Positions 1 through 64,000 of a stretch of DNA of 64,000 nucleotides are shown piece by piece. A model generated the notes under the pieces. That model was given only the letters and a program-made list of their open reading frames with translations. It did no database searches and was not told where the DNA came from. Location: NCBI RefSeq assembly GCF_009498035.1, contig NZ_CP034550.1:8742001-8806000 (forward strand), read 5' to 3'. How positions within the stretch are numbered: position 1 is the first letter of the stretch; every line of letters begins with the position of its first letter. Source of the DNA: Saccharothrix syringae (GTDB lineage Bacteria; Actinomycetota; Actinomycetes; Mycobacteriales; Pseudonocardiaceae). A program made the translations under genes and the position numbers.

Positions 1-1389
1 CGCTTCGCCTCGCCGACCGTGCGGGCGGTGGCCTCGGTGTTCGCGCTGGGCATCGGGTGGCTGTACCTGCTGCCGCAGCTCCAGGGCGCGGGCCTGACCC
101 TGCACACGGTCACGGGCGCGCCGGACTGGGCGGGCGCGCTGGTGGTGGCGGTCGTGGTCACGCTGAACGTGGCCTCCGGCGGGATGCGCAGCGTCACGTT
201 CGTGCAAGCCTTCCAGTACTGGCTCAAGCTGACCGCCATCGCGGTGCCGGTGGTGTTCCTGGTGGTGGCCTGGCACGCGCACGGCGCGCGGGACCTCGGC
301 GGGCCGCGGCTGCCCGAGTTCACCCAGCGCACGACGGTGACCTTCGACAGCGCCACCTCGTTCCGGGTGCCGCTGGCCACGCCGTACGAGGGCGCGGGCG
401 TGGTGGACGGGCGGCGGGTGGACGGCGCCGGCGAGCTGGCCGAGGGCGACCACACCGCGGCCGCCGGGTCGCGGCTGACCTTCCCGGCGGGCTCGGCCGT
501 GCCGCACGTGAGCACGATCCCGGTCAACACCGACGAGACGTGGGCGCTGCCCATGCGCGGCGGCGAGCGGTTCCCGCTGTACGCGGTGTACTCGCTGATC
601 ATCGCCACGTTCCTGGGCACCATGGGCCTGCCGCACGTGATCGTCCGGTTCTACACCAACCCCAACGGGCGCGCGGCGCGGCGGACCACGCTGATCGTGC
701 TGGCGCTGCTGGGCGTGTTCTACCTGGTGCCGCCGATCTACGGGGCGCTGGGCCGGCTCTACACGCCGGAGCTGCTGATGACCGGCGACACCGACGCGGT
801 GGTGCTGGTGCTGCCCAGCCGGGTCGTCGACGGGCTCGGCGGGCAGCTGCTGGGCGCGCTGGTGGCGGGCGGCGCCTTCGCCGCGTTCCTGTCCACCTCG
901 TCGGGGCTGATGGTGTCGCTGGCGGGCGTGCTGAGCCGGGACGTGCTGCGGTTGCGCGGGGTGCGCGGGTTCCGGTGGGCCACGGTGCCCGCCGTGCTGG
1001 TGCCGCTGGGCATGACGTGGCTGGTGGGCAAGGTGCCGGTGGCGGACATGGTGGGGCTGGCGTTCGCGGTGGCCGCGTCGTCGCTGTGCCCGCTGCTGGT
1101 GCTGGGCATCTGGAGCACCCGGATCAGCACGGTCGGCGCGGTCGCCGGGATGCTCGCGGGCGGGGTGCCCGCGCTGGTCGCGGGCATGGTGACGATCAGC
1201 GGCAGCGGCGGCGCGTGGTACGACGTGTTCCTGGCCAGGCCCGCCGCGTGGACCGTGCCGCTGGGGTTCGTCGTGATGTACGCGGTGTCGCTGCTGACGC
1301 CGCGCAGGGTGCCGCCGGGGGTGAACCACGTGATGGTGCGCTTGCACGCGCCGGAGAACCTGGGCCTGCGCAGCCAGGACCGCTTGTGA
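1..1389 (+). CDS. Sodium/solute symporter (ActP/acetate-permease-like), 5' end outside window
   Basis: Membrane protein of the sodium:solute symporter family, probably carrying a short carboxylate into the cell. The reading frame is open from base 1, so the N-terminus lies upstream; 462 codons are visible. At least eight hydrophobic helices can be seen, including the stretches starting WAGALVVAVVV, AVYSLIIATFLGTMGLPHVI and LIVLALLGVFYLVPPIYG. The segment around TMGLPHVIVRFYTNP is typical of the acetate/monocarboxylate branch. A hydrophilic insertion of about 70 residues (roughly residues 105-175) sits between helices. The stop codon overlaps the start of the sensor kinase gene by GTGA. In actinobacteria this symporter type is often encoded beside a LytS/LytTR pair, so an upstream response regulator is likely. 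Substrate is inferred from family only. Confidence 0.85.
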   Translation, partial: RFASPTVRAVASVFALGIGWLYLLPQLQGAGLTLHTVTGAPDWAGALVVAVVVTLNVASGGMRSVTFVQAFQYWLKLTAIAVPVVFLVVAWHAHGARDLGGPRLPEFTQRTTVTFDSATSFRVPLATPYEGAGVVDGRRVDGAGELAEGDHTAAAGSRLTFPAGSAVPHVSTIPVNTDETWALPMRGGERFPLYAVYSLIIATFLGTMGLPHVIVRFYTNPNGRAARRTTLIVLALLGVFYLVPPIYGALGRLYTPELLMTGDTDAVVLVLPSRVVDGLGGQLLGALVAGGAFAAFLSTSSGLMVSLAGVLSRDVLRLRGVRGFRWATVPAVLVPLGMTWLVGKVPVADMVGLAFAVAASSLCPLLVLGIWSTRISTVGAVAGMLAGGVPALVAGMVTISGSGGAWYDVFLARPAAWTVPLGFVVMYAVSLLTPRRVPPGVNHVMVRLHAPENLGLRSQDRL

Positions 1390-2558
1390 CGCCGGTGTGG
1401 ACGGTGGGCGCGGTGCTGCTGGTGGGTGCCGCCGTGGTGATCACGCTCTGGCGGACCTCCCGCGCCCGCAACGACTTCCTCACCAACGAGCAGCGGATCA
1501 CCTTCGAGACGCTGCACACCGCGTGGTCGGCGGCGCCGCCGCTGCGCGCCGGGCTGGTGCCGGAGGCGGCGAAGAAGTCGGTCAGGCACCTGCGCACGCT
1601 GCTGGGCACGCCCGCGCTGGCACTGACCGACGAGACCGAGGTGGTGGCGTGGGAGGGCGCGGGCGCGCACCACGCGGCCGAGGCGATGGACCTGGCCGCG
1701 GAGGTGTTCGCCACCGGCCGCACCAGGGCGTTCGACATCACCTGCTCCACCCCGGACTGCCCGGTGCACACGGCGGTGCTCGCGCCGCTGACCGTGGAGG
1801 GGCGGGTGGTGGGCGTGCTGGCCGCGTACAGCCGGGAGGCGTCGGCGGGGCTGGTGCGGGCCACCAACGAGGTCGCGCGGTGGGCGTCGGGGCAGTTGGA
1901 GCTGGCCGAGCTGGACCGGTCGCGGACGCGGTTGGTGGAGGCGGAGGTGCGGGCGCTGCGGGCGCAGATCTCGCCGCACTTCATCTACAACTCGCTGTCG
2001 GCGATCGCCTCCTACGTGCGCACGGACCCCGAGCGGGCCCGCACGCTGCTGCTGGACTTCGCCGACTTCACCCGGTACTCGTTCCGCCGGGCCGGCGACT
2101 TCACCACGCTGTCGGAGGAGCTGAGGTCGATCGACCAGTACCTGGCGCTGGAGCGGGCGCGGTTCGGCGAGCGGTTGCAGGTGACGCTGCAGATCGCGCC
2201 GGAGGTGCTGCCGGTGACCGTGCCGTTCCTGTGCCTGCAGCCGCTGGTGGAGAACGCGGTGCGGCACGGCATGGAGGGCAAGGTCGGGCCGGGGCGCATC
2301 TCGATCCTGGCGGCGGACGCCGGGGAGGAGGCGCACATCACCATCGAGGACGACGGCATCGGCATGGACCCCGAGGCGCTGCGCCGCACGCTGGCGGGGC
2401 AGGTCGACGAGACGGCGGGCATCGGGCTGGGCAACATCGACGAGCGCCTGCGCCGCTGCTACGGCGACGACTACGGGCTGGTGGTGGAGACCGCGCCGGG
2501 GTTGGGCACGAAGATCAGCGTGCGGGTGCCGAAGTACTCGGCGGGCGTGCACGCCTGA
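1386..2558 (+). CDS. LytS-type sensor histidine kinase
   Basis: A 390-residue signal-transducing kinase. It has one N-terminal membrane helix (about residues 5-22), a GAF-like sensory region (about 40-170), the His_kinase (LytS/YehU) motif QISPHFIYN with phospho-acceptor His198, and an HATPase domain with ENAVRHG, IEDDGIGM and GIGLGN. The GTG start at 1386 was chosen because it overlaps the symporter stop (GTGA) and gives a membrane-anchored N-terminus; the longer open frame upstream is a shadow of the symporter gene. Coupling to the symporter suggests it senses or controls uptake of the same substrate. The cognate LytTR-type regulator is not in the window and is presumed upstream. Confidence 0.9.
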   Translation: MTPVWTVGAVLLVGAAVVITLWRTSRARNDFLTNEQRITFETLHTAWSAAPPLRAGLVPEAAKKSVRHLRTLLGTPALALTDETEVVAWEGAGAHHAAEAMDLAAEVFATGRTRAFDITCSTPDCPVHTAVLAPLTVEGRVVGVLAAYSREASAGLVRATNEVARWASGQLELAELDRSRTRLVEAEVRALRAQISPHFIYNSLSAIASYVRTDPERARTLLLDFADFTRYSFRRAGDFTTLSEELRSIDQYLALERARFGERLQVTLQIAPEVLPVTVPFLCLQPLVENAVRHGMEGKVGPGRISILAADAGEEAHITIEDDGIGMDPEALRRTLAGQVDETAGIGLGNIDERLRRCYGDDYGLVVETAPGLGTKISVRVPKYSAGVHA

Positions 2559-2565
2559 CCTCCGC

Positions 2566-2675
2566 GCGAGTCGAACCGCCGGCCCCGCCGTGTCGAACCT
2601 CCAGGACCCCCGAGTTCGACGTTCGGGGCACGCGGGTTCGACGTTCGGGACCCCGGGTTCGACGTTCGGGGCACG
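2566..2675 (+). repeat. 22-bp phased intergenic repeat array, site A (5 units)
   Basis: Five related units begin at 2566, 2588, 2610, 2632 and 2653, spaced 22, 22, 22 and 21 bp. Their first 11 bases are GCGAGTCGAAC, CCGTGTCGAAC, CCGAGTTCGAC, GCGGGTTCGAC and CCGGGTTCGAC. Each is followed by a tail, often GTTCGGG(G/A). The array fills the gap between the convergent 3' ends of the kinase gene and the methyltransferase remnant. The same unit family recurs at about 20.4-20.67, 33.54 and 63.7-63.95 kb. Function unknown. Confidence 0.8.
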
Positions 2676-2688
2676 CGCACGGCACCGG

Positions 2689-3285
2689 TCATCCGTCCGA
2701 CGTACCCGGGCCGTGCTCCCGGTCCCGCCGGGCGGGGACCGCCTCCACGAAGTGCGCGCCCGGGTTGATCCCGCCGGGCGGGCCGCCGAGCCGGGCCAGC
2801 GCGGTCAGCAGGGCCCGCACCCGCGGCTCGGTGAGGTACGGGGTCAGGCCCTCGACCACGAACAGCACGGCCTCGCGCAGGGCGCGGTCCAGCGGGTCCG
2901 CCGCCAGGTCGACGGGCACGTAGCGGGGACCTCCGGCGGGGGCGCGGCGGCGCTTGTCCGCCTGCGTCGCGGGGTGGTCGACCTCGAAGAACCGGACGCC
3001 GGGCCGGGCGAGCCGCCAGGCGCGGCTGTCGTAACCCGCGACGACGACTTGGCGGACACCGTCGTCAAGCGCGCGCCGCACCGCGTCGTCGTGGCCGAGG
3101 GGCCGGGCCGCGACGAGGGTGAAGGCGCTGTTGCGGCCCCAGCGGGCGAACGGGCGCGGCCGCGGGGCCCGGGCCACCAGCGCCCAGCGCGGGCGCGGCA
3201 TCGCCTCGGCGAGCGGGTCGTCCAGGACACCGGGCCGGCGCGATGTTCTGCGCCGTGGCCGAAGGCGTCGACCGCCGCACTGGAC
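2689..3285 (-). pseudogene. Decayed LCM-type SAM-dependent methyltransferase
   Basis: The minus strand carries recognisable pieces of a class I methyltransferase of the leucine carboxyl methyltransferase (PF04072) type: VLDDPLAEAM, RRALDDGVRQVVVAGYDSRAWRL, VRFFEVDHPATQADKR, PRYVPVDLAADPLDRAL and VVEGLTPYLTEPRVRALL. Compared with the roughly 270-300 residues usual for the family it is short. The glycine motif lacks the expected Gly-Ala before YDSRAW, the C-terminal third after LTALARLG is missing, and the N-terminus appears to continue in another frame (VRRSTPSATAQNIA from about 3280). I therefore read it as a broken gene. The longer open frame up to 3420 would overlap the next small gene and looks non-coding there. 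A shortened active enzyme cannot be excluded. Confidence 0.55.
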
Positions 3286-3353
3286 CGGGGCGGCACAGCC
3301 GCGCGCCCCACCGCCGGGAGTCGGTGCGTTCCCGGGGCGGCGTCTGCCCCGGC

Positions 3354-3605
3354 TCAGGCGACGAGCAGGTCCGCGCCCAGTGCCGCCGACCCCGCGGCGG
3401 TCAGGCACGCGAGGGCCCACTGGCCCGGCCCGACCGGCGCGACCGGCGCGATCAGGCCCGCGCGCACCAGCGACCGGGCGGCGACCGGGTCGCAGAACGG
3501 CAGGTCGTCGACCCGCACGTCGGGTTCGGCGCTACCGGTCAGCTCGACCCGGTTGGCGGCGGTCGCGCGCAGCAGGGCGACCTCGCGTCTGGACAACTCC
3601 GGCAT
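3354..3605 (-). CDS. Small hypothetical protein (83 aa)
   Basis: Starts at ATG 3605 (MPELSRREVALLRATAANRV) and encodes a compact protein with no membrane segment or signal peptide. It resembles small actinobacterial hypotheticals of the form MPEL(T/S)RRELALLRAVA that I recall without a known function. The middle part has alternating helical segments rich in Ala, Leu and Arg, compatible with a small winged-helix-like fold, but no motif proves this. It lies between the degraded methyltransferase and the orphan transposase-domain gene. Confidence rests on coherent codon use and the family-like N-terminus. Confidence 0.55.
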   Translation of the reverse strand: MPELSRREVALLRATAANRVELTGSAEPDVRVDDLPFCDPVAARSLVRAGLIAPVAPVGPGQWALACLTAAGSAALGADLLVA

Positions 3606-3704
3606 CTTCAGCCACCTCCACCAGGAACAACGGCCCCGCGGGCGCCTCCGGTCCACCCGTGGGACGCCCGCGCGGCGGCCGCCGTTCCCCTTTGCTCCGA
3701 GCGA

Positions 3705-4280
3705 TCAACCCGCGGCCCTGGCGCCGCGCCGTTCCGCGGCGTCCAGGACCAGCCGCAGCCACTCCGCGTCGTCCAGCGCGCCGTCCACCGCGACGCGCCG
3801 CAGCCGCAGCCACAGGCCCGCCTCGGTCCACTCCTGGAACCGCCGGTGCACGGTCGGCACCGTGACGCCGAACGTGGCGGGCAGGTGCCGCCACGCGCAG
3901 CCGCTGGTGAGCACGAACACGATCGCGGTGAAGATCGCGCGGTCCGACACCCGGCCCCGGCCACCGCCCTGGCGGCGGACCTTGGCGGGCGGGATGAGCG
4001 GTTCCACCGCCGCCCACAGCGACGGCGGCACCAGGCGCACGGCCAGTTGCTCGATCACGTCGGCGTGCGGGGGGCGGGGTGGTGCTTCGGGCGCCCGGCG
4101 CACCCACGGCTCCTGCCTCTGGGCGTCGCCGCGCTGGCGGGCGCGCAGCAACGTGGCCAGGGCGGCGTCGTCGGCGCGTCGCGGCGCGACCGCGGGGTGC
4201 GCGTGCTGCTGCACCTGTCGGGCGATCTCCGCGCCCACCGTTCGGCCGAACGGCTGCACGGGACGTACTTGGTTGGTCAT
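3705..4280 (-). CDS. Transposase-domain (DUF4096, IS5-type N-terminal) protein, possibly domesticated or truncated
   Basis: A 191-residue protein. Its C-terminal half (about residues 80-190) matches the insertion-element DUF4096 domain: LWAAVEPLIPPAKVRRQGGGRGRVSD, AIVFVLTSGCAWRHLP and TVHRRFQEWTEAGLW. The DDE catalytic domain that follows in complete IS5-type transposases is absent, and instead the protein ends at ERRGARAAG. The first 80 residues (MTNQVRPVQPFGRTVG onward) are unrelated and Arg/Ala-rich. ATG 4280 was chosen because a GGAGG ribosome-binding site precedes it closely. No terminal inverted repeats or target duplication were seen around it, so it is not an intact element. It is either a remnant or a host-recruited DNA-binding domain. 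Confidence 0.65.
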   Translation of the reverse strand: MTNQVRPVQPFGRTVGAEIARQVQQHAHPAVAPRRADDAALATLLRARQRGDAQRQEPWVRRAPEAPPRPPHADVIEQLAVRLVPPSLWAAVEPLIPPAKVRRQGGGRGRVSDRAIFTAIVFVLTSGCAWRHLPATFGVTVPTVHRRFQEWTEAGLWLRLRRVAVDGALDDAEWLRLVLDAAERRGARAAG

Positions 4281-4474
4281 CGGGTCCTCCGCCCAGGACG
4301 TCGTGATACCCATCACGCTAGGAACACCCGGGCCTACTGGTAAGACGACGCGCGACGAACGGGAGCGGTGCAGCGTCACGCGGCCACCCGGACGCCGCTG
4401 AACGGCCCGCGACGCGCGACGAGCGGATGAGCGGTCACTCCCCGAGCCGGGCGGGCGGCGATACCCTCGGGGAC

Positions 4475-5320
4475 GTGACCACGCCGCCCCGACTGCTCGC
4501 CACCAGCGACCTGCACGTCACCTACCAACAGAACCGGGACTTCGTCGACGCGATCCGGCCGCCCTCGCCCGACGACTGGCTGATCGTCGCGGGCGACGTG
4601 GCGGAGAAGTTCGACGACGTGGAGTGGGCGCTGGGCCTGCTGCGCCGCCGGTTCGCGCGGGTGGTCTGGTCGCCGGGCAACCACGAGCTGTGGACGACGA
4701 AGGACGACCCGGTGCAGGCCCGCGGCGAGGTGCGCTACAAGCAGCTCGTCGAGCTGTGCCGCAGCCTCGACGTGCTCACCCCCGAGGACGAGTTCGCGGT
4801 GTTCGAGGGGCAGGGCGGGCCGGTCGCGGTGGCGCCGCTGTTCACCCTCTACGACTACACGTTCCGGCCCGCGGGCACGACGGACAAGGCCACCGCGCTG
4901 GCCGCGGCCCAGGAGGCCGGCGTCGTGTGCACCGACGAGTACTTCCTGCACCCGGACCCGTACCCGAGCCGGGAGGCGTGGTCCGCCGCGCGGGTGGCGG
5001 AGAGCGAGCGGCGGCTGTCGGCCGTCGACCCGTCGCTGCGCACGGTGCTCATCAACCACTGGCCGCTCGTGCGGGATCCCACGTTCGTGTTGCGTTATCC
5101 CGAATTCGCGCTGTGGTGCGGCACGGAGCGCACCGCGGACTGGCACCTGCGGTTCCGGGCGGCCGTCGCGGTGTACGGCCACCTGCACATCCCGCGCACC
5201 ATCCGCAAGGACGGCGTGCGGTTCGACGAGGTGTCGCTGGGCTACCCGCGGGAGTGGCAGCCGCGGGGCTGGACCGGCGCGCCGCTGCTGGACGTGCTGC
5301 GCGAGGGGGACGCCCGGTGA
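4475..5320 (+). CDS. Metallophosphoesterase
   Basis: Calcineurin-like phosphoesterase, 281 residues. The metal-binding blocks occur in order: LLATSDLHVTY (D-x-H), VAGDVAE (GD), WSPGNHELW (GNHE), INHWPL and YGHLHI (GHxH). It should hydrolyse a phospho-mono- or diester using two metal ions in the cytosol; the substrate is unknown. The GTG at 4475 directly precedes TTPPRLLATSD; the open frame extends to 4427 but that part lacks family similarity. Its stop overlaps the phosphopantetheinyl transferase start by GTGA. The same pairing is known from other actinomycetes, which suggests a coupled role, for instance removing or recycling a pantetheine-type phosphate. That role is inference. Confidence 0.88.
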   Translation: MTTPPRLLATSDLHVTYQQNRDFVDAIRPPSPDDWLIVAGDVAEKFDDVEWALGLLRRRFARVVWSPGNHELWTTKDDPVQARGEVRYKQLVELCRSLDVLTPEDEFAVFEGQGGPVAVAPLFTLYDYTFRPAGTTDKATALAAAQEAGVVCTDEYFLHPDPYPSREAWSAARVAESERRLSAVDPSLRTVLINHWPLVRDPTFVLRYPEFALWCGTERTADWHLRFRAAVAVYGHLHIPRTIRKDGVRFDEVSLGYPREWQPRGWTGAPLLDVLREGDAR

Positions 5321-5976
5321 TCACCGACCTGCTGCCGCCGCCGGTCTCGGCGGTCGACTCGTTCGGCGACCCCGACGGGGCGGTGCTGTTCCCCGAGGAG
5401 GAGGAGCACGTCGCCAAGGCGGTGGACAAGAGGCGCCGCGAGTTCACCACCGGGCGGCACTGCGCGCGCACCGCGCTGGCCGCGCTCGGCTTCCCGCCCG
5501 CGCCGCTGCTGCCCGGCCCCAAGCGCGAACCCCTGTGGCCCGCGGGCGTGGTCGGCAGCATCACGCACTGCCAGGGCTACCGGGCGGCGGCCGTGGGGCT
5601 GGTGGGGCAGGTGCGCACGATCGGGATCGACGCCGAGCCGAACGAGCCCACCCCGGACGGGGTGCTGGAGGCCATCGCCGTGCCCGGCGAGCTGGCCCGG
5701 ATGCCCGCGCTGCGGGCGGCCGGCGACAAGGTCGCGTGGGACCGGCTGCTGTTCAGCGCGAAGGAGACGGTCTACAAGGCGTGGTACCCGCTGGCGCGCC
5801 GGTGGCTGGGGTTCGAGGACGCGGAGGTGACCCTCAACCCGGACGACGGCACGTTCAGCGCCCGCATCCTGGTGGAGCCGCCGGTCGTGGACGGGTTCAC
5901 CCTCGACGGGTTCACCGGCCGGTGGCTGGCGCGGGAGGGGTTTGTGGTGACCGCCATCGCGGTACCCGCGCGCTGA
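5317..5976 (+). CDS. 4'-phosphopantetheinyl transferase (EntD/Svp type)
   Basis: A 219-residue enzyme that transfers phosphopantetheine from CoA to a conserved serine of carrier proteins in polyketide, non-ribosomal peptide or siderophore synthesis. Signature blocks are GSITHCQGYRAAAVG (about residues 80-94), the Mg-binding GIDAEP with Asp105 and Glu107, and WDRLLFSAKETVYKAW with Glu150 and Lys154. These place it in the broad-specificity EntD/Svp group rather than AcpS. Start GTG 5317 overlaps the phosphoesterase stop. No carrier-protein megasynthase lies in this window, so it probably serves clusters elsewhere in the genome. Confidence 0.92.
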   Translation: MITDLLPPPVSAVDSFGDPDGAVLFPEEEEHVAKAVDKRRREFTTGRHCARTALAALGFPPAPLLPGPKREPLWPAGVVGSITHCQGYRAAAVGLVGQVRTIGIDAEPNEPTPDGVLEAIAVPGELARMPALRAAGDKVAWDRLLFSAKETVYKAWYPLARRWLGFEDAEVTLNPDDGTFSARILVEPPVVDGFTLDGFTGRWLAREGFVVTAIAVPAR

Positions 5977-5997
5977 CCCACCGCTTGGAGGCACGGC

Positions 5998-7476
5998 ATG
6001 GGCGACGAGGTCGCACGGCACGAGTTCACCCGCGAGGACCGCACCCGCTACCGCACGAAGGTGCGCCGCTGCCTCGACGTGTTCGCCCGCATGCTGCGCG
6101 AGTCGCGGTTCGAGCTGGACCGGCCCATGACCGGGCTGGAGATCGAGCTGAACCTGGTCGACGACGTCGGCGACCCGGCCATGCGCAACGCCGAGGCGCT
6201 GGAGGCCATCTGCGACCCGGACTTCGTCACCGAGCTCGGCCAGTGGAACGTGGAGATCAACGTCGCGCCGCGGCAGCTGACCTCCGGCGGGCTGGCCGAG
6301 TTCGAGAAGGTGGTGCGGGACTCCCTCAACGAGGCCGACCGCAAGGCCCGCGGCGCGGACGCGCACATGGTGATGGTCGGCATCCTGCCGACGCTCCAGG
6401 CCAGGCACATGGGCGCCGAGGCGCTGTCGGGCAACCCCCGGTACGCGCTGCTCAACGAGCAGGTGCTGGCCGCGCGCGGCGAGGACCTGCACATCGCCGT
6501 CGACGGCGTCGAGCGGTTGCAGATGACGGCCGACTCGATCGTGCCCGAGGCGGCGTGCACGTCCACCCAGTTCCACCTCCAGGTGTCGCCGGACGCGTTC
6601 GCGTCGTACTGGAACGCGGCGCAGGCGATCGCGGGCGTGCAGGTGGCCGTGGGCGCGAACTCGCCCTTTTTACTGGGCAAGGAGCTGTGGCGGGAGACGC
6701 GGATCGCGCTGTTCCAGCAGGCCACGGACACGCGCAGCGACGAGCTGAAGGAGCAGGGCGTCCGGCCGCGGGTGTGGTTCGGGGAGCGGTGGATCACGTC
6801 GATCTTCGACCTGTTCGAGGAGAACGTGCGCTACTTCCCGGCGCTGCTGCCGATCTGCGACCCCGAGGACCCGCTGCAGGTGCTGGAGCGCGGCGACACG
6901 CCGTCGCTGGCCGAGCTGCGCCTGCACAACGGCACCATCTACCGGTGGAACCGCCCGGTGTACGACGTGGTGCGGGACAAGCCGCACCTGCGGGTGGAGA
7001 ACCGGACGCTGCCCGCCGGGCCGACCGTGGTGGACACGCTGGCGAACGCGGCGTTCTACTACGGGCTGGTGCGGACGCTGGCCGAGGAGGAGCGGCCGCT
7101 GTGGTCGCAGATGTCGTTCAGCGCGGCGGAGGAGAACTTCCTGGCCGGCGCGCGCAACGGCATCGACGCGCAGGTGTACTGGCCGGGCCTGGGCACGGTC
7201 CCGGCGGCGGAGCTGGTGCTGCGCAGGCTGCTGCCGATGGCGCACGAGGGCCTGGTCAAGCTGAAGGTGGACCCCCAGGACCGCGACCGCCTGCTGGGCA
7301 TCGTGGAGCAGCGGTGCCTGACCGGCGTGAACGGCGCGACGTGGCAGGCGCGGGTGTTCCACCGGCACTACGACCACACGGCGCTGGACCGGCCCGAGGC
7401 GTTGCGCCGGATGCTGCGCACCTACCGGGACCTGATGCACTCCAACGAGCCGGTGCACACCTGGCCGGTGTCGTAG
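5998..7476 (+). CDS. Glutamate-cysteine ligase family (GCS2-type) carboxylate-amine ligase
   Basis: A 492-residue cytosolic protein of the GCS2/YbdK ATP-grasp-like superfamily. Characteristic segments are MTGLEIELNLVD near residue 45, ELGQWNVEINVAPRQL, TSTQFHLQVSP, GANSPFLLGKELWRETRIAL and LRVENRTLPAGPTVVDT. These enzymes couple a carboxylate to an amine with ATP; whether cysteine is the acceptor here is not shown. The ATG at 5998 follows a good GGAGG site. The gene sits 21 bp after the PPTase gene on the same strand and may be co-transcribed. It is longer than the roughly 370-residue YbdK proteins, matching a distinct actinobacterial subgroup. Confidence 0.82.
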   Translation: MGDEVARHEFTREDRTRYRTKVRRCLDVFARMLRESRFELDRPMTGLEIELNLVDDVGDPAMRNAEALEAICDPDFVTELGQWNVEINVAPRQLTSGGLAEFEKVVRDSLNEADRKARGADAHMVMVGILPTLQARHMGAEALSGNPRYALLNEQVLAARGEDLHIAVDGVERLQMTADSIVPEAACTSTQFHLQVSPDAFASYWNAAQAIAGVQVAVGANSPFLLGKELWRETRIALFQQATDTRSDELKEQGVRPRVWFGERWITSIFDLFEENVRYFPALLPICDPEDPLQVLERGDTPSLAELRLHNGTIYRWNRPVYDVVRDKPHLRVENRTLPAGPTVVDTLANAAFYYGLVRTLAEEERPLWSQMSFSAAEENFLAGARNGIDAQVYWPGLGTVPAAELVLRRLLPMAHEGLVKLKVDPQDRDRLLGIVEQRCLTGVNGATWQARVFHRHYDHTALDRPEALRRMLRTYRDLMHSNEPVHTWPVS

Positions 7477-7501
7477 CGGGCCGCGTCCGGCGGTGGGGCG
7501 C

Positions 7502-9574
7502 TCAGAACCAGCCGCGTTCGTTGACGTTGAACATGAAGTCCCGCCACCGGGCGCGGATGAAGCTGAACCGCGGGCTCGTGCCCCACTCGGCGAGCAGCCT
7601 CGCCTCGACGTCGGCCTGGTGCCCGCGGGCGAACTCCAGCAGGGCCTGCGCCGCCGGGTAGTACGACCAGTGCCAGCGCTCCTCCATGTAGCCGGCCGAC
7701 ATGAAGGCCGAGGTGGTGGTGAAGGACTGGACGAACCCGTAGGTCGAGGCGTTGCGCTGGAGCCAGCCGTACTCGTCGGCGAACGCGCCCCCGGTCCGCC
7801 ACCGGTCCGGGTTCATGTCGGCGTCGAACAGGTCGAAGTCGGTGCCCCAGTGGTGGCGGGAGATGCCGGGCGCGCTGGAGGCTTGGAGGATCTCCTGCTG
7901 GCGCTCGTCGTCGGTGAGGACGGTGAGCCAGCAGCGGCGGTGGGCGGGGTTGTCGGGGTCCCAGCGCACGTCGGCGCCGAGGGCGGGCGCGCAGCGGGTC
8001 CGCGCGCCGTCGCTGATCCGGTCGAACGGGCGGCCGCCGTGGGCGCGGTCGGCGAAGGTGAACTTGCGGTCCCAGATGGCGCGCTGCTGGGCGAAACCGC
8101 GGTGGTCGGAGTGGGCCAGGGAGCCGGCGGGCAGGGTGATGCCGGAGCCGGGTCGCCGGGCGGCCGCGCGGATCGCGGCGAGCATGCAGTCGCGCTGCTC
8201 GGTGGCCTCGCGGGTGACCGCGGTCGGCGGCGGGGTGAGGCCGACCACCCAGCTGATGACGTCCCGGTCGGCCATGCGGCCGATCACCGAAGTGCTGATG
8301 CGCGCCTTGGCCGCGTCGAGCGCGCCCTGGTCGGCGAAGGTGCGGCAGCTGCGGGGCAGGGTGGGCGGCGGCGCCTCCCGCTCCGTGGCGGCGGGCGTGG
8401 TGGCCGTCTGCTCCAGCACGCGCACGACCTCGCCCAGCAGGCGCCGCAACCAGCTCAGGAGGCCGTCGAGCCCTTCGGTTTCCGAGGTCTCCGGTGACGC
8501 GGTCCGCGGTGGTGCGGTGTCGCGTTGCACAGGCGTGCAGGTGGCGCCCATCCGAGTGACGGCTTCCTCGCCCATCGCGTCGTTGCGCGCCTGCGGGCCA
8601 CCCAGTTCGGCCTCGACGTTGGCGTAGCGGCCGTGCGCGAAGCGGGCCGAGAGCGAGCCGTCGTCGCGGGCGTTGGGCGACTGGAGCACGACGTTGCGGC
8701 CCTGTGCGACCAGGCCGTCGAAGTCCGCCCTCTTGGTGACCAGGAAGAAGTCGTCCTTGTCCTGGCCGGGCGCGATGTGCGGGTTCCGGTCGGCCGGCAC
8801 GTCGGTGGTGTCGGTGGCCCGGTTGTCGCGGGCCTCCGAGCCGAGTCGGCCACCGCAGGCGGGCGGGCCGCCGGGACCGGGGCAGTAGGCCAGGATGTCG
8901 ATGCTGGGGCTCGGGTCGTTGTTGTGGAAGGCGGCGATGGGGGCGCCCTCCCGGCACATGCCTTCGCGCGCTTCCTCCTCCAGGGTGCCGGGGACGCCCA
9001 TGCAGCGGCGGATCGCCGGCCACAGCTGCTGGTCGCGGAACGCGGTGATCTGGGCGATCGCGTCGGCCTTGACCGGGTCGCGGGCGCAGCGGCCCCTGTT
9101 CCAGCGGGGCCACAGGGCGTTCAGGGCGGTGTCGGAGAAGATGCGGTTCGGGTCGGCCTCGCACGTGCCGCCGCCGGTGGTCACGTGGATGTGGCGGGTG
9201 GTGTTGGTGAGGTGGACGAGGTTGACGTCGCAGCGGGGCACCAGCGACTGGGCGGCGCGCAGGCCGTTCACCTCGTTGCCGTGCAGGTGGACCATGCAGG
9301 TGGCCGGGTTGGGGCGCGGTGTGGAGGGCTCGGCGACCACCCCTTCCCGCACGGCCCGCTGCACCTGCCGCTCCTCGTGGCGCTCGCGCTCCTCGGTGTC
9401 GCAGTCGCAGGGTTCGGGCCCGCACCGCTGCACGGTGGCGAGGAGCCGGGTGGTGGCGGCGTTGCCGGCGGCGCGCTGGAGCGCCAGCAGGGGCGGCAGG
9501 CGGGTGGGGGCGCGGGGCGGTTCGGCCGTGGCCGTGCGGCGGCGCTGGTCGCCTCGTTGCTGCGGACGCGTCAT
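7502..9574 (-). CDS. Two-domain putative peptidase: LQRAAGNAA tag, M14-like metallopeptidase, M15 (VanY-like) peptidase
   Basis: A 690-residue protein with three parts. (1) The N-terminus has LLALQRAAGNAATTRLL (about residues 29-45), the LQRxAGN motif found at the start of many actinobacterial proteins including candidate cargo of extracellular contractile injection systems. (2) Residues about 90-330 look like an M14/AspA-type zinc peptidase: HLHGNE with His98 and Glu101, DPNRIF at 141-146, a possible third ligand in AFHNND (His217), and NVEAELG near 320. (3) Residues about 560-645 match M15B/VanY: SRHHWGTDFD with likely ligands His574 and Asp581, then EERWHW with Glu632 and His635. Both domains would cut peptidoglycan peptides. 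No classical signal peptide is visible. ATG 9574 was chosen; an in-frame GTG lies three codons upstream. The M15 assignment is firm, the M14 assignment moderate, and the effector role is speculation. Confidence 0.78.
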   Translation of the reverse strand: MTRPQQRGDQRRRTATAEPPRAPTRLPPLLALQRAAGNAATTRLLATVQRCGPEPCDCDTEERERHEERQVQRAVREGVVAEPSTPRPNPATCMVHLHGNEVNGLRAAQSLVPRCDVNLVHLTNTTRHIHVTTGGGTCEADPNRIFSDTALNALWPRWNRGRCARDPVKADAIAQITAFRDQQLWPAIRRCMGVPGTLEEEAREGMCREGAPIAAFHNNDPSPSIDILAYCPGPGGPPACGGRLGSEARDNRATDTTDVPADRNPHIAPGQDKDDFFLVTKRADFDGLVAQGRNVVLQSPNARDDGSLSARFAHGRYANVEAELGGPQARNDAMGEEAVTRMGATCTPVQRDTAPPRTASPETSETEGLDGLLSWLRRLLGEVVRVLEQTATTPAATEREAPPPTLPRSCRTFADQGALDAAKARISTSVIGRMADRDVISWVVGLTPPPTAVTREATEQRDCMLAAIRAAARRPGSGITLPAGSLAHSDHRGFAQQRAIWDRKFTFADRAHGGRPFDRISDGARTRCAPALGADVRWDPDNPAHRRCWLTVLTDDERQQEILQASSAPGISRHHWGTDFDLFDADMNPDRWRTGGAFADEYGWLQRNASTYGFVQSFTTTSAFMSAGYMEERWHWSYYPAAQALLEFARGHQADVEARLLAEWGTSPRFSFIRARWRDFMFNVNERGWF

Positions 9575-9713
9575 GGCGATCACCCCGGGGTTGACGGTAG
9601 GCCGGGTGACGGGGTGGGAGCCACGTGCGTCGGGGCGGGGTGCGCTGCCCTTTCGGGCAGCCGGGCCGGAACGCCGTTGTGGCGGTTCGGGCTGTCGTAC
9701 CCGGTGGGAGGCT

Positions 9714-9746
9714 GAAAGCAGGGGTCCCCTGGGCGACAACCCCTGC
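9714..9746 (-). terminator. Hairpin terminator (GCAGGGG...CCCCTGC) with T-rich tail on minus strand
   Basis: GCAGGGG at 9718-9724 pairs with CCCCTGC at 9740-9746. On the minus strand the stem is followed by TTTC. It lies about 40 bp after the stop of the small minus-strand gene at 9785. A near-identical hairpin occurs at 47551-47581 after another minus-strand gene. Confidence 0.7.
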
Positions 9747-9784
9747 GGAGCGACGCGATCGGGCGGCTGATCGCACCGACCGGC

Positions 9785-10039
9785 TCAGCCCCGCTTGAGC
9801 TTCCGCCCGGCGGCCGCGACGACGGTCGTCGTCAGCACCACCACGACGTACACCACCACCTTGGACCACCCGGTGGGGTCCCGGGTCGGGGTCCCTCCCG
9901 TCCGGGCGGCGCACAGGCCGGCCTGGGGCTGTCCCGACCTCTCGCACCCCCGGACGCCGAGGGTGGACCAGGGCGAGGGGGCGCACCAGACGACGAGCGC
10001 CACCGGCACGGCACGCCCGGGTTTGCACCGGGTTTGCAA
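9785..10039 (-). CDS. Small putative membrane protein (84 aa), uncertain
   Basis: An open frame of 84 codons whose C-terminus reads WSKVVVYVVVVLTTTVVAAAGRKLKRG. This is a convincing single membrane helix followed by a basic stop-transfer tail. The N-terminal half has a short hydrophobic stretch (VPVALVVWC) that could be a signal or first helix, and three cysteines. I do not recognise a family. The start is uncertain because the first codons overlap the decayed gene at 10020. The terminator at 9714-9746 directly downstream supports transcription of this strand. It could alternatively be a chance frame in the tail of the pseudogene. Confidence 0.4.
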   Translation of the reverse strand: MQTRCKPGRAVPVALVVWCAPSPWSTLGVRGCERSGQPQAGLCAARTGGTPTRDPTGWSKVVVYVVVVLTTTVVAAAGRKLKRG

Positions 10040-10720
10040 CCGAAGCCGACCACCAGGTCTTGCAGGGATGCCCAGAAGCGCATCAACCCGCCGGCGGCGC
10101 GGTGGTACCGGCGAACGGACTCGTACTGGACGCGCCGCACCTCATTCTTCCTGCGCGGCGGCGGCGAGGCAGGAGGCCAGTTGCGCGTAAGGCTGGGAGG
10201 AGTGGCCTGCTCGCTCCACTTCAACCGCGCTTCCGACGACAGCGGCGAGGAGAGGCGGCGGTAGGCGAAGCCTTCCAGGCCGAGCGGGCCGGTCGACGGC
10301 CACGAGTGCCGCCCATCGGCCAGCAGGCCGACTTTGGAACGACGTGCGGTGGCGGAGTCGAGCACTACGGCCTGACCGAACTCGGTGCCGCGCATGTCGA
10401 CTTCCCCGACGACCTCGGCGCCGGCGAGGTCCAGGGCTGCTCCGCGCCGTTCACGACCTGCCTGGGGATCGTGGGGCTTCCCCCGGGTGGAGGACTTGAG
10501 CGGAATGCCGGACACCTCGGACTCGAACTGGCGTCGTTGAGGAAGGAGCCCGCCCGCACCGTCCGCCCCTCGTCCCAGGCTTCCGCGGAGCGCGGGTTGT
10601 TGCGAGCCGGATCCGGGTCGCCGAGATCCGACTCGTCCCCTCGGGAGAACGCTTCAGAGCAGTCGGCGCTGCGCATCCGTCCAGTCGTCCGCGGAACTGC
10701 TTCGCGACTTTTCGCCGGGA
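10020..10720 (-). pseudogene. Frameshifted remnant of a pentapeptide-like membrane-associated oxidoreductase family protein
   Basis: Pieces of one actinobacterial family appear in order on the minus strand but in different frames. First comes ESDLGDPDPARNNPRSAEAW with RTVRAGSFLND, then VGEVDMRGTEFGQAVVLDSATA and GLEGFAYRRLSS with ARLKWSEQA. Next is SQPYAQLASCLAAAAQEE in another frame (about 10141-10200), then VRRVQYESVRRYHRAAGGLMR with WASLQDLVVGFG. Intact members of this family as I remember them carry beta-helix repeats followed by a GF.Y.RL segment, a YEQLA...G...AR VL.A.QR segment and a C-terminal Trp/Gly-rich membrane region. The order is preserved but at least two frame changes are needed and the repeat region is very short. 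This is a decayed gene; the boundaries are approximate. Confidence 0.6.
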
Positions 10721-10835
10721 CTGTTCGACACACCGCCCCCGCGATGATCCACATCGTTCATCGTGGGCGGACACCGCAGCGTCACGACTCGAACTCGACG
10801 CGGAACGCCCTGGTCGGCGGCGTACCGGTCGGCGT

Positions 10836-10872
10836 ACCGGTCGGCGGACCGCCTGAACGGCCGCCGACCGGT
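10836..10872 (-). terminator. Perfect 12-bp stem hairpin after the GH5 gene
   Basis: ACCGGTCGGCGG (10836-10847) and CCGCCGACCGGT (10861-10872) are perfect inverted copies around a 13-base loop that itself can pair. The hairpin lies 8 bp beyond the cellulase stop on the minus strand and probably ends its transcript. A partial direct repeat of the left arm lies just beside it (about 10823-10835). Confidence 0.65.
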
Positions 10873-10879
10873 CGGCCGG

Positions 10880-12346
10880 TCAACTGGTCGGGAAGTCGTC
10901 CGGCGTGCGCATCCGCTCGCGGATCCACTGACCCGCGGGCTTGAGCACACCCGTCCCGGTGAAGGTGCTGCCCGCGCAGGTACCCTCCTTGAACACCGCG
11001 CCCGACCGGAAGTCGTCGGAGAAGTTCCAGTTCGTCCAGCCGATCTTGTTGGCCGCCAGGAAGTCCAGGTACTTCTGGCTGTACGCGAAGTCGTTGGCCC
11101 CGTCACCGGTGTAGGTCTGGGTGCCGAACTCCGTCACGAAGATCGGCAGCCGGGCCGCCGCGCGGGTCAGGGCGGCGAAGTACTCGTCCTGGTGCGACGC
11201 CGCGTAGAAGTGGAACGTGTACATGAAGTTCGTGGCGTTGATCGGGTTGTTGACGATGTCCTGCTCCGACCGCCCGTCCGAGATGCCCAGCGAGCCCCAG
11301 CCGTGGGTGCCGACGAACACCACGGCCTCCGGGTCCTGCGCCCGGATCACCGGGATCATCTGCTCGGCGTAGGACTTGATGCCCGCCCACGACACGTTGT
11401 TGGGCTCGTTGGCGATGTCGTAGATGACGTTGGTCTTGTCGCGGTGCCGGGCCGCGACCTCGGTGAAGAACGTCCGCGCCAGCGCGATGTTGGCGTTGGG
11501 GTCGCCCGGGTCGAGCTGGTGCCAGTCCACCAGGGCGTACAGGCCCCGCCGGGTGGCCTCCTCGATGTAGCCGTGCACCAGGTCGGTGAAGCGGCGCGGG
11601 TCGGTCTCGTAGCCGTCCTCCTGCACGTACATCGAGATCCGCAGGACGTCGGCGCCCCAGTCGCCGGCCAGGGCGTCGAGCGACGCGGGCTTGACGCACT
11701 GCGCGTACCACTGGATGCCGTGGGTGCTCATGCCGCGCAGCTGGATCGGCTTGCCGTACCGGTTGCACAGCTTGGTGCCGCACACGCGCAGCTGCCCGTT
11801 GACCTCCGCCGGGCGGGCGGTCGCCGGGGTGCCGACCGTGACGTCGAGGCGGTCGAGGTTGGGGCCGCCCGCGGTGGTGGTGGCGGTGGCGCGGACCCGG
11901 TTCACGCCCGCGACCAGCGGGGCGGTCACCGTGGCGGTCCGCCACGTGCTCCACGCGCCGGTGCCGGGGAACGGCACGCCGCCCGCCCGCACCACGCCGT
12001 TGACCGAGACGTCCACCGGGCGGTTCGCGGTGGTGCCGTTGGCGTAGCGGAAGCCCAGGGTCGCCTGGCCGGCCGCGGCCGCGGTGACGGTGAACTCGAC
12101 GTAGCCGCCGGGGGCGTTGTCGTAGTTGACGAACCCGCTGCCGGTGTAGCCGGCGTGGTTGGACTCGGTCGCGCCGCCGGCGACCACCGCCGCCTCGGCC
12201 TGGTGCTCGACGGCGGCCTGGGCGACGGGCCCCGGGGCCGCGAGGCCGGCCTGGGCGACGGGTCCGGCCTGCGCGGCGGGTTGCCAGGGCGTGGACAGGG
12301 CGAGGGCCGCGACGACGGCGAGGGGCCATCGGGGACGGGGTGCCAA
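10880..12346 (-). CDS. Secreted GH5 endoglucanase with N-terminal carbohydrate-binding module
   Basis: A 488-residue extracellular glycanase. A signal peptide covers about residues 1-27 (WPLAVVAALALSTP ... AQA). A CBM6/35-like beta-sandwich follows (about 45-172: GGYVEFTVTAAAAGQATLGFRYA, NLDRLDVT). The GH5 domain (about 185-480) contains IQLRGMSTHGIQWY, WGADVLRISMYVQEDGY, IYDIANEPNNVSW with acid/base Glu314, and PIFVTEFGTQ with nucleophile Glu406. Its likely substrate is cellulose or another beta-1,4-glucan. The start is TTG 12346, supported by a GGAGG site 7 bases upstream and by the signal peptide; a rare TTG start for this window. It stands alone between a hairpin terminator and a palindromic operator candidate. 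Confidence 0.92.
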   Translation of the reverse strand: MAPRPRWPLAVVAALALSTPWQPAAQAGPVAQAGLAAPGPVAQAAVEHQAEAAVVAGGATESNHAGYTGSGFVNYDNAPGGYVEFTVTAAAAGQATLGFRYANGTTANRPVDVSVNGVVRAGGVPFPGTGAWSTWRTATVTAPLVAGVNRVRATATTTAGGPNLDRLDVTVGTPATARPAEVNGQLRVCGTKLCNRYGKPIQLRGMSTHGIQWYAQCVKPASLDALAGDWGADVLRISMYVQEDGYETDPRRFTDLVHGYIEEATRRGLYALVDWHQLDPGDPNANIALARTFFTEVAARHRDKTNVIYDIANEPNNVSWAGIKSYAEQMIPVIRAQDPEAVVFVGTHGWGSLGISDGRSEQDIVNNPINATNFMYTFHFYAASHQDEYFAALTRAAARLPIFVTEFGTQTYTGDGANDFAYSQKYLDFLAANKIGWTNWNFSDDFRSGAVFKEGTCAGSTFTGTGVLKPAGQWIRERMRTPDDFPTS

Positions 12347-12398
12347 GGGGTGCCTCCCACGGGTCGGGGGGTGAACGCGAAGGCGGCGGCGAATCAGT

Positions 12399-12413
12399 TA
12401 GGAAAGTTTCCTA
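12399..12413 (-). promoter_or_regulatory. Palindromic operator candidate upstream of the GH5 gene
   Basis: TAGGAAAGTTTCCTA is a perfect inverted repeat around one central base, about 53 bp upstream of the cellulase start. Similar TTAGGAAA-TTTCCTAA palindromes occur upstream of secreted glycanases in other actinomycetes as I recall. The binding regulator is not identified here. Confidence 0.55.
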
Positions 12414-12499
12414 TCTGTTGGCAGGATCACAGCACCCCCGGAGGTCCCCTGTCAACGGCTCGCCGGACGCCCGGTCTTCCCGGTCGCGGGAGGCCCCGA

Positions 12500-12907
12500 T
12501 CAGTAGTTGTCGCCGCCGAAGAAGGTCTCCTCCAACCGGTCGGCCGTGCCCGCGAGCAGCGACAGCGGTTCGGTGAACTCGTGGATGTCCAGGTCCGCCA
12601 GCGGCAGCGAGTGGCGCAGCACCACGTGGTCGCCCATGATCGCCGCACCGCAGGCGATGGTGGAGTTGCCGATCTCGGTCAGGAACGCGTGCAGGTCGAC
12701 GTCGGAGGCCAACCCGACGGGCGAGGCGATCTGGACCCACTCGTGCAACCGGTCGAGCACCTCGCGCACCAGGATGATGACCTGCGTCCGCTCGTCGTCC
12801 TCGTCGAACTGCTCGAAGTTGAACAGGATGCGGATCTCGTCCTCGTTCTCCGAGATCACGTCATAGGTGTCGTGCACGTAAGCGGCGAGGTCGCCCCAAG
12901 TGGCCAT
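12500..12907 (-). CDS. YbjN/type III chaperone-like hypothetical protein
   Basis: A 135-residue acidic cytosolic protein (MATWGDLAAYVHDTYDVISE...). The pattern of a first helix, a strand pair (IRILFNFEQF, RTQVIILVREV), then CGAAIMGDHVVLRHSLPLADLD and a C-terminal helix resembles the small alpha/beta fold of YbjN and type III secretion chaperones, which bind partner proteins rather than catalyse reactions. No catalytic motif is present. It stands alone between the cellulase promoter region and the TetR gene, transcribed in the same direction as the latter with a 4-base gap, so it may be the second gene of the TetR transcript. Function unknown. Confidence 0.7.
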   Translation of the reverse strand: MATWGDLAAYVHDTYDVISENEDEIRILFNFEQFDEDDERTQVIILVREVLDRLHEWVQIASPVGLASDVDLHAFLTEIGNSTIACGAAIMGDHVVLRHSLPLADLDIHEFTEPLSLLAGTADRLEETFFGGDNY

Positions 12908-12911
12908 GCGA

Positions 12912-13460
12912 TCACCCTACGGGCGCCACCGCACCCCACACGGCATCAGCCACCAGATCCACTGCGGGCCCCAGGTCGAACCCGTGCCGCAGGTGGCGCC
13001 GGGCGCACTCGTGCGCCGGTCCCATCACCACCGGGTCCAACGCCCACAGCGGCACCTCGCGCAGCTCGCCCGCCGCCATCCGGGCCGCGAACCAGCGCGC
13101 CACCGGCCGGAACGCCGCGAGCTTCACCGCCGGGTCGGCGGACTCCGGTGCCGCGTAGAGGAAGTGGGCGCGCCCGGGGTGGTCGGCCACCCACTCCAGG
13201 TACCGCGCCACCACCGCCCGCACCGCCTTCCGCGCGTCACCGACCTCCAGCGCGGGCACCAGCGCGGCCATGCAGTGCGCGAAGCTCTCCCGGTACAGCA
13301 CCGCGAGCAGGCCCGCGCGGCTGCCGAAGTGGTGGTAGACGCTGCCGTTCGACACCCCGGAGCGGGCGGTCAGGGCGCCGATGGTGACCGCGTCCAGCCC
13401 GCCCTCGGCGACCAGCGCGAGCGCCGCGTCCAGCACGGCCTGCTGACTAGTCGATCTCAC
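12912..13460 (-). CDS. TetR-family transcriptional regulator
   Basis: A 182-residue repressor-type protein. The N-terminal helix-turn-helix is clear: AVLDAALALVAEGG, VTIGALTARSGVSNGSVYHHFGSRAGLLAVLY. The C-terminal ligand-binding part includes VARYLEWVADHPGRAHFLY. GTG 13460 was chosen: it lies just downstream of the operator-like repeats and gives the usual N-terminal spacing. The gene diverges from the acyl-CoA ligase at 13506 with only 45 bp between, so it most likely represses that ligase and itself, with an acyl-CoA or fatty acid as inducer (inference from family and layout). Confidence 0.9.
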   Translation of the reverse strand: MRSTSQQAVLDAALALVAEGGLDAVTIGALTARSGVSNGSVYHHFGSRAGLLAVLYRESFAHCMAALVPALEVGDARKAVRAVVARYLEWVADHPGRAHFLYAAPESADPAVKLAAFRPVARWFAARMAAGELREVPLWALDPVVMGPAHECARRHLRHGFDLGPAVDLVADAVWGAVAPVG

Positions 13461-13464
13461 TTGG

Positions 13465-13496
13465 CTAGAGTACCGCTCTAGAGCGCCGCTCCAGAG
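13465..13496. promoter_or_regulatory. Double inverted-repeat operator between TetR gene and acyl-CoA ligase gene
   Basis: CTAGAG-TACCG-CTCTAG (13465-13481) is a perfect inverted repeat. An overlapping second one, TCTAGAGC-GCC-GCTCCAGA (13478-13496), has one mismatch. The two sites fill the divergent promoter region and look like paired TetR binding sites. The second runs into the ligase ribosome-binding site. Confidence 0.65.
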
Positions 13497-13505
13497 GAGG
13501 TCACC

Positions 13506-15116
13506 GTGGCCCGATCCATCCCCGACCTGCTGCGCGAGCGGGTGCGCGCCACCCCGGACCGGGAGGCGCTGCGCCACCGCGACGGCGACGCGTGGAAGTC
13601 GATGACGTGGGCCGAGGTCGGGGAGGAGGTGCGCAGGCGGGCCCTGGGCTTCCGGCAGCTCGGCGTGCGCGACGAGGTGCCGGTGGCGATCATGGCGGCG
13701 ACCAGCGCCGACTGGATCCTCACCGACCTGGCCGTGCTCGCGGCGGGCGGCGTGACCACCACGATCTACCCCAGCAGCACGCCGGAGGACGTCGCGCACA
13801 TCCTCCACGACTCCGGCAGCGCGCTCGTGGTGGCCGACCCGGACCTGGCGCACAAGGTCGACGCGAAGGTCGTCACCCCGGACTGGGCGCCCGACCACCC
13901 GGAGGGCGACTACGACGCCATGGTCGACGAGCTGACCCCGGACCGGCTGGCCACGCTCATCTACACCTCCGGCACCACGGGCAGGCCCAAGGGCGTCGAG
14001 CTGACCCACGACAACTGGCTGCACACCGCCGAGGCCATCGACGAGCTGGGCATCCTCGGCCCGGAGGAGCTGCACTTCCTGTGGCTGCCGATGTCCCACG
14101 CGTTCGGCAAGGTGCTCCAGGTCGGCATGATCGCCACCGGCACGCCCACGGCGGTGGACGGCAACGCCGACCGGATCGCGGCCAACCTCGCCGAGCTGCG
14201 CCCGACCGTGGTGGCCGGCGCGCCCCGGATCTTCGAGAAGATCCACCAGCGGGTGGTCGCCTCCATGCGCGAGGCGGGCGGCGTGAAGGCGAAGCTGTTC
14301 GAGTGGGCGGTGGGCGTCGCCGAGCACCCCGGGTGGAAGCTGCGCAACGCCGTCGCCGACCGGCTGGTGTTCAGCAAGCTGCGGGCCCGCGTGGGCGGCC
14401 GGATCAAGTACTTCGTGTCCGGCTCCGCGCCGCTGTCCCGGCCGGTCGCCGAGTTCTTCGAGCACGCCGGCATCACCATCCTGGAGGGCTACGGCCTCAC
14501 CGAGTCCAGCGCCGCGTCGTTCGTGAACCGGCCGGGCGCCAACCGGATCGGCACGGTCGGCCGGCCGCTCAAGGGCACCGGGGTCCGCATCGCCGACGAC
14601 GGCGAGGTGCTGATCGGCGGGCGCGGGATCATGCGCGGCTACCGCAACCTGCCCGAGGAGACCGGGAAGACCCTGGTCGACGGGTGGCTGCACACCGGCG
14701 ACATCGGCGAGCTGGACGAGGAGGGCCGGCTGCGGCTCACCGACCGCAAGAAGGAGCTGATCAAGACCTCCGGCGGCAAGTACGTGGCGCCGCAGGCGGT
14801 GGAGGGCCTGGTCAAGGCCAACAGCCCCTACATCGGCAACGTCCTGGTGCACGGCGACCAGCGCAACTACTGCGTCGCGCTGGTCACCATCGACCGCGAC
14901 ACCGCGCCCGCCGACCTGGACGCGGACGCCGAGGTCGGGCGGGCCGTGGAGGCCGCGAACGCCAAGCTCGCCCGGCACGAGACGGTCAAGAAGTTCGCCG
15001 TGCTGCCGGAGGACTTCACCGTCGAGGACGGCACCCTCACGGCGAGCCTGAAGATGCGGCGCAAGGAGATCGAGACCCGTTACAAGGACGTGCTGGACGG
15101 GCTCTACGCGGGCTGA
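13506..15116 (+). CDS. Long-chain acyl-CoA synthetase (FadD15-like AMP-binding ligase)
   Basis: A 536-residue adenylate-forming enzyme that activates fatty acids to acyl-CoA via acyl-AMP. Motifs: the ATP/AMP loop LIYTSGTTGRPKGVELTH (about 152-170), GYGLTESSA (A5 region), HTGDIGELDEEGRLRLTDRKKELI (A7-A8 hinge) and TASLKMRRKEIETRY with the C-terminal catalytic Lys region. It is somewhat shorter than the roughly 600-residue FadD15 proteins. GTG 13506 follows AGAGGAGG. It is probably controlled by the divergent TetR protein. Its 3' end overlaps the convergent DUF998 gene by 13 bp. Confidence 0.9.
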   Translation: MARSIPDLLRERVRATPDREALRHRDGDAWKSMTWAEVGEEVRRRALGFRQLGVRDEVPVAIMAATSADWILTDLAVLAAGGVTTTIYPSSTPEDVAHILHDSGSALVVADPDLAHKVDAKVVTPDWAPDHPEGDYDAMVDELTPDRLATLIYTSGTTGRPKGVELTHDNWLHTAEAIDELGILGPEELHFLWLPMSHAFGKVLQVGMIATGTPTAVDGNADRIAANLAELRPTVVAGAPRIFEKIHQRVVASMREAGGVKAKLFEWAVGVAEHPGWKLRNAVADRLVFSKLRARVGGRIKYFVSGSAPLSRPVAEFFEHAGITILEGYGLTESSAASFVNRPGANRIGTVGRPLKGTGVRIADDGEVLIGGRGIMRGYRNLPEETGKTLVDGWLHTGDIGELDEEGRLRLTDRKKELIKTSGGKYVAPQAVEGLVKANSPYIGNVLVHGDQRNYCVALVTIDRDTAPADLDADAEVGRAVEAANAKLARHETVKKFAVLPEDFTVEDGTLTASLKMRRKEIETRYKDVLDGLYAG

Positions 15117-15943
15117 GCGCCGGGCACGGGCGCGGTGCCGGGGGCCGGCACGTCGCCGGGGGCGGGCGCGGTGCCAGACGCCGGCCCGGTGCCGGACGCG
15201 GGAGCGGACGCGATGCCGGACGCGGTGCCGGCGCCGGGCAGGGGCCGGGGGTCGGGCGCGGGCCGGGCGCCGCGCGCCGGGTGCGAGCACGCGATCGCCC
15301 ACACCCCGGCCACCAGCACGGCGACCACCTCGGTCAGCACCAGCACCCGCTCGACGTAGCCGAGCGGGAACACCCGCCACCACGACGTGCCCACCACGGC
15401 GTTGACCAGGATCGCGTACAGCAGCGGGCTGAACGACAGCGCGGACAGCACGCCGAGCCGGAACGTCCACCGCGCGTGCGCGCCCCACACCGCGTCGCGC
15501 ACCCACGGGCGGGCCAGCAGCACCATCGCGATCGGCAGGCTGATGAACGCCACCAGGCTGCCGAAGCGGTGGATGCTGCCGCTGACGCTCGGCCCGATCG
15601 CCCAGTTGTTCTTCGGGAAGATCACCACCAGGGTCAGGCCCACCGACCACGCGACGAACGCCAGCGCGCCCACCGAGTGCCACCGGGTCATCCCCCGCCC
15701 GACCAGCACCGCGAGGATCGCCAGCGACCCGAGCACGAGCAGCACCACGCCCGTGTCGAACACCCAGCGGTACGGCCCGAGGGCGTACTCGCTGATGGTG
15801 CGGCGCAGGTGGTGGGCGGACCCGGTCAGCCGGACCAGGTCCAGCCCGCCGACGAGGACGACGGTCAGCACGACCGCGGCGGCACCCGCCAGGGCCAGGT
15901 AGCGGGCCGGGGATCGGGTCGGCGCGGGGTCAGCGGTCAGCAC
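15104..15943 (-). CDS. DUF998 family membrane protein
   Basis: A 279-residue integral membrane protein with six or seven predicted helices, starting ARYLALAGAAAVVLTVVLVG, then FDTGVVLLVLGSLAILAVLVG, VGALAFVAWSVGLTLVVIF, FGSLVAFISLPIAMVLLA, LGVLSALSFSPLLYAILV and VLVLTEVVAVLVAGVWAI. The helix pattern with RRTISEYALGPYRWVFD between helices 1 and 2 is typical of DUF998. Function is unknown. The last 45 residues are a low-complexity Pro/Ala/Gly tail built from PAPG(T/D)APVPG-like repeats, which overlaps the end of the acyl-CoA ligase on the other strand. GTG 15943 was taken as the start; the frame upstream lacks coding character. Confidence 0.8.
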   Translation of the reverse strand: MLTADPAPTRSPARYLALAGAAAVVLTVVLVGGLDLVRLTGSAHHLRRTISEYALGPYRWVFDTGVVLLVLGSLAILAVLVGRGMTRWHSVGALAFVAWSVGLTLVVIFPKNNWAIGPSVSGSIHRFGSLVAFISLPIAMVLLARPWVRDAVWGAHARWTFRLGVLSALSFSPLLYAILVNAVVGTSWWRVFPLGYVERVLVLTEVVAVLVAGVWAIACSHPARGARPAPDPRPLPGAGTASGIASAPASGTGPASGTAPAPGDVPAPGTAPVPGAQPA

Positions 15944-15983
15944 AACGGACGAAACGGACGGTGACCGCCCGGTGTTCCGGTGT

Positions 15984-16538
15984 TCAGGAAACCGACAGCT
16001 TCGACAGGTAGTCGGCACGCGCCCGCTCGATCCGCCCGGTCAGCTCCAGCAGCCCGGCGTCGGCGCCCGCGGCCAGCTCCGAGCGGGCCACCGCGGCGGA
16101 CTCCTCGAAGTGCCTGCGCAGCAGCACCCGGGCCTCGGCGTCGAACTCCGCGCCGGCCAGCCGGTCGGCGGCGACCACCTCGTCCCGGGTGACCATGCCG
16201 GGCATGTCGTGGCCCTCGTGCTGGTTCAGGTAGGTCGCGCCGGCCCGCTCCAGCACGCCGTGCAGCTCGGTCAGCTCGCCGCGGTGCCCGACGCCCGCGC
16301 GGGTGGCCAGCTCGGCCAGCGCCGGGTCGGTCGCGCGGGCCCGCACCGCGTCCAGCAGCGGCAGGGCGGACTCGGCCTGCGGGATGGCCAGCTGCACGTA
16401 CGCGGCGTCGGTCGGGTCGAGACCGCCGGCCGAGGTCGTGGTGGGTGGCGGCGCGGTGGTCGTCGGCGGCGGTGCCGGCTCGGCGCCACACGCGCTCAAC
16501 GCTCCCACCAGGGACAACAGGACGAACAGGCGACGCAC
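15984..16538 (-). CDS. DUF305 lipoprotein
   Basis: A 184-residue exported lipoprotein. The N-terminus MRRLFVLLSLVGALSAC ends in a lipobox (LSAC) and is followed by a Pro/Thr-rich linker. The DUF305 domain (ferritin-like helical bundle) carries the typical HxxH-like and DMPGM signals: LATRAGVGHRGELTELHGVLERAG, EGHDMPGMVTRDEV and LLRRHFEESAAVARSEL. Members are implicated in copper or other metal stress but no single role is established. GTG 16538 follows GGGAGGGTCC. It may share a transcript with the LacI gene 32 bp upstream. Confidence 0.85.
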   Translation of the reverse strand: MRRLFVLLSLVGALSACGAEPAPPPTTTAPPPTTTSAGGLDPTDAAYVQLAIPQAESALPLLDAVRARATDPALAELATRAGVGHRGELTELHGVLERAGATYLNQHEGHDMPGMVTRDEVVAADRLAGAEFDAEARVLLRRHFEESAAVARSELAAGADAGLLELTGRIERARADYLSKLSVS

Positions 16539-16570
16539 GGACCCTCCCGGGGACACGAGCGCGTGAACGG

Positions 16571-17584
16571 CTAGCCGGACCTGCGGACCACCAGGGTCGG
16601 GGCGAACACCACGGAGCTGACCGGGCGGTCCGGTCGCTCGACGCGCTCCACGAGCAACCGGGCCATCTCGGCCGCCATGTCCTCCACGGGCTGCCGCACC
16701 GTGGTCAGCGGCGGGTCGCACTCGACCGCGGGGCTGCTGTCGTCGAACCCGACCACCTTCACGTCCTCCGGCACCCGCAGGCCGTGGTTGCGCAGCACCG
16801 GCAGCGCGCCCGTGGCCATCAGGTCGGAGGCGACGAACAGGCCGTCGAACCCCTCCCCGGCCCTCCCCTCGGCGGCCACCAGCTCCCGGGCCGCCGCGGC
16901 GCCGCCCTCGCGGGAGAAGTCGCCCTCGACGACCAGCGGTTCGGGCAGGCCGTGCCGGGCCACCGCCTCGCGGAAGCCCCGCAGCCGGTCCTGGCCCGCG
17001 GGCGCGTCCAGCGGCCCGGTGATCGTGGCCACCCGGCGGCACCCGCGGGCCACCAGGTGGTCGACGGCCAGCCCCGCGCCGGCGGCCTGGTCGACGTCGA
17101 CGTAGGTGATCGGCATCGGCCGGACCGGGCGCGCGGCCAGCACGACCGGCAGGTTCGACTCGATCAGCAGGCGCGGCAGCGGGTCCGCGCCGTGGGTGTG
17201 GATCAGGATGACGCCGTCCAGCCTGCGCTGCCGGACGTCGTCGACCACCTCGCGGTGGCCGCCGGGGTCGGTGGTGGTCAGCACCAGCTGCACGCCCAGC
17301 GGTCGGATCACCGGCAGCACGCCGGCGACCACCCGGCCGAAGTACGGGTCGTGCAGCGTGCGCCCCTCGTCCGGCAGGACGAGGCCGATCGCGCCCGCCC
17401 GCCGGGTGACGAGCGAACGCGCCGCGCGGTTGGGGGTGTACCCGGTCGTGGAGATCGCCTTCTCCACCACCTGGCGCAGCTCCCGGTCCACCGTGGCGAC
17501 CCCGTTGACCACCCGGGACACCGTGGCCCGCGACACCCCCGCGACCCGCGCGACCTCCTCCAGCGTGACTGGTCTGCGGTCCAC
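16571..17584 (-). CDS. LacI-family transcriptional regulator
   Basis: A 337-residue repressor. The HTH is VTLEEVARVAGVSRATVSRVVNG with hinge helix region TPNRAARSLVTRRAG. The periplasmic-binding-like effector domain contains IGLVLPDEG, DGVILIHTHG, GCRRVATITGP, DGLFVASDLMATGAL, VKVVGFDDS and PPLTTVRQPVEDMA. GTG 17584 starts 10 residues before the HTH. It lies downstream of the DUF1996-GH16 pair on the same strand, beyond a strong hairpin. It is the obvious candidate to bind the GAGAGCGCTCTC palindromes in front of that pair, with a sugar ligand as inducer (inference). Confidence 0.92.
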   Translation of the reverse strand: MDRRPVTLEEVARVAGVSRATVSRVVNGVATVDRELRQVVEKAISTTGYTPNRAARSLVTRRAGAIGLVLPDEGRTLHDPYFGRVVAGVLPVIRPLGVQLVLTTTDPGGHREVVDDVRQRRLDGVILIHTHGADPLPRLLIESNLPVVLAARPVRPMPITYVDVDQAAGAGLAVDHLVARGCRRVATITGPLDAPAGQDRLRGFREAVARHGLPEPLVVEGDFSREGGAAAARELVAAEGRAGEGFDGLFVASDLMATGALPVLRNHGLRVPEDVKVVGFDDSSPAVECDPPLTTVRQPVEDMAAEMARLLVERVERPDRPVSSVVFAPTLVVRRSG

Positions 17585-17602
17585 GTCAGCCTTTATACCG
17601 GG

Positions 17603-17634
17603 AGGTGCGATCCCACCGGGGCGGGATCGCACCT
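17603..17634 (-). terminator. Perfect 12-bp stem hairpin between GH16 and LacI genes
   Basis: AGGTGCGATCCC (17603-17614) and GGGATCGCACCT (17623-17634) form a perfect stem with an 8-base loop, starting 6 bp after the GH16 stop. There is no long U-tract. It could also serve as a LacI autoregulatory site because it lies 19 bp upstream of that gene's start. Confidence 0.6.
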
Positions 17635-17639
17635 CACCG

Positions 17640-19340
17640 CTACTGGTAGACGCGGACGTAGTCGACCAGCATCCGCTGCGGGAAGGTGGTGCCGGCGTCC
17701 GGCGGACCGGGCCAGTCACCGCCCACCGCGTTGTTGAGCAGGATGAAGAAGGGCTTGTCGAACACCCACGGCCCGCGGGTCGCCTCCACCGTCGCCTTGT
17801 CGATGGTGAGGACCGTCACGCCGTCGATGCTGAACGTGATGCCCCGGCTGTTCCAGTCGGCCCGGAACAGGTGGAAGGCGTTCGCGTAGTCCTGGCCGAT
17901 GTCGCGGACCTGGCCGATCCCGCCCCCGCCGAAGTACGCCGGGCCGTGGATCGTCTGGTACGCGGTGTTCGGCTCGCGCCCCAGGTGCTCCATGATGTCG
18001 ATCTCACCGCTCGCGGGCCACGGCGTGCCCTTGAAGATGTCGGTGCCGAGCATCCAGAACGCGGGCCACAGGCCCTTGGTGCCCGACACCTTGATCGACG
18101 CCTCGAAGCGCCCGTAGGTCCACGACGCCTTCCCCTCGGTGATGATGCGCGCCGAGGTGTACTGGCAGGTGCCGCTGCCGCTGACCGGGTCCACCGGGCA
18201 CGCCGAGCCCGGCGTCACCTCGCGCCTCGCCTCCAGCACCATGTTGCCGTTGCCGTCGGTGAAGGCGTTGCGGTTGTCGGTGTAGTACTGCAGCTCCGCG
18301 TTCTGCCCGGTGCCGACCTCCGGACGCCACTTGGCGGGGTCCGGCCGCGTGCCCGCGGGCGCGTTGAACTCGTCGCTCCACACCAGCCGCAGCGGGTTGC
18401 CGGGGTCCGGGGCCTGCGGCGGTGGCGGCGTGGGGCTGCCGCCGGTGCCGTAGACCTGGAACTCCCACAGCGAGTACCCGTACGGACCGCTGCGCTTGGT
18501 CAGGTTCACCCGGACGTAGCGACCCGTGCCGGTGACGTTCAGGGTCTGCTTGAAACCCGTGCCCGTCGTGGTGCTGTGGATGGTGGTCCACCCGGACGCG
18601 TTCGCCGAGGTCTGGATCTCGAACCCGGTGGCGAACGCCGGGTCCCACTGGAGCACGACCTTGCTGACCTGCGCGGTCGCCCCCAGGTCGACGTAGATCC
18701 AGCCCGGGTCGACCCAGCCCGTGGTGGCGCTGGTGGCCCACCTGGTGGCCGGGTTGTAGTCGGTCACCTTGGCCGGCGTGCAGCCGGGGCACGCGCCGTC
18801 GTCCTGGAACGACGAGGCGAACGCCGGCTTGTTGTACGACAGCAGCTGCTCGCCGCCGCCGGGCTGGCCGCTCGTGCCGGTCCGCACGGCGAACTCCCAC
18901 AGCGACACGCCGTACTGCGTGGCGCGCGCCGTGGCGTAGAGCCGGACGTAGCGGCCGGTGCCCGTGAAGGTGATGTCCTGCGTGCCGCCCGTGCCGGTGG
19001 TCGTGGAGAACACCGTGGTCCAGGCGTTGCCGTCGGCGGAGACCTGGACCTGGTACGCCGTCGCGTAGGCGGCCTCCCAGGTCAGCGTCGCGCCGCACAC
19101 CTCGCGGGTGGTGCCGAGGTCGACCCGCAGCCACTGCGGGTCGCCGAACGCGCTGGACCAGCGCGTGCCCGGGTTGCCGTCCACCGCCGAGGCGGCGGTG
19201 AACGGGCTCCCGGTCTCCACCGACGACGCGGTCACCGGTGCGTTGAGCGCCGCGTTGGCCGTGCCGCACTCGGCCGCCCCGGCCGTGACCGGGACGAGCA
19301 GCGGCAGGACCAGCGCTAGCGCGGCGACCAGGCGCTTCAC
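17640..19340 (-). CDS. Secreted GH16 beta-glucanase with two discoidin (F5/8C)-like domains
   Basis: A 566-residue extracellular enzyme. Signal peptide about 1-23 (LVAALALVLPLLVPVTAGAA). Two F5/8-type C (CBM32-like) domains follow, at about 28-153 and 166-298. Both end with SLWEF(A/Q)V and contain NP(G/A)TRW, (R/Y)VDLG and TGTGRYVR(L/V). A Pro linker leads to the GH16 domain (about 315-566) with GEIDIMEHLG, nucleophile Glu446 and acid/base Glu451. It likely hydrolyses beta-1,3 or mixed beta-1,3/1,4 glucan. GTG 19340 overlaps the DUF1996 stop by GTGA, so the two are translated together. Confidence 0.93.
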   Translation of the reverse strand: MKRLVAALALVLPLLVPVTAGAAECGTANAALNAPVTASSVETGSPFTAASAVDGNPGTRWSSAFGDPQWLRVDLGTTREVCGATLTWEAAYATAYQVQVSADGNAWTTVFSTTTGTGGTQDITFTGTGRYVRLYATARATQYGVSLWEFAVRTGTSGQPGGGEQLLSYNKPAFASSFQDDGACPGCTPAKVTDYNPATRWATSATTGWVDPGWIYVDLGATAQVSKVVLQWDPAFATGFEIQTSANASGWTTIHSTTTGTGFKQTLNVTGTGRYVRVNLTKRSGPYGYSLWEFQVYGTGGSPTPPPPQAPDPGNPLRLVWSDEFNAPAGTRPDPAKWRPEVGTGQNAELQYYTDNRNAFTDGNGNMVLEARREVTPGSACPVDPVSGSGTCQYTSARIITEGKASWTYGRFEASIKVSGTKGLWPAFWMLGTDIFKGTPWPASGEIDIMEHLGREPNTAYQTIHGPAYFGGGGIGQVRDIGQDYANAFHLFRADWNSRGITFSIDGVTVLTIDKATVEATRGPWVFDKPFFILLNNAVGGDWPGPPDAGTTFPQRMLVDYVRVYQ

Positions 19341-20233
19341 GACGGCCGGCCGTCCGCGCCGCACTTGATGATCGGGTTGATGCAGTCGCGCACCCGGCGG
19401 GCCAGCTCGGCCTCCGGCCACGCGTTGAAGAAGTCGCCGTGCATGGTGTAGCCCGGGCCCGAGGCCAGCCGGAAGCCGGCCGGGTTGCCGCTGACCGGGT
19501 AGCGCAGCACCTGGCGGAGCTTCGGCACCGGCACCGGGTGGGTCGACGGGCAGGCGCCCCCGACCGGGTAGGACATGTGGGACTTGTGGTCCGCCGAGTC
19601 CAGGTCACGGCCGTTCCAGCACTGCGGGAAGTCCAGGTACGACTCCAGCATGGTGCCGGACGGGCAGGTGACGAAGTCCTTCGACGGCGCCACCTGGCCC
19701 GCGTGCAGGCACGACCACCGGGCGTTGGAGCTGGGGTCGTTCACGCCGGTGGCCTTGGCGTTGCCGGCGACGATGCGCAGGCCGAGCGGGAACGGCTGGA
19801 TGCGGGCGGTGATGTCCTCGCGGACGCCCTCGCCGAGGTAGTAGAACGTGGTGCCGGTCGGCTCCACGGGCTGGTTGTTCACGTAGAGGGTCGGGACCCA
19901 GTACGAGGACAGGTCGACGCCCGGGTTGCAGTTGCTCGTGCCCGCGAGCAGGGACTGGACGGTGGTGCGGGCGTTGGTGGTCCGGTTGCCGAAGAAGCTG
20001 TGCATGTGGGAGGCACCGGGCAGGTTGGGCGCGACGATCGGGTCGTCCGGCAGGCGGTGGCTGTAGGGGCAGTCGGCGAGGAACTCGGCGACCCGCACGA
20101 CGTTCGCCCCGACCTCCTGGGGGGCGGGCGCGGCGGAGCCGGGGACGGTGACGAGGGCCAGCCCGCAAACGGCTGCCACCCCCGAGGCGAGTGCCGTGAC
20201 CATACGACGCCATCGGCGAATGGTGGGGATCAC
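19337..20233 (-). CDS. Secreted DUF1996 protein
   Basis: A 298-residue exported protein. The twin-arginine-like start IRRWRRMVTALASGVAAV is followed by a hydrophobic core and AAPAPQ cleavage region. The DUF1996 domain has CPYSHRLPDDPIVAPNLPGASHMHSFFGN, YWVPTLYVN, FPLGLRIVAGN, CPSGTMLESYLDFPQCWNGRDLDS and HKSHMSYPVG. In fungi and bacteria DUF1996 proteins occur with glycanases, but their reaction is unknown. GTG 20233 follows AAAGGGGAG. Directly coupled to GH16. The promoter and two CebR-like palindromes lie immediately upstream, so both genes are probably sugar-induced. Confidence 0.88.
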   Translation of the reverse strand: MIPTIRRWRRMVTALASGVAAVCGLALVTVPGSAAPAPQEVGANVVRVAEFLADCPYSHRLPDDPIVAPNLPGASHMHSFFGNRTTNARTTVQSLLAGTSNCNPGVDLSSYWVPTLYVNNQPVEPTGTTFYYLGEGVREDITARIQPFPLGLRIVAGNAKATGVNDPSSNARWSCLHAGQVAPSKDFVTCPSGTMLESYLDFPQCWNGRDLDSADHKSHMSYPVGGACPSTHPVPVPKLRQVLRYPVSGNPAGFRLASGPGYTMHGDFFNAWPEAELARRVRDCINPIIKCGADGRPS

Positions 20234-20268
20234 GACTCCCCTTTCGTAGACGTTACGAGTGGGTTTCG

Positions 20269-20280
20269 GAGAGCGCTCTC
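20269..20280. promoter_or_regulatory. LacI/CebR-like operator, proximal
   Basis: GAGAGCGCTCTC is a perfect 12-bp palindrome that starts eight bases downstream of the predicted -10, over the likely transcription start of the DUF1996-GH16 operon. The core matches the GAGCGCTC centre of the known CebR box TGGGAGCGCTCCCA. Confidence 0.7.
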
Positions 20281-20287
20281 ACAGCGG

Positions 20288-20316
20288 AACGTAAAACCGC
20301 ACCCTGTATCAGTCAA
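20288..20316 (-). promoter_or_regulatory. Predicted promoter of the DUF1996-GH16 operon
   Basis: On the minus strand TTGACT (20316-20311) and TACGTT (20293-20288) are separated by 17 bases. This is a good vegetative-type promoter for an actinomycete and lies between the two palindromic operators. Confidence 0.55.
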
Positions 20317-20354
20317 GGAAAGAAGCCATTTCCGGTCCAACCGTAACAACTTCC

Positions 20355-20370
20355 GAGAGAGCGCTCTCTC
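20355..20370. promoter_or_regulatory. LacI/CebR-like operator, distal
   Basis: GAGAGAGCGCTCTCTC is a perfect 16-bp palindrome, 38 bp upstream of the predicted -35 and about 88 bp (centre to centre) from the proximal operator. This spacing would allow looping by a tetrameric or paired LacI-type protein. Confidence 0.7.
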
Positions 20371-20379
20371 ACCTCCCCA

Positions 20380-20489
20380 CCCCTCCGAACGCAGAACTCG
20401 GGGGTCCCGAACGTTCGACACACCAGCTCCGAACGTTCGACTCGCGCACCCTCACCGCATGACACGCAAGCCCCGAGCGCATGACACGC
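20380..20489 (-). repeat. 22-bp phased repeat array, site B left arm (5 units, minus orientation)
   Basis: Unit cores lie at 20391, 20413, 20435, 20457 and 20479, exactly 22 bp apart. Read on the minus strand from the centre outward the cores are GCGTGTCATGC twice, then GCGAGTCGAAC, GTGTGTCGAAC and CCGAGTTCTGC. It mirrors the array at 20513-20666 across a 23-bp centre. Confidence 0.85.
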
Positions 20490-20492
20490 CGG

Positions 20493-20506
20493 TGGAAGCG
20501 CTCCCA
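20493..20506. promoter_or_regulatory. CebR-like box in the centre of the site B repeat
   Basis: TGGAAGCGCTCCCA differs from the CebR consensus TGGGAGCGCTCCCA at one position. It lies in the 23-bp spacer between the two oppositely oriented 22-bp repeat arrays. It is more than 250 bp from the DUF1996 start, so its regulatory target is unclear. Confidence 0.5.
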
Positions 20507-20512
20507 CCCCGC

Positions 20513-20666
20513 GCGTGTCATGCAGTCAGGACGCGCGTGTCATGCGCTCAGGACCGGCGTGTCATGCGCTCAGACCGCGCGTGTCATGCGCTCAAGCCGC
20601 GCGAGTCGAACGTTCGGGACCGGTGTGTCGAACGTTCAGGGCCCCCGAGTTCTGCGTTCGCGCGCG
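20513..20666 (+). repeat. 22-bp phased repeat array, site B right arm (7 units)
   Basis: Units start at 20513, 20535, 20557, 20579, 20601, 20623 and 20645, with no deviation from a 22-bp period. The first four share GCGTGTCATGC; the next two carry GCGAGTCGAAC and GTGTGTCGAAC followed by GTTC; the last is CCGAGTTCTGC. The array ends two bases from the IPP isomerase stop codon. The segment 20599-20615 is a perfect 17-bp inverted copy of 20431-20447 in the left arm. Confidence 0.88.
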
Positions 20667-20667
20667 G

Positions 20668-21258
20668 TTAGAGGGTGGCGGCGGCGGGGAGGGTGGTGGC
20701 GGGGGCGGTGGGCCAGGCGAGGGGGTCGGGGCCCAGCTCGTGGAGTTCGGCCACCTGGAGGGCGCACCAGGGGGAGATGGGGCGGGCGCCGGCCAGGACG
20801 GCGGGGGCGAAGTCGGCCCAGGGGACCCACTCGAACGAGTCGACCTCGTCCGGGTTGGGGGTGGGAGCCGGGTCGTCGGGGACGATGCCGCGGAAGACGG
20901 GGCACATCTCGTTCTCGACGACGCCGTTCTCCATCACCGCCCGGTAGCGGAACGCGGGCAGCACCAGGTCGAGGGGGGTTTCGGCCAGGCCGAGCTCGTC
21001 GTGCAGGCGCCGGGTGACGGCGAGCCGCAGGGGCTCGCCCGGTGCCGGGTGGCCGCAGCACGAGTTGGTCCACACCCCGGGCCACGTCTTCTTGTGCAGC
21101 GCGCGCCTGGTCAGCAGCAGCCGCCCCGCCCGGTCGAACAGGTAGGACGAGAACGCCAGGTGCAGCGGGGTGGACGCGTGGTGCACGGAAGCCTTGTCGG
21201 CAACGCCGATCCCGGCACCGGACTCGTCCAGGAGCACGACTTGTTCCACGACGCCCAC
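20668..21258 (-). CDS. idi: Isopentenyl-diphosphate delta-isomerase, type I
   Basis: A 196-residue Nudix-fold enzyme interconverting isopentenyl and dimethylallyl diphosphate. The catalytic motifs TNSCCGHPAPGE with Cys67 and ENEMCPVF with Glu115 and Glu117 are intact, and length fits the type I family. It is the last gene of the minus-strand unit aldolase, DHQ synthase II, ligase, idi, with 16 bp to the ligase stop. Supply of dimethylallyl diphosphate next to aromatic C7 genes could mean a prenylated aromatic product, but a general housekeeping role is equally possible. Confidence 0.93.
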   Translation of the reverse strand: MGVVEQVVLLDESGAGIGVADKASVHHASTPLHLAFSSYLFDRAGRLLLTRRALHKKTWPGVWTNSCCGHPAPGEPLRLAVTRRLHDELGLAETPLDLVLPAFRYRAVMENGVVENEMCPVFRGIVPDDPAPTPNPDEVDSFEWVPWADFAPAVLAGARPISPWCALQVAELHELGPDPLAWPTAPATTLPAAATL

Positions 21259-21274
21259 CCTGCCACACCGACGA

Positions 21275-22624
21275 TCAACGCGCGCCGGCGAGCACCCCTG
21301 GATCGCGCACCAGCTTGCCGCTGGAGGTCCGGGGCAGCGCGGGCAGCACGCGCACCCGCTCGGGCAGCTTGAACTCGGCCAGCCGGTCCGCGCACCACCC
21401 GGCCAGCTCGGCGGGGGTCAGCCCGTCCGACGCGCCCGCGTACGCCCGCACCACCCCGTCGTGCACCACGACCGCCTCGGTGACCAGCGGGTGGGCCAGC
21501 AGCGCCGCCTCCACCTCGGTGAGGTCCACGTTGAAGCCGCGCACCACGACCAGCGAGTCCGCCCGCCCGAGCAGCCGCAGGTTGCCGCGCCCGTCGAACT
21601 CGCCGCGGTCGCCCGTGCGGAACCACCCGTCGGCGTAGCGCGAGGGCCCGTCCTCGGCCAGGTAGGGCGACTCGTCCAGGGCCACCTCGACCAGCCCGTC
21701 GCGCACCCGGATCTCCGTGTCGGGCATCGGCGGGCCGACCGACGGCCGGGACGCGCCGGTGACGTCCATGGTCAGCGCGCCGGTCTCGGTGGTGCCGAAG
21801 CACTCGCCGACGCCGAACCCGTAGGCGTCGGCGAACCGCTCGGCCACCTCGGGCCGCATCAGCTCGCCGCCGGAGAACGCCGCGCGCACCGACCGCATCG
21901 CCGACGGGTCGGCGGCCGCGGCGAGCCGCTCGAAGTGGAACGGCTGGCCGGTGATGAAGTCGACCTGGTGGCGCTCGACGGCCTTGAGCAGGTCCTCGGC
22001 GGCGTGCCGGGCGGGGAACACGATCTCCACGCCGGCGGCCAGCGAGTGCAGCAGCCCACCGACCAGGCCGAAGCTGTAGGCGGGGTTGTTGAGCAGCAGC
22101 AGCCGCTCGCCGAACCGCGTCATGCCGTCGGCCGCGCCGAACCGCGCGACCTCGCGGGTGATCGAACCCGTGCTGCGCCCGACGACCTTGGGCCGCCCGG
22201 TGGAGCCGGAGGTGAGCTGGACCAGCCGGTGCCCCGTGGCGGCGGGCACGCCGCCCGGCAGCCGCTCGGTCACCAGCTCGTAGCGCTCGCGGAAGGTGTC
22301 GCCGGCGCGGGTGGTGGCGCGGACGAGGTGCTGCGGGCGCGTCAGCTCCAGCAGCACCCCCACCTCGACCGGGGTCAGCCGGTGGTCGACCGGGATGACC
22401 CTGGCGCCGAGCGACCACAGCGCCAGGACCACCTCGAACTGGGTGAAGCTCGGGGGCACCTGGAGCATCACCGCGGTGCCCTCCCCCACCCCCGCGGCGG
22501 CGAACGAGCCGGCCTCGGCGGCGACGGCGGCGCGCAGGGCGCCCCGGGTCGTGGTGTGCTCGTGGGTGAACACCGGCACGTCGTCGCCGTGGCGGCGCAA
22601 CAGGTCGGTGACGAACTCTCGCAT
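21275..22624 (-). CDS. Adenylate-forming acyl/aryl-CoA ligase
   Basis: A 449-residue AMP-binding enzyme. It has the phosphate loop LTSGSTGRPKVV (about residue 135), GECFGTTETGALT, WFRTGDRGEFDGRGNLRLLGR and the C-terminal LPRTSSGKLVRD with the catalytic lysine. It is short for the family, with a compact N-terminal domain. It begins 6 bp after the DHQ synthase II stop. In that context it may activate an aminohydroxybenzoate-type acid, although the substrate cannot be read from the sequence by eye. Confidence 0.82.
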   Translation of the reverse strand: MREFVTDLLRRHGDDVPVFTHEHTTTRGALRAAVAAEAGSFAAAGVGEGTAVMLQVPPSFTQFEVVLALWSLGARVIPVDHRLTPVEVGVLLELTRPQHLVRATTRAGDTFRERYELVTERLPGGVPAATGHRLVQLTSGSTGRPKVVGRSTGSITREVARFGAADGMTRFGERLLLLNNPAYSFGLVGGLLHSLAAGVEIVFPARHAAEDLLKAVERHQVDFITGQPFHFERLAAAADPSAMRSVRAAFSGGELMRPEVAERFADAYGFGVGECFGTTETGALTMDVTGASRPSVGPPMPDTEIRVRDGLVEVALDESPYLAEDGPSRYADGWFRTGDRGEFDGRGNLRLLGRADSLVVVRGFNVDLTEVEAALLAHPLVTEAVVVHDGVVRAYAGASDGLTPAELAGWCADRLAEFKLPERVRVLPALPRTSSGKLVRDPGVLAGAR

Positions 22625-22630
22625 GTGGGC

Positions 22631-23704
22631 TCAGGACTCCTTGCAGAACTCGCCGATGGGGATGCCCACGTGCCGCTGCTCGGTCGCGATGTAGCCGAGC
22701 AGTTCGTCGCCGCGCTGCAGCTCGGTGACGTTGCGGACCTTCCCGCCGGGGCCGAGCACGCGCACGTGCCAGTCGTCCTGCACGGTCAGGCTCACCTCGA
22801 CGCCCTCGGGCGAGTGCGCGGTGATGGTCAGGATCGGGCGCGATTCGAGCTTGGCCCGGCCGACGGTGAGCTTGCGGGTGCGGCCCTCGGCGTTCACGGC
22901 GAGCACCGTGCTGCCCGAGCGCAGCTCGGACAGGTAGTTGGTGCGGTTGTCCGGGCCGAGCACGTAGGAGTGCAGGGCGCCGGCGTTGACCCGGAACGGC
23001 CGGGTCGGCATGTAGGGCAGCGGGTGGGTCTCGCTGCAGCAGAGGATGAAGCCGGAGGAGTACGAGCCGACGAGGATGCCCTCGTCCTCCTGGAAGTGGG
23101 AGCAGGTGTCCACGCAGACGCGGTCGCCGAGGCCGTTGTGGGCGATGCCGTCGACGGTGAGGGTGGTCAGCCGGAGCGGCGGGGTGGTGGCCTCCAGCAG
23201 CCTGGCCAGCTTGAACACGTCGGTGGCGTCGCGGGGCGCCATGAGCACGCCGTCCGAGCCGTGCTCCAGCACGTCGAGCACGATGGCCGCCTCCTCCAGG
23301 TCGGCGACGACCGTGACGAGCTTGCCGGGCGCGCCGTCGGCGGCGGCGATGACGATCTCCAGGGGGATCTTCGTCGGGTCCGTGAATTCCACGATCGTGT
23401 GACCGAGGCGGACGGCGGCGGCGCAGGCGAGCTTGAGCGTGCGGTCGTCGCGGACCTGCACGAACGCGGCGTCGGTGGGCAGCCGGTCGAGCCGGTCCTG
23501 GTCGTCGACGACCACGGCGACCAGGTGCGGGACGTCGGTCGGGGCGTCGGTGACGAGGACCTTGGTGATGGTCGGGGGGAGGGTGTCCAGCAGCGCCGGG
23601 TCGTCGGCCACGACGCCCGCGAGGCGGGCGTGCACGGCCGCGTCGACGACGGCCTCGCGTTGTGGTTCGGGGACGGTGCGCAGGTCGATCCAGGCGAACT
23701 TCAA
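22631..23704 (-). CDS. 3-dehydroquinate synthase II family enzyme (GriH-like)
   Basis: A 357-residue homologue of archaeal DHQ synthase II and of GriH, which forms 3-amino-4-hydroxybenzoate from the C7 aldol product. Recognisable blocks: FAWIDLRTVPEPQREAVVDAA, DGVLMAPRDATDVFKLARLL, LTTLTVDGIAHNGLGDRVCVDTCSHFQEDEGILVGSYSSGFI, YMPTRPFRVNAGALHSYVL and YLSELRSGSTVLAVNAEGRTR. The start is TTG 23704, set by GGAG five bases upstream and by homology at KFAWIDLRT. It forms a pair with the aldolase gene at 24046, the same pairing as griI-griH. An archaeal-type shikimate role is the alternative. Confidence 0.88.
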   Translation of the reverse strand: MKFAWIDLRTVPEPQREAVVDAAVHARLAGVVADDPALLDTLPPTITKVLVTDAPTDVPHLVAVVVDDQDRLDRLPTDAAFVQVRDDRTLKLACAAAVRLGHTIVEFTDPTKIPLEIVIAAADGAPGKLVTVVADLEEAAIVLDVLEHGSDGVLMAPRDATDVFKLARLLEATTPPLRLTTLTVDGIAHNGLGDRVCVDTCSHFQEDEGILVGSYSSGFILCCSETHPLPYMPTRPFRVNAGALHSYVLGPDNRTNYLSELRSGSTVLAVNAEGRTRKLTVGRAKLESRPILTITAHSPEGVEVSLTVQDDWHVRVLGPGGKVRNVTELQRGDELLGYIATEQRHVGIPIGEFCKES

Positions 23705-24045
23705 CGGTGCTCCAGGTGTGTCGGCGCCGGTCGGGTCCGCCCGGGTCGGCGGGGGTGGGTCCGGGCGGCGCGGGCGTGGGGAGGGTCGGGCGTGGAGGGG
23801 GTTGGGCGCGGGGTGCGGGGAGGCCGGGCGCGGGGAGTTCGGGGAGGGGTGGTGCGGGGGTTCGGGGAGGGGGTGGCGCCGGACCGGTCGGCGTGCGGGG
23901 GCGTCCGGGGGACGGCGCCGGGCCGGTTGGCGGGTTCGCGCTGTTCGGCGCGGGGGCGAGGGGTGTGCCGGCGGGGTGGCACGGCGGCGTGCCGGTGGGG
24001 GTTCGTGCGGGTCCGCGCAGGGCGTGCCGGTGGGTTCGCGGGGGT
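23705..24045. other. 341-bp strongly G-biased spacer inside the aldolase/DHQ synthase unit
   Basis: The plus strand here is dominated by GGGG and CGGGGAG-type runs (for example GGGGAGGCCGGGCGCGGGGA). I see no credible gene: frames on both strands are simple Arg/Gly or Pro-rich translations. The two flanking genes otherwise form a natural pair, so a spacer of this size and skew is unusual. It may form G-rich secondary structure or hold a processing site. Confidence 0.5.
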
Positions 24046-24852
24046 TCAGGACGAGGCCACGACGCCCGTCACGGCGCGGACCAGGTCCGTCCGGTGGTCC
24101 TCGTGGATGATCGAGGCCAGTTCCGCGACCAGGGGCATCGGCGAGGGCGAGGTGAACACGCGGCGGCCGACGGCCAGGCCCGCGCAGCCCAGCGCCATCG
24201 CGGTGCGGGCGTCGTCGACCACGTTGCCGCCGGTCGCGGGGCCGCCCGCGACCAGCACCGGGATCGGGCAGCTGGCCACCACCTCGGCCATCCGCTCGGT
24301 GGGCAGCGCGAGGTTGGTCTTGACGATGTCGGCGCCCAGGTCCACCGCGATGTTGACCACGTGCGCGAGCAGCACGGGGTCGTGCGGGTCGGCGATGCGC
24401 GGGCCGCGCGGGTAGACCATGGCGATGAGCGGCACGTTCCAGTCGTCGCACGCCTTGGCGACCGCGCCGAGGTCGGCGAGCTGCCGCCCCTCGGTGTCCG
24501 AGCCGATGTTGACGTGCACGCTGACCGCGTCCGCGCCCAGCTTCAACGCCTCCTCGACGTCGCCGACGAGCACCTTGGCGTTGGTGTCGGCCATGTGCGC
24601 GGTGCCCGCGCTCAAGTGGACGACCAGCGCGCAACCGCCCAGCGCGGCCGGGTCGATGGTGCGTGCGCGTCCCTTGTGGACGATGATCCCGTCGGCACCG
24701 CCGACGACGACGGAGTCCACCAGGTCGTCCCACCGGTCGCGCGGCACCACCGGACCGTCGGAGACGCTGTGGTCGAGCGGGACGAAGAGGTACCTGTCGT
24801 CGCGCGGACGGGAAAGCCGTCGCAACCGCAACGCTTTCCTCATGTCGCTCAC
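24046..24852 (-). CDS. GriI-like C7 aldolase (2-amino-3,7-dideoxy-heptulosonate synthase family)
   Basis: A 268-residue class I aldolase of the DeoC/FbaB family, related to GriI and archaeal ADH synthase. These condense aspartate semialdehyde with a triose phosphate-type donor. Active-site signatures: FVPLDHSVSDGPV (Asp27), IVHKGRART, GSDTEGRQLADL, MVYPRGPRI (Tyr147) and ADIVKTN with the predicted Schiff-base Lys178. Adjacent to the GriH-like gene it suggests synthesis of 3-amino-4-hydroxybenzoate. It is the first gene of the unit and diverges from a LysR regulator across 197 bp. Confidence 0.88.
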   Translation of the reverse strand: MSDMRKALRLRRLSRPRDDRYLFVPLDHSVSDGPVVPRDRWDDLVDSVVVGGADGIIVHKGRARTIDPAALGGCALVVHLSAGTAHMADTNAKVLVGDVEEALKLGADAVSVHVNIGSDTEGRQLADLGAVAKACDDWNVPLIAMVYPRGPRIADPHDPVLLAHVVNIAVDLGADIVKTNLALPTERMAEVVASCPIPVLVAGGPATGGNVVDDARTAMALGCAGLAVGRRVFTSPSPMPLVAELASIIHEDHRTDLVRAVTGVVASS

Positions 24853-24928
24853 ACCTCCCGATTATTGCGGTGATGGCCATGCAGCAGGGTGGTGGGCCGG
24901 CGAGCGCGGCGGGAGGTGTGAACTGGCG

Positions 24929-24944
24929 ATAACTCGTCAGTTAT
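24929..24944. promoter_or_regulatory. LysR-type inverted repeat in the aldolase/LysR divergent region
   Basis: ATAACT-CGTC-AGTTAT is a perfect 6-bp-arm inverted repeat of the size expected for a LysR primary site. It lies 77 bp upstream of the aldolase start and 105 bp from the LysR start. Confidence 0.6.
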
Positions 24945-25049
24945 GCACCTGTTGGAGCAACGGCGTTGCGTCATCCTGAACACAGCGTCATCGTCCCGAC
25001 CACTCGCGCGGTCGGTGTTTGCGGACCGCGATTGCCCTAGGCTGCCTCG

Positions 25050-26009
25050 GTGCACATGGAGCTCAGGCACCTCCACGTCGTGCTGACCGTCGCGGAAGCC
25101 GGAAGCATCAGTCGGGCCGCCTCGTCGCTGAAGATCGCGCAGGCGGGGTTGACCGCTCAGCTGCGCCGCATCGAAGGCGGGTTCGGCGGTCCGCTGTTCC
25201 TGCGCCGGACCGACGGCGTCGAGCTGACCGAGCTGGGTCGGCACGTCGTGCTGCGGTCGCGTGACCTGGTGGAACGCTTCGACGACCTGCTCGTCACGGC
25301 GCGCAAGCTGGCCGCGGAGCACGCGGGGACGGGCATCCGGCTGGGCGGGGTGGCCGGTTCCCTGACGCCGCTGCTGGTGGAGGTGGTGCGGTCGCTGTTG
25401 CCCACGCACCCGCAGACCACGCACATCGAGCGCAGCGCCGACGCGGTGCTGGAGCTGGTGCGCGCGAACAAGTTGGACCTGGCGCTGGTCACCGAGTTCC
25501 CGCAGAGCCCCCTGCGGGTTCCCGAAGAGGTCGACTACCGGACGCTGGTGACCGAGCCGATGCTCGTCGGGATCGCGACGGGGCACCGGTTGTCCGGGCG
25601 CGGCGAGGTGCGGCTGTCCGAACTGGCCGATGAGGAGTGGGCCGTCCTCGACGAGTGCTACGGCGGTGGGCGGTTGAACCTGCAACTCGCCTGCGAGGCG
25701 GCCGGTTTCACGCCGCGCTGCGCGCACTTCGGCGTGGACCCGGCGACGGCCGCCGAGCTGGTGCGGTCCGCGCACACCGTGGCGTGCTTCTTCCCCAGCG
25801 GGCAGGACCTGCCCGGTGTGGTGCTGAAACCCATCGTGGGCAACCCCGTTCACCGGCGCGTCATGCTGGTGTGGCAGCGGGACTGCGAGGCGGCGCAGCA
25901 CGCGGACGACGTGCACGCGGCGCTGCAACGTGCTTATCAGGAGCGGATCTGGGGGCACGGGAGGTCGGCGAAGCTGGCCGCGACCGGGTTGACCGTGGCA
26001 GCGAGCTGA
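25050..26009 (+). CDS. LysR-family transcriptional regulator
   Basis: A 319-residue regulator. N-terminal HTH: ELRHLHVVLTVAEAGSISRAASSLKIAQAGLTAQLRRIE. Effector-binding domain from about residue 95, including IRLGGVAGSLTPLLVEVV, LDLALVTEFPQSPL and LADEEWAVLDECYGGG. The start may be GTG 25050 or ATG 25056; the latter leaves the usual distance to the HTH. Divergent placement and the ATAACT...AGTTAT repeat make the aldolase-to-idi unit its likely target, with activation on binding a pathway metabolite, as is common in the family. Confidence 0.9.
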   Translation: MHMELRHLHVVLTVAEAGSISRAASSLKIAQAGLTAQLRRIEGGFGGPLFLRRTDGVELTELGRHVVLRSRDLVERFDDLLVTARKLAAEHAGTGIRLGGVAGSLTPLLVEVVRSLLPTHPQTTHIERSADAVLELVRANKLDLALVTEFPQSPLRVPEEVDYRTLVTEPMLVGIATGHRLSGRGEVRLSELADEEWAVLDECYGGGRLNLQLACEAAGFTPRCAHFGVDPATAAELVRSAHTVACFFPSGQDLPGVVLKPIVGNPVHRRVMLVWQRDCEAAQHADDVHAALQRAYQERIWGHGRSAKLAATGLTVAAS

Positions 26010-26107
26010 TGGTGGGTGCGCGGGCTTGGGGGTTTCGCGTGAATAAACGGGCAACCTGCGGTGGTGGGGGCGGGTAGCGGGACGCGGTCCGGTTGGGTTT
26101 GTCAGGT

Positions 26108-26191
26108 GTTGCGGTTGGGCGTTGGGGTTGGGTGTTGTGGTTGGGCGTCGTGGTCGGGTGTTGCGCTCGGGCGTCGCGGTTGGGCGTTGCG
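26108..26191 (+). repeat. 13-bp GT-rich minisatellite, 6.5 copies
   Basis: Six consecutive 13-base units of the form GTYGYGGTYGGGY start at 26108, 26121, 26134, 26147, 26160 and 26173, followed by GTTGCG. It lies between the LysR gene and the SLATT-like gene. Runs of GGG and GGGG at regular spacing could fold into a G-quadruplex. No coding role is apparent. Confidence 0.8.
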
Positions 26192-26301
26192 TGAATCTCA
26201 CGCCGTGAGTCCAGGCTGGACCGTCCACCCGCGCCACTCCCGGGTGTCTCGTTTCGGGTCGGGGCGCGCGACGGGAATCGCGTGCCGGCTTTCGGGTTTC
26301 G

Positions 26302-27048
26302 TTAGCCCGAATGCCTCAACACGCTTTCCACCTCGGTGCGGAACGCGTCAACCCCGTCCTCGCCGCGCGGTGCGCCGTGCGCTTGCAGCAAATGGAGCAG
26401 TGCGACGCCATTCGCCGACCGACGGGAAAGGGCGCGGAAGGCGAATGCGGCCTCGTAGGCGGCCACCGCCACGGCCAGTGCTGATGTCGCGGTGGCCAGG
26501 AAGGCCCACAACGCGCGCCGCTGCCCGTCCGCCACGGCGACCGCGCCCAGCGCGGCGGCCGCGGTGAAGAGGAGGACGGTGCCGGCCGTGGTCCAGCGGC
26601 GGGCGGTGGTGTAGCGGGTGCGGGCGCGTTCGAAGGCGGCGAGCCGGTCGCCCACGCGGTGGCGCAGGTAGGCGCGCAGGAACTGCTCGCGGTGGTCGTC
26701 GGAGCGGTGGTCGGCATCGGAGCGGTCGTCGGCGGAGCGGTCGTCGGCGGCGGAGCGATGTGGGACGGCGGAGGGCCGAATCCCAGCGGAAGGCCGACTG
26801 CCGCCGGAGACAGGCTTCTCCCCGGAGACGGACCGACTCCCGGCGACAGGCCGGTCCCCCGAGTCAGGCCGGCCCTCAGAGACAGGCTGGTCAGAGACAG
26901 GCTGGTCGGAGGCGGACTGGTCGGGGGCGGACTGGTCGGGGGCGGACTGGCCAGAGGAGTTTCGCTTGGAAGAACGGCGCTCGCCGGAGGTACGGCGGCC
27001 ACCGGAGGAGCGCCGGCCTCCGTTCTCTTCAGTCTCTTCGGTCGTCAT
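26302..27048 (-). CDS. SLATT-like two-helix membrane protein with repetitive N-terminus
   Basis: A 248-residue protein. Residues 1-110 are disordered, built from short repeats such as SAPDQSAPDQ and PVSDQPVSEG and RSADDRSDADHRSDDH. Residues about 118-240 hold a conserved-looking unit: AFLRHRVGDRLAAFERARTRY-like helix, then two membrane helices (AGTVLLFTAAAALGAVAVA and LWAFLATATSALAVAVAAY) and a C-terminal helix. This matches the SLATT/DUF4231 architecture, proposed to form pores in nucleotide-sensing conflict systems. ATG 27048 overlaps the stop of the SLOG gene by ATGA, so both are made together. The family assignment is by pattern, not by search. Confidence 0.7.
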   Translation of the reverse strand: MTTEETEENGGRRSSGGRRTSGERRSSKRNSSGQSAPDQSAPDQSASDQPVSDQPVSEGRPDSGDRPVAGSRSVSGEKPVSGGSRPSAGIRPSAVPHRSAADDRSADDRSDADHRSDDHREQFLRAYLRHRVGDRLAAFERARTRYTTARRWTTAGTVLLFTAAAALGAVAVADGQRRALWAFLATATSALAVAVAAYEAAFAFRALSRRSANGVALLHLLQAHGAPRGEDGVDAFRTEVESVLRHSG

Positions 27049-28601
27049 ACCCGGCTCACCGGTTCGTGTCGGTAGCGCGCCACGGCCGCCGCGAGTTCGC
27101 GGGCGCGTTCCTCACGCCCGGCGTCACCCTCGGCGGGTGGCGCAGCGAGGTGGTCGAAGTACAGGGCACGCAACCGCTCGGCACGCAGACCGGCGTCGGG
27201 GTCCTCGCCGTTGCGGGCGACGACGGTCAGGACCGCCGCCACCGCCCCCGCCGCGGCCACCAGCACACCGGGCCACGCCACGTCCCGCAGCCACACCTGG
27301 AGGGCGGCGAACACGGTGGTGGCGAAACCCGCACCGATGGCGAGGACGACCCGGAGCCGGGCGCGTTCGCGGGCCCGGAGGGCGGCGACCTCGCACTCGT
27401 GCAGGGCGGGGGCGACCAGTTGGTTGGCCTCGTGGATCGCGTCGGCGAGCAGGGGGTAGTCGAGCACATAACCCGGGTCGACCACGGGATGCGGCTCGGG
27501 CGGGCGGAAGCGCAGTCGGGGCCACGCGGTGGGTGGCGGAGCGGTGACGTGCACCTCAGCGCCGGGGCGGGCAGCCAACACCCGACGCAGGACGGCGACC
27601 ACCTTGTCCGGCCCCTCGTCCACGTGGACCACCGCCACCTGCCCGCTGCGCAGCAGGATGGCCAGATCGTCACCACCGGCGGCGGACACCCGGTCAGGGC
27701 CAATGTCAACATTCGACATTCCGCCGGTCACCTCCTCGGCGGGCGGCATGACAGCCGCCGCGTCGGCGGGGACTGCCCGGCTAGACCCAATGTCAACATT
27801 TGACATTCCGGAGATCGCCCTGCCGCTACTACTTGCCCCGTCGCCGCTGGCCCCAGCGCTGCCAGTCCCGTCGCCGCCAGCCTCAGCGCCGCTGGCCTCA
27901 GCGCCGCTGGCCTCAGCGCCGCTGGCCTCAGCGTTGCTGGCCTCAGCGTTGCTGGCCTCAGCGTTGCTGGCCTCAGCGTTGCTAGCCCCGCCATCGGGAA
28001 AGTCACCGTGTGCGATCTCGTCCGCCAACCCGCCCGTACCGGCGAGCACCAGCAACGGCCGGTCGCGGCTCAGGTGGTCGACCAGCGCCCCCCGCGCCAC
28101 CCCACCCCCACCGACCAGCACCGCCAACGCCGGGCGCTTCCCCGCCACCACCGCGTCGACCACCCGGAACAGCGCCGGCACCTCCTCGCCCCACCCCGAC
28201 CCCGGCACCAGCACCGCCGTGTCGTGGTTGGCGTTCAACCGCACCTCGTCACCTGCCGGCTCGGCCTCCTCGGCCGCCACCCGCCCGGACGGGGCCACGC
28301 CCACCAACCGCGGCCACCGCCCCTCCAGCGACTCGGCGGCCAGCCCGACCAGGTGACCCAACCCCGCGTCGGCACCCGTGGTCACCACGACGGCATCCAC
28401 CTTGGCCGCCGCGACCAGCACCGCCCGCAGCACGGGCAACACGGTCGCGGCCACGTCGACGCCCAGTCCACCCGGCGGCCCGAGCAGCAGCAGCACCGGA
28501 CGGCCCCGGGGCAACCCCAGGGCCCGCGCCCGGATGTCGGCGTCGGGGTGGGCCAACCGCCGCACCCGCGGACCAGCACCCGCTGTAGGCATGCCGGGCA
28601 C
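27045..28601 (-). CDS. TRPM-type SLOG (LSDAT) protein fused to a SLATT-like membrane segment
   Basis: A 518-residue protein. The N-terminal LSDAT/SLOG Rossmann domain (about 25-205) has VLLLLGPPGGL, VVVTTGADAGLGHLVGL, HDTAVLVPGSGWGEEVPALFRVVDAV, LAVLVGGGGVARGALVDHL and RPLLVLAGTGGLADEIA. These are the regions that bind nucleotide-derived ligands in the family. A repetitive linker follows (about 205-300). A second small alpha/beta unit (LAILLRSGQVAVVHVDEGPDKVV) precedes a SLATT-like part with two helices (VVLAIGAGFATTVFAALQVW, PGVLVAAAGAVAAVLTVVA). SLOG-SLATT fusions are predicted immune sensors that trigger membrane damage. Partner gene overlaps downstream. Role is inference from published domain surveys. 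Confidence 0.78.
   Translation of the reverse strand: MPGMPTAGAGPRVRRLAHPDADIRARALGLPRGRPVLLLLGPPGGLGVDVAATVLPVLRAVLVAAAKVDAVVVTTGADAGLGHLVGLAAESLEGRWPRLVGVAPSGRVAAEEAEPAGDEVRLNANHDTAVLVPGSGWGEEVPALFRVVDAVVAGKRPALAVLVGGGGVARGALVDHLSRDRPLLVLAGTGGLADEIAHGDFPDGGASNAEASNAEASNAEASNAEASGAEASGAEASGAEAGGDGTGSAGASGDGASSSGRAISGMSNVDIGSSRAVPADAAAVMPPAEEVTGGMSNVDIGPDRVSAAGGDDLAILLRSGQVAVVHVDEGPDKVVAVLRRVLAARPGAEVHVTAPPPTAWPRLRFRPPEPHPVVDPGYVLDYPLLADAIHEANQLVAPALHECEVAALRARERARLRVVLAIGAGFATTVFAALQVWLRDVAWPGVLVAAAGAVAAVLTVVARNGEDPDAGLRAERLRALYFDHLAAPPAEGDAGREERARELAAAVARYRHEPVSRV
27701..27810 (-). repeat. Two copies of a 23-bp coding repeat (MSNVDIG) in the SLOG linker
   Basis: CAATGTCAACATTCGACATT (27701-27720) and CAATGTCAACATTTGACATT (27788-27807) are almost identical and in the same frame. 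They encode GMSNVDIG twice, 26-27 residues apart. Each contains the near-palindrome AATGTC-AACATT-GACATT. This looks like a small palindromic element duplicated into a tolerant linker. Confidence 0.75.
27880..27984 (-). repeat. 15-bp in-frame tandem repeat (EASNA/EASGA) in the SLOG linker
   Basis: Seven consecutive 15-base units of AGCG(CC/TT)GCTGGCCTC type encode alternating EASNA and EASGA pentapeptides. The units fall into two homogeneous blocks (four NA, three GA), showing recent expansion. The copy number is likely to vary between strains. Confidence 0.85.
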
Positions 28602-28667
28602 CCTAGCGGTGCTTCACGCGAATCTCACCCGTCCGGGTGGGATTTTCGCGCGGGTAGAGTACTTCGC

Positions 28668-30062
28668 GTGTCGATTGACCCCGCTGATCTGGAGATCGCC
28701 CTGAAGGTGCTCGCCCAGGTGGATGAACTGGACACCGAGCACCCCGACGCGGTCGCCGTCCGCCGGGCCACCGCCGGGATCTGGAAGAGCCTCCGCAAGC
28801 GCCGCAAGGCCGCCCGCCGCGCGGCCGTGGTGGCCGCCGACCGCTCGGTCATCGAGGCCACCGCGACCGGCTCGCCGTCCCGCATCGACGACGAGACGCG
28901 CGGCGTCCTGCTGGCCGAGCCCGACCCCGGCACGAAGGCCGGCACGCTGCTGCGCGCCCGCAGCTGCTACACCTGCAAGCAGGCGTACACCGAGGTGGAC
29001 GCGTTCTACCACCAGCTCTGCCCGTCCTGCGCGACGTTCAACCGCGCCAAGCGCGACCAGCGCGCGGACCTCACCGGCAAGCGCGCCCTGCTCACCGGCG
29101 GCCGGGCCAAGATCGGCATGTACATCGCGCTGCGGCTGCTGCGCGACGGCGCCCACACCACCATCACCACCCGGTTCCCGCGCGACGCGGTGCGCCGGTT
29201 CGCCTCCATGCCCGACAGCGCCGACTGGCTGCACCGGCTGCGCGTGGTCGGCATCGACCTGCGCGACCCGGGCCAGGTGGTGCGGCTGGCCGACTCGGTG
29301 GCCGCCGCCGGGCCGCTGGACATCCTGATCAACAACGCCGCGCAGACCGTGCGCCGCTCGACCGGTGCCTACGCGCCGCTGGTCGCGGCCGAGTCGACGC
29401 CGCTGCCCGAGGGGCCGCTGCCGGAGCTGGTCACGTTCGGCCACACCGTCGAGGCCCACCCCGCGGCGCTCACCGGCGGCCTCCCGGGCACCGGCGGCGT
29501 CCCCGCGGTGACGTCGTTGGCGCTGGTCGCCGGGTCGAAGGAGATCGACGCGGGCGGCCTCGTGCCCGACGACGCGCCGGTCAACAGCTGGGTGCAGCGG
29601 GTGGAGGAGGTGGACCCGGTGGAGCTGCTGGAGGTGCAGCTGTGCAACAGCACCGCGCCGTTCATCCTGGTCTCCCGCCTGCGCGCGGCCATGGCCGCCT
29701 CGCCCGCGCGGCGCAAGTACGTGGTGAACGTCTCGGCGATGGAGGGCCAGTTCAGCCGCGCCTACAAGGGGCCCGGCCACCCGCACACGAACATGGCCAA
29801 GGCCGCGCTGAACATGCTCACCCGCACCAGCGCCCGGGAGATGCTGGAGACCGACGGCATCCTGATGACCGCCGTCGACACCGGCTGGATCACCGACGAG
29901 CGGCCGCAGCCCACCAAGCTGCGCCTGGCCGCCGAGGGCTTCCACGCCCCGCTGGACCTGGTCGACGGGGCGGCCCGGGTGTACGACCCGATCGTGCGCG
30001 GCGAGCGGGGCGAGGACCTGCACGGGTGTTTCCTGAAGGACTACTCGCCCTCCCCCTGGTGA
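28668..30062 (+). CDS. SDR-like oxidoreductase with N-terminal four-cysteine motif
   Basis: A 464-residue protein. Residues 1-95 are helical and basic. A likely zinc site follows (Cys100, Cys103, Cys118, Cys121 in CYTCKQAY...LCPSC). The C-terminal 330 residues form a short-chain dehydrogenase-like Rossmann domain: RALLTGGRAKIGMYIALRLL, VGIDLRDPGQV, DILINNAAQTVRR, YVVNVSAMEGQFSR. Where classical SDRs have YxxxK this one reads TNMAK (in HPHTNMAKAALN), so the catalytic tyrosine is replaced by threonine. The enzyme may therefore bind NAD(P) without normal oxidoreductase chemistry. GTG 28668 opens the frame. It diverges from the SLOG gene. Substrate unknown. Confidence 0.82.
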   Translation: MSIDPADLEIALKVLAQVDELDTEHPDAVAVRRATAGIWKSLRKRRKAARRAAVVAADRSVIEATATGSPSRIDDETRGVLLAEPDPGTKAGTLLRARSCYTCKQAYTEVDAFYHQLCPSCATFNRAKRDQRADLTGKRALLTGGRAKIGMYIALRLLRDGAHTTITTRFPRDAVRRFASMPDSADWLHRLRVVGIDLRDPGQVVRLADSVAAAGPLDILINNAAQTVRRSTGAYAPLVAAESTPLPEGPLPELVTFGHTVEAHPAALTGGLPGTGGVPAVTSLALVAGSKEIDAGGLVPDDAPVNSWVQRVEEVDPVELLEVQLCNSTAPFILVSRLRAAMAASPARRKYVVNVSAMEGQFSRAYKGPGHPHTNMAKAALNMLTRTSAREMLETDGILMTAVDTGWITDERPQPTKLRLAAEGFHAPLDLVDGAARVYDPIVRGERGEDLHGCFLKDYSPSPW

Positions 30063-30287
30063 CGCTCGTCGCCGTAACGCGCCCCGCCGGCCCGACGACC
30101 CCTCCACCACAGTCGCAAGGGCGGTGAGCCGTTCGGGTAGCGCGTCCGGCGAAGACCGCACCGTGTGCGACCGTGCCTCGGTATGGTGAAACCTTCGGTG
30201 GGCCGCCGCGAGGGCGACGGGGGTGGGGATGGACGGCGATCGTGCCGCGCCGGGCCGCCGTGCGGTGCGGTCGCGGTGGCGGTCGTG

Positions 30288-31241
30288 GTGACCGCGCCCC
30301 GCCCGCCGGTCAACCCGTTCCGGTTGCCCGGCTGGGAGCACACGCCCATGCGCCCGCTGCGCCCGTTCGACCGCGAGTGGCACCGCGACTACTACGTGCC
30401 CGTGGACGGCACGGACCGGGCGTTCCGCGAGTTCCAGCGGGAGATGGGCGACCTGACCGGCCTGCTGGAGGACGGCCGCCTGGTGCTGGTCACCGGCGAG
30501 TCGGGCTGCGGCAAGACGGCCCTGGTCAACCGGTGCGCGGACTGGGTGGTGGAGCAGCTCGCGGCGCAGGGGCTGCGCGGCGTCGTGCTGGACATGACCG
30601 GCTGCCTGCCCACCGACCGGGAGCTGTCCATCGACGAGCGCGTCACCGAGGTGTGCGACCAGCTCTTCGACCTGCTGGTGGACCACGAGGCGCTGCGCGA
30701 CGAGGCGGAGGCGCAACTGGCCGCCGCGCGGGACGTGCCGCGCCGCCTGTTCCCCCGGTTGGGCCGGGCGCTGCGCGAGGACACCGCGCTGGTCCTGCTC
30801 CTGCCGAGCCCGAACGAACTGGTCGACGAGGTCATCCGCTACGCGCGCGTGCTGCGCAGCGCCAAGGTGCTCTACCTGGCGGAGTCCGCTTTCCTCGGCC
30901 CGGACGAGGTGTCGGACCTGGTGCGGCAACTGGAGACGTGGGTACCGCCGGTGACGCTCTGCGTCGGGCCGCTGGATCGCGGTGACGCGCAGCGATTCGC
31001 CGTTGACCGGCTCAAACGTCACGCGGAAGTGGGAACTTATCCACGGATGAGTGATGAGGCGATCGAATTGGTGGCGAACCTGTGCCAATCGGTCGCCATG
31101 TTGCAGAGATTCTTACACGGGACTTACGAGCAGAAACTTGAATCGGGGCTAAGCTACACCGAAGCGGACCTGGTCTCCGTCGAGGACATCAGGGCGTTCT
31201 TCAACACGAAGTCCCGGAACGGACTGGGGATTGGGCCATGA
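30288..31241 (+). CDS. P-loop ATPase of unknown function (first of a two-ATPase pair)
   Basis: A 317-residue cytosolic ATPase. Walker A is LVLVTGESGCGKTALVNRC (about residues 66-85). Further helices include LDMTGCLPTDRELSIDERVTEVC and a sensor-like segment VIRYARVLRSAKVLYLAES. The C-terminal region (QRFAVDRLKRHAEVGTYPRMSDEAIELVANLCQS) resembles the lid subdomain of AAA/STAND-type NTPases. GTG 30288 is my choice; the frame stays open to 30165 and the exact start is uncertain. Its stop overlaps the next ATPase gene by ATGA, so the proteins probably act together. Base composition drops slightly in the last 200 bp. No family name is recalled. Confidence 0.75.
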   Translation: MTAPRPPVNPFRLPGWEHTPMRPLRPFDREWHRDYYVPVDGTDRAFREFQREMGDLTGLLEDGRLVLVTGESGCGKTALVNRCADWVVEQLAAQGLRGVVLDMTGCLPTDRELSIDERVTEVCDQLFDLLVDHEALRDEAEAQLAAARDVPRRLFPRLGRALREDTALVLLLPSPNELVDEVIRYARVLRSAKVLYLAESAFLGPDEVSDLVRQLETWVPPVTLCVGPLDRGDAQRFAVDRLKRHAEVGTYPRMSDEAIELVANLCQSVAMLQRFLHGTYEQKLESGLSYTEADLVSVEDIRAFFNTKSRNGLGIGP

Positions 31242-33529
31242 GCGGCAGCAGCGAACACCCGCCCCCGCGGAAGAACCCCTTCTCGCCGATGGCGGTCGCC
31301 AGGATCACCGACTTCGACGACACGCCCGAGGCGGTCGACGTGGCCATCACCACCGACGCGACCAGGCAGGCGCTCGCGCACCTCACCGCCTACCTCGACG
31401 ACCGGCCCGCCGAGGGCTCCGGCGACCGCGCGGGCACCGTGGTGGCCGTGCTCGGCGACTACGGCACCGGCAAGACCCACCTGGCGGTGCGGCTGGTCCG
31501 GCACGCCCGGCAGGTGCTGGCCGACCCGACCCACGCGCTCTACCTCGACGCGACCGCGGACAGCTTCATCGAGCTCTACCGCAGGTTCATGCGCAAGCTC
31601 GGCCGCGAGGGCGTGCGCGCGCAGATCAGCGAGTACTACGCGGACACGGTCGCGGAGGCGTTGCAGTCCTCGGGCCTGACCAGCGACACGCTGGAGTGGC
31701 TGGGCAGCCGGAAGCTGGAGCCGCAGGAGGTCGTGGAGCGGCTGGGCCTGATGGAGAGCGCGCTGCTGCGCAAGGTCCAGGACACGCTGCGCGAGGTCAC
31801 CAACAACAAGGACTTCGGCACCGCGCTCACCCTGCTGCTGCGCCCCGGGTTCGAGCACTCGGTGTGGTCCTGGCTGCTCGGCGGCTCGCCCGACCAGGTG
31901 CTGGTGGACCGCGGCATCACCAGCACGATCGACGACGAGGTGGCCGCGCTGGAGGCCATGGGCGTGTTCGCGCTGCTGTTCGGCGGCAGGCGGCGGCGGT
32001 TCGTGCTGGCGGTCGACGAGCTGGACAAGATCTTCTCGGCCGACAGCAGGCCGCACAAGCGCACCATGGCGGCGTTCCAGACGCTGCTGCAGGTGTTCGC
32101 CAAGGCCGGGGCCTGCCTGGTGCTGTGCGGGCTGCCGGACTTCACGTCCGTGCTGCCGCCCGCGGTGCGGCAGCGCATACCCCACACCGTGGTGATGTCC
32201 GGGTTGAGCCAGGCCGAGGTGCGGGAGTTCGTGGCGCTGGCGCAGGAACCGGTGTTCGGGCAGCGGCAGCTCGCGCCGTTCACCGTCGACACCGCCCGCT
32301 ACCTGCGCGACCTCGCCCGCGGCAACGCGCGCAACGTGATCCGGCTGTGCCACCGGGTGTTCCGGGCGGCCGACGACGCCGAGCGGGCGGGCGGCGAGTT
32401 CGCGGTCACCGAGGACATGGTGCGCCAGGCGGCGCGCGAGCAGTTCGGGTCGCTGAGCTCCGACGACGTCGAGGGCGTGGTGCGGCGGCTGCTCGACGCC
32501 AACGGGCTCGACCACCTGCACCGGCACCTGCTGGGCGTGGGCGAGGACTCGCTGGCCGACTTCTGGGTGACCATCCCCGACCGCACCGGCGGGTGCGCCG
32601 TGCTGCTGACGCGGTCGCTGCTGGACAACGACGACCTGGCCGCGGTGATGCGGCGGATCACCGCGGTGCGCGAGGCCGACCCCGACGCCGAGCTGGTCCT
32701 GGTGGTCAACGGCGTGGTGGCGGACGGGGTGGCGATCCAGCTGCGCGAGCTGCTGGGCCGCGAGCCGCTGGTGTACGTGGAGCGGACCTTCGCCGAGGAC
32801 TTCAAGGCGCTGATCGGCGCGACCGTCCGGCGGCTGGGCGGCGACGCGGACCCGATGTCGGCGCTGCGGCTGCGGATGGACCAGCTCGCGCGGCAGCAGT
32901 CCAGCATCTACGGGTTCATCGAGCAGCTGGCCGAGCACGTGGACGGCGCGCGCACCTCGGCGGACCGGCAGTTCGGCGCCATCCAGCGGCAGCTGGGGGT
33001 GCTGTCGGGCGGTGCGCCGGCCCGGGCGGCGGTGGAGCGGCTGCCCGGCGAGGTGGAGCGGCTGTTCCGGGACGCGGTGGACGCGCTGGAGGACCTGACG
33101 CAGGTCGACGCGATGTTCGAGGAGGCGTTCGACCACGCCCCGCCGCGCACGCAGGAGGCGGTGCACCGGCGGTTGCAGATGCCGGAGTTCACCCGGGCCG
33201 CGGCGCACGCGCTGGTGATGCAGCGGGCCGTGCTGTCGTTCCGGGCGGCGGTGGCGCAGTGGTACCGGGCGGCGGGTGACGCGGACGCGGAGGACCGGCT
33301 CCAGGCGCTGTGCGAGATCTACGACGACATCGTCGAGTACCTGCCGCTGTTCGCGCTGGAACCGCTGTTCGGCCTGCCGCCGTGGTCGGCGCGCGCGGGC
33401 AACCTGGTGGCCGAGGTCAACCAGCACAACCGGCGGGACCGGGTGCACACCGCGCTGCGCAACCTGAGCCCGCGCGTCCGCCGGGCCGTGGTGCGCTCGG
33501 CCGGCGCCTCACCGGACCGCAACGCCTGA
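31238..33529 (+). CDS. Large AAA-type ATPase of unknown function (second of a pair)
   Basis: A 763-residue protein. The Walker A motif is VLGDYGTGKTHLAVRL (about residues 70-85). A Walker B-like strand RRFVLAVDELDKIFSAD lies near 260, a sensor region LVLCGLPDFTSVLPP near 300, and a winged-helix-like lid LARGNARNVIRLCHRVFRAA near 365. The second half (from about 420) has an alpha/beta unit SLADFWVTIPDRTGGCAVLLTRS with EADPDAELVLVVNGVV, then a long helical region to the end. The layout recalls DNA- or target-sensing STAND ATPases and McrB/BREX-type loaders, but no nuclease or toxin domain is visible. The ATGA overlap shows coupling to the smaller ATPase. Confidence 0.78.
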   Translation: MSGSSEHPPPRKNPFSPMAVARITDFDDTPEAVDVAITTDATRQALAHLTAYLDDRPAEGSGDRAGTVVAVLGDYGTGKTHLAVRLVRHARQVLADPTHALYLDATADSFIELYRRFMRKLGREGVRAQISEYYADTVAEALQSSGLTSDTLEWLGSRKLEPQEVVERLGLMESALLRKVQDTLREVTNNKDFGTALTLLLRPGFEHSVWSWLLGGSPDQVLVDRGITSTIDDEVAALEAMGVFALLFGGRRRRFVLAVDELDKIFSADSRPHKRTMAAFQTLLQVFAKAGACLVLCGLPDFTSVLPPAVRQRIPHTVVMSGLSQAEVREFVALAQEPVFGQRQLAPFTVDTARYLRDLARGNARNVIRLCHRVFRAADDAERAGGEFAVTEDMVRQAAREQFGSLSSDDVEGVVRRLLDANGLDHLHRHLLGVGEDSLADFWVTIPDRTGGCAVLLTRSLLDNDDLAAVMRRITAVREADPDAELVLVVNGVVADGVAIQLRELLGREPLVYVERTFAEDFKALIGATVRRLGGDADPMSALRLRMDQLARQQSSIYGFIEQLAEHVDGARTSADRQFGAIQRQLGVLSGGAPARAAVERLPGEVERLFRDAVDALEDLTQVDAMFEEAFDHAPPRTQEAVHRRLQMPEFTRAAAHALVMQRAVLSFRAAVAQWYRAAGDADAEDRLQALCEIYDDIVEYLPLFALEPLFGLPPWSARAGNLVAEVNQHNRRDRVHTALRNLSPRVRRAVVRSAGASPDRNA

Positions 33530-33535
33530 GCGGCC

Positions 33536-33601
33536 CTGCGCCGAATGTGGAACTCGGGGGTCCCGGGGGTTCGACTCGCGGGGTCCGGGGGTTCGACTCG
33601 C
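33536..33601 (-). repeat. 22-bp phased intergenic repeat array, site C (3 units)
   Basis: Unit cores on the minus strand start at 33547, 33569 and 33591 (exact 22-bp steps): type-3 GTGGAACTCGG, then GTTCGACTCGC twice. The array fills the 77-bp gap between the convergent ATPase and antiporter stop codons. Confidence 0.75.
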
Positions 33602-33606
33602 GCCGG

Positions 33607-34788
33607 TCAGGGGGTGGGGTTGGTGCTCGGCACTGGTAGCGGGGTGATGGCCGGGTGGCGGGTCGCTGAGGGCGCGGGAGGCCGGGTGGGCGGGGCCGGC
33701 GCGGGAACCCGGCGGGGGCGGACGGGTGCCGGGTGGGGGGTGCGGCGGTCGTAGAGGGCGTTGGCGGTGGCGTGGAGGAGGTTGACCGCGACCACGGCGG
33801 TGGCGACCACGGCGATGGCGCCGGGGAAGTCCGGTTCCAGGAGCAGGGCCAGGATGATCGCGGTCAGGCCGTTCTGCTGGCCCAGGGCCAGGCGCACGCG
33901 GTCGCCCCGCCAGCGCTCGGGGACGGTCAGGGCCAGGGCCACCACGGCTTGGGCCAGGTAGGCGGCCACGCCCAGGGCGACGCCGGTCAGGGCCAGCGGG
34001 AGGGTGAACTCGAACGCCAGCACCAGGCCGACGGCGGCGGTCGCGGCGAACATGCCCGCCTCGGCCAGGCGGTCGACCCAGCGGCCGAGGTCGGGGCGGA
34101 AGAACAGGCCCAGGATCGCCAGCGCGAGCAGCAGGGAGTGCTGCACGGCCACGAAGCCGATCGCCAGCACCGCCACCACCATCCCGGCCCGCACCGGGTA
34201 GCGGATCGCGCGGCGGGCCCGCTCGGCCTCGGCCACCCGGCCGCGCACCAGCGCCCACAGCACGTACGCCACGCCGGCCAGCGCCAGGTTGAGCACGAGG
34301 TCGACGGCGAACCCGCCCAGGCCGTCGACCGCGCCGCCGCGCAGCGCGTACGCGGTGAGGTAGGCGGTCAGCAGCACGGTGATCGGGTCGTCGAACGAGG
34401 CCCACGCCGCCAGCAGCGCCTTCGCCGAGTCCGACATCCTCGACTTGGCCCGCACCGCCGCCACCGACAGCGGGTCGATCTGGGCCACCGCGACCGCGAA
34501 CACCAGGTGCTCCGGTTGGCGGAACAGCAGGTACACCGCGCCGAAGATCAGGGCCACCTTCGCGAGCACACCGAGGGTGACCGCGACGAGCACCGTGCGC
34601 AACTGGTTGCGGAATTCACCGATCACGATACCGCTCGTGCTCGCGTACAGGCCGAACCCCAACAACGCGGTGATGAAAAACGCATAAATCGGGGATCTGT
34701 CGACTTCACGAAGTCCGAACTGCCACGCGGCCAACCAGCCCGCGCCAAGGGCCGCCAGGAGTGCGACCGACCGGAGCACGGGCTTCAC
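33607..34788 (-). CDS. Cation/proton antiporter (CPA1/NhaP-like)
   Basis: A 393-residue membrane protein with about eleven helices. The ion-binding core is visible in VAVAQIDPLSVAAVRAKSRMSD and the double-aspartate helix AAWASFDDPITVLLTAYL. It should exchange sodium or potassium for protons. The last 40 residues are a Pro/Arg-rich tail. GTG 34788 (KPVLRSVALLAALG) was chosen because earlier starts overlap the preceding gene. It follows the unknown 320-residue gene by 31 bp and may be the third gene of the fxsT transcript, which raises the possibility that it serves the RiPP system. Confidence 0.85.
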   Translation of the reverse strand: MKPVLRSVALLAALGAGWLAAWQFGLREVDRSPIYAFFITALLGFGLYASTSGIVIGEFRNQLRTVLVAVTLGVLAKVALIFGAVYLLFRQPEHLVFAVAVAQIDPLSVAAVRAKSRMSDSAKALLAAWASFDDPITVLLTAYLTAYALRGGAVDGLGGFAVDLVLNLALAGVAYVLWALVRGRVAEAERARRAIRYPVRAGMVVAVLAIGFVAVQHSLLLALAILGLFFRPDLGRWVDRLAEAGMFAATAAVGLVLAFEFTLPLALTGVALGVAAYLAQAVVALALTVPERWRGDRVRLALGQQNGLTAIILALLLEPDFPGAIAVVATAVVAVNLLHATANALYDRRTPHPAPVRPRRVPAPAPPTRPPAPSATRHPAITPLPVPSTNPTP

Positions 34789-34819
34789 ACAATCAAGGTA
34801 GGCAGAAATCGGGAGGCCA

Positions 34820-35782
34820 TCAAGGACCGAATGGAGTGAGGTCCGCGGCCAAAGCGGACATTCGATCATCCGCGTCGCGCACCCGCGCCTGGTCGATCGT
34901 CACACCGACGAGGTATTCCCCGGTACCGATCCGGTAGTAGTAGACCGCGCCCATCTCGACGTCCAGCACGAGCCGCGCCAGCAGGCCGCCCACCACGGGG
35001 GCCACCGCCCGGTTCAGCTTGGTCGCCAGCCCGCCCAGCTCGGCCGTGAACCCGTGGTAGAACCGCCGCCGCGCGTCCACGGTGACCTGCTTGAAGAACG
35101 GCGCCAGCGCCGGGTCGCCCAGGCAGTCGACCATGGTCAGCACCTCGCCGCCGGCCACGTGCGCCACCAGGTGCAGGTCCCGCGCCCGCACCGCCTCGAC
35201 ACACGCCGTCAGCGGCCCCTCCCCCGCGGTCACGTGCGGCTCGGTCGCGCGCACCGCGGGCAGCGCCTCCGCGTCGTCCGCGGTCTCCCAGCCGCCGGGG
35301 TTGAGCGAGCCGAGGCTCAGCTCGGCGCGCAGCCGGGTCGCCAGCCTGGCCACCGCCCGGTCCGCCTCCTCCACCGCCGGGTGCCCGAACAGCGGCCCCA
35401 CGCCCGCGTGGTCGAGCACCAGGCCGACCACCTGCTGGGTCGGCACCACGGAGTCGCAGAACAGCGCGCCCTCCTCGGTGTGCAGCACGGTGCGGATCAG
35501 CCGCCCGGTGCGCACCTCCTGGAGCGCCCGGTCCAGCGCGGTGACCTGGAACGCCAGGTGCCTGCCCAGCCGCTTCAGCTCCTCGCGGCGGGTGCCGCCG
35601 GGCAGCGCGCCGGGCTCCGGCGCCGGGTCGCCCAGCACGTCGACGCCGAAGTCGAACACGCCGTTGCTGTAGTGGGCGAGGTAGTGCAGCGCTGGGCTTT
35701 TGAGGATCGCCTCCCGGCATGCCTGCCTGGTCGTGTCGAACTCGGGGCCGAGGTGCTCGGCCTCCTCCTCGTAGAGCTCCAC
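34820..35782 (-). CDS. Unknown 320-aa protein encoded directly after fxsT
   Basis: I do not recognise this protein. It is cytosolic, mixed alpha/beta, starts MELYEEEAEHLGPEFDTTRQ and contains LIRTVLHTEEGALFCDSVVP near residue 95, VEAVRARDLHLVAHVAGGEVLTMVDCLGDPALAPFFKQV near 200, and ends with VYYYRIGTGEYLVGVTIDQARVRDADDRM. The repeated theme of a short strand followed by an acidic helix, and a C-terminal strand pair, would fit a sensor-like or roadblock/profilin-type fold, but this is only an impression. It begins 19 bp after the fxsT stop, so it is almost certainly co-transcribed. Confidence 0.8.
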   Translation of the reverse strand: MELYEEEAEHLGPEFDTTRQACREAILKSPALHYLAHYSNGVFDFGVDVLGDPAPEPGALPGGTRREELKRLGRHLAFQVTALDRALQEVRTGRLIRTVLHTEEGALFCDSVVPTQQVVGLVLDHAGVGPLFGHPAVEEADRAVARLATRLRAELSLGSLNPGGWETADDAEALPAVRATEPHVTAGEGPLTACVEAVRARDLHLVAHVAGGEVLTMVDCLGDPALAPFFKQVTVDARRRFYHGFTAELGGLATKLNRAVAPVVGGLLARLVLDVEMGAVYYYRIGTGEYLVGVTIDQARVRDADDRMSALAADLTPFGP

Positions 35783-35801
35783 GCTGCCTCCTACGGCGGG
35801 C

Positions 35802-38800
35802 TCAGGTGTGCGGTACGTCCAGGTCGCACTCCCGCCAGTCCTGGTCGGTGGGGTGCGCGGCCAGCCGCAGGTCGTGCGCCGCGACGGCGGTGTGCGGGTG
35901 GTCGGGTCCCAGGAACTCGACGCAGTCGGTGTGCGCCTCGGCGATCAGCTCGGCGGCCCGGTCCGGCTCGCCCGCCGCGGCCACCACCCGCGCCTCGTCC
36001 ACGGCCGCCGCCAGCGTCCACGGGTGCGTGTCGCCGAGCCGGCCGCGCAGCGTCGCCACCGCGCTGCCCACGTGGTCGACCGCGCCGGTCGCGTCGCCCG
36101 CCGCGCGCAGCGCCAGGCCCAGCCCCAGCTCGCACAGCGCGATGAACGGGTGGTGGTCGTGCAGCCCCACGTGCTGCCGGAAGCCCTCCAGCGCGGAGCC
36201 GGCCAGCTCCACGGCCAGCTCCGGGTCGCCGCCCACGCGCCGGTGGTCGGCGGCGAAGCTCAGCATGCAGCCCAGCGTGTAGGGGTGGTTGGGCCCGATC
36301 AGCTCGCGGTAGTCGCGCAGGGCCTTGCCGGTGCGGTCCTTGGCGGCCCTGGTGCGCCCGGCCAGGCGCAGCGCGATGGCGTAGTTCCACTGCACGCCGA
36401 CCTGCACCTGGTTCAGCTCCGGCCGCAGGGCCTGGAGCTGCTGGGAGGCGGTCAGCAGCGACTCCAGCGCCTCCGGGTACCGGCCCAGCTCCCGCTGGTA
36501 GAGCCCGATCTGGGCGAGCGTGGTCCAGGTGCGCGCGTCGCCGGTGCCGAACAGCCGCCTGCGCCGCAGGTAGTTGTCCTCCTCCAGGGCGAGCGCGCCC
36601 GCCGCGTCACCGGACAGGAACATCGACGACGCCAGGTTGTTCGCCGCCCGGCGGGTGTCGGGGTGGTCGTCGCCGAGCACCGCGCGCAGGCCCTCCCAGG
36701 TCGCCTGGTCCTCGGCCAGCGCCTCGGCGAACAGGCCGAGCCCGCGCAGGTCGCCCGCCCGGCCGCGGGCGGTGACCAGCGGCTGGGGGTGGGTCAGCTC
36801 CAGCGCGCGCCGCTGCTGGGCCAGCGCCAGGTCGTCCAGCCGCAGCGCCTCGACCGGGTTGCCGAGCACCCGGTGGACGTTGGCCAGCTGCGCGGCCAGC
36901 CGGTTGCGCAGCGGGTCGGCGGGGCCGAACCGCTCGGTCCACGAGTCCAGCAGGGCGCGGCCGGGGCCCAGCGCGGCCCGCCGCACGCCCGCGCCGCCGT
37001 CGGTGAACAGGAACCGCACCTGGTTGACCAGCCAGCGGCGCACCCGCGGGTCGTCGCTGCCCAGTGCGCCGGACGGGAAGACGTGCTTCTGCAGCTCGGT
37101 GAACCGGGCGCGCCGGGTGGGCGAGGTGTCCTCCACCTCGGTCGGCGCGTACGCGGCCAGCGCGGCGAGCACGTCGCCCTGGCGCGCCTCCCGCTCGGCG
37201 GGCGACAGCGCCTCGCGCACCGCGCGCTGCACCACCCGGTGCATCCGCAGCGTGTACTGGTCGCCCCAGTCGACCCGGAACAGGCCGTGCCGCGCGCCGT
37301 GCCAGAGCACGCGGTCGACCTCGCCCGCGTCCAGCTCCAGCGGCTCGGCGTCCACCCCGCCCGCCGCGACCAGCCGGTCGAGGAACGCGCGCGAGCGCAC
37401 CAGGCCCAGGTCGGCGCCCTCCGGCGAGAGGAACGCGCACAGCTGCGCGACCAGCACGGCCAGCCGCCCGGTGGCGCTGCCGCGCAACGAGTCCACCGCG
37501 ACCGCGACGACCCGCGCCACGCCGTCCGGCTCGGTCCGCTCCAGGTGCTCGAACAGGGTGCGGGTGGCCCAGGTCGCGGCGTCCGCGTCGCGCGAGCCCG
37601 CGCCCAGCTCCGCCCGCGCGGTCTCGGCCAGCCACGACGCCACCAGGTCCAGCGACAGCGGCAGCCGGCCCGTCGCGTCGGCGACGCGCCGCGCGTCCTC
37701 CGGGGTGAGGCCGGGCACCCGGTCGAGCACCAGCCGCGCGCTGTCCTCCGCGCTCATCGGCGCCAGTTCCAGCTCGCCGCCCCCGCCGCCGGCGGCGGAG
37801 GTGATCAGCACGTGCCCGGTGGCGCCCGCCGGCAGCAGGTCGGCCAGCAGGTCCAGGTCGTCGGCGTTGTCGTAGACCAGCAGGAACCGGGCGTAGGCGG
37901 GGTCGCCGGTGAGCCGGTCCAGGGCGGCCAGCGTGCCGTAGTCGGTGGAACCGGGCTGGCGCAGCCGGGCCGCCAGCTCGGCGAGCGCGCCCAGCACGGC
38001 CTGCCGGTCGTGCGCGGGCAGCCACCACACCACCGCGTAGTCCGCGGAGAACCGGTAGGCGTACTCCAGCGCCAGCTCGCTCTTGCCGACCCCGGACACG
38101 CCCTCGACGGTCACCGCGGCGCGCTCGTCGCCCGCGGCCAGGAACCGGTCGCGCAGGACCTCCAGGTCCTCGTCGCGGCCCACGAACGCGGGGTGCCGCG
38201 GCGGCAGGCCGAACACCTCGGGGTGCGAGCCGGGCACCCGCATGCCGGGCTCGTGCTCGGCGCCGGGCCGGTCGATCAGGCCGAAGTGGCCGAGCAGCCG
38301 GGCGCTGAGCGCCTCCGGGGTGTGCTCGTGCACGGACAGCGCGCCGTTGCCGGGCTCGTCCTCGGTCAGCGCCAGGCGCAGCACGGTCAGCGGCCGGTCC
38401 GGTAACCGCACCGGGCCCAGGTGGGGCGAGGACAGCACCACCACGCCCGGCGGGTCCTCGGCGGCCGTCCACGACCCCGCGTCGGCCAGCGACCGCACCG
38501 CGGCGCCCGCGCGCTCCAACTGGCCGCGCACCCAGTCGAACCACGGGCGGTCGCGCGGCGCGTAGGCGACCACGACCCGGTCCGGCTCGGCGGTCGAGGC
38601 CAGCCCGAACACCCGCCGGTAGCGGGCGCGCAGCACCGGGGGCACCGGCGGCACCGCGGTGACCGAGCCGCCGGTCACGGCCGCGGCGAGCCTGCCGTAC
38701 TGGACCTCCAGGGCGCCGCCGCGCGGCCGGTCCGGGTCCGGTTCCTCCACCAGGATCGCCAACAGCGGGTCGAACGCGTCGTAGGGCCGGTAGGGCAGCT

Positions 38801-39542
38801 CGACCGCGCCGCCGTCGGGCACCCGCTTGGGCTGCCCGGCGAGCAGTTCGGCGAACGCGGCGTGGATGGCCGAGCGGATGCGCTGGGCGCGGGACTGCTC
38901 GTCGGCGTCGTCGAACAGGGTGGCCACCGGTACCAGGTCGATCCGGATCGGCGCGCGCTTGCGCAGCCGGGACGCCAGGTCCGCCGCGTCGGCGATGGCC
39001 CGCGGGCGGGGCCGGAAGCACACCACGGCCAGCTCGCACAGCGTCGCCACCAGCGTCAGGGACTCGTCGCCCGCGCCGGTCGGCGCGTCGATGAGCACCT
39101 GGTCGTAGTCCGACTCGGCCAGCCGGGCGCGCAGCTCGGCGATCGCGCCCGGGTCGCCGTGCGCGGTCTCCGGCTGCGGCCTGCCCGCCGGGTCGGTCGA
39201 CATCGGCGAGACCACGTCGACGTACCCGCCCTCGCCTGCGGGCGGGGCGAACCGGTCCACCGCGGGCAGCGGGTCCTCGTCGCGCACCGGGTCCGGGCGG
39301 TAGGCCGCCAGCAGGCCGCGGGCCAGGGCGTCGGGCAGGCCGCGGCGGGTCACCAGGAACGGTTCCAGGTACTCGCGCACGCGCGGCACCTCCGAGCCCC
39401 AGTCGACCACCAGCACCCGCTGGCCCGCGGTGGCCAGCACCCAGGACAGGTTGGCCACCGCGCTGGTGCGCCCGGTACCGCCGGTCGCCGACAGGAAGGC
39501 GGTGACCGAGGTGTGGGGCGGTGCGGTGCGCGGGCTGCTCAT
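35802..39542 (-). CDS. fxsT: FxSxx-COOH system TPR protein: ParA-like, TIR-like, NB-ARC, TPR
   Basis: A 1246-residue multidomain protein. N-terminal ParA/MinD-like P-loop domain: VTAFLSATGGTGRTSAVANLSW (about 13-35), VLVVDWGS and QVLIDAPTGAGDES. A TIR-like domain (about 322-440) starts RVVVAYAPRDRPWFDWVRGQL. The NB-ARC/STAND ATPase follows, with VEGVSGVGKSELALEYAYRF near 480 and FLLVYDNADDLDLLADLLP. About 350 residues of tetratricopeptide repeats close the protein (for example LAQIGLYQRELGRYPEALESL, SALEGFRQHVGLHDHHPFIALCELGLGLA). ATG 39542 has GGAG upstream; ATG 39575 is the alternative. It accompanies the precursor, FxsB and HExxH genes and may sense or traffic the modified peptide. Confidence 0.9.
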   Translation of the reverse strand: MSSPRTAPPHTSVTAFLSATGGTGRTSAVANLSWVLATAGQRVLVVDWGSEVPRVREYLEPFLVTRRGLPDALARGLLAAYRPDPVRDEDPLPAVDRFAPPAGEGGYVDVVSPMSTDPAGRPQPETAHGDPGAIAELRARLAESDYDQVLIDAPTGAGDESLTLVATLCELAVVCFRPRPRAIADAADLASRLRKRAPIRIDLVPVATLFDDADEQSRAQRIRSAIHAAFAELLAGQPKRVPDGGAVELPYRPYDAFDPLLAILVEEPDPDRPRGGALEVQYGRLAAAVTGGSVTAVPPVPPVLRARYRRVFGLASTAEPDRVVVAYAPRDRPWFDWVRGQLERAGAAVRSLADAGSWTAAEDPPGVVVLSSPHLGPVRLPDRPLTVLRLALTEDEPGNGALSVHEHTPEALSARLLGHFGLIDRPGAEHEPGMRVPGSHPEVFGLPPRHPAFVGRDEDLEVLRDRFLAAGDERAAVTVEGVSGVGKSELALEYAYRFSADYAVVWWLPAHDRQAVLGALAELAARLRQPGSTDYGTLAALDRLTGDPAYARFLLVYDNADDLDLLADLLPAGATGHVLITSAAGGGGGELELAPMSAEDSARLVLDRVPGLTPEDARRVADATGRLPLSLDLVASWLAETARAELGAGSRDADAATWATRTLFEHLERTEPDGVARVVAVAVDSLRGSATGRLAVLVAQLCAFLSPEGADLGLVRSRAFLDRLVAAGGVDAEPLELDAGEVDRVLWHGARHGLFRVDWGDQYTLRMHRVVQRAVREALSPAEREARQGDVLAALAAYAPTEVEDTSPTRRARFTELQKHVFPSGALGSDDPRVRRWLVNQVRFLFTDGGAGVRRAALGPGRALLDSWTERFGPADPLRNRLAAQLANVHRVLGNPVEALRLDDLALAQQRRALELTHPQPLVTARGRAGDLRGLGLFAEALAEDQATWEGLRAVLGDDHPDTRRAANNLASSMFLSGDAAGALALEEDNYLRRRRLFGTGDARTWTTLAQIGLYQRELGRYPEALESLLTASQQLQALRPELNQVQVGVQWNYAIALRLAGRTRAAKDRTGKALRDYRELIGPNHPYTLGCMLSFAADHRRVGGDPELAVELAGSALEGFRQHVGLHDHHPFIALCELGLGLALRAAGDATGAVDHVGSAVATLRGRLGDTHPWTLAAAVDEARVVAAAGEPDRAAELIAEAHTDCVEFLGPDHPHTAVAAHDLRLAAHPTDQDWRECDLDVPHT

Positions 39543-39740
39543 GTGCTGCTCCAGGGCGGCAGGGGACTCGGGCATACCGGGAACGCGGGTCGCCCCGCCG
39601 GCGATCAGTCGCGGTTCACCCGATCGGCCGCGCTCGTCGCCGGTGCCCGGGAGCCGGGAGGCGGGTGGGGTCCGCCGCGGTGGCGGTGGGTTCCCGAACG
39701 CCGCGGGCCGGTCGGTGCCGCCCCGCGCGGCCGGCCGCGC

Positions 39741-39908
39741 TCACAGCGAGCTCTCGAACGCCGCGAACCGGTCGGGCAGCTCGGCGTTCTCCGCGAGGAT
39801 CCGGTGCAGCGCGGCGCGCAGCGCGGTGTCCGGCAATTCGGCCAGTCGGGCCAGGTCGATGCCCGTGACGTCCAGGAGCTCGGACTCCAGGACGGGTTCC
39901 TCAGCCAT
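39741..39908 (-). CDS. fxsA: FxSxx-COOH RiPP precursor peptide (55 aa)
   Basis: A 55-residue peptide starting MAEEPVLESELLDVTG and ending RFAAFESSL. The C-terminal FESSL fits the defining FxSxx-COOH pattern (Phe51, Ser53). The leader is acidic and helical (IDLARLAELPDTALRAALHRIL). It lies 203 bp from the divergent radical SAM gene and 198 bp upstream of fxsT on the same strand. In this RiPP family the FxsB enzyme joins the Phe ring to a residue two positions on, making a strained three-residue cyclophane, so Phe51-Glu-Ser53 is the expected crosslink here. The alternative, a chance frame, is unlikely given the exact motif and position. Confidence 0.9.
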   Translation of the reverse strand: MAEEPVLESELLDVTGIDLARLAELPDTALRAALHRILAENAELPDRFAAFESSL

Positions 39909-40110
39909 CTCCGGCGTACCCCCTCACCGCAATGCTGCGGGTTTGTCCGCTGTCACCCGATTGTCGGTGGGCCGACGGGCGCGGTTCCCATCGTAGTGAA
40001 GTGCGGGAGCGGTGCGCGTGAATCCTCCGATCGGCGGCAGTAGTGGGCGGCGGCCTGTGTTTCATTGGCTGCAGGGACCGGACTCGGGGGCGGCCGGAAT
40101 CGGGGGGTTG

Positions 40111-41232
40111 ATGAAAGCGCTGCCGTTTCGCCAGTTCGTGTTGAAGGTGCACGGTCGGTGCAACCTGGCTTGCGACTACTGCTACGTCTACGAACTGGCC
40201 GACCAGCGCTGGCGGACGCGGCCGCGGGCGATGTCGCCGGAAGTCGTCGCGCACACCGCCGAACGGGTGGCCGAGCACGTGCGCGCGCACGGGTTGGCCG
40301 AGGTCGAAGTCGTGCTGCACGGCGGGGAACCGCTGCTCGCGGGCCGTGCCGCGATCGCCTCGCTGGTTTCGGTGTTCCGCGCCGCGGTGCCCGCCCGGGT
40401 GCGGTTCACCGCGCAGACGAACGGCACCTTGCTGGACCGGGAATTCGCGGAGTTGTTCGACTCGCTGGGTGTTCGGGTCGGGGTGAGCGTGGACGGCCCG
40501 CCGGAAGCGCACGACCGGCACCGGGTGCGGCCCGGCGGTGGCGGCAGTTGGGCGGCGGTGCGTTCGGCGTTGACGTTGCTGCGCGGGTTTCCAGGGGTGT
40601 ACGGCGGCCTGCTGTGCGTGGTGGACGTGCGCAACGACCCGGTTCGCACCTACGAGTCGCTGCTGGAATTCTTCCCGCCCGCGGTGGATTTCCTGTTGCC
40701 GCACGGCAACTGGTCGGCACCGCCGCCGGGACGGGGGGCCGGCGCGCCCGGGACGCCTTACGCCGAGTGGCTGATCGCGGTGTTCGACCGCTGGTACGAG
40801 CGCCCGGTGACCGGGGTGCGGCTGTTCGAGGAGCTGCTGAACCTGCTGCTGGGCGGGCGTTCCGGGGTGGAGGGGATCGGGCTGAGCCCGTCCGCGCAGG
40901 TGGTGGTGGAGACCGACGGGTCGATCGAGGTCTCCGACATCCTGGCGTCCTCCTCGCCCGACGCGGCGGCGACCGGCCTGCACGTGGCGCGCGACCCGTT
41001 CGACGCGGCGGCGGAGCTGCCCCCGGTGCGCGCCGCGCGGGCGGGGGTGGCCGGGTTGTCCGGCGCGTGCCGGCGGTGCCCGGTGGTGCGGGTGTGCGGC
41101 GGCGGCCTGCGGGCGCACCGGTACCTGGCGGGCGCGGGGTTCGACCGGCCGTCGGTGTACTGCCCCGACCTGGCGCGGTTGATCGGCCACGTGCGGTCCC
41201 GGGTGGCCGCGGACCTCGCGGAGCTGGCGTGA
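40111..41232 (+). CDS. fxsB: FxsB-type radical SAM/SPASM cyclophane-forming maturase
   Basis: A 373-residue radical SAM enzyme. The 4Fe-4S/SAM motif is CNLACDYCY with Cys17, Cys21 and Cys24, preceded by FRQFVLKVHGR. VVLHGGEPLL follows, and a SPASM-like C-terminus has GACRRCPVVRVCGGGLRAHRY ... SVYC. It modifies the FxsA core by forming a carbon-carbon crosslink. ATG 40111 was chosen (GGGGGG upstream and family-like MKALPFRQFVLK start); the frame opens at 40012 but that part is not conserved. Its stop overlaps the HExxH gene by GTGA. In many relatives the HExxH protein is fused to the same chain; here it is separate. Confidence 0.93.
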   Translation: MKALPFRQFVLKVHGRCNLACDYCYVYELADQRWRTRPRAMSPEVVAHTAERVAEHVRAHGLAEVEVVLHGGEPLLAGRAAIASLVSVFRAAVPARVRFTAQTNGTLLDREFAELFDSLGVRVGVSVDGPPEAHDRHRVRPGGGGSWAAVRSALTLLRGFPGVYGGLLCVVDVRNDPVRTYESLLEFFPPAVDFLLPHGNWSAPPPGRGAGAPGTPYAEWLIAVFDRWYERPVTGVRLFEELLNLLLGGRSGVEGIGLSPSAQVVVETDGSIEVSDILASSSPDAAATGLHVARDPFDAAAELPPVRAARAGVAGLSGACRRCPVVRVCGGGLRAHRYLAGAGFDRPSVYCPDLARLIGHVRSRVAADLAELA

Positions 41233-42335
41233 GCGCCGCGCCGTTCCGGTTGACGGCGGCCGAGTTCACCGCGCTGGCCCGGGGCGGGGGCGGTCCGGCG
41301 GTGCGGGTGCTGCGGGCGGCTCGGCGCAGCCGGACCCTGCTGATGATCCGGTCGATCGCCGCCGCTCCGGCCGCTCGGCCGGCCTACGAGCTGCTGCGCG
41401 AGGTGCGGCGGGTGGCGCCGGCGGCGGTGGACCGGGTGCTGGACCACCCGTCGGTGGGTGCCTGGGCGACGCGGGCGGCGCTGGGGCGCGGTCGGCCCGA
41501 GGACCTGGCGTTCACGGCGGCCGCGGCGGCGGTGCGGGGTGGGGTGCCGGTGGAGCTGGAGTTCCCGCCGGCCGAGGTGTTCGCGCTGCCGTCGCTGGGG
41601 GTCGGGGTGGGGGTCGGGTTGGAGCCGTTGCCGGAGGTGGCGTTCGGTCCGGCGGTGTTCCAGGTGGACGTGTGGGCGGGTGGCGGCGTGCCGGCGGAGC
41701 TGCCGGTGGACACCGCGGTCGACCTGCCGCGGCTGCGGGAGCGGGTGGGGGCGGCCTGGGAGCTGCTGGCGCGGCACGACCCGGAGGTCGCGGCGGAGGT
41801 GGCCGAGGTGGTGCGGGTGCTGACGCCGATGCCGTCGTCGCCGGCGGGGACGAGCAGCGCGACGCTGGCCGACGCGTACGGGTGCGTGTTCCTCTCGCCC
41901 GCGCCGGACGCGGAGACCGTGGCGGTGACGTTGGCGCACGAGGCGCAGCACAGCAAGCTGGCCGCGTTGACGGACCTGTTCGCGCTGGTGGAGCCGGACC
42001 GCCGGGCGGTGTTCTACGCGCCGTGGCGGGAGGACCCGCGGCCGGCGGCCGGGTTGCTGCACGGGGTCTACGCGCACCTGGGCGTGGCGCGCTTCTGGCG
42101 GGGGCGGCCGGGTGGGGAGGTGGAGTACGCGCGGTGGCGGTCGGCCGCCCTGGAGGTCGCGGAGACGCTGCTGGGGAGCGGTGCGCTGACGGCGGTGGGG
42201 GTGCGGTTCGTGGGTGAGGTGGCGGGGGTGCTGCGGGAGTGGTGCGCCGAGCCGCTGCCGGCGGAGGCGTTGGCGGAGGCCGCGGCGGAGGCGGCCTCCC
42301 ACCGGGCGCGGTGGGAGGCCGCGCACCGCGGGTGA
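41229..42335 (+). CDS. HExxH-motif protein of the FxSxx-COOH system
   Basis: A 368-residue protein with the zinc-metalloprotease-like motif TLAHEAQHSKL (His237, Glu238, His241) and FRLTAAEFTALARGGGGPA at the N-terminus, as in the HEXXH domain proteins that accompany FxsB. It may be a protease that releases or trims the modified peptide, or a hydroxylase-like oxidase; the reaction is not settled for this branch. GTG 41229 overlaps fxsB, so equal production is likely. The residues 105-150 are Val/Gly-rich (VGVGVGLEPLPEV). Confidence 0.85.
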   Translation: MSAAPFRLTAAEFTALARGGGGPAVRVLRAARRSRTLLMIRSIAAAPAARPAYELLREVRRVAPAAVDRVLDHPSVGAWATRAALGRGRPEDLAFTAAAAAVRGGVPVELEFPPAEVFALPSLGVGVGVGLEPLPEVAFGPAVFQVDVWAGGGVPAELPVDTAVDLPRLRERVGAAWELLARHDPEVAAEVAEVVRVLTPMPSSPAGTSSATLADAYGCVFLSPAPDAETVAVTLAHEAQHSKLAALTDLFALVEPDRRAVFYAPWREDPRPAAGLLHGVYAHLGVARFWRGRPGGEVEYARWRSAALEVAETLLGSGALTAVGVRFVGEVAGVLREWCAEPLPAEALAEAAAEAASHRARWEAAHRG

Positions 42336-42371
42336 CCAGGGCGGGTGTCCGAAAGGCAGGCGGTCCGGGGT

Positions 42372-42446
42372 AAGTCGGCCCGGGGCAAGTCGGCCCGGGA
42401 GGTTCGATCGGGCGCGGTCGATCGGGCGCGGTCGATCGGGCGCGGT
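42372..42446 (+). repeat. Short tandem repeats downstream of the HExxH gene
   Basis: AAGTCGGCCCGGG occurs twice, 15 bp apart (42372 and 42387). CGATCGGGCGCGGT then occurs three times in tandem with a 14-bp period (42405-42446). They occupy most of the gap before the helicase gene. The CGATCG-rich units are not members of the 22-bp repeat family. Confidence 0.75.
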
Positions 42447-42559
42447 CGACCACGTCGGCTCCGGCCGGCGCCTGCGCCCCCTGGGGAACCGCTCACACCC
42501 GGGCGACGCGCCGACCCCGGTCCGCGGCACCGCCCCCGCCGCCAGCGATACTGCCCGCC

Positions 42560-45500
42560 ATGCCCAACTCCGCCGGCCGCCTCCTGCACTCCCCCGCGGA
42601 CCTGGTGGACCTGCTGGAGTGCGAGCACCGCACCCGCCTCACCCTGGCCCTGGCCCACGGCCTCCCCGGCGCCCCCGCACCGGACGAGCCCCGCCGCCCC
42701 TCCCCCGAGCACACCGGGGCCCACGAGCGGGCCGTGCTGGCCCGCCTGGCCGAGGGCCGCGAAGTCGTCACCGTCCCCGACACCCCGGACGCCGCCGAGC
42801 GCACCGCCGCCGCCCTGGCCGACCGCGTCCCCGTGATCCGGGGCGCCACCTTCCACGCCGACGGCTTCCACGGCCGCGCCGACTTCCTGGTCGCCGCCGA
42901 CCTCGGCACCGGGCACGGCACCGGGCACGGCTACGAGCCGCACGGCGCGGAGCTCGCCCACCACGCCACCCCGGCCGCCGTGGTGCGGTTGACCGCGTTC
43001 GCGCTGGCCCTGGGGGCCGACGCGGGCCCGCACACCCACCTGCACCTGGCCGACGGCACCACCCGCACCTTCCGGGTCGCCGACTTCCTGCCGCTGGTCA
43101 GCGACCTGCGCAACCGGTTGCGCGCCCGCGCGTCCCAGCCGCCCGCCCTGCCCGAGCGGCTGTGGGACGACGAGCGCCCGGCCTGCGCGACCTGCCGCTT
43201 CGGCCGCCACTGCGCGTCCGGGCGCGAGCGGGACCGGGACCTGTCGCTGGTCGCGGGCATCCGCACCGACCAGCGCCGCAAGCTCCGCGCGGCGGGGCTG
43301 GCCACGATCGACGCGCTGGCCCGCGCCACCGCCGCCGACAAGCCGGTCACCATGTCGGCCACGACGTTCCAGGGCCTGCGCGCGCAGGCCGCGCTCCAGG
43401 TGGTCCAGGACCGTTCCCGCACGGCGGCGAACCCGACCGGCGAGGTGGCGTTCGAGCTGGTCGCGCCCGAGGCGCTGGCCGCGCTGCCGGTGCCCGACCC
43501 CGGCGATTTGTTCCTGGACGTGGCGGGCTACCCGCACGCGCTCGACGGCGAGGGGCTGGAGTTCCTGTTCGGCGCGGTGGACGCCGAGGGCGCGTTCACG
43601 CCGTCCTGGGCCCACACCCGGCCCGCGGAGAAGGCCGCGTTCGAGGGGTTCGTCGACCTCGTGGTCGGGCGGCTGGAGGCCAACCCGGGCGCGCACGTCT
43701 ACCACTACACCCCGCACGAGGTGGAGGCGCTGAAGAGGCTGGCCGCGCTGCACGGCACCCGTGAGGACGCCGTCGACCACCTGCTGCGGTCCGGCGCGCT
43801 GGTGGACCTGCACGCGGTGGTGCGCAAGGCGCTGCGGGTGTCGCAGCGCTCGTACTCGATCCGGCACCTGGAACCGCTCTTCGCGCCCGGTCGCACCCCG
43901 ACCGCGCTGCCCGGCGCCGAGGCGTACGAGGAGTACCTGGCGCTGCGCGAGGTGGACCCGGAGCGCGCCGGGGAGGTCCTGGCCGGCATCGCCGGCGGCG
44001 TGGCCGCCGACTGCGCCGCCACCCTGCGGCTGTACCGGTTCCTGCTCGACGTCCGCGCCGAGGCGGGCGTGCAGCCGCACGTGCCCGAGCCGTCGTTCAC
44101 GCAGGAGATCGAGGACGAGCTGGCCGCGCAGCGCCGGGCCGAGCGGGCGGCGCGGCTGGCCGCCGTGGTCGACCCGCTGCTGGAGGGGCTGCCGGACAAC
44201 CCCGCGGAGGCCACCGACGACGAGCGCGCGCGGGCGCTGCTGGCCGCCGCCGTCGGCTACCACCGGCGCGAGACCAACCCGGCGTGGTGGGACTTCTTCC
44301 GGCGGATGGCCGCGCCGCTGCCCGAGCTGGAGGCGGACAGCGCGTGCGCGGTGCCCGTGTCGGTGCGCGCCGACGACTGGGTGCTGCCGTCCGGGCGGGT
44401 GCGCCGGGCCAAGCGCGAGGTGCGCGTGTGGTGCGACCCGGAGCGACCGCACCCGTTCGCCCCGGGCGACCAGGTCCGGCTGCTCTACAAGGGCACGCCC
44501 AACCGCAGCCGGGACGCGGTGGTGCTCGCCGAGTCGGCCGAGGACGTCGTGCTCCAGGAGAGCACCGCGCCGGACGAGGTGGACGGCGAGCAGCCGATCG
44601 CGGTGCTGCCCGGCAGCCCGGTCCGGCCCACGCCCAAGGACGAGGCGGTCTACGACCTGGCGGCGGCCGTGGTGGACGTGCTGCCCGAGCTGCCGCCGCA
44701 CCCCGGCGTGGACCTGGTGCGGCGCACGCCGCCGCGGTTGCGCACCGGGGCGCTGCCGCGCTCGGGCGACGTGATCGCCGACGTCATCGCGGCGGTGGAC
44801 GCGCTGGAGGGCTCGACCCTGGCCGTGCAGGGGCCGCCGGGCGCGGGCAAGACCTACCTGGCCGGGCGGCTGATCGCGCACCTGATCCGCGGCGGTCGCA
44901 GCGTCGGCGTGACCTCGACCAGCCACAAGGCCGTGGAGAACGTGCTGTCGGCCGCGCTGGCGGCGGGGCGCGAGCTGGGCGTGCCGATCCCGACCGCGAA
45001 GCGGCCCAAGGGCACGCCCGCTCGCGAGTGCGCCTGGGAGCAGCCGCGGGACAACCCGGCGCTGGTGCGGTGGCGCAACGACCAGGGCGCGGGGCACCTG
45101 GTGGGCGGCACCGCGTGGACGTTCGCCAACACCGCGCTGCGCGAGCAGCCGTTCGACGTGCTGATCGTGGACGAGGCCGGGCAGTTCGCGCTGGCCGACG
45201 CGCTGGCCGTGTCGACGTGCGCGCGCAACCTCGTGCTGCTGGGCGACCCGCAGCAGTTGCCGCAGGTCGTGCAGGGCACGCACCCGGCGGGCGCGGAGGC
45301 GTCGGCGCTCGGGCACCTGATCGGCGACGCCGACGTGATCCCGCCGGAGCTGGGCTACTTCCTCGACCAGACGCGGCGGATGCACCCGGCGGTGTGCGAA
45401 CCGGTGTCGAACCTGTCCTACGCCGGGCTGCTGCACGCCCACCCCAGCGCCGCCGCACGGGGTGTGGCCGGCGTGCCGCCCGGGGTGTACCTGCGGTCGG

Positions 45501-45997
45501 TGGAGCACTCCGGCAACACCACGTCGTCGGCCGAGGAGGCGGCGGCCGTGGTGGGGGTGGTGCGGTCGCTGATGGGTCGCATGTGGACGGACGGGCCGGG
45601 CGCGCGGGCGCTGGACGAGGACGACTTCCTGGTCGTGGCCCCGTACAACGTGCAGGTGCGGCTGGTGCGGCGGCTGCTGGAGAAGCAGGGGTACGAGGGG
45701 GTGCGGGTCGGCACGGTGGACCGGTTCCAGGGGCAGGAGGCGCCCGTGGTGATCACCACCATGACGTCGTCGGCGGCCGTCGACCTGCCGCGCGGCCTGG
45801 ACTTCCTGCTGTCGCGCAACCGGTTGAACGTGGCGCTGTCGCGGGCGCAGGCCGTCGCGGTCGTGGTGTGCTCGCCGAGGCTGGTGGAGGCCGACGTGCG
45901 CGACGTCGACCAGCTCCGTTTGGTCTCCGGGATGATCGGCCTGATGGCTGGCGCCGCTTCGTGGGACATCCACGACATCTATGACCAAGACCTATGA
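42560..45997 (+). CDS. TM0106-family RecB-like domain fused to SF1 (UPF1-like) helicase
   Basis: An 1145-residue protein. The N-terminal third is a TM0106-type RecB-like nuclease domain with GRADFLVAADL near residue 107 and a Cys cluster CATCRFGRHC near 208. Where active relatives have an Asp-x-Lys pair before LA.HA, this protein reads PHGAELAHHA, so the nuclease centre looks disabled. A second RNase-H/Cas4-like half follows (GDLFLDVAGYPH, VYHYTPHEVEALKRL). The C-terminal helicase has QGPPGAGKT near 757, LIVDEAGQFALADAL near 870, LLGDPQQLPQV, VGTVDRFQGQEAPV and NRLNVALSRAQ. It probably acts in DNA or RNA repair or defence. Start ATG 42560. Confidence 0.88.
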   Translation: MPNSAGRLLHSPADLVDLLECEHRTRLTLALAHGLPGAPAPDEPRRPSPEHTGAHERAVLARLAEGREVVTVPDTPDAAERTAAALADRVPVIRGATFHADGFHGRADFLVAADLGTGHGTGHGYEPHGAELAHHATPAAVVRLTAFALALGADAGPHTHLHLADGTTRTFRVADFLPLVSDLRNRLRARASQPPALPERLWDDERPACATCRFGRHCASGRERDRDLSLVAGIRTDQRRKLRAAGLATIDALARATAADKPVTMSATTFQGLRAQAALQVVQDRSRTAANPTGEVAFELVAPEALAALPVPDPGDLFLDVAGYPHALDGEGLEFLFGAVDAEGAFTPSWAHTRPAEKAAFEGFVDLVVGRLEANPGAHVYHYTPHEVEALKRLAALHGTREDAVDHLLRSGALVDLHAVVRKALRVSQRSYSIRHLEPLFAPGRTPTALPGAEAYEEYLALREVDPERAGEVLAGIAGGVAADCAATLRLYRFLLDVRAEAGVQPHVPEPSFTQEIEDELAAQRRAERAARLAAVVDPLLEGLPDNPAEATDDERARALLAAAVGYHRRETNPAWWDFFRRMAAPLPELEADSACAVPVSVRADDWVLPSGRVRRAKREVRVWCDPERPHPFAPGDQVRLLYKGTPNRSRDAVVLAESAEDVVLQESTAPDEVDGEQPIAVLPGSPVRPTPKDEAVYDLAAAVVDVLPELPPHPGVDLVRRTPPRLRTGALPRSGDVIADVIAAVDALEGSTLAVQGPPGAGKTYLAGRLIAHLIRGGRSVGVTSTSHKAVENVLSAALAAGRELGVPIPTAKRPKGTPARECAWEQPRDNPALVRWRNDQGAGHLVGGTAWTFANTALREQPFDVLIVDEAGQFALADALAVSTCARNLVLLGDPQQLPQVVQGTHPAGAEASALGHLIGDADVIPPELGYFLDQTRRMHPAVCEPVSNLSYAGLLHAHPSAAARGVAGVPPGVYLRSVEHSGNTTSSAEEAAAVVGVVRSLMGRMWTDGPGARALDEDDFLVVAPYNVQVRLVRRLLEKQGYEGVRVGTVDRFQGQEAPVVITTMTSSAAVDLPRGLDFLLSRNRLNVALSRAQAVAVVVCSPRLVEADVRDVDQLRLVSGMIGLMAGAASWDIHDIYDQDL

Positions 45998-46068
45998 CAC
46001 CTTGGGCCCAACTGCTCTTAACGTCGTAACACGCGAGAACCTTCCCACCCTGCACCGAAGGAGATCGT

Positions 46069-46614
46069 GTGGTCGAGAAGTTCGCGCGCCCGTTGGCGGG
46101 CGCGGTGTTGACGACGCTCGCCCTGGTGGCGGCGGTGCTGGTCAGCCCGGCTTCGGCGGCGGGCGCCCCGCCGTCGGCGATGGCCAGGACCGTCTACTAC
46201 AGCGCCTCCGGCTACTCGGCGGAAGCCGACCAGGCCGCGCAGATCTGGAACTCCCGGGTGCCCAACCTGCGGCTCGTCCGCGGGGGCAGCGCCACGATCC
46301 GGATCTACGCGACCACCGGTGGCGGTTCCCGGGCCTATCCCTGCGGGCTCGGGTGCGCCACGATCTACATCGATTCACAGGACGTGGCGGCGGGTCACTC
46401 GTCGCTGCGGATCGTGGCGCACGAGGTCGGGCACGGCCTGGGCCTGCCCGACAACTACAACGGCGTCTGCTCGTACCTGATGTCGGGTGGCAGCGCGGGC
46501 ACGTCCTGCCGCAACGCCTACCCGAACTCGCAGGAGGCCAACCGGGTGAACCAGCTGTTCGCGGGCGCCCTGACCGCCTCGGCGGTCGACTCCGGGGTGT
46601 ACGCGAGGGGCTGA
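46069..46614 (+). CDS. Snapalysin-type secreted metalloprotease (M7)
   Basis: A 181-residue exported protease. Signal peptide about 1-30 (LAGAVLTTLALVAAVLVSPASA). The mature part has ARTVYYSASGYSAEADQAAQIWN, the zinc motif AHEVGHGLGLPDNYNGVCSYLMSGGSAGTSC with two His ligands and the aspartate ligand typical of the aspzincin-like M7 family. Length and cysteines fit snapalysin. GTG 46069 follows GAAGGAGATC. Unlike the classic Streptomyces locus, no divergent LysR activator is next to it. A 15-bp perfect hairpin ends the gene. Confidence 0.93.
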   Translation: MVEKFARPLAGAVLTTLALVAAVLVSPASAAGAPPSAMARTVYYSASGYSAEADQAAQIWNSRVPNLRLVRGGSATIRIYATTGGGSRAYPCGLGCATIYIDSQDVAAGHSSLRIVAHEVGHGLGLPDNYNGVCSYLMSGGSAGTSCRNAYPNSQEANRVNQLFAGALTASAVDSGVYARG

Positions 46615-46622
46615 CGCACAAC

Positions 46623-46661
46623 GCGGTGCGGGCGGTCGCCCCCCTCGACCGCCCGCACCGC
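46623..46661 (+). terminator. Perfect 15-bp stem terminator after snapalysin
   Basis: GCGGTGCGGGCGGTC (46623-46637) and GACCGCCCGCACCGC (46647-46661) pair perfectly with a 9-base loop, 9 bp after the stop codon. There is no U-tract. Confidence 0.75.
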
Positions 46662-46720
46662 CGCGCCCTCCACCCCGGCACCGCGCGGGCGCGGTTCGGC
46701 GCACGGGTACGGTTCACGTG

Positions 46721-46897
46721 GTGGAAGTGACCGATCCGGTGCGCGAGGAGGAGTTCCAGGCCGTGGAACCCGGGAACCGCCGGCTGGACGGGTGCGTCCC
46801 GACCGCGAGCCCCGGCGAGGAGTCCAGGGGCGGCTTCCACGAGCCGGTGGCCGCCGGAATCGAGCGCTCCCCGGTCGAACCGGGCGCGTGCCGGTGA
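46721..46897 (+). CDS. Small ORF (58 aa), first of a GTGA-overlapping chain
   Basis: Reads MEVTDPVREEEFQAVEPGNR... and ends PVEPGACR. No family is recognised. Nearly all codons end in G or C. Its stop overlaps the next small ORF by GTGA, which in turn overlaps the DUF488 gene the same way. Such a chain is unlikely to persist by chance, but no independent evidence of expression exists. It might be a remnant of a longer gene. Confidence 0.4.
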   Translation: MEVTDPVREEEFQAVEPGNRRLDGCVPTASPGEESRGGFHEPVAAGIERSPVEPGACR

Positions 46898-47061
46898 GGC
46901 CCGGCGCGGTGCCGGCGATCGGCCGCTCGACGCACGACCTGCCGGTCCCGGTGGGGCTGCTCCGGCAGGTCGAGGGCCACGCCTCGGCGGTGGACCGCCT
47001 CGTGACCGGGTTCGGGCCGGCCGGGGAGGAGTTCCGCGCCGACGGGGCGGTGGAGGCGTGA
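46894..47061 (+). CDS. Small ORF (55 aa) with DUF488-like start, second of the chain
   Basis: Reads MRPGAVPAIGRSTHDLPVPVGLLRQVEG and ends RADGAVEA. The phrase AIGRSTHDL...LLRQ resembles the N-terminus of DUF488 proteins (TIGHST...F..LL), so it may be a truncated duplicate of the following gene. Third-position GC is close to total. Overlaps on both sides are GTGA. Confidence 0.4.
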   Translation: MRPGAVPAIGRSTHDLPVPVGLLRQVEGHASAVDRLVTGFGPAGEEFRADGAVEA

Positions 47062-47495
47062 AGATTCACACCATCGGGTTCACGAAGAAGCCCGCCGAGA
47101 AGTTCTTCGGCCTGCTGCGCGCGTCCGGGGCGTCGACCCTGGTCGACGTCCGGCTCAACAACGTCTCGCAGCTGGCGGGGTTCGCCAAGCGGAACGACCT
47201 GGAGTACTTCCTCCGCGAGCTGTGCGGCATGGCGTACGTCCACCGGCCGGACCTGGCACCGACGCAGGCCATGCTCGACGAGTACCGGAAGCGGGGCTCC
47301 GGCTGGGCGGCGTACGAGGAGCGGTTCCTCGACCTCATGGGGCGGCGCGAGGTCGAGAGCACCGTGCCCCGGGAGCTGGTCGACAACGCGGTCCTGCTCT
47401 GCAGCGAGGACAAGCCGCACCACTGCCACCGCCGACTGGTCGCCGAGCACCTCGCGCGGCACTGGGGTGACGTCGAAGTCCGGCACCTCGTCTGA
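47058..47495 (+). CDS. DUF488 family protein
   Basis: A 145-residue cytosolic protein. It begins KIHTIGFTKKPAEKFFGLLR and has the DUF488 signatures VDVRLNN near residue 30, FLRELCGMAYVHRPDLAPT and LLCSEDKPHHCHRRLVAEHL with the conserved Cys and His residues near 115. The reaction is unknown; the cysteine cluster suggests nucleotide or sulfur chemistry. GTG 47058 overlaps the preceding small ORF. Many relatives start TIGHS, here TIGFT. Confidence 0.88.
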   Translation: MKIHTIGFTKKPAEKFFGLLRASGASTLVDVRLNNVSQLAGFAKRNDLEYFLRELCGMAYVHRPDLAPTQAMLDEYRKRGSGWAAYEERFLDLMGRREVESTVPRELVDNAVLLCSEDKPHHCHRRLVAEHLARHWGDVEVRHLV

Positions 47496-47550
47496 GCCTG
47501 CGGTGCGAGGTCGGCACCCTCGCCGTTCTGTCGGCGCTGGCCGGCGGAAC

Positions 47551-47581
47551 GAAAGCAGGGGCCCCGGGCGAGGACCCCTGC
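47551..47581 (-). terminator. Hairpin terminator, twin of the one at 9714
   Basis: GCAGGGG (47555-47561) pairs with CCCCTGC (47575-47581). On the minus strand it is followed by TTTCG, 12 bp after the solute-binding protein stop. With the 9714-9746 hairpin it shares GAAAGCAGGGG, a CCCC/GGGCGA loop and ACCCCTGC. Confidence 0.75.
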
Positions 47582-47592
47582 CCAGCACGACC

Positions 47593-48551
47593 TCAGGACG
47601 TCTTCGGCAAGCCCGGCGGGTTGATCTCGGACTTCTCCACCGCCTCCCCCGCCAACCCCCACCGCTCCAGCACCTCGGCGTACTTGCCGTTCGCGATCAG
47701 GTGGTCGACGGCCTTCGCGACCGGCTCGACGAGCCCGCTCCCCTTCTTCGTGGTCACCGCGATCTTGCCCTGCAGCTCCCCGCCACCGGAGAAGGTGCCG
47801 ATGACCTCGGTCTTCCCCGACGTGGCCACGTGGTACGCCGAGGTCGGGTTCGGGCCGAAGTACGCGTCGATCCGACCGGACTCCAGGGCCAGGTAGTAGT
47901 CGGACGCGTTCTTGTAGTACTTGATGTCCGTCGCCGGCCTGCCCGCCGCCTCGTTGGCCTTGCTCCAGTCGACCAGGATCTTCTCCTGGTTGGTGCCCGA
48001 GTCGACCGCGACGACCTTCCCGGCCACGTCCTCGGGCCCGTCCACCCGCCACGAGCCGCCCTTGAGGGCTTCGAACGCGAGCGTGTCCAGGCGGTAGGTG
48101 GCGAAGTCGTACTTCTCCTTGCGCTCCTCGGTCACGGTGATGTTCGAGATGCCCAGCGCGTACTGGCCGCTGTCGAGGCCGACGAACAGGTTCTCCCAGG
48201 ACGACACCTCCAGCTGCGCCTCCAGGCCGAGCACGCCGGCGACGAGCACGGCGATGTCGGTCTCCACGCCGATGGGCGTCTTGTCGTCGGTGGCGTAGAA
48301 GCGCAGCGGCGGCGCGGTGCCGGCCGAGCCGCCTACGGTGATGCGGCCCTCGCGGCGGAACCGCTCGGGCACCAGGGCGGCGATGGCGTCGACCTTCTCC
48401 GCGGTGACGCGCTGCTGGTCGGGACCGAGGTTGATGACCTTGCCGCCGCTGACGACCTGGTCCTCCGCGTCGGCGCCCGCGCACGCCGTCAGCGCCAGGG
48501 CCGCGGCGGCGATGAGGGCGGGAATCCTGAAGTGGGACAAGGGTTTCTCCA

Positions 48552-48552
<1 letters not shown>
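47593..48552 (-). CDS. ABC transporter substrate-binding lipoprotein (amino-acid type, SBP_bac_3)
   Basis: A 319-residue lipoprotein. Lipobox ALTAC follows PALIAAAALALTAC at about residue 24. The binding domain shows LRFYATDDKTPIGVETDIAVLVAGVLGLEAQLEVSSWENLFVGLDSGQYALGISNIT and VAVDSGTNQEKILVDW, typical of polar amino acid binders. The ATG overlaps the ATPase stop as TGATG. Ligand specificity is not evident. Confidence 0.9.
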
Positions 48553-49303
<751 letters not shown>

Positions 49304-49304
<1 letters not shown>

Positions 49305-50212
49305 CACCTCGCCCACTTCCACCCCTCCCGGTGCCGGGTGGCGCCCTTGGCGTAGTGCTTCTCGATGTAGTGCTGCGCGATCGACAGCACGGTGGTCAGC
49401 GCGATGTACCAGACGGTGGCGACCATGAGCAGCGCGACGACCCGCGCGTTGCGCCCGTAGATCACCTGCACCTGGTAGAACAGCTCGCCGATGGCCACCA
49501 CCGAGACCACCGAGGTGCCCTTGAACAGGCTGATCACCTCGTTGGTGGCGTTCGGCAGGATGGAGCGCATGGCCTGCGGCAGGACGATCCGGCGGAACTG
49601 GCGGCCCTTCGGGATGCCCAGCGCCGCCGCGGCCTCCAGCTGGCCGTGGTCGACCGAGATGATGCCGGAGCGCACGATCTCCGCCGCGTAGGCCGCCTGG
49701 TGCAGGGCCAGGCCGAGCACGGCCGCGCCCATGGGGCTGATCAGGTCCTTCGTGTCGAAGCCGAAGAAGGTCGGGCCGAACGGGACGCCGAAGCGCAGCT
49801 CCTGGTAGAGGTAGGAGATGTTGAACCAGAACAGCAGCTGCACGATCAGCGGGATGGACCGGAACGCCCAGGTGTAGGTCCAGCTCACGGCCACCAGGAA
49901 CCGGCTTCGCGACAGCCGCATCAGGGCCAGCACGATGCCCAGCGCGAAGCCGATGGCGGTGCCGTAGACGGTCAGCTGCAGGGTGACCAGCACGGCCCTG
50001 AGCACGGACTCGGCGGTGAAGAACCGGGCGAACGTGGCCCAGTCCCAACCGGGGTTGGTGACCAGGCCGTGGACGAACTGGGCGACGAGCACCAGCACGA
50101 CGACGATGCCGACCCACCGCCACGGGTGGCGGGCGGGCACGACCTTCAGCACGGGCGGCGGGTCGCCCGGCTCGTCGGGCGCGTGCAGGCGCGGTTGTGC
50201 GGACACGCTCAT
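49304..50212 (-). CDS. ABC transporter permease (HisM/GlnP type)
   Basis: A 302-residue permease with an N-terminal cytosolic extension of about 35 residues before helix 1 (WVGIVVVLVLVAQFVHGLV) and five further helices. The EAA loop is ISVDHGQLEAAAALGIPKGRQFRRIVLPQAM, and VRAVLVTLQLTVYGTAIGFALGI-like text marks the HisMQ family. ATG 50212 (MSVSAQPRL) was chosen because AGGA precedes it. First gene of the amino-acid import operon; divergent from the AHTP surface protein. Confidence 0.92.
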
Positions 50213-50453
50213 GGTGGGTCCTTCGAGGGGGACGGGACGAGCGGCGGGTGCGGGTGCGGTGGCGCGAAAAGTAGTCACTTCGCCGATTTCCGAACAAGGG
50301 CGACCACCTGCTGAAATCCGGGTCCGAGGTGTTGACGCGGGCGCTGTTCACCCGAATTGGGCAGTGCCGGCGGTGAACGCCCGGCGGTCGGTGCCCGTAC
50401 CCGGGAGTGCGACCCCTGTGCCGCCGCACCCCGCCGTACCACCGGGAGCACCC

Positions 50454-51095
50454 ATGCGCTTCGCCCGATTCGCCGCGATCGTCCTCGGCGCCCTGATCGC
50501 GGTCCTGGCGGGCGCGCCGACCGCGTCCGCGCACACGCCGTCGGTCGTGGGCGGCTGCGTCGACGGCCGCGCCGTGCTGACCGTGGAGCTGGAGCGGTAC
50601 GACGGCAGGCGGGCCAACTCCGTGTCGGTGACCGACGGCGACAGGTCCATTGAGGACGAGAGGTTCCGCGGGGAGTTCCGGCGCGCCTACAGCGAGTCCG
50701 GGACCGTGCCGCACGCCTTCGTGGTCACCGTGCTCGCGTGGGACGACCCGCGTGGCGCGAGGGGTTGGTCGTTCAGCCGGGAGGTGACCGTCCACAAGTG
50801 CGCGACACCGCCGATACCGCCGGCGCCACCGGCCCCGCCACCGGCCGTGACCACGACGACCGTCGAAGTCCCGGTCGCCACGACTCCGACCGCGGTGGGA
50901 ACGACCACCGCGACGACCCCGCCGTTGACCTTCCACCTGCCCAGCACGCAGCCGAAACCCGTGGTCCGGGCCGCCGGCCTGAGCGACCTGCCCCGCCCAG
51001 GGCCGCGGGTGACCGTCCCCTTGGTGCTGAGCGCGGTGGTGCTGGTGGGCGGGCTCGTCGTGCTGGTCGTCCTCAGGAGACGGCTCCGCCGTTAG
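50454..51095 (+). CDS. Cell-surface protein with signal peptide and C-terminal membrane anchor
   Basis: A 213-residue exported protein. Signal peptide about 1-28 (FAAIVLGALIAVLAGAPTASA), mature start AHTPSVVGGCVDGRAVLTVELERYDG. A single beta-sandwich-like domain with two cysteines ends near 120, followed by a Pro/Thr linker (PPAPPAPPPAVTTTT) and a terminal helix VPLVLSAVVLVGGLVVLVVL with RRRLRR. No sortase motif is visible. The N-terminal half is clearly paralogous to the next gene (AHTP...C.DG.A.L.V.L..Y). Role unknown; perhaps adhesion or surface display. Confidence 0.82.
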   Translation: MRFARFAAIVLGALIAVLAGAPTASAHTPSVVGGCVDGRAVLTVELERYDGRRANSVSVTDGDRSIEDERFRGEFRRAYSESGTVPHAFVVTVLAWDDPRGARGWSFSREVTVHKCATPPIPPAPPAPPPAVTTTTVEVPVATTPTAVGTTTATTPPLTFHLPSTQPKPVVRAAGLSDLPRPGPRVTVPLVLSAVVLVGGLVVLVVLRRRLRR

Positions 51096-51191
51096 ATGCG
51101 GAAAGTAATCACCGATACTCCGGACGGGTTGTTATCTGTCCCCGTATAAGGTGACCGCGTTTCTCCTAGCCCTTCCCTCAGGAGTCCCCAC

Positions 51192-51836
51192 ATGAAGTTC
51201 GCCAGAGTTGGCGCCTTCGCCGGCACCCTCGCTGCCACGGCCGCCGCGTCCGTCCTCTTCGCGGCTCCTGCCTCCGCGCACACCCCGCACCTGGAGCCCT
51301 CCTGCAAGGACGGCCAGGCCACCCTCGACGTCAACCTGAAGGACTACCAGGTCAAGGAGGGCAAGACCAACCACGTCGTCGTCAAGGTCAACGGCGAGAC
51401 GCGCACCGACCGGGATTTCGACAGGAACTTCTCCCAGAAGTACTCCGCGCCCGCCGACAAGGACAAGGTCACGTTCGTCGTCGACATCAAGGCGTGGGAC
51501 GACGTGAACGGCGAGAAGCGCTACACCAGGACCGAGGTCCGCGAGGTGGACCCGTGCCCGGCCAAGCAGCAGCAGCCGCCGGCGCAGCAGCCCCCCGTCG
51601 AGCAGCCCCCCGTCGAGCAGCCGCCGGTCGACGAGTCCTCCAGCGCGGCGCCCGCCCCGACCACGACGGTGGCCCCGACCACCTCGTCCGCCGCGGTCGT
51701 GCCGATCGCCGCGGAGGAGACCCCGCTGGCCAACACCGGCGCCAGCATCGCGATCCCGCTGGTCATCGGCCTGGTCCTGCTGGGCGGCGGCGCGGCCCTG
51801 CTGATCGTGCAGCGCAAGCGGGCGGCCCGCAACTGA
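51192..51836 (+). CDS. Sortase-anchored (LAxTG) surface protein
   Basis: A 214-residue exported protein. Signal peptide about 1-29 (VGAFAGTLAATAAASVLFAAPASA), domain from AHTPHLEPSCKDGQATLDVNL to VREVDPC with one disulfide pair, then a Gln/Pro linker (QQPPVEQPPVEQPPV). The sorting signal is ETPLANTG, membrane helix IPLVIGLVLLGGGAALLIV and QRKRAARN. LAxTG signals are used by class E sortases of actinobacteria. ATG 51192 follows CAGGAG. Tandem paralogue of the gene at 50454, which lacks the sorting motif. Confidence 0.88.
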   Translation: MKFARVGAFAGTLAATAAASVLFAAPASAHTPHLEPSCKDGQATLDVNLKDYQVKEGKTNHVVVKVNGETRTDRDFDRNFSQKYSAPADKDKVTFVVDIKAWDDVNGEKRYTRTEVREVDPCPAKQQQPPAQQPPVEQPPVEQPPVDESSSAAPAPTTTVAPTTSSAAVVPIAAEETPLANTGASIAIPLVIGLVLLGGGAALLIVQRKRAARN

Positions 51837-51879
51837 CCTCGCGACACCGATAGCGGGAGACTGCCCCCGCAGCACGGCG

Positions 51880-51922
51880 AAGGCCCCGGTCACCCCACCC
51901 TCGCGGAGGTGACCGGGGCCTT
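51880..51922. terminator. Bidirectional terminator, perfect 15-bp stem
   Basis: AAGGCCCCGGTCACC (51880-51894) and GGTGACCGGGGCCTT (51908-51922) form a perfect stem with a 13-base loop. The terminal AA/TT give a short U-tail in both directions. It sits between the convergent LAxTG protein gene and the dehydrogenase gene. Confidence 0.85.
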
Positions 51923-51951
51923 CCCGTCGGCCTTCCCGTCGGCCCGAACCC

Positions 51952-52941
51952 CTACGGCAGCACCAGGACCTTGCGCCCCTGCCCCGCCCGGAACCTCTCC
52001 AGCGCCCCCGCGTAGTCGCCCAACGGCAACCGGTCGCTGATGAACACCTCCGGGTCGAGCACCCCCGTGGCGAACAGGTCCGCGGCCCGCTCGAACGAGT
52101 GCAGCACCGCCATCGACCCGGTGATCGTGATCTCCTGGTTGTAGATCCGGTACGGCTCGACGGTCACCCGCGCCGCGTAGTCGGCCACCCCGAACTGCAG
52201 GAACGTGCCTCCCTTGGCGACCCGGCCCAGCCCGTCCTGGATGGCCTTCTCGCTGCCGGTGGCGTCGATGACCACGTCCCACCCGCCGGGGCGGTCCAGC
52301 TCGTCCGGGGTGGCCGCGGTGGCCGTGACGCCCAGCAGCTCGGCCGTTGCCAGGCGGTCCGGGTTGAGGTCGACCACCTCGACCGACACCGCGCCGGTGA
52401 GCTTGCCCAGCTGGAGCATCATCAGCCCCATCGTGCCCGACCCGTAGATGAGCACCCGGGCACCCATGGCCGACCGCAGCACGTCGTAGCCGCGCACCGC
52501 GCACGACAGCGGCTCGATCAGGGCGGCGTCCTCGGTGCGCACGTGCTCGGGCAGCTTCACGCAGTTCGCCACCGGCGCCAGCGCGTACTCCGCCGCGCCG
52601 CCGCCGGTGGTCACGCCGATCGCCGCCCACCGCTCGCACAGGTTGCCGCGCCCCAGCCGGCACATGCGGCACTCGTGGCAGTACAGCGACGGGTCGACGG
52701 CCACCCGGTCGCCGACCTCCACCTCGGTCACCGCGCTGCCCACCTCGGCGACCACGCCGGCGAACTCGTGGCCCGGCACCACCGGCAGGGTCGGGGCGAA
52801 CTCGCCCTGGAGGATGTGCAGGTCGGTGCCGCACAGGCCGCACGCGGCGACGTCCACGACGACCTCGCGCGGCCCCGGCGTCGGGTCGGGCACGTCGGCG
52901 ACCTCGACCGCGCCCACCCCGGTGATGACGGCAGCTTTCAC
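51952..52941 (-). CDS. Zinc-dependent polyol (sorbitol/xylitol-type) dehydrogenase
   Basis: A 329-residue medium-chain dehydrogenase. Zinc sites: ACGLCGTDLHI (catalytic Cys), VVPGHEFAGVVAEVG (His-Glu) and the four-Cys structural lobe YCHECRMCRLGRGNLC. Cofactor fold: LIYGSGTMGLMMLQLGKL. It should oxidise a sugar alcohol to the ketose with NAD. GTG 52941 overlaps the upstream permease stop (GTGA). Last gene of the polyol import operon, so it likely acts on the imported solute. Confidence 0.92.
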   Translation of the reverse strand: MKAAVITGVGAVEVADVPDPTPGPREVVVDVAACGLCGTDLHILQGEFAPTLPVVPGHEFAGVVAEVGSAVTEVEVGDRVAVDPSLYCHECRMCRLGRGNLCERWAAIGVTTGGGAAEYALAPVANCVKLPEHVRTEDAALIEPLSCAVRGYDVLRSAMGARVLIYGSGTMGLMMLQLGKLTGAVSVEVVDLNPDRLATAELLGVTATAATPDELDRPGGWDVVIDATGSEKAIQDGLGRVAKGGTFLQFGVADYAARVTVEPYRIYNQEITITGSMAVLHSFERAADLFATGVLDPEVFISDRLPLGDYAGALERFRAGQGRKVLVLP

Positions 52942-53738
52942 TTCACGGCTCCCAGAGAAAGGCCCTGGACCAGCTTGTCCTGGGCGGCGAACCCGGCGAC
53001 GAGCACCGGCAGCGACACCACCGTGGCGGCGGCGCACACCTTGGCCAGGAACAACCCCTGGCTGGTGACGAACCCGGTGAGGTAGACCGGCGCGGTGCCG
53101 GCGACCACGCCGGTCAGCACGCGGGCGAACAGCAGCTCGTTCCAGCTGAAGATGAAGCAGATCAGCGAGGTCGCGGCGATGCCGGGCAGGGCGACCGGCG
53201 CGACCACGCGGCGCAGGATCGTGGGCAGCCCGGCCCCGTCGAGCGCGGCGGCCTCCAGGATCTCCCCCGGCACCTCGGCCAGGAACGACCGCATCAGCCA
53301 CACCGCGATCGGCAGGTTCATCGACGTGTAGAGCACGACCAGGAACGAGATGTTGTCCAGCAGGCCCGCGTACTGCGCGACCAGGTAGATCGGCAGCAGG
53401 CCGGCCACCACCGGCAGCATCTTGGTGGACAGGAAGAAGAACAGCACGTCCGACCACTTCTCGACCTTCTTGACCGACAGCGCGTACGCCGCGGGCACCG
53501 CCAGCAGCAGCACGAGCACCGTCGACCCGACCGACGCGCTGAGCGAGTTCAGCAGCGGCGGCCACGGGCCGGAGCCGAAGAACTCGCGGTAGCCGTCGAG
53601 CGTCAGCGGCGCGGCGAGCGACGGCGGGTTGGTCGCCGCGTCCGGCTCGCTGTGCAGCGAGGTCAGCACCATCCACGCCACCGGCGCGAAGAACAGCAGC
53701 CCGGAGAACCAGGCGAGCACACCCCAGACCCGGCTCAC
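52938..53738 (-). CDS. Sugar/polyol ABC transporter permease (MalG/SmoG type)
   Basis: A 266-residue permease with six helices and the EAA loop EVPGEILEAAALDGAGLPTILRRVVAPVALPG. Starts at GTG 53738 (SRVWGVLAWFSGLLFFAPVAW), overlapping the previous permease stop by GTGA. Forms the membrane channel with the MalF-type partner encoded just upstream. An ATPase gene is absent from the operon, so a shared MsiK-type ATPase elsewhere is probable. Confidence 0.93.
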   Translation of the reverse strand: MSRVWGVLAWFSGLLFFAPVAWMVLTSLHSEPDAATNPPSLAAPLTLDGYREFFGSGPWPPLLNSLSASVGSTVLVLLLAVPAAYALSVKKVEKWSDVLFFFLSTKMLPVVAGLLPIYLVAQYAGLLDNISFLVVLYTSMNLPIAVWLMRSFLAEVPGEILEAAALDGAGLPTILRRVVAPVALPGIAATSLICFIFSWNELLFARVLTGVVAGTAPVYLTGFVTSQGLFLAKVCAAATVVSLPVLVAGFAAQDKLVQGLSLGAVK

Positions 53739-54631
53739 GCGCGCACCCCCGTCCGGCCTTCCTCGCGCAGCAGCGACGACACCACGCGCAGGGCGAACGT
53801 GGCGATGACGATGGACCCGAGCACGACCACCACGCCCGCCGCGGACGCCCGGCCGTAGTCGTGGGCCTGGTAGAAGGTCTGGTAGACCGCGTAGGGCAGG
53901 TTGGCCGTGCCCAGGCCGCCCGAGGTGATGGTGAACACCGCGTCGAAGTTCTGCACCACGTAGATCGACCCGAGCAGGGCGCCCAGCTCCAGGTACTGCC
54001 GCAGGTGCGGCAGCGTCAGGTGGCGGAACACCTGCCACGGCGTGGCGCCGTCGACGCGCGCGGCCTCGACCGCGTCCTGCGGCCGGCTCTGCAGGCCGGC
54101 CAGCAGGATCAGCATCATGAACGGCGTCCACTGCCACACCAGCGACGCCTCGACCGCGGTCAGCGGCATCTCGCTGATCCACTCCGGCTGCGGGGCGCCC
54201 TCGCCGAACAACCAGGTCAGGGCGCCGTTGAACAGGCCGTACTCCGGGTTGTAGAGCGCGTGCTTCCACAGCAGGGCGGCGGCGACCGGCACCACCAGGA
54301 ACGGCGCGATGAGCATGGTGCGCACCACCCCGCGGCCGGCGAACCGCCGGTCCAGCAGCAGGGCCAGCCCGAGGCCCAGCAGCAGGCTGACCAGCACCAC
54401 GACCGCGGTGAGCACGACCGTGGTGCCCACGGCCGAGCGCAGGTCCGGGTCGGTGAACACGGCGACGTAGTTGTCGGCGCCCGCGAACCCGCGGTCGGCC
54501 GGGTCCAGCGAGTTCCAGCGCATCAGCGAGATCACCAGGGTGGCCGCGAACGGCAGCTGGGTGACCAGGATCGTGAAGACCAGGGCCGGCAGCAGCGGCG
54601 CGCGCCGGGCCCAGCGCGCCGCCGCCGTCAC
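53735..54631 (-). CDS. Sugar/polyol ABC transporter permease (MalF/SmoF type)
   Basis: A 298-residue permease. Six helices, beginning PLLPALVFTILVTQLPFAATLVISL, periplasmic segment DPADRGFAGADNYVAVFTDP, and the EAA loop AVEAARVDGATPWQVFRHLTLPHLR. GTG 54631. It is separated from the substrate-binding gene by 31 bp and coupled to the MalG-type gene by GTGA. Confidence 0.93.
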   Translation of the reverse strand: MTAAARWARRAPLLPALVFTILVTQLPFAATLVISLMRWNSLDPADRGFAGADNYVAVFTDPDLRSAVGTTVVLTAVVVLVSLLLGLGLALLLDRRFAGRGVVRTMLIAPFLVVPVAAALLWKHALYNPEYGLFNGALTWLFGEGAPQPEWISEMPLTAVEASLVWQWTPFMMLILLAGLQSRPQDAVEAARVDGATPWQVFRHLTLPHLRQYLELGALLGSIYVVQNFDAVFTITSGGLGTANLPYAVYQTFYQAHDYGRASAAGVVVVLGSIVIATFALRVVSSLLREEGRTGVRA

Positions 54632-54662
54632 GACGCCCTCCCGATGGGGGTGGGGTTGCCCA

Positions 54663-56006
54663 TCAGTTGCCCCGGTGCTTCGCGGCCACGGCCTCGGCGA
54701 GCCGCTGCCCCTCGGCCAGCGCCTCGTCCACGGTGGTCGACCCGGCGATGGCGGCGCTGATCCCCTGCGACACCCGCGTGCCCAGGTCGGTGAACTCGGG
54801 GATGCCGACGAACTGGATGCCGGCCGCGGGCCGCGCCTGCACGCCCGGGTCGTCGGGCTTGGCGCCCGCGATCGCCGCCTCGGCCTGCGCGGCGAACGAC
54901 CCGCTCGCCGCCAGGTACTCCGGCCGCTGGTAGGTGGAGCGGCGCTTGCCGTCGGGGACCCTGGACCAGCCCAGGGACTTGCCGACCAGCTCCTCGTAGC
55001 CCTTGCCGGACGCCCAGGAGACGAACTTCCACGCGTTGTCGGCCTTCTTGCTCGCCTTCTGGATGCCGAACGCCCAGGTGTAGAGCCAGGCGGAGCTGTC
55101 GGTCCGCACGACCGGCGCCTGGGCGAAGCCGAGCTTGCCCCTGACCGGCGAGTCGGCGGCCTCCAGCAGGCCAGCCGCGACCGTGGCGTCGTACCACATG
55201 GCGACCTTGCCCTGGGTCATGTTGTTCAGGCACTCGGCGAACCCGGCCTGCGGCGCGCCCGCCTCGCCGTGCGCGCGGACCAGGTTGACGTAGAACTCGG
55301 TGGCCTGCTTGAACTCCGGCGCGTTGACCCGCGCCTGCCAGTCCTCGGTGAACCAGGTGCCGCCGAAGGTGTTGACCACGGTGGTCAGCGGCGCCATCAG
55401 CTGGCCCCAGCCGGGCTGGCCGCGCAGGCAGATGCCCTTCATGCCGGGCTGCGCGCCGTCCACCCGGGCGGCGATGTCGGCGACCTGCTGCCAGGTCGGC
55501 CTCTCGGGCACGGTGATGCCCTGGGCGTCCAGGACGTCCTTGCGGTACATCAGGAACGACGACTCGCCGTAGAACGGCTGGGCGTAGACCTTGCCGTCGG
55601 CGGCGGTGAGGGACCGGCGGATCGGTTCGAGGATGTCGCCCTGGTCGAACGCGGTGTCCTCGGCGACGTGGTCGTCGAGCGGGGTGAGCCAGCCGTTGCG
55701 GGCGTAGATCGGCGTCTCGTAGTTGCTGATCGTGGCCACGTCGTACTGGCCGGCCTGGCTGGAGAAGTCCTGGCTGATCTTGTCGCGGACGTCGTTCTCG
55801 GGCAGCACGGTGAAGTTGACGGTGATGCCGGTGTCCTTGGTGAAGTTGTCGGCGGCCAGCTTCTGCAGGTCCTGCATCTGCGGGTTGTTGACCATCAGGA
55901 CGTTGATCGAGTTCTCGCCGGTCCCGCCGCCGCCTCCCGCGCCGGCGCACGCGGTCGTGGCCATGAGCACCGCGGCGAGCAGGCCGCCATACCGGAGTGA
56001 CTTCAT
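54663..56006 (-). CDS. Sugar/polyol ABC transporter substrate-binding lipoprotein
   Basis: A 447-residue lipoprotein of the SBP_bac_1 family. Lipobox region LAAVLMATTACAGAGG (Cys near 20). Typical blocks: NFTVLPENDVRDKISQDFSS, YDVATISNYETPIYARNGWL, YAQPFYGESSFLMYRKDVL, GKVAMWYDATVAAGLLEAADSPV and NAWKFVSWASGKGYEELVG. The text is close to sorbitol/mannitol binders (SmoE group), which together with the dehydrogenase supports a polyol ligand. Confidence 0.92.
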   Translation of the reverse strand: MKSLRYGGLLAAVLMATTACAGAGGGGGTGENSINVLMVNNPQMQDLQKLAADNFTKDTGITVNFTVLPENDVRDKISQDFSSQAGQYDVATISNYETPIYARNGWLTPLDDHVAEDTAFDQGDILEPIRRSLTAADGKVYAQPFYGESSFLMYRKDVLDAQGITVPERPTWQQVADIAARVDGAQPGMKGICLRGQPGWGQLMAPLTTVVNTFGGTWFTEDWQARVNAPEFKQATEFYVNLVRAHGEAGAPQAGFAECLNNMTQGKVAMWYDATVAAGLLEAADSPVRGKLGFAQAPVVRTDSSAWLYTWAFGIQKASKKADNAWKFVSWASGKGYEELVGKSLGWSRVPDGKRRSTYQRPEYLAASGSFAAQAEAAIAGAKPDDPGVQARPAAGIQFVGIPEFTDLGTRVSQGISAAIAGSTTVDEALAEGQRLAEAVAAKHRGN

Positions 56007-56075
56007 CGTCTGCCTTCCTTCGGGCGTGCGGAACCGGACCCTCGGGCACGCCGGGGTCTGGGGATCGGTTGGGGC

Positions 56076-56837
56076 TCAGGCCCGGACGACCTTCGGGCCG
56101 AGCAGCGAGTAGCGGTGCGCCTCCCCGGCGGGCAGCACCGAGTCGGTGATGACCGCTTCGAGGTCCGCGACGCCCGCGAACCGGTGGAAGCTGGACACGC
56201 CGAACTTGGTGTGCACGCCGACGAAGACCCGGCGCCGGGCCGAGGCCAGCGCCTGCGCCTTCACCGCGCCCACCGCCGGGTCGGGCGTGGTGAGGCCGTG
56301 CTCGCGCGAGATGCCGTTCGCCCCGATGTAGGCGAGGTCGATCACCATCTCGGCGAGCATCCGGGTGGCCCAGTGGTCCACGGTCGCCAGGGTCCGCCCG
56401 CGCACCCGGCCGCCGAGCAGCAGGACCGTGGTCGCGGGCGCCTCGGACAGCGCCGCCGCGGTGGGCAGCGACGCGGTGATCACGGTCAGCGGCCTGCCGG
56501 TGGGCAGGTTCTCGGCGACGAGCTGGGGGGTGTAGCCCTCGTCGATGAAGACCGTCTCCGCGTCACCGAGCCGTTCCGCGGCGGCCCGGGCGATCCGCCT
56601 CTTCTCCGGCACCATCGAGTGGGACCGGAACTTCAGGCCGGTCTCGTACCCGGCGCTCTCCACCGGGAACGCGCCGCCGTGGGTGCGGCGGACCAGGCCG
56701 TGCTCGTCGAGGACCCGCAGGTCGCGCCGGACGGTTTCCTGCGCCACCCGCAGCTCGACCGCGATCTCGGCCACGTCGACCCGGCCGTCGGCCCGGGCCC
56801 TGGCCAGGATGTGGCGCTTGCGCTCCTCGGCTCGCAT
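56076..56837 (-). CDS. DeoR-family transcriptional regulator
   Basis: A 253-residue repressor. DNA-binding HTH: RKRHILARARADGRVDVAEIAVELRVAQETVRRDLRVLDEHGLVRRTHGGAF. The sugar-phosphate sensing domain has IARAAAERLGDAETVFIDEGYT, LTVITASLPTAAAL, VLLLGGRVR, DLAYIGANGISREHGLTTPD and RVFVGVHTKFG. It precedes the polyol transporter genes by 69 bp on the same strand, so it probably controls the operon and itself, responding to a phosphorylated polyol or ketose. Confidence 0.92.
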   Translation of the reverse strand: MRAEERKRHILARARADGRVDVAEIAVELRVAQETVRRDLRVLDEHGLVRRTHGGAFPVESAGYETGLKFRSHSMVPEKRRIARAAAERLGDAETVFIDEGYTPQLVAENLPTGRPLTVITASLPTAAALSEAPATTVLLLGGRVRGRTLATVDHWATRMLAEMVIDLAYIGANGISREHGLTTPDPAVGAVKAQALASARRRVFVGVHTKFGVSSFHRFAGVADLEAVITDSVLPAGEAHRYSLLGPKVVRA

Positions 56838-57150
56838 GCCCGCCTCCCGCTGCCCGGTCGGACCACCTGCTGCCCGTTCGGGCCGCGCATAAGGTCTAAC
56901 ACCGGTGTGGGAGCGTGGCCAGCAGCCCGAAGGGATCAGTGGTGCCCGGTTTTCGCCCGGTTTTCGTGACCGGATGCCCGCGGCGTGCCCGGTCCGTGCC
57001 CGAACGGAGCCGTGGGGCTGCCCGTTCCCGCACCGCCGGGCCTGCGGGGTTTCCCGGATGGTCGTGGGCCGGGCGCGCCATCGGTCCGGAAACGGCGAAA
57101 CCGCCTCGTCCCCACGGGTTCGCGGAGCACGAGGCGGTTGTCCGCGGCGG
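56838..57150. other. 313-bp intergenic region: DeoR operon promoter and ene-reductase terminator
   Basis: No credible gene is seen. The part next to 56838 should hold the promoter of the DeoR-polyol operon. A direct repeat CCCGGTTTTCG occurs twice (about 56947-56969). The hairpin at 57099-57139 terminates the ene-reductase gene. Confidence 0.5.
57099..57139 (-). terminator. Perfect 11-bp stem terminator after the ene-reductase gene
   Basis: AACCGCCTCGT (57099-57109) and ACGAGGCGGTT (57129-57139) pair perfectly around a 19-base loop, starting 12 bp after the stop codon at 57151 on the minus strand. Confidence 0.75.
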
Positions 57151-58221
57151 TCAGCGAGCGGTCTGGAGCGCCGGGTAGTCGGTGTAGCCCTTCTCGGTGC
57201 CGCCGAAGAAGGTCGACTGGTCCGGGGTGTTGAACGGGCCGCCGGCGGCGAGGCGGGCGGGCAGGTCCGGGTTGGCCAGGAACAAGGCGCCGAACGCCAG
57301 GGCGTCCGCCGTGCCGTCCTCCAGCAGCTGGAGTTCGGCCGCGCTCGTCGGACCCTCCGAGGTGTACGGGTTGAGGATCAGGGTGCCGGTGAAGCGCTTG
57401 CGCAGCTCCAGGGTCAGCGGGCGCTGGTCCTGCTCGGCGATGTGCAGGTAGGCCAGGCCGAGCGGGTTGATCGCGTCGACCAGCGCCGGGTACAGCTCCT
57501 GGTGGTCGTCCTCGGCGATGTCGTTGTACCGGTTGGCCGGGGAGATGCGCAGGCCGACGCGGTTGCCGCCGATCGCGTCGGCGGTCGCGCGGGCGACCTC
57601 GACGGCGAAGCGGATCCGGTTGGCCACCGGACCGCCCCACCCGTCGGTGCGCAGGTTGGTGTTGCCGGACAGGAACTGGTGGATCAGGTAGCCGTTGGCG
57701 CCGTGCAGCTCGATGCCGTCGAAGCCGGCGGCCACGGCGTTGCGGGCCGCGGCGGCGAAGTCGGCGATGGTGGCCTCGACCTCGGCCCCGGTCAGCTCGA
57801 CCGGGATCTTGAACTCCTCCAGGCCGGCACCGGTGAACAGCTTGCCCGCCGGGCGCACCGCGGAGGGTGCCACCGGGTGCAGGTCGCCGGGCAGCACGTC
57901 CGGGTGCCCGATCCGGCCCGCGTGCATGAGCTGGGCGAAGATCCGACCGCCCGCTGCGTGCACCGCGTCGGTGACCGCCCGCCAGCCCTCGACCTGCTCG
58001 TCGGTGTGCAGGCCCGGGGTGTCCGGGTAGCCCTGTCCGACCGCGGAGGGCTGGATGCCCTCGGTGATGATCAGCCCGGCGCTCGCGCGCTGGGCGTAGT
58101 ACTCCGCCACGGCCTGCGACGGCACGGTGCCGTAGGCCCGGCTGCGGGTCATCGGGGCCATCACGATCCGGTTGGCCAGCTTCGTGCCGGCCAGGTCGAG
58201 CGGTTCGAACGCGGTGCTCAT
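57151..58221 (-). CDS. Alkene reductase of the Old Yellow Enzyme family
   Basis: A 356-residue FMN-dependent ene-reductase. The TIM barrel shows LANRIVMAPMTRSRA, LIITEGIQPSAVGQGYPDTPGLH, IFAQLMHAGRIGHPD, AAGFDGIELHGANGYLIHQFLS with the FMN/substrate His-Gly-Ala-Asn, and GGPVANRIRFAVEV. These enzymes reduce activated double bonds with NADPH and often respond to electrophile stress. ATG 58221. Divergent from the MarR gene, which is its probable regulator. Confidence 0.93.
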   Translation of the reverse strand: MSTAFEPLDLAGTKLANRIVMAPMTRSRAYGTVPSQAVAEYYAQRASAGLIITEGIQPSAVGQGYPDTPGLHTDEQVEGWRAVTDAVHAAGGRIFAQLMHAGRIGHPDVLPGDLHPVAPSAVRPAGKLFTGAGLEEFKIPVELTGAEVEATIADFAAAARNAVAAGFDGIELHGANGYLIHQFLSGNTNLRTDGWGGPVANRIRFAVEVARATADAIGGNRVGLRISPANRYNDIAEDDHQELYPALVDAINPLGLAYLHIAEQDQRPLTLELRKRFTGTLILNPYTSEGPTSAAELQLLEDGTADALAFGALFLANPDLPARLAAGGPFNTPDQSTFFGGTEKGYTDYPALQTAR

Positions 58222-58265
58222 CGCGGGTCCTCCCAGTTGGCGTGCTTACCTGCTCGAACAGCTAA

Positions 58266-58309
58266 GCGGAGTTGATGTATTCCGCACTCCGTGATGTGAC
58301 ACCGGTCAC
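58266..58309. promoter_or_regulatory. Inverted repeats in the ene-reductase/MarR divergent region
   Basis: GCGGA-N10-TCCGC (58266-58285) and GTGAC-ACCG-GTCAC (58296-58309) are two short perfect inverted repeats in the 115-bp gap between divergent genes. Either could be the MarR-type operator. Confidence 0.45.
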
Positions 58310-58336
58310 TTCTCGGTGGCGGAGTACCCTGGAGGC

Positions 58337-58855
58337 ATGTCGGACGCCGACAAAAAGCCCACTTCAATACCTGTTCCGGAGACCGCGCACGGCGGTCGGA
58401 CCAGCCACGCGATCTTCCGGGTGGCCCGGTTGCACCGCATGCTCGCCGGTCAGCTGCTCAGACAGGCAGGTCTGCACCCCGGCCAGGAGATGGTCATGAT
58501 GCACCTGTGGGACTGCGGCCCGCAGCGGCAGGCCGACCTGTGCGGCGTGCTGGACACCGACTCGGCCACGATGACGCGGACGGTGCAGCGGCTGGAGCGC
58601 GCCGGGTTCGTGCGCCGCACCCCCGACCCCCACGACGGGCGGGCCACGATCGTGGAGCCCACGGTGGCGAGCCAGGCGTTGCGCCGCGAGGTCGAGCGCA
58701 CGTGGCGGGAGTTGGAGGAGGCCACCGTCGAGGGGTTGGACGAGCGGGAGCGGGCCGAGGTGCTGCGGGTGCTCGGGGTGCTGGAGTGCAACCTGGTGAA
58801 GCGGACCGGCAGGTCGTCCGGCCCGGGGGCGGGTGCCCCCGGACCGGACGACTGA
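58337..58855 (+). CDS. MarR-family transcriptional regulator
   Basis: A 172-residue winged-helix regulator: LHRMLAGQLLRQAGLHPGQEMVMMHLWDCGPQRQADLCGVLDTDSATMTRTVQRLERAGFVRRTPDPHDGRATIVEPT. The wing motif DPHDGRA is classical. ATG 58337 is likely; an in-frame GTG at 58316 is possible because GGAGG lies between the two. A Gly/Pro-rich tail ends the protein. No conserved redox cysteine beyond Cys in LWDCG and DLCG is obvious, but these could sense electrophiles. Divergent from the ene-reductase. Confidence 0.9.
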   Translation: MSDADKKPTSIPVPETAHGGRTSHAIFRVARLHRMLAGQLLRQAGLHPGQEMVMMHLWDCGPQRQADLCGVLDTDSATMTRTVQRLERAGFVRRTPDPHDGRATIVEPTVASQALRREVERTWRELEEATVEGLDERERAEVLRVLGVLECNLVKRTGRSSGPGAGAPGPDD

Positions 58856-58898
58856 GCCGTGCCGCCTCACCGGGTGCGGCGGGACCTCGCGCGAGACC

Positions 58899-60422
58899 TC
58901 AGCGGGTGCGGCGGAGCCAGGCGGCGGTGTCCGGCGGCAGGTCCGTCCCGTCCAGGGGGCCGCTGGTCAGCAGCACCCCGTCGTGCGCGGGCAGCGCCAC
59001 CGGCCCGTCCGACAGGTTGAGCACGCAGGCGAAGTCGTCGCCCCGGCCGAACGCGACCACCCCCGGCCCGAGGTCCAGCCACTCCATCGGCCCGTCGCCC
59101 AGGGACGGCTCGGCGCGCCGCAGCGCCAGCACGTTCCGGTAGTGCGCCAGCATCGACCCCGGGTCACCGCTCTGCGCCGCCACCGACAGCGACCGCCAGT
59201 GCTCGGGCCGCGGCAGCCACGACGGCCCGTCCTCGCCCCACGGGATCGGCACGCGGCAGCCGTCCCGGCCCCGGTCGGTGTGCCCGGACCGCTCCCAGAC
59301 CGGGTCCTGCCGCAGCTCGTCGGGCAGGTCGTCGACCTCCTCCAACCCCAGCTCCTCGCCCTGGTAGAGGTAGACGCAGCCGGGCAGCGCGGTGGTGAGC
59401 ATGATCGCCGCCCTGGCCCGCCTGCGGCCCAGTTCCAGGTCCGTCGGGGTGAGGTGCTGGCGGCGGCCGAAGTCGAACGAGGTGTCCGCCCGGCCCATCC
59501 GCGACACGTGGCGGGTCACGTCGTGGTTGGACAGCACCCACGTGGGCGGCGCGCCGACCGGCGCGTGCGCGGCCAGCGTCCCGTCGATCACCCGCCGCAG
59601 CTCGGCGGGGTCCCACGGGCAGCACAGGAAGTCGAAGTTGAACGCCGAGTGCAGCTCGTCCGGCCGCAGGTAGAGGGCGAACCGCGCCGGGTCGGGCAGC
59701 CACATCTCCCCCACGAACACCCGCTCGTCCGGGTACTCGTCGAGCACCCGCCGCCACGAGCGGTAGATCTCGTGCACGCCGTCCTGATCGGAGTACGGGG
59801 TGTCGGCGTCCGGCCTGGTGAAGTCCTTGACCAGGCCGTCGGCCACGTCGATGCGGAAGCCGTCGACGCCCCGGTCCAGCCAGAACCGCAGGATCGACTC
59901 GAACTCGGCCCGCACCCGCGGGTTGGTCCAGTTCAGGTCCGGCTGCTCGGGGCTGTAGAGGTGCAGGTACCAGCTCTTCCCGTCGGGCGTGCGGCTCCAG
60001 GCGGGGCCGCCGAAGCGGGACTTCCAGTCGTTGGGCGGGAAGTCGCCGTCGTGGAACCAGAACCGGTCGCGCCCCTGCCCGCGCAGCGCCTCCTGGAACC
60101 AGGGGTGCCGGTCGGAGCAGTGGTTGGGCACGATGTCGATGATCACCCGCAGGCCCGCGCCGTGGGCCTCGGCGATGAACTTCTCCGCCTCGACCAGCGT
60201 GCCGAACACCGGCTCGATGTCGCGGTAGTCGGCGACGTCGTAGCCGCCGTCGGCCATCGGGGAGGGGTACCACGGGCTGAGCCAGATCGCGTCCACCCCC
60301 AGCTCGGCGAGGTGGGGGAGCTTCTGGCGCAGACCGGCCAGGTCCCCGATCCCGTCGCCGTTGCCGTCGGCGAAGCTGCGCGGGTACACCTGGTAGATGG
60401 CCGCACCGCGCCACCAGTTCAT
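58899..60422 (-). CDS. GH13 alpha-glucosidase
   Basis: A 507-residue cytosolic glycosidase of the oligo-1,6-glucosidase/alpha-glucosidase group. Conserved regions: AIYQVYPRSFADGNGDGIGDL, VIIDIVPNHCSDRHPWF, DGFRIDVADGLVKD (nucleophile Asp), VFVGEMWLPDP (acid Glu) and WVLSNHDVTRH (stabilising Asp). ATG 60422 follows GAGGAGGA. It lies 58 bp after the permease stop of the alpha-glucoside ABC operon, with a short hairpin between. It should hydrolyse the imported maltose-, trehalose- or isomaltose-type sugar. Confidence 0.93.
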   Translation of the reverse strand: MNWWRGAAIYQVYPRSFADGNGDGIGDLAGLRQKLPHLAELGVDAIWLSPWYPSPMADGGYDVADYRDIEPVFGTLVEAEKFIAEAHGAGLRVIIDIVPNHCSDRHPWFQEALRGQGRDRFWFHDGDFPPNDWKSRFGGPAWSRTPDGKSWYLHLYSPEQPDLNWTNPRVRAEFESILRFWLDRGVDGFRIDVADGLVKDFTRPDADTPYSDQDGVHEIYRSWRRVLDEYPDERVFVGEMWLPDPARFALYLRPDELHSAFNFDFLCCPWDPAELRRVIDGTLAAHAPVGAPPTWVLSNHDVTRHVSRMGRADTSFDFGRRQHLTPTDLELGRRRARAAIMLTTALPGCVYLYQGEELGLEEVDDLPDELRQDPVWERSGHTDRGRDGCRVPIPWGEDGPSWLPRPEHWRSLSVAAQSGDPGSMLAHYRNVLALRRAEPSLGDGPMEWLDLGPGVVAFGRGDDFACVLNLSDGPVALPAHDGVLLTSGPLDGTDLPPDTAAWLRRTR

Positions 60423-60441
60423 GCGGATTCCTCCTCGGTAG

Positions 60442-60459
60442 GCCCCGGTCGCCCGGGGC
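60442..60459 (-). terminator. Short 7-bp hairpin between permease and alpha-glucosidase genes
   Basis: GCCCCGG (60442-60448) and CCGGGGC (60453-60459) flank a 4-base loop. It is a weak hairpin that may attenuate read-through or stabilise the upstream mRNA rather than end it. Confidence 0.45.
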
Positions 60460-60480
60460 GGTGGGTGGGACGGCGGCGGG

Positions 60481-61320
60481 TCACCCCTTCACCCCGCCCG
60501 CGGTCAGGCCCGCGAGCACGTGCCGCTGGAACACCAGGAACAGCGCCACCACCGGCAGGCTGGACAGCACCAGGCCGGCCAGCAGCAGGTTGACCGGGGT
60601 GTCGGGGGCGAAGCGCTGGAGCGCCACGCTGAGCGTCTGCCGCGCCGGGTCGGAGAACACCAGCAGCGGCCAGATGAAGTCCTTCCACGCGGCCACCACC
60701 GCGAAGATCGACACCACCGCCAGGATCGGCCTGGACAGCGGCAGCACGACCCGCCACAGCATGGTGAGCTGGTTGGCGCCGTCGATCCGGGCCGCCTCCA
60801 GCACCTCCACCGGGAGCTGGTCGAAGAACCGCTTGAGCAGGAACACCGTGAAGGCGTTCGCCGCGCCGAGCAGCCACAGCGACAGCGGGTTGTTGAGCAG
60901 GCCCAGGTCGGCGATGGTCATGTAGGTGGGCACCAGCAGCACCGCGGCGGGCACCATCAGGGTCACCAGCATCATGCCGAGGATGCCCCTGCCCAGCACG
61001 GGCCGCAGCCGCGACAGCGCGTAGGCCGCGGGCACGTCCACGGCGAGCTGCACCGCCCACGTGCCGACCGCGACCACGAGCGTGTTCCGGAAGTAGGTGC
61101 CCAGGTCCATCATGTCCCACGCCTCGGCGTAGGTGCCGGGCGTCCAGGTCTCGGGCAGCACGGTCGGCGGCACGCGCGCCAGCTCGACGGCGGGCTTCAT
61201 CGCCGAGAGCACCACCCAGACCAGCGGCAGCACGAAGACCGCGGTGAGCACCACCGTGGTGACCACGAGCGCGACGACGTAGCCGGTGCGCGACCGGCCG
61301 GGTGCGACGAGCGTCCTCAT
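60481..61320 (-). CDS. Alpha-glucoside ABC transporter permease (MalG/AglG type)
   Basis: A 279-residue permease with six helices (first YVVALVVTTVVLTAVFVLPLVWVVLSA) and the EAA loop QLPVEVLEAARIDGANQLTMLWRVVLPLSRP. ATG 61320 overlaps the partner permease stop by ATGA. Confidence 0.93.
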   Translation of the reverse strand: MRTLVAPGRSRTGYVVALVVTTVVLTAVFVLPLVWVVLSAMKPAVELARVPPTVLPETWTPGTYAEAWDMMDLGTYFRNTLVVAVGTWAVQLAVDVPAAYALSRLRPVLGRGILGMMLVTLMVPAAVLLVPTYMTIADLGLLNNPLSLWLLGAANAFTVFLLKRFFDQLPVEVLEAARIDGANQLTMLWRVVLPLSRPILAVVSIFAVVAAWKDFIWPLLVFSDPARQTLSVALQRFAPDTPVNLLLAGLVLSSLPVVALFLVFQRHVLAGLTAGGVKG

Positions 61321-62189
61321 GCCTCCGCCTTCCGGGTCACCCGCAGGTACAGGGCGGTGAACGCGCCGAGCACCAGCAACAGCAGCAGGCTCAGGGCGCT
61401 CGCGGTGCCGAAGTCGTTGTAGTAGAAGGCGTAGCGGTACAGCAGCAGGAGCACGGTGACGGTGGAGTCGTCCGGGCCGCCGCTGGTCATCACGTACGGC
61501 TCGGTGAACACCTGCATGGTCGCCACGACCTGGAGCAGCAGCAGGACCAGCAGCACGAACCGGGTCTGCGGCACGGTGACGTGCCACAGCCGGCGCAGCA
61601 CGCCCGCGCCGTCCAGCTCGGCCGCCTCGTACAGCTCGCCGGGGATGCCCTGGAGGGCGGCCAGGTAGATCAGGGTGGCGGTGCCCAGGTTGGCCCAGGT
61701 CGCCACGACGACCAGCGACAGCATGGAGGTGTCCGCGCTGTCCAGCCAGGGCAGGCCCGCCAGCCCGAGCCCGCGCAACGCGGTGTTGAGCAGGCCCGGA
61801 CCGGGGTCGTACATCCACTTCCAGACCAGCGCGGCCACCACCGGCGGCAGCATCACCGGCAGGTACACGACCAGCCGGAAGTAGGCCGTGAAGTGCCGCA
61901 GCTCGTTGAGCACCACGGCCAGCAGGAACGGCACCGCGAAGCCGAAGACCAGTGCCAGCGCGGTGAACAGCGCGGTGTTGCGCCACGCCGTGGCGAACAG
62001 GGGGTCGGCGAAGAGGCGTTCGAAGTTCTCCCAGCCGACCCAGGCGGGGGCGTTGACGAAGTCGACCTGCTGGAAGCCCAGCGCGACCCCGCGCGCGAGC
62101 GGGTACCAGGAGAACACCGCGAAGCACACCAGCGCGGCGGACAGGAACCCGTACGCGGTCAGGTTCTCCGCGACGCGGCGGCGCATCAC
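61317..62189 (-). CDS. Alpha-glucoside ABC transporter permease (MalF/AglF type)
   Basis: A 290-residue permease. Helices start FLSAALVCFAVFSWYPLARGVALGF; EAA loop GIPGELYEAAELDGAGVLRRLWHVTVPQTR. ATG 62189 overlaps the binding-protein stop by ATGA. As in the polyol operon there is no dedicated ATPase gene, pointing to a shared ATPase. Confidence 0.93.
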   Translation of the reverse strand: MMRRRVAENLTAYGFLSAALVCFAVFSWYPLARGVALGFQQVDFVNAPAWVGWENFERLFADPLFATAWRNTALFTALALVFGFAVPFLLAVVLNELRHFTAYFRLVVYLPVMLPPVVAALVWKWMYDPGPGLLNTALRGLGLAGLPWLDSADTSMLSLVVVATWANLGTATLIYLAALQGIPGELYEAAELDGAGVLRRLWHVTVPQTRFVLLVLLLLQVVATMQVFTEPYVMTSGGPDDSTVTVLLLLYRYAFYYNDFGTASALSLLLLLVLGAFTALYLRVTRKAEA

Positions 62190-63541
62190 TTGACCTGCGC
62201 CAGGACGGGGTTCACCTTGGCCTCGGCGTCCGCCAGCAGCTGGGCCACGTCCGCGTCGGGCTTGGTGAGCACGGCCTGCATGACGTTGTCGAGGACGGCG
62301 TAGACCTGCTGCGCGTTCGGGGGCTCGACCTTGCCGGTGGGCTTGGTGTCCACGTAGGACTTGAAGTTGCCGACGGGCATGGTCGCCAGGCTCTCCTTGA
62401 GCCTGGTCTGCCGGTCGGCGATGTCACCGGTCCAGATGTCGGCCGCCGGGGGCACGGGCAGGCCGATGGGCTGGCCGCGTTCCTTGTAGCGCTGGAGGTT
62501 CTTCTCGATGCGGTCGGGGTTGAGGTACTTCCACGAGATCCACTTCAGGCCGGCGCGGATCTTCTCCGGCGACGCCTTGGGGTTGACCATGTAGCCCTCG
62601 CCGCCGATGAGCGTGCCCTTGGCGTCGGGGATGGCGGTCAGGCCGTAGTCGGCGTAGTCGCCGTCGAACTGGTTGACCAGGGTGGGGATGTTGTCCGGCG
62701 CGGCGAGGTACATGCCGAGCTGGCCGGCGCCCATCATCTGCTGGACGTCCTCGATGACCAAGAGCTGCTTCTCCCCCATGGTCTTGTCGGTCCAGCGCAT
62801 GGCCTTGAGGTGGTCCAGGACCTCGCGGCCCTTGTCGTTGTTGAAGTCGGCGACCCACTTGTCGCCGTCCCTGCGCGCGATCTGGCCGCCGACGGAGTAC
62901 ATCCAGGCGGTGAAGTGCCAGCCGCCCTGGTTGTCGCGGCTGTACTCGGCGAAGCCGACCTTGTTGTCGCCCAGGGCGGTGATCTTCCGGGCGGCCTCGC
63001 GGACCTCGTCCCAGGTCTTCGGCGGTTGGTCGGGGTCCAGGCCGGCCCGGGTGAACAGCTCGCGGTTGTAGACCAGGCCCATCGAGTAGTTGGCGGTCGG
63101 GACGCCGTAGACCTTGCCGTCGGCGCTGAACACGTCGCGCAGCTCCCGGCGGATCGCGTCGTAGTGCGGCACGTCCTTGACGTACTCGGTGATGTCGGCC
63201 GCCTGGCGCCGGGCGATGATGTTGGCCGGGTCGGTGAAGTAGGCGTAGTAGACGTCTTCGAGCTGGCCGCCCGCGAGCTTCGCGGAGAACGTCTGGGGGT
63301 CCATGAACCCCTCGCGCGGCTCGACGTCGATGTCGGGGTTGGCCGCCTCGAACTCCGCGACGTCCTCGTCGAAGATCTTGCGGTCGAACGCCTGCGTCTG
63401 CGGGGGCAGGCCGTTGACGACGATCGTCACCTTGCCGTTCGAGGCGGCGTCGTCACCGCCCTGCGAGCACGCGACCGCGGTGAGACCCATGCCGGTTGCC
63501 AGCAGCAACCCCGCCGCTCTGCGGAGTCTGAATGAGTTCAT
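62186..63541 (-). CDS. Alpha-glucoside ABC transporter substrate-binding lipoprotein
   Basis: A 451-residue SBP_bac_1 lipoprotein. Lipobox LTAVAC after LLLATGMGLTAVAC (Cys about 25). Blocks: VTIVVNGLPPQTQAFDRKIFDED, YYAYFTDPANIIARRQAADITEYV, YGVPTANYSMGLVYNRELF, GWHFTAWMYSVGGQIARRDG and LIGGEGYMVNPKASPEKI. ATG 63541 follows GAGGAGGG. It opens the operon that ends with the GH13 enzyme. A CebR-like half site and a 19-bp direct repeat lie upstream, so sugar-responsive LacI control is expected. Confidence 0.92.
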   Translation of the reverse strand: MNSFRLRRAAGLLLATGMGLTAVACSQGGDDAASNGKVTIVVNGLPPQTQAFDRKIFDEDVAEFEAANPDIDVEPREGFMDPQTFSAKLAGGQLEDVYYAYFTDPANIIARRQAADITEYVKDVPHYDAIRRELRDVFSADGKVYGVPTANYSMGLVYNRELFTRAGLDPDQPPKTWDEVREAARKITALGDNKVGFAEYSRDNQGGWHFTAWMYSVGGQIARRDGDKWVADFNNDKGREVLDHLKAMRWTDKTMGEKQLLVIEDVQQMMGAGQLGMYLAAPDNIPTLVNQFDGDYADYGLTAIPDAKGTLIGGEGYMVNPKASPEKIRAGLKWISWKYLNPDRIEKNLQRYKERGQPIGLPVPPAADIWTGDIADRQTRLKESLATMPVGNFKSYVDTKPTGKVEPPNAQQVYAVLDNVMQAVLTKPDADVAQLLADAEAKVNPVLAQVK

Positions 63542-63588
63542 GGGGGCGGACCCTCCTCGGGTGTGGTGTGGCGCACACGGTAAATCCA

Positions 63589-63649
63589 CCCAACACATCT
63601 CCGCAAGATGTCGACGACCTATTGCAACTTCCCAACACTCTCCCGCAAG
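63589..63649. promoter_or_regulatory. 19-bp imperfect direct repeat upstream of the alpha-glucoside operon
   Basis: CCCAACACATCTCCGCAAG (63589-63607) and CCCAACACTCTCCCGCAAG (63631-63649) match at 15 of 19 positions and start 42 bp apart, four helical turns. They lie in the promoter region of the binding-protein gene and may be regulator sites. The minus-strand reading CTTGCGG recalls the CTTGCAG elements of MalR. Confidence 0.5.
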
Positions 63650-63679
63650 CCCACCCCCACCCACTCCACCTCCACTTGC

Positions 63680-63692
63680 GAGAGCGCTCCCA
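63680..63692. promoter_or_regulatory. CebR/LacI-like operator
   Basis: GAGAGCGCTCCCA combines the GAGAGCGCTC half of the sites at 20269 and 20355 with the CGCTCCCA half of the CebR box. It lies about 140 bp upstream of the binding-protein start and directly beside the 22-bp repeat array. Confidence 0.6.
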
Positions 63693-63698
63693 CCCCGC

Positions 63699-63808
63699 GC
63701 GTGTCATGCACTCAGCTCCCGCGTGTCATGCACTCAACCCGCGCGAGTCGAACCTCCAGACCCCTCGTGTCGAACCTCCAGGACCCCCGAGTTCAACATT
63801 CGCGCACG
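63699..63808 (+). repeat. 22-bp phased repeat array, site D forward (5 units)
   Basis: Unit starts 63699, 63721, 63743, 63765 and 63787, exact 22-bp steps. Cores: GCGTGTCATGC, GCGTGTCATGC, GCGAGTCGAAC, TCGTGTCGAAC, CCGAGTTCAAC. This is the same order of types as in site B. Confidence 0.88.
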
Positions 63809-63826
63809 CTTGAACCCCGACCCGCA

Positions 63827-63936
63827 GGTGCCCGAACGTCGAACTCGGGGGTCGCGAAGGTTCGACACGAGGGTCGTGAACGTTCGACTCGCGCGGTCTG
63901 AGGGCATGACACGCGCGGGGTGAGGGCATGACTCGC
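63827..63936 (-). repeat. 22-bp phased repeat array, site D reverse (5 units)
   Basis: Unit cores on the plus strand start at 63838, 63860, 63882, 63904 and 63926 (exact 22-bp steps) and read GTCGAACTCGG, GTTCGACACGA, GTTCGACTCGC, GCATGACACGC and GCATGACTCGC. It is the inverted counterpart of the forward array, the two facing each other across about 18 bp. It ends 16 bp from the LacI stop codon. Confidence 0.88.
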
Positions 63937-63952
63937 GCGGGGTTGGGAGGGG

Positions 63953-64000
63953 TTAGCGGGGGGCGGGGGCGGTGGAGGAACGGACTACCAGTTCGGGTTC
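63953..64000 (-). CDS. LacI-family regulator, C-terminal end only
   Basis: The last 48 bases encode, on the minus strand, EPELVVRSSTAPAPR followed by a stop. The pattern ELVVR(S/G)ST is the usual C-terminus of actinobacterial LacI-family repressors (compare TLVVRRSG at the end of the LacI gene at 16571). The rest of the gene lies beyond the window. Placed directly upstream of the alpha-glucoside operon on the same strand, it is the probable regulator of that operon. Confidence 0.75.
   Translation of the reverse strand, partial: EPELVVRSSTAPAPR

Follow-up and report, generated by a model that had tools for sequence, protein, structure and literature searches.

Between a gene for isopentenyl-diphosphate isomerase (IDI) and a DUF1996 gene, the window (the whole 64-kb stretch of DNA analysed) carries a two-armed array of 22-bp units at positions 20387-20664. 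The array lies 3 bp from the stop codon of the isomerase gene and upstream of the DUF1996 gene. On the strand of the DUF1996 gene, a GH16-type gene and a LacI-family gene come after it. The features considered are the following:

20387-20487, minus strand: left arm, with five units in the order A-A-Ba-Bt-C from the centre outward, according to core positions and unit order; cores GTGTCATGC at 20479 and 20457, GAGTCGAAC at 20435, GTGTCGAAC at 20413 and GAGTTCTGC at 20391
20488-20514, no strand: 27-bp centre, the interval between the innermost 9-bp cores, containing TGGAAGCGCTCCCA
20515-20664, plus strand: right arm, with seven units in the order A-A-A-A-Ba-Bt-C, defined in the same manner; cores GTGTCATGC at 20515, 20537, 20559 and 20581, GAGTCGAAC at 20603, GTGTCGAAC at 20625 and GAGTTCTGC at 20647
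20668-21258, minus strand: IDI gene (NCBIfam equivalog), its stop codon adjoining the array
19337-20233, minus strand: DUF1996 gene (Pfam; 19337-20179 scanned), on the other flank of the array
20269-20280 and 20357-20368: GAGAGCGCTCTC palindromes upstream of the DUF1996 gene, with a TTGACT box between the two
16571-17584, same strand as the DUF1996 gene: LacI-family gene
63701-63934, no strand: second large array, A-A-Ba-Bt-C / C-Bt-Ba-A-A, with C units inward and polarity opposite to that of the array at 20387-20664
2568-2620, plus strand: small one-arm array Ba-Bt-C with convergent genes on either side and further GGGTTCGACGTTC copies after it
33547-33599, minus strand: small one-arm array B-B-C with convergent genes on either side; an inverted partner was not seen

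When all the cores were located, the initial annotation, which had described seven units running rightward and five leftward with every step of 22 bp, proved accurate base for base, and the 17-bp inverted copies that it had called perfect (20431-20447 and 20599-20615) are indeed exact. Its three ordered unit types were right as to the order and wrong as to the number: 'GTCGAAC' splits into GAGTCGAAC followed by GTGTCGAAC, in an order that is nearly fixed. An additional unit type, GTGTCCTCC, is found elsewhere in the genome. The core GTGTCATGC occurs 9 times in the window versus 0.62 copies expected, and none of 100 shuffles reached 9. The other arrays in the window, at 63701-63934, 2568-2620 and 33547-33599, go unmentioned in the initial annotation.

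The paired GAGAGCGCTCTC palindromes and the TTGACT box recur behind IDI in syntenic relatives (loci L123-L134), where they are placed ahead of a different start.

Spacing, unit anatomy and position of the arrays

The genome is a single contig of 10.93 Mb with dnaA at position 1434. The pair GTGTCATGC-N13-GTGTCATGC has 159 copies genome-wide, and the reversed control pattern has none. At least 94 arrays, with 140 arms, were parsed, and the true total may be higher. These are regions that contain the GTGTCATGC pair or matches to profile R1 (22 arms), plus added samples; selection of loci by the exact core pair or by the profile favours intact cores. Same-strand core pairs 15-30 bp apart are separated by exactly 22 bp in 426 out of 430 cases. 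Units confined to this site, or a spacing lost in other copies, had been named in the initial annotation as the outcomes contrary to its reading; the genome-wide search found many arrays, with the spacing kept.

The unit has a consensus of approximately GWGT-word-C-GTTC-RGG-aCC-SS, with a core of about 13 bp that is GWGTYnnnCGTTC-like. The word defines the unit type: in this genome A has CATG (272 units), D has CCTC (141 units), B has CGAA, with GAGT in the first unit and GTGT in the next, and C has T-words. The order of types is strongly directional: Ba is followed by Bt 88 times and the reverse occurs once, Bt is followed by C 89 times, and A by Ba 43 times. Among 131 T units, 99 are the last of their arm and 32 precede another unit, mostly D; the rule that C is terminal is thus not strict.

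Conservation was examined in middle units chosen only by their core-matching neighbours at 22 bp, so that the middle unit itself was free. With an A unit on either side (n = 94), the middle unit is 99-100% conserved throughout its core except at position 1 (T/A), and its linker positions go as low as 41%. With B on one side and C on the other (n = 91), conservation is 96-100% in the core, position 1 excepted (92%), and as low as 43% in the linker. Since cores are near 100% while linkers have diverged in units defined by their neighbours, the core and the spacing are constrained, and much of the linker is not. The view that spacing is under selection, 'as for cooperative protein binding', is supported by the 426 pairs at 22 bp, by conservation that is higher in the core than in the linker, and by the helical quantisation of centres described below.

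Using gene calls from a simple codon-usage caller, both neighbours were assigned for 92 arrays (2 of the 94 were left out because of a sequence edge): 45 lie between convergent genes, 42 between tandem genes and 5 between divergent genes. The corresponding figures in a comparison set of 132 intergenic regions of at least 30 bp, sampled from the origin half and the window, are 22, 74 and 36. Distances of 20 bp or less between array and gene make up 53 of 132 distances to 3' ends and 2 of 52 to 5' ends. A fixed polarity relative to genes was considered and rejected, as within 60 bp 47 cases are anti and 35 are sense.

Among the R1 matches listed, 68 of 72 arrays lie within a quarter genome of dnaA, that is, in the origin half. 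In 20-kb samples taken at round coordinates, ten from the far half contain no array, and ten from the near half contain 2, both in one sample. Origin bias was discarded as a rule of the genus because it is weaker in the congener G064 (dnaA at 6.72 Mb), where the far half has 17 array clusters, compared with 28 for the near half (100 of 108 places counted; the other 8 are near). In the same genome, an array at G064:C1:6723322-6723370 is found about 160 bp beyond a match to the DnaA C-terminal domain.

The family in related genomes

The exact GTGTCATGC-N13-GTGTCATGC pair occurs in none of 389 other genomes of the taxonomic family. Profile R1, which is biased to the words of this species, detects the arrays at E 0.001 in 16 of 25 Saccharothrix genomes: 14 have 144-178 matches each, G079 has 128, G074 has 2, and the remaining nine genomes have none. 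With E 1e-8 and stricter filters, 35 of the 390 genomes in the GTDB family have R1 matches, and these represent 13 of 46 genera. When a generic three-unit pattern was searched for across 84,980 named species genomes, all 19 loci that matched were in Saccharothrix.

In the relatives, the last unit of an arm is GAGTT in 75 of 108 cases, compared with 12 of 332 other units (some loci are counted twice in these figures). None of the 867 phased units in the relatives' loci covered has CATG or CCTC, and CCTA, CGTA, CGAA and CCAA are the leading words. At 12 loci, taken from two congeners and from ten genomes outside the genus, the best lag within the range 17-27 is 22 in nine and 21 in three, with a bias to 22 because the loci were found with a 22-bp profile. 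Loci L211, L212 and L215 (genera g28, g10 and g29) have like cores whose steps are mostly 21 bp, a further preferred period close to two turns of the helix.

Two loci permit comparison of the same site across species. Behind trpS (NCBIfam equivalog), a two-arm array is located 5-18 bp past the stop codon in 14 out of 14 array-rich genomes. This amounts to 14 of the 16 profile-positive congeners and 0 of the 9 profile-negative ones; the two profile-positive genomes with none are G074 and G079. The words of the trpS array are CATG here and mostly CGAA, CCTA, CGTA or CCAA in other species. At the isomerase locus, examined in 25 genomes, 11 of 14 array-rich genomes and 0 of 11 others have cores that begin at most 35 bp from the stop codon. 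Of the three array-rich exceptions, G061 has a degenerate pair, as judged by eye, and G072 and G060 have none. The number of units varies from 2 to 12 between genomes, and the form varies too: two arms with starts facing in six genomes, a plus arm only in two, and a minus arm only in three, G064 among them. What follows IDI in G064 (L134) looks like a recent tandem expansion: seven 22-bp units, nearly identical and all oriented the same way. Hence, the place of the array is kept across species at two loci while the letters of the core differ.

Facing arms and helical register

Of the 94 arrays, 49 have one arm, 44 have two and 1 has three. Among two-arm arrays, C-side ends face each other in 21 and starts in 20, and the arms are tandem in 3. 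Arms tend to match in type (A/A in 25, D/D in 11, A/D in none, with A or D missing from one or both arms in 8), despite which an innermost A stands opposite an innermost D in 2 facing arm pairs. Facing arms are also similar in length, with a mean difference of 0.91 versus 1.38 in shuffled pairs (p 0.0005).

Centres between facing arms vary in sequence and length, but their length is quantised. The 22 '-+' centres listed for this genome measure either 4 bp (4 centres) or 26-28 bp (18 centres). Gaps between C-inward arms with both ends GAGTT-like are, in this genome, 9, 10, 19, 20, 20, 21, 21, 21, 22, 31, 31, 31, 31, 32 and 32 bp. When those of the relatives are added and similar ones are collapsed, 42 C-inward GAGTT centres remain, with gaps from -2 to 42 bp that fall mostly near 10, 20-21 and 31. 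Their best period is 10.55 bp (R 0.79), and none of 4000 controls was as good; in the controls each gap was moved by up to 5.25 bp, a jitter adopted because a single mode at 20-21 dominated the gaps of relatives in the larger centre set. Starts-facing junctions have gaps of 4, 6, 13, 15 and 25-28 bp, and 21 collapsed centres give a period of 10.75 bp (R 0.78; 0 of 2000 controls). All these p values for centre gaps are too good, given that one 20-21 mode dominates and that the arrays are related by descent. At trpS, the gaps in 11 genomes (strict rule, duplicates removed) are 1, 2, 10, 20, 20, 21, 21, 21, 22, 30 and 31 bp. The fitted period depends on the set: 10.95 for the own centres (11.05 if collapsed), 9.90 for the relatives (10.35 if collapsed) and 9.80 for trpS. 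Gaps of 1-2 bp and of 13 bp fit a helical period poorly. Altogether, these data are strong but not final evidence that facing arms share one face of the DNA duplex. According to PMC4132750, a period near 11 bp is commonly tied to the pitch that bacterial DNA has under negative supercoiling, a value that would suit the 22-bp step.

The dyad symmetry of C-inward centres is not significant, either in this genome (p 0.11 against shuffles, 0.70 against half chimeras) or in relatives (p 0.14 and 0.06). Starts-facing centres of this genome exceed shuffles (0 of 500) and do not exceed chimeras (p 0.76), so their symmetry comes from shared ends.

Proposed function and alternative explanations

The explanation that we consider best, with a probability of roughly 0.55, is that the arrays are duplex-DNA binding platforms for a putative sequence-specific protein aligned on one helical face. 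It is suggested by four features together: constraint on a core that recurs every two turns, quantisation of the gaps, a disregard for the strand of the gene, and the frequency of arrays with a single arm. The core of about 13 bp in each 22-bp unit would be recognised by the putative protein, with one site per approximately two helical turns; successive protomers would align side by side, probably in a cooperative manner, and spread along the arm. Where opposite arms meet, the sites would be in register on one face of the helix whatever the intervening sequence. The variable word may be part of the recognition, having drifted between species, presumably together with the putative protein. These platforms lie immediately after coding regions, where the flanking genes are convergent or in tandem, and this location suggests that they probably act as boundaries (of transcription end, supercoil or domain). 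A point against this reading is that similar lengths of facing arms and alike C units are also expected from hairpin selection or local inverted duplication.

A broader extension of the binding-platform reading, possible but doubtful in our opinion, is that the arrays form a chromosome-organising system. A putative Saccharothrix protein would read the 13-bp core on one face and form paired filaments behind genes, in this species mostly in the origin-proximal half. The word would have been rewritten genome-wide in a single species (here CATG and CCTC) with place and register kept, and the arrays would then be a record of a protein evolving together with its DNA code, at many sites simultaneously. 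It is common to regard the intergenic repeats of bacteria either as palindromes of a selfish kind or as hairpins formed in RNA. In this family, duplex-DNA function has its own internal test, since the spacers that separate mirrored arms, dissimilar as they are, show quantisation near one B-DNA turn. As the place of the arrays is kept across species while core letters change, co-evolution of a DNA-binding protein with many sites becomes directly testable, and the arrays might serve as easily cloned baits for finding the putative binding protein.

A bidirectional hairpin at RNA 3' ends remains a serious rival, even if we regard it as rather unlikely. In this scenario the arms would pair in the transcript and either terminate transcription or protect the 3' ends of flanking mRNAs. 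The predicted fold of the array at 20387-20664 is very stable (-211 kcal/mol, z -19), arrays stand a few bases past many stop codons with enrichment between convergent genes, and the two-arm form is kept at trpS in 14 genomes. Words and similar length are common to facing arms in this genome: at '-+' junctions, words agree at 0.90, versus 0.55 against arms of other loci. At the IDI locus, the innermost words of facing arms match in five genomes (G075, G070, G065, G071 and G069). In the loci of relatives, the similarity of words between facing arms does not clearly exceed that between loci (p 0.07 to 0.53), although it does at positions 9-12 of the innermost unit in C-inward arms (p 0.013).

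Other observations, however, indicate that an RNA hairpin is not the best reading. The 49 one-arm arrays lack a facing arm, the polarity relative to genes is mixed, the quantisation of centres is left unexplained, and facing linkers are no more complementary than those of other loci in the same species. In this genome the linkers of facing arms agree at 0.52 and those of other loci at 0.50 (p 0.12). In comparison with other arrays the figures are 0.616 and 0.587, a slight excess (z 2.1) that resides in C units; facing C units are more alike than chance in word (z 3.2) and in linker (z 3.6). With a same-species, same-junction control, linker positions 13-19 show no excess in facing arms (p 0.12-0.87 in this genome, 0.15-0.58 in relatives). 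An intrinsic terminator with a GC hairpin and a T-run was not found within 20200-20800, although terminators lacking a T-run may still exist and the T-run type may be atypical in this lineage. A search of Rfam gave nothing above the gathering score, and the matches below it are to microRNA models. One-arm arrays and non-complementary facing linkers thus weaken the RNA hairpin as the main function. The initial annotation had also proposed a large cruciform or RNA hairpin: the array can be folded on paper, and the frequency of one-arm forms together with facing linkers that are not kept complementary suggests that folding is not needed.

The arrays belong to a known kind of element, dispersed intergenic repeat arrays, with an unusual and testable architecture. 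The six 13-bp cores had no occurrence in the open-licence papers searched, nor was a description of such arrays found there. BOX elements of Streptococcus pneumoniae reportedly have a modular A-B(n)-C layout in intergenic regions, with variable copy number of one module. The modular intergenic build with variable copy number is shared; the comparison is by description only, and BOX modules are longer and not known to follow the phase of the helix. Iteron arrays of plasmid origins and multi-site operators have tandem sites near 22 bp that place one protein on one face. The arrays resemble them in the spacing of units at two helical turns and differ in that about a hundred arrays are spread over the chromosome behind genes, with no Rep protein linked. 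According to PMC4679880, marine Beggiatoaceae have TAACTGA intergenic direct repeats, with 169 sets in one genome and a proposed regulatory role. Here the likeness lies in the many intergenic direct-repeat sets, and the difference in a far shorter unit and another bacterial group. The term Saccharothrix has 0 occurrences in PMC12306157.

The closest parallel is with REP/BIME elements. According to PMC3733652, REP/BIME (GTAG- and CGTC-tagged) are present in many copies downstream of genes, in tandem and convergent regions and in pairs of opposite orientation. They are said there to be confined to core-genome regions in two species, their proposed roles involve gyrase, termination and mRNA, and REP families without a dedicated transposase exist. 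The Saccharothrix arrays are likewise high-copy, downstream of convergent or tandem genes and paired in opposite orientation, and a preference for core regions is common to both (PMC3733652). The REP unit, however, is a palindrome of 20-40 bp, and the 22-bp unit lacks a long palindrome outside type B: the longest perfect palindrome per unit measures 4 bp in 236 of 272 A units, never exceeds 8 bp in A, C and D, and reaches 10 bp in 30 of 203 B units. The arrays also differ in their tandem 22-bp repetition, ordered types, helically quantised centre and absence of a RAYT-type transposase.

Another possibility is a repeat family, selfish or neutral, whose copies spread around and are tolerated nowhere but behind genes; its order and phasing would go back to its founders. 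We judge this explanation unlikely. The REP-like placement, with divergent regions rare (5 of 92 arrays), agrees with it, and so do the variation from 2 to 12 units at one orthologous site and the existence of two larger repeats with hairpins, one with 11 and the other with 6 aligned copies, that carry arrays and look dispersed. However, cores near 100% beside diverged linkers are not given by neutral decay, and the trpS site is common to 14 species. The REP-type Y1 transposase (PF01797) has 0 matches in this genome, which led us to reject a RAYT-driven REP; within the genus, 5 of 25 genomes have it, four profile-positive and one profile-negative. A plasmid or phage origin was rejected as well, with 0 matches among 72,556 plasmid and 50,697 phage records.

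The operator consensus of CebR and the LacI family is a TGGGAGCGCTCCCA-like palindrome, and the CebR-like box that the initial annotation saw at the array centre is indeed there, even though it does not hold as a general part of the arrays. Operators of a LacI-family (CebR-like) regulator, with the arrays as side scaffolding, are a highly improbable explanation: half of the wide '-+' centres here contain AGCGCT (9 of 18, whereas a stricter parse gives 7 of 18 '-+' centres), GAGAGCGCTCTC palindromes adjoin the IDI-locus array here and in syntenic relatives, and a LacI-family gene is close by, but AGCGCT occurs in 0 of 4 tight '-+' centres, 1 of 24 '+-' centres and 0 of 57 centres of relatives, and TGGGAGCGCTCCCA with up to 3 mismatches shows no excess over chance in the window (7 found, 7.6 expected). 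The CebR box was therefore rejected as a general component.

The two larger repeats can be described as follows. One is a dispersed hairpin repeat of about 130 bp with ends TTTGACATGGG / CCCATGTCAAA, located directly ahead of one-arm arrays; 11 aligned copies are nearly invariant inside, and there is at least one more. Its loci are these:

L032 (2860-2990), L033, L035, L056, L057, L067, L068, L153, L162, L165, L166 and also L071:14320

Versions of this repeat adjoin arrays in other Saccharothrix (L075, L089 and L108). The second repeat has GAAAAGC loops and is found ahead of long A-rich arrays, with 6 aligned copies that are nearly invariant inside:

L052, L059, L156, L159, L163 and L182

Among the A-pair arrays listed between 2.7 and 8.3 Mb, three out of four (L056, L057 and L059, but not L058) ride on one or the other of these dispersed repeats.
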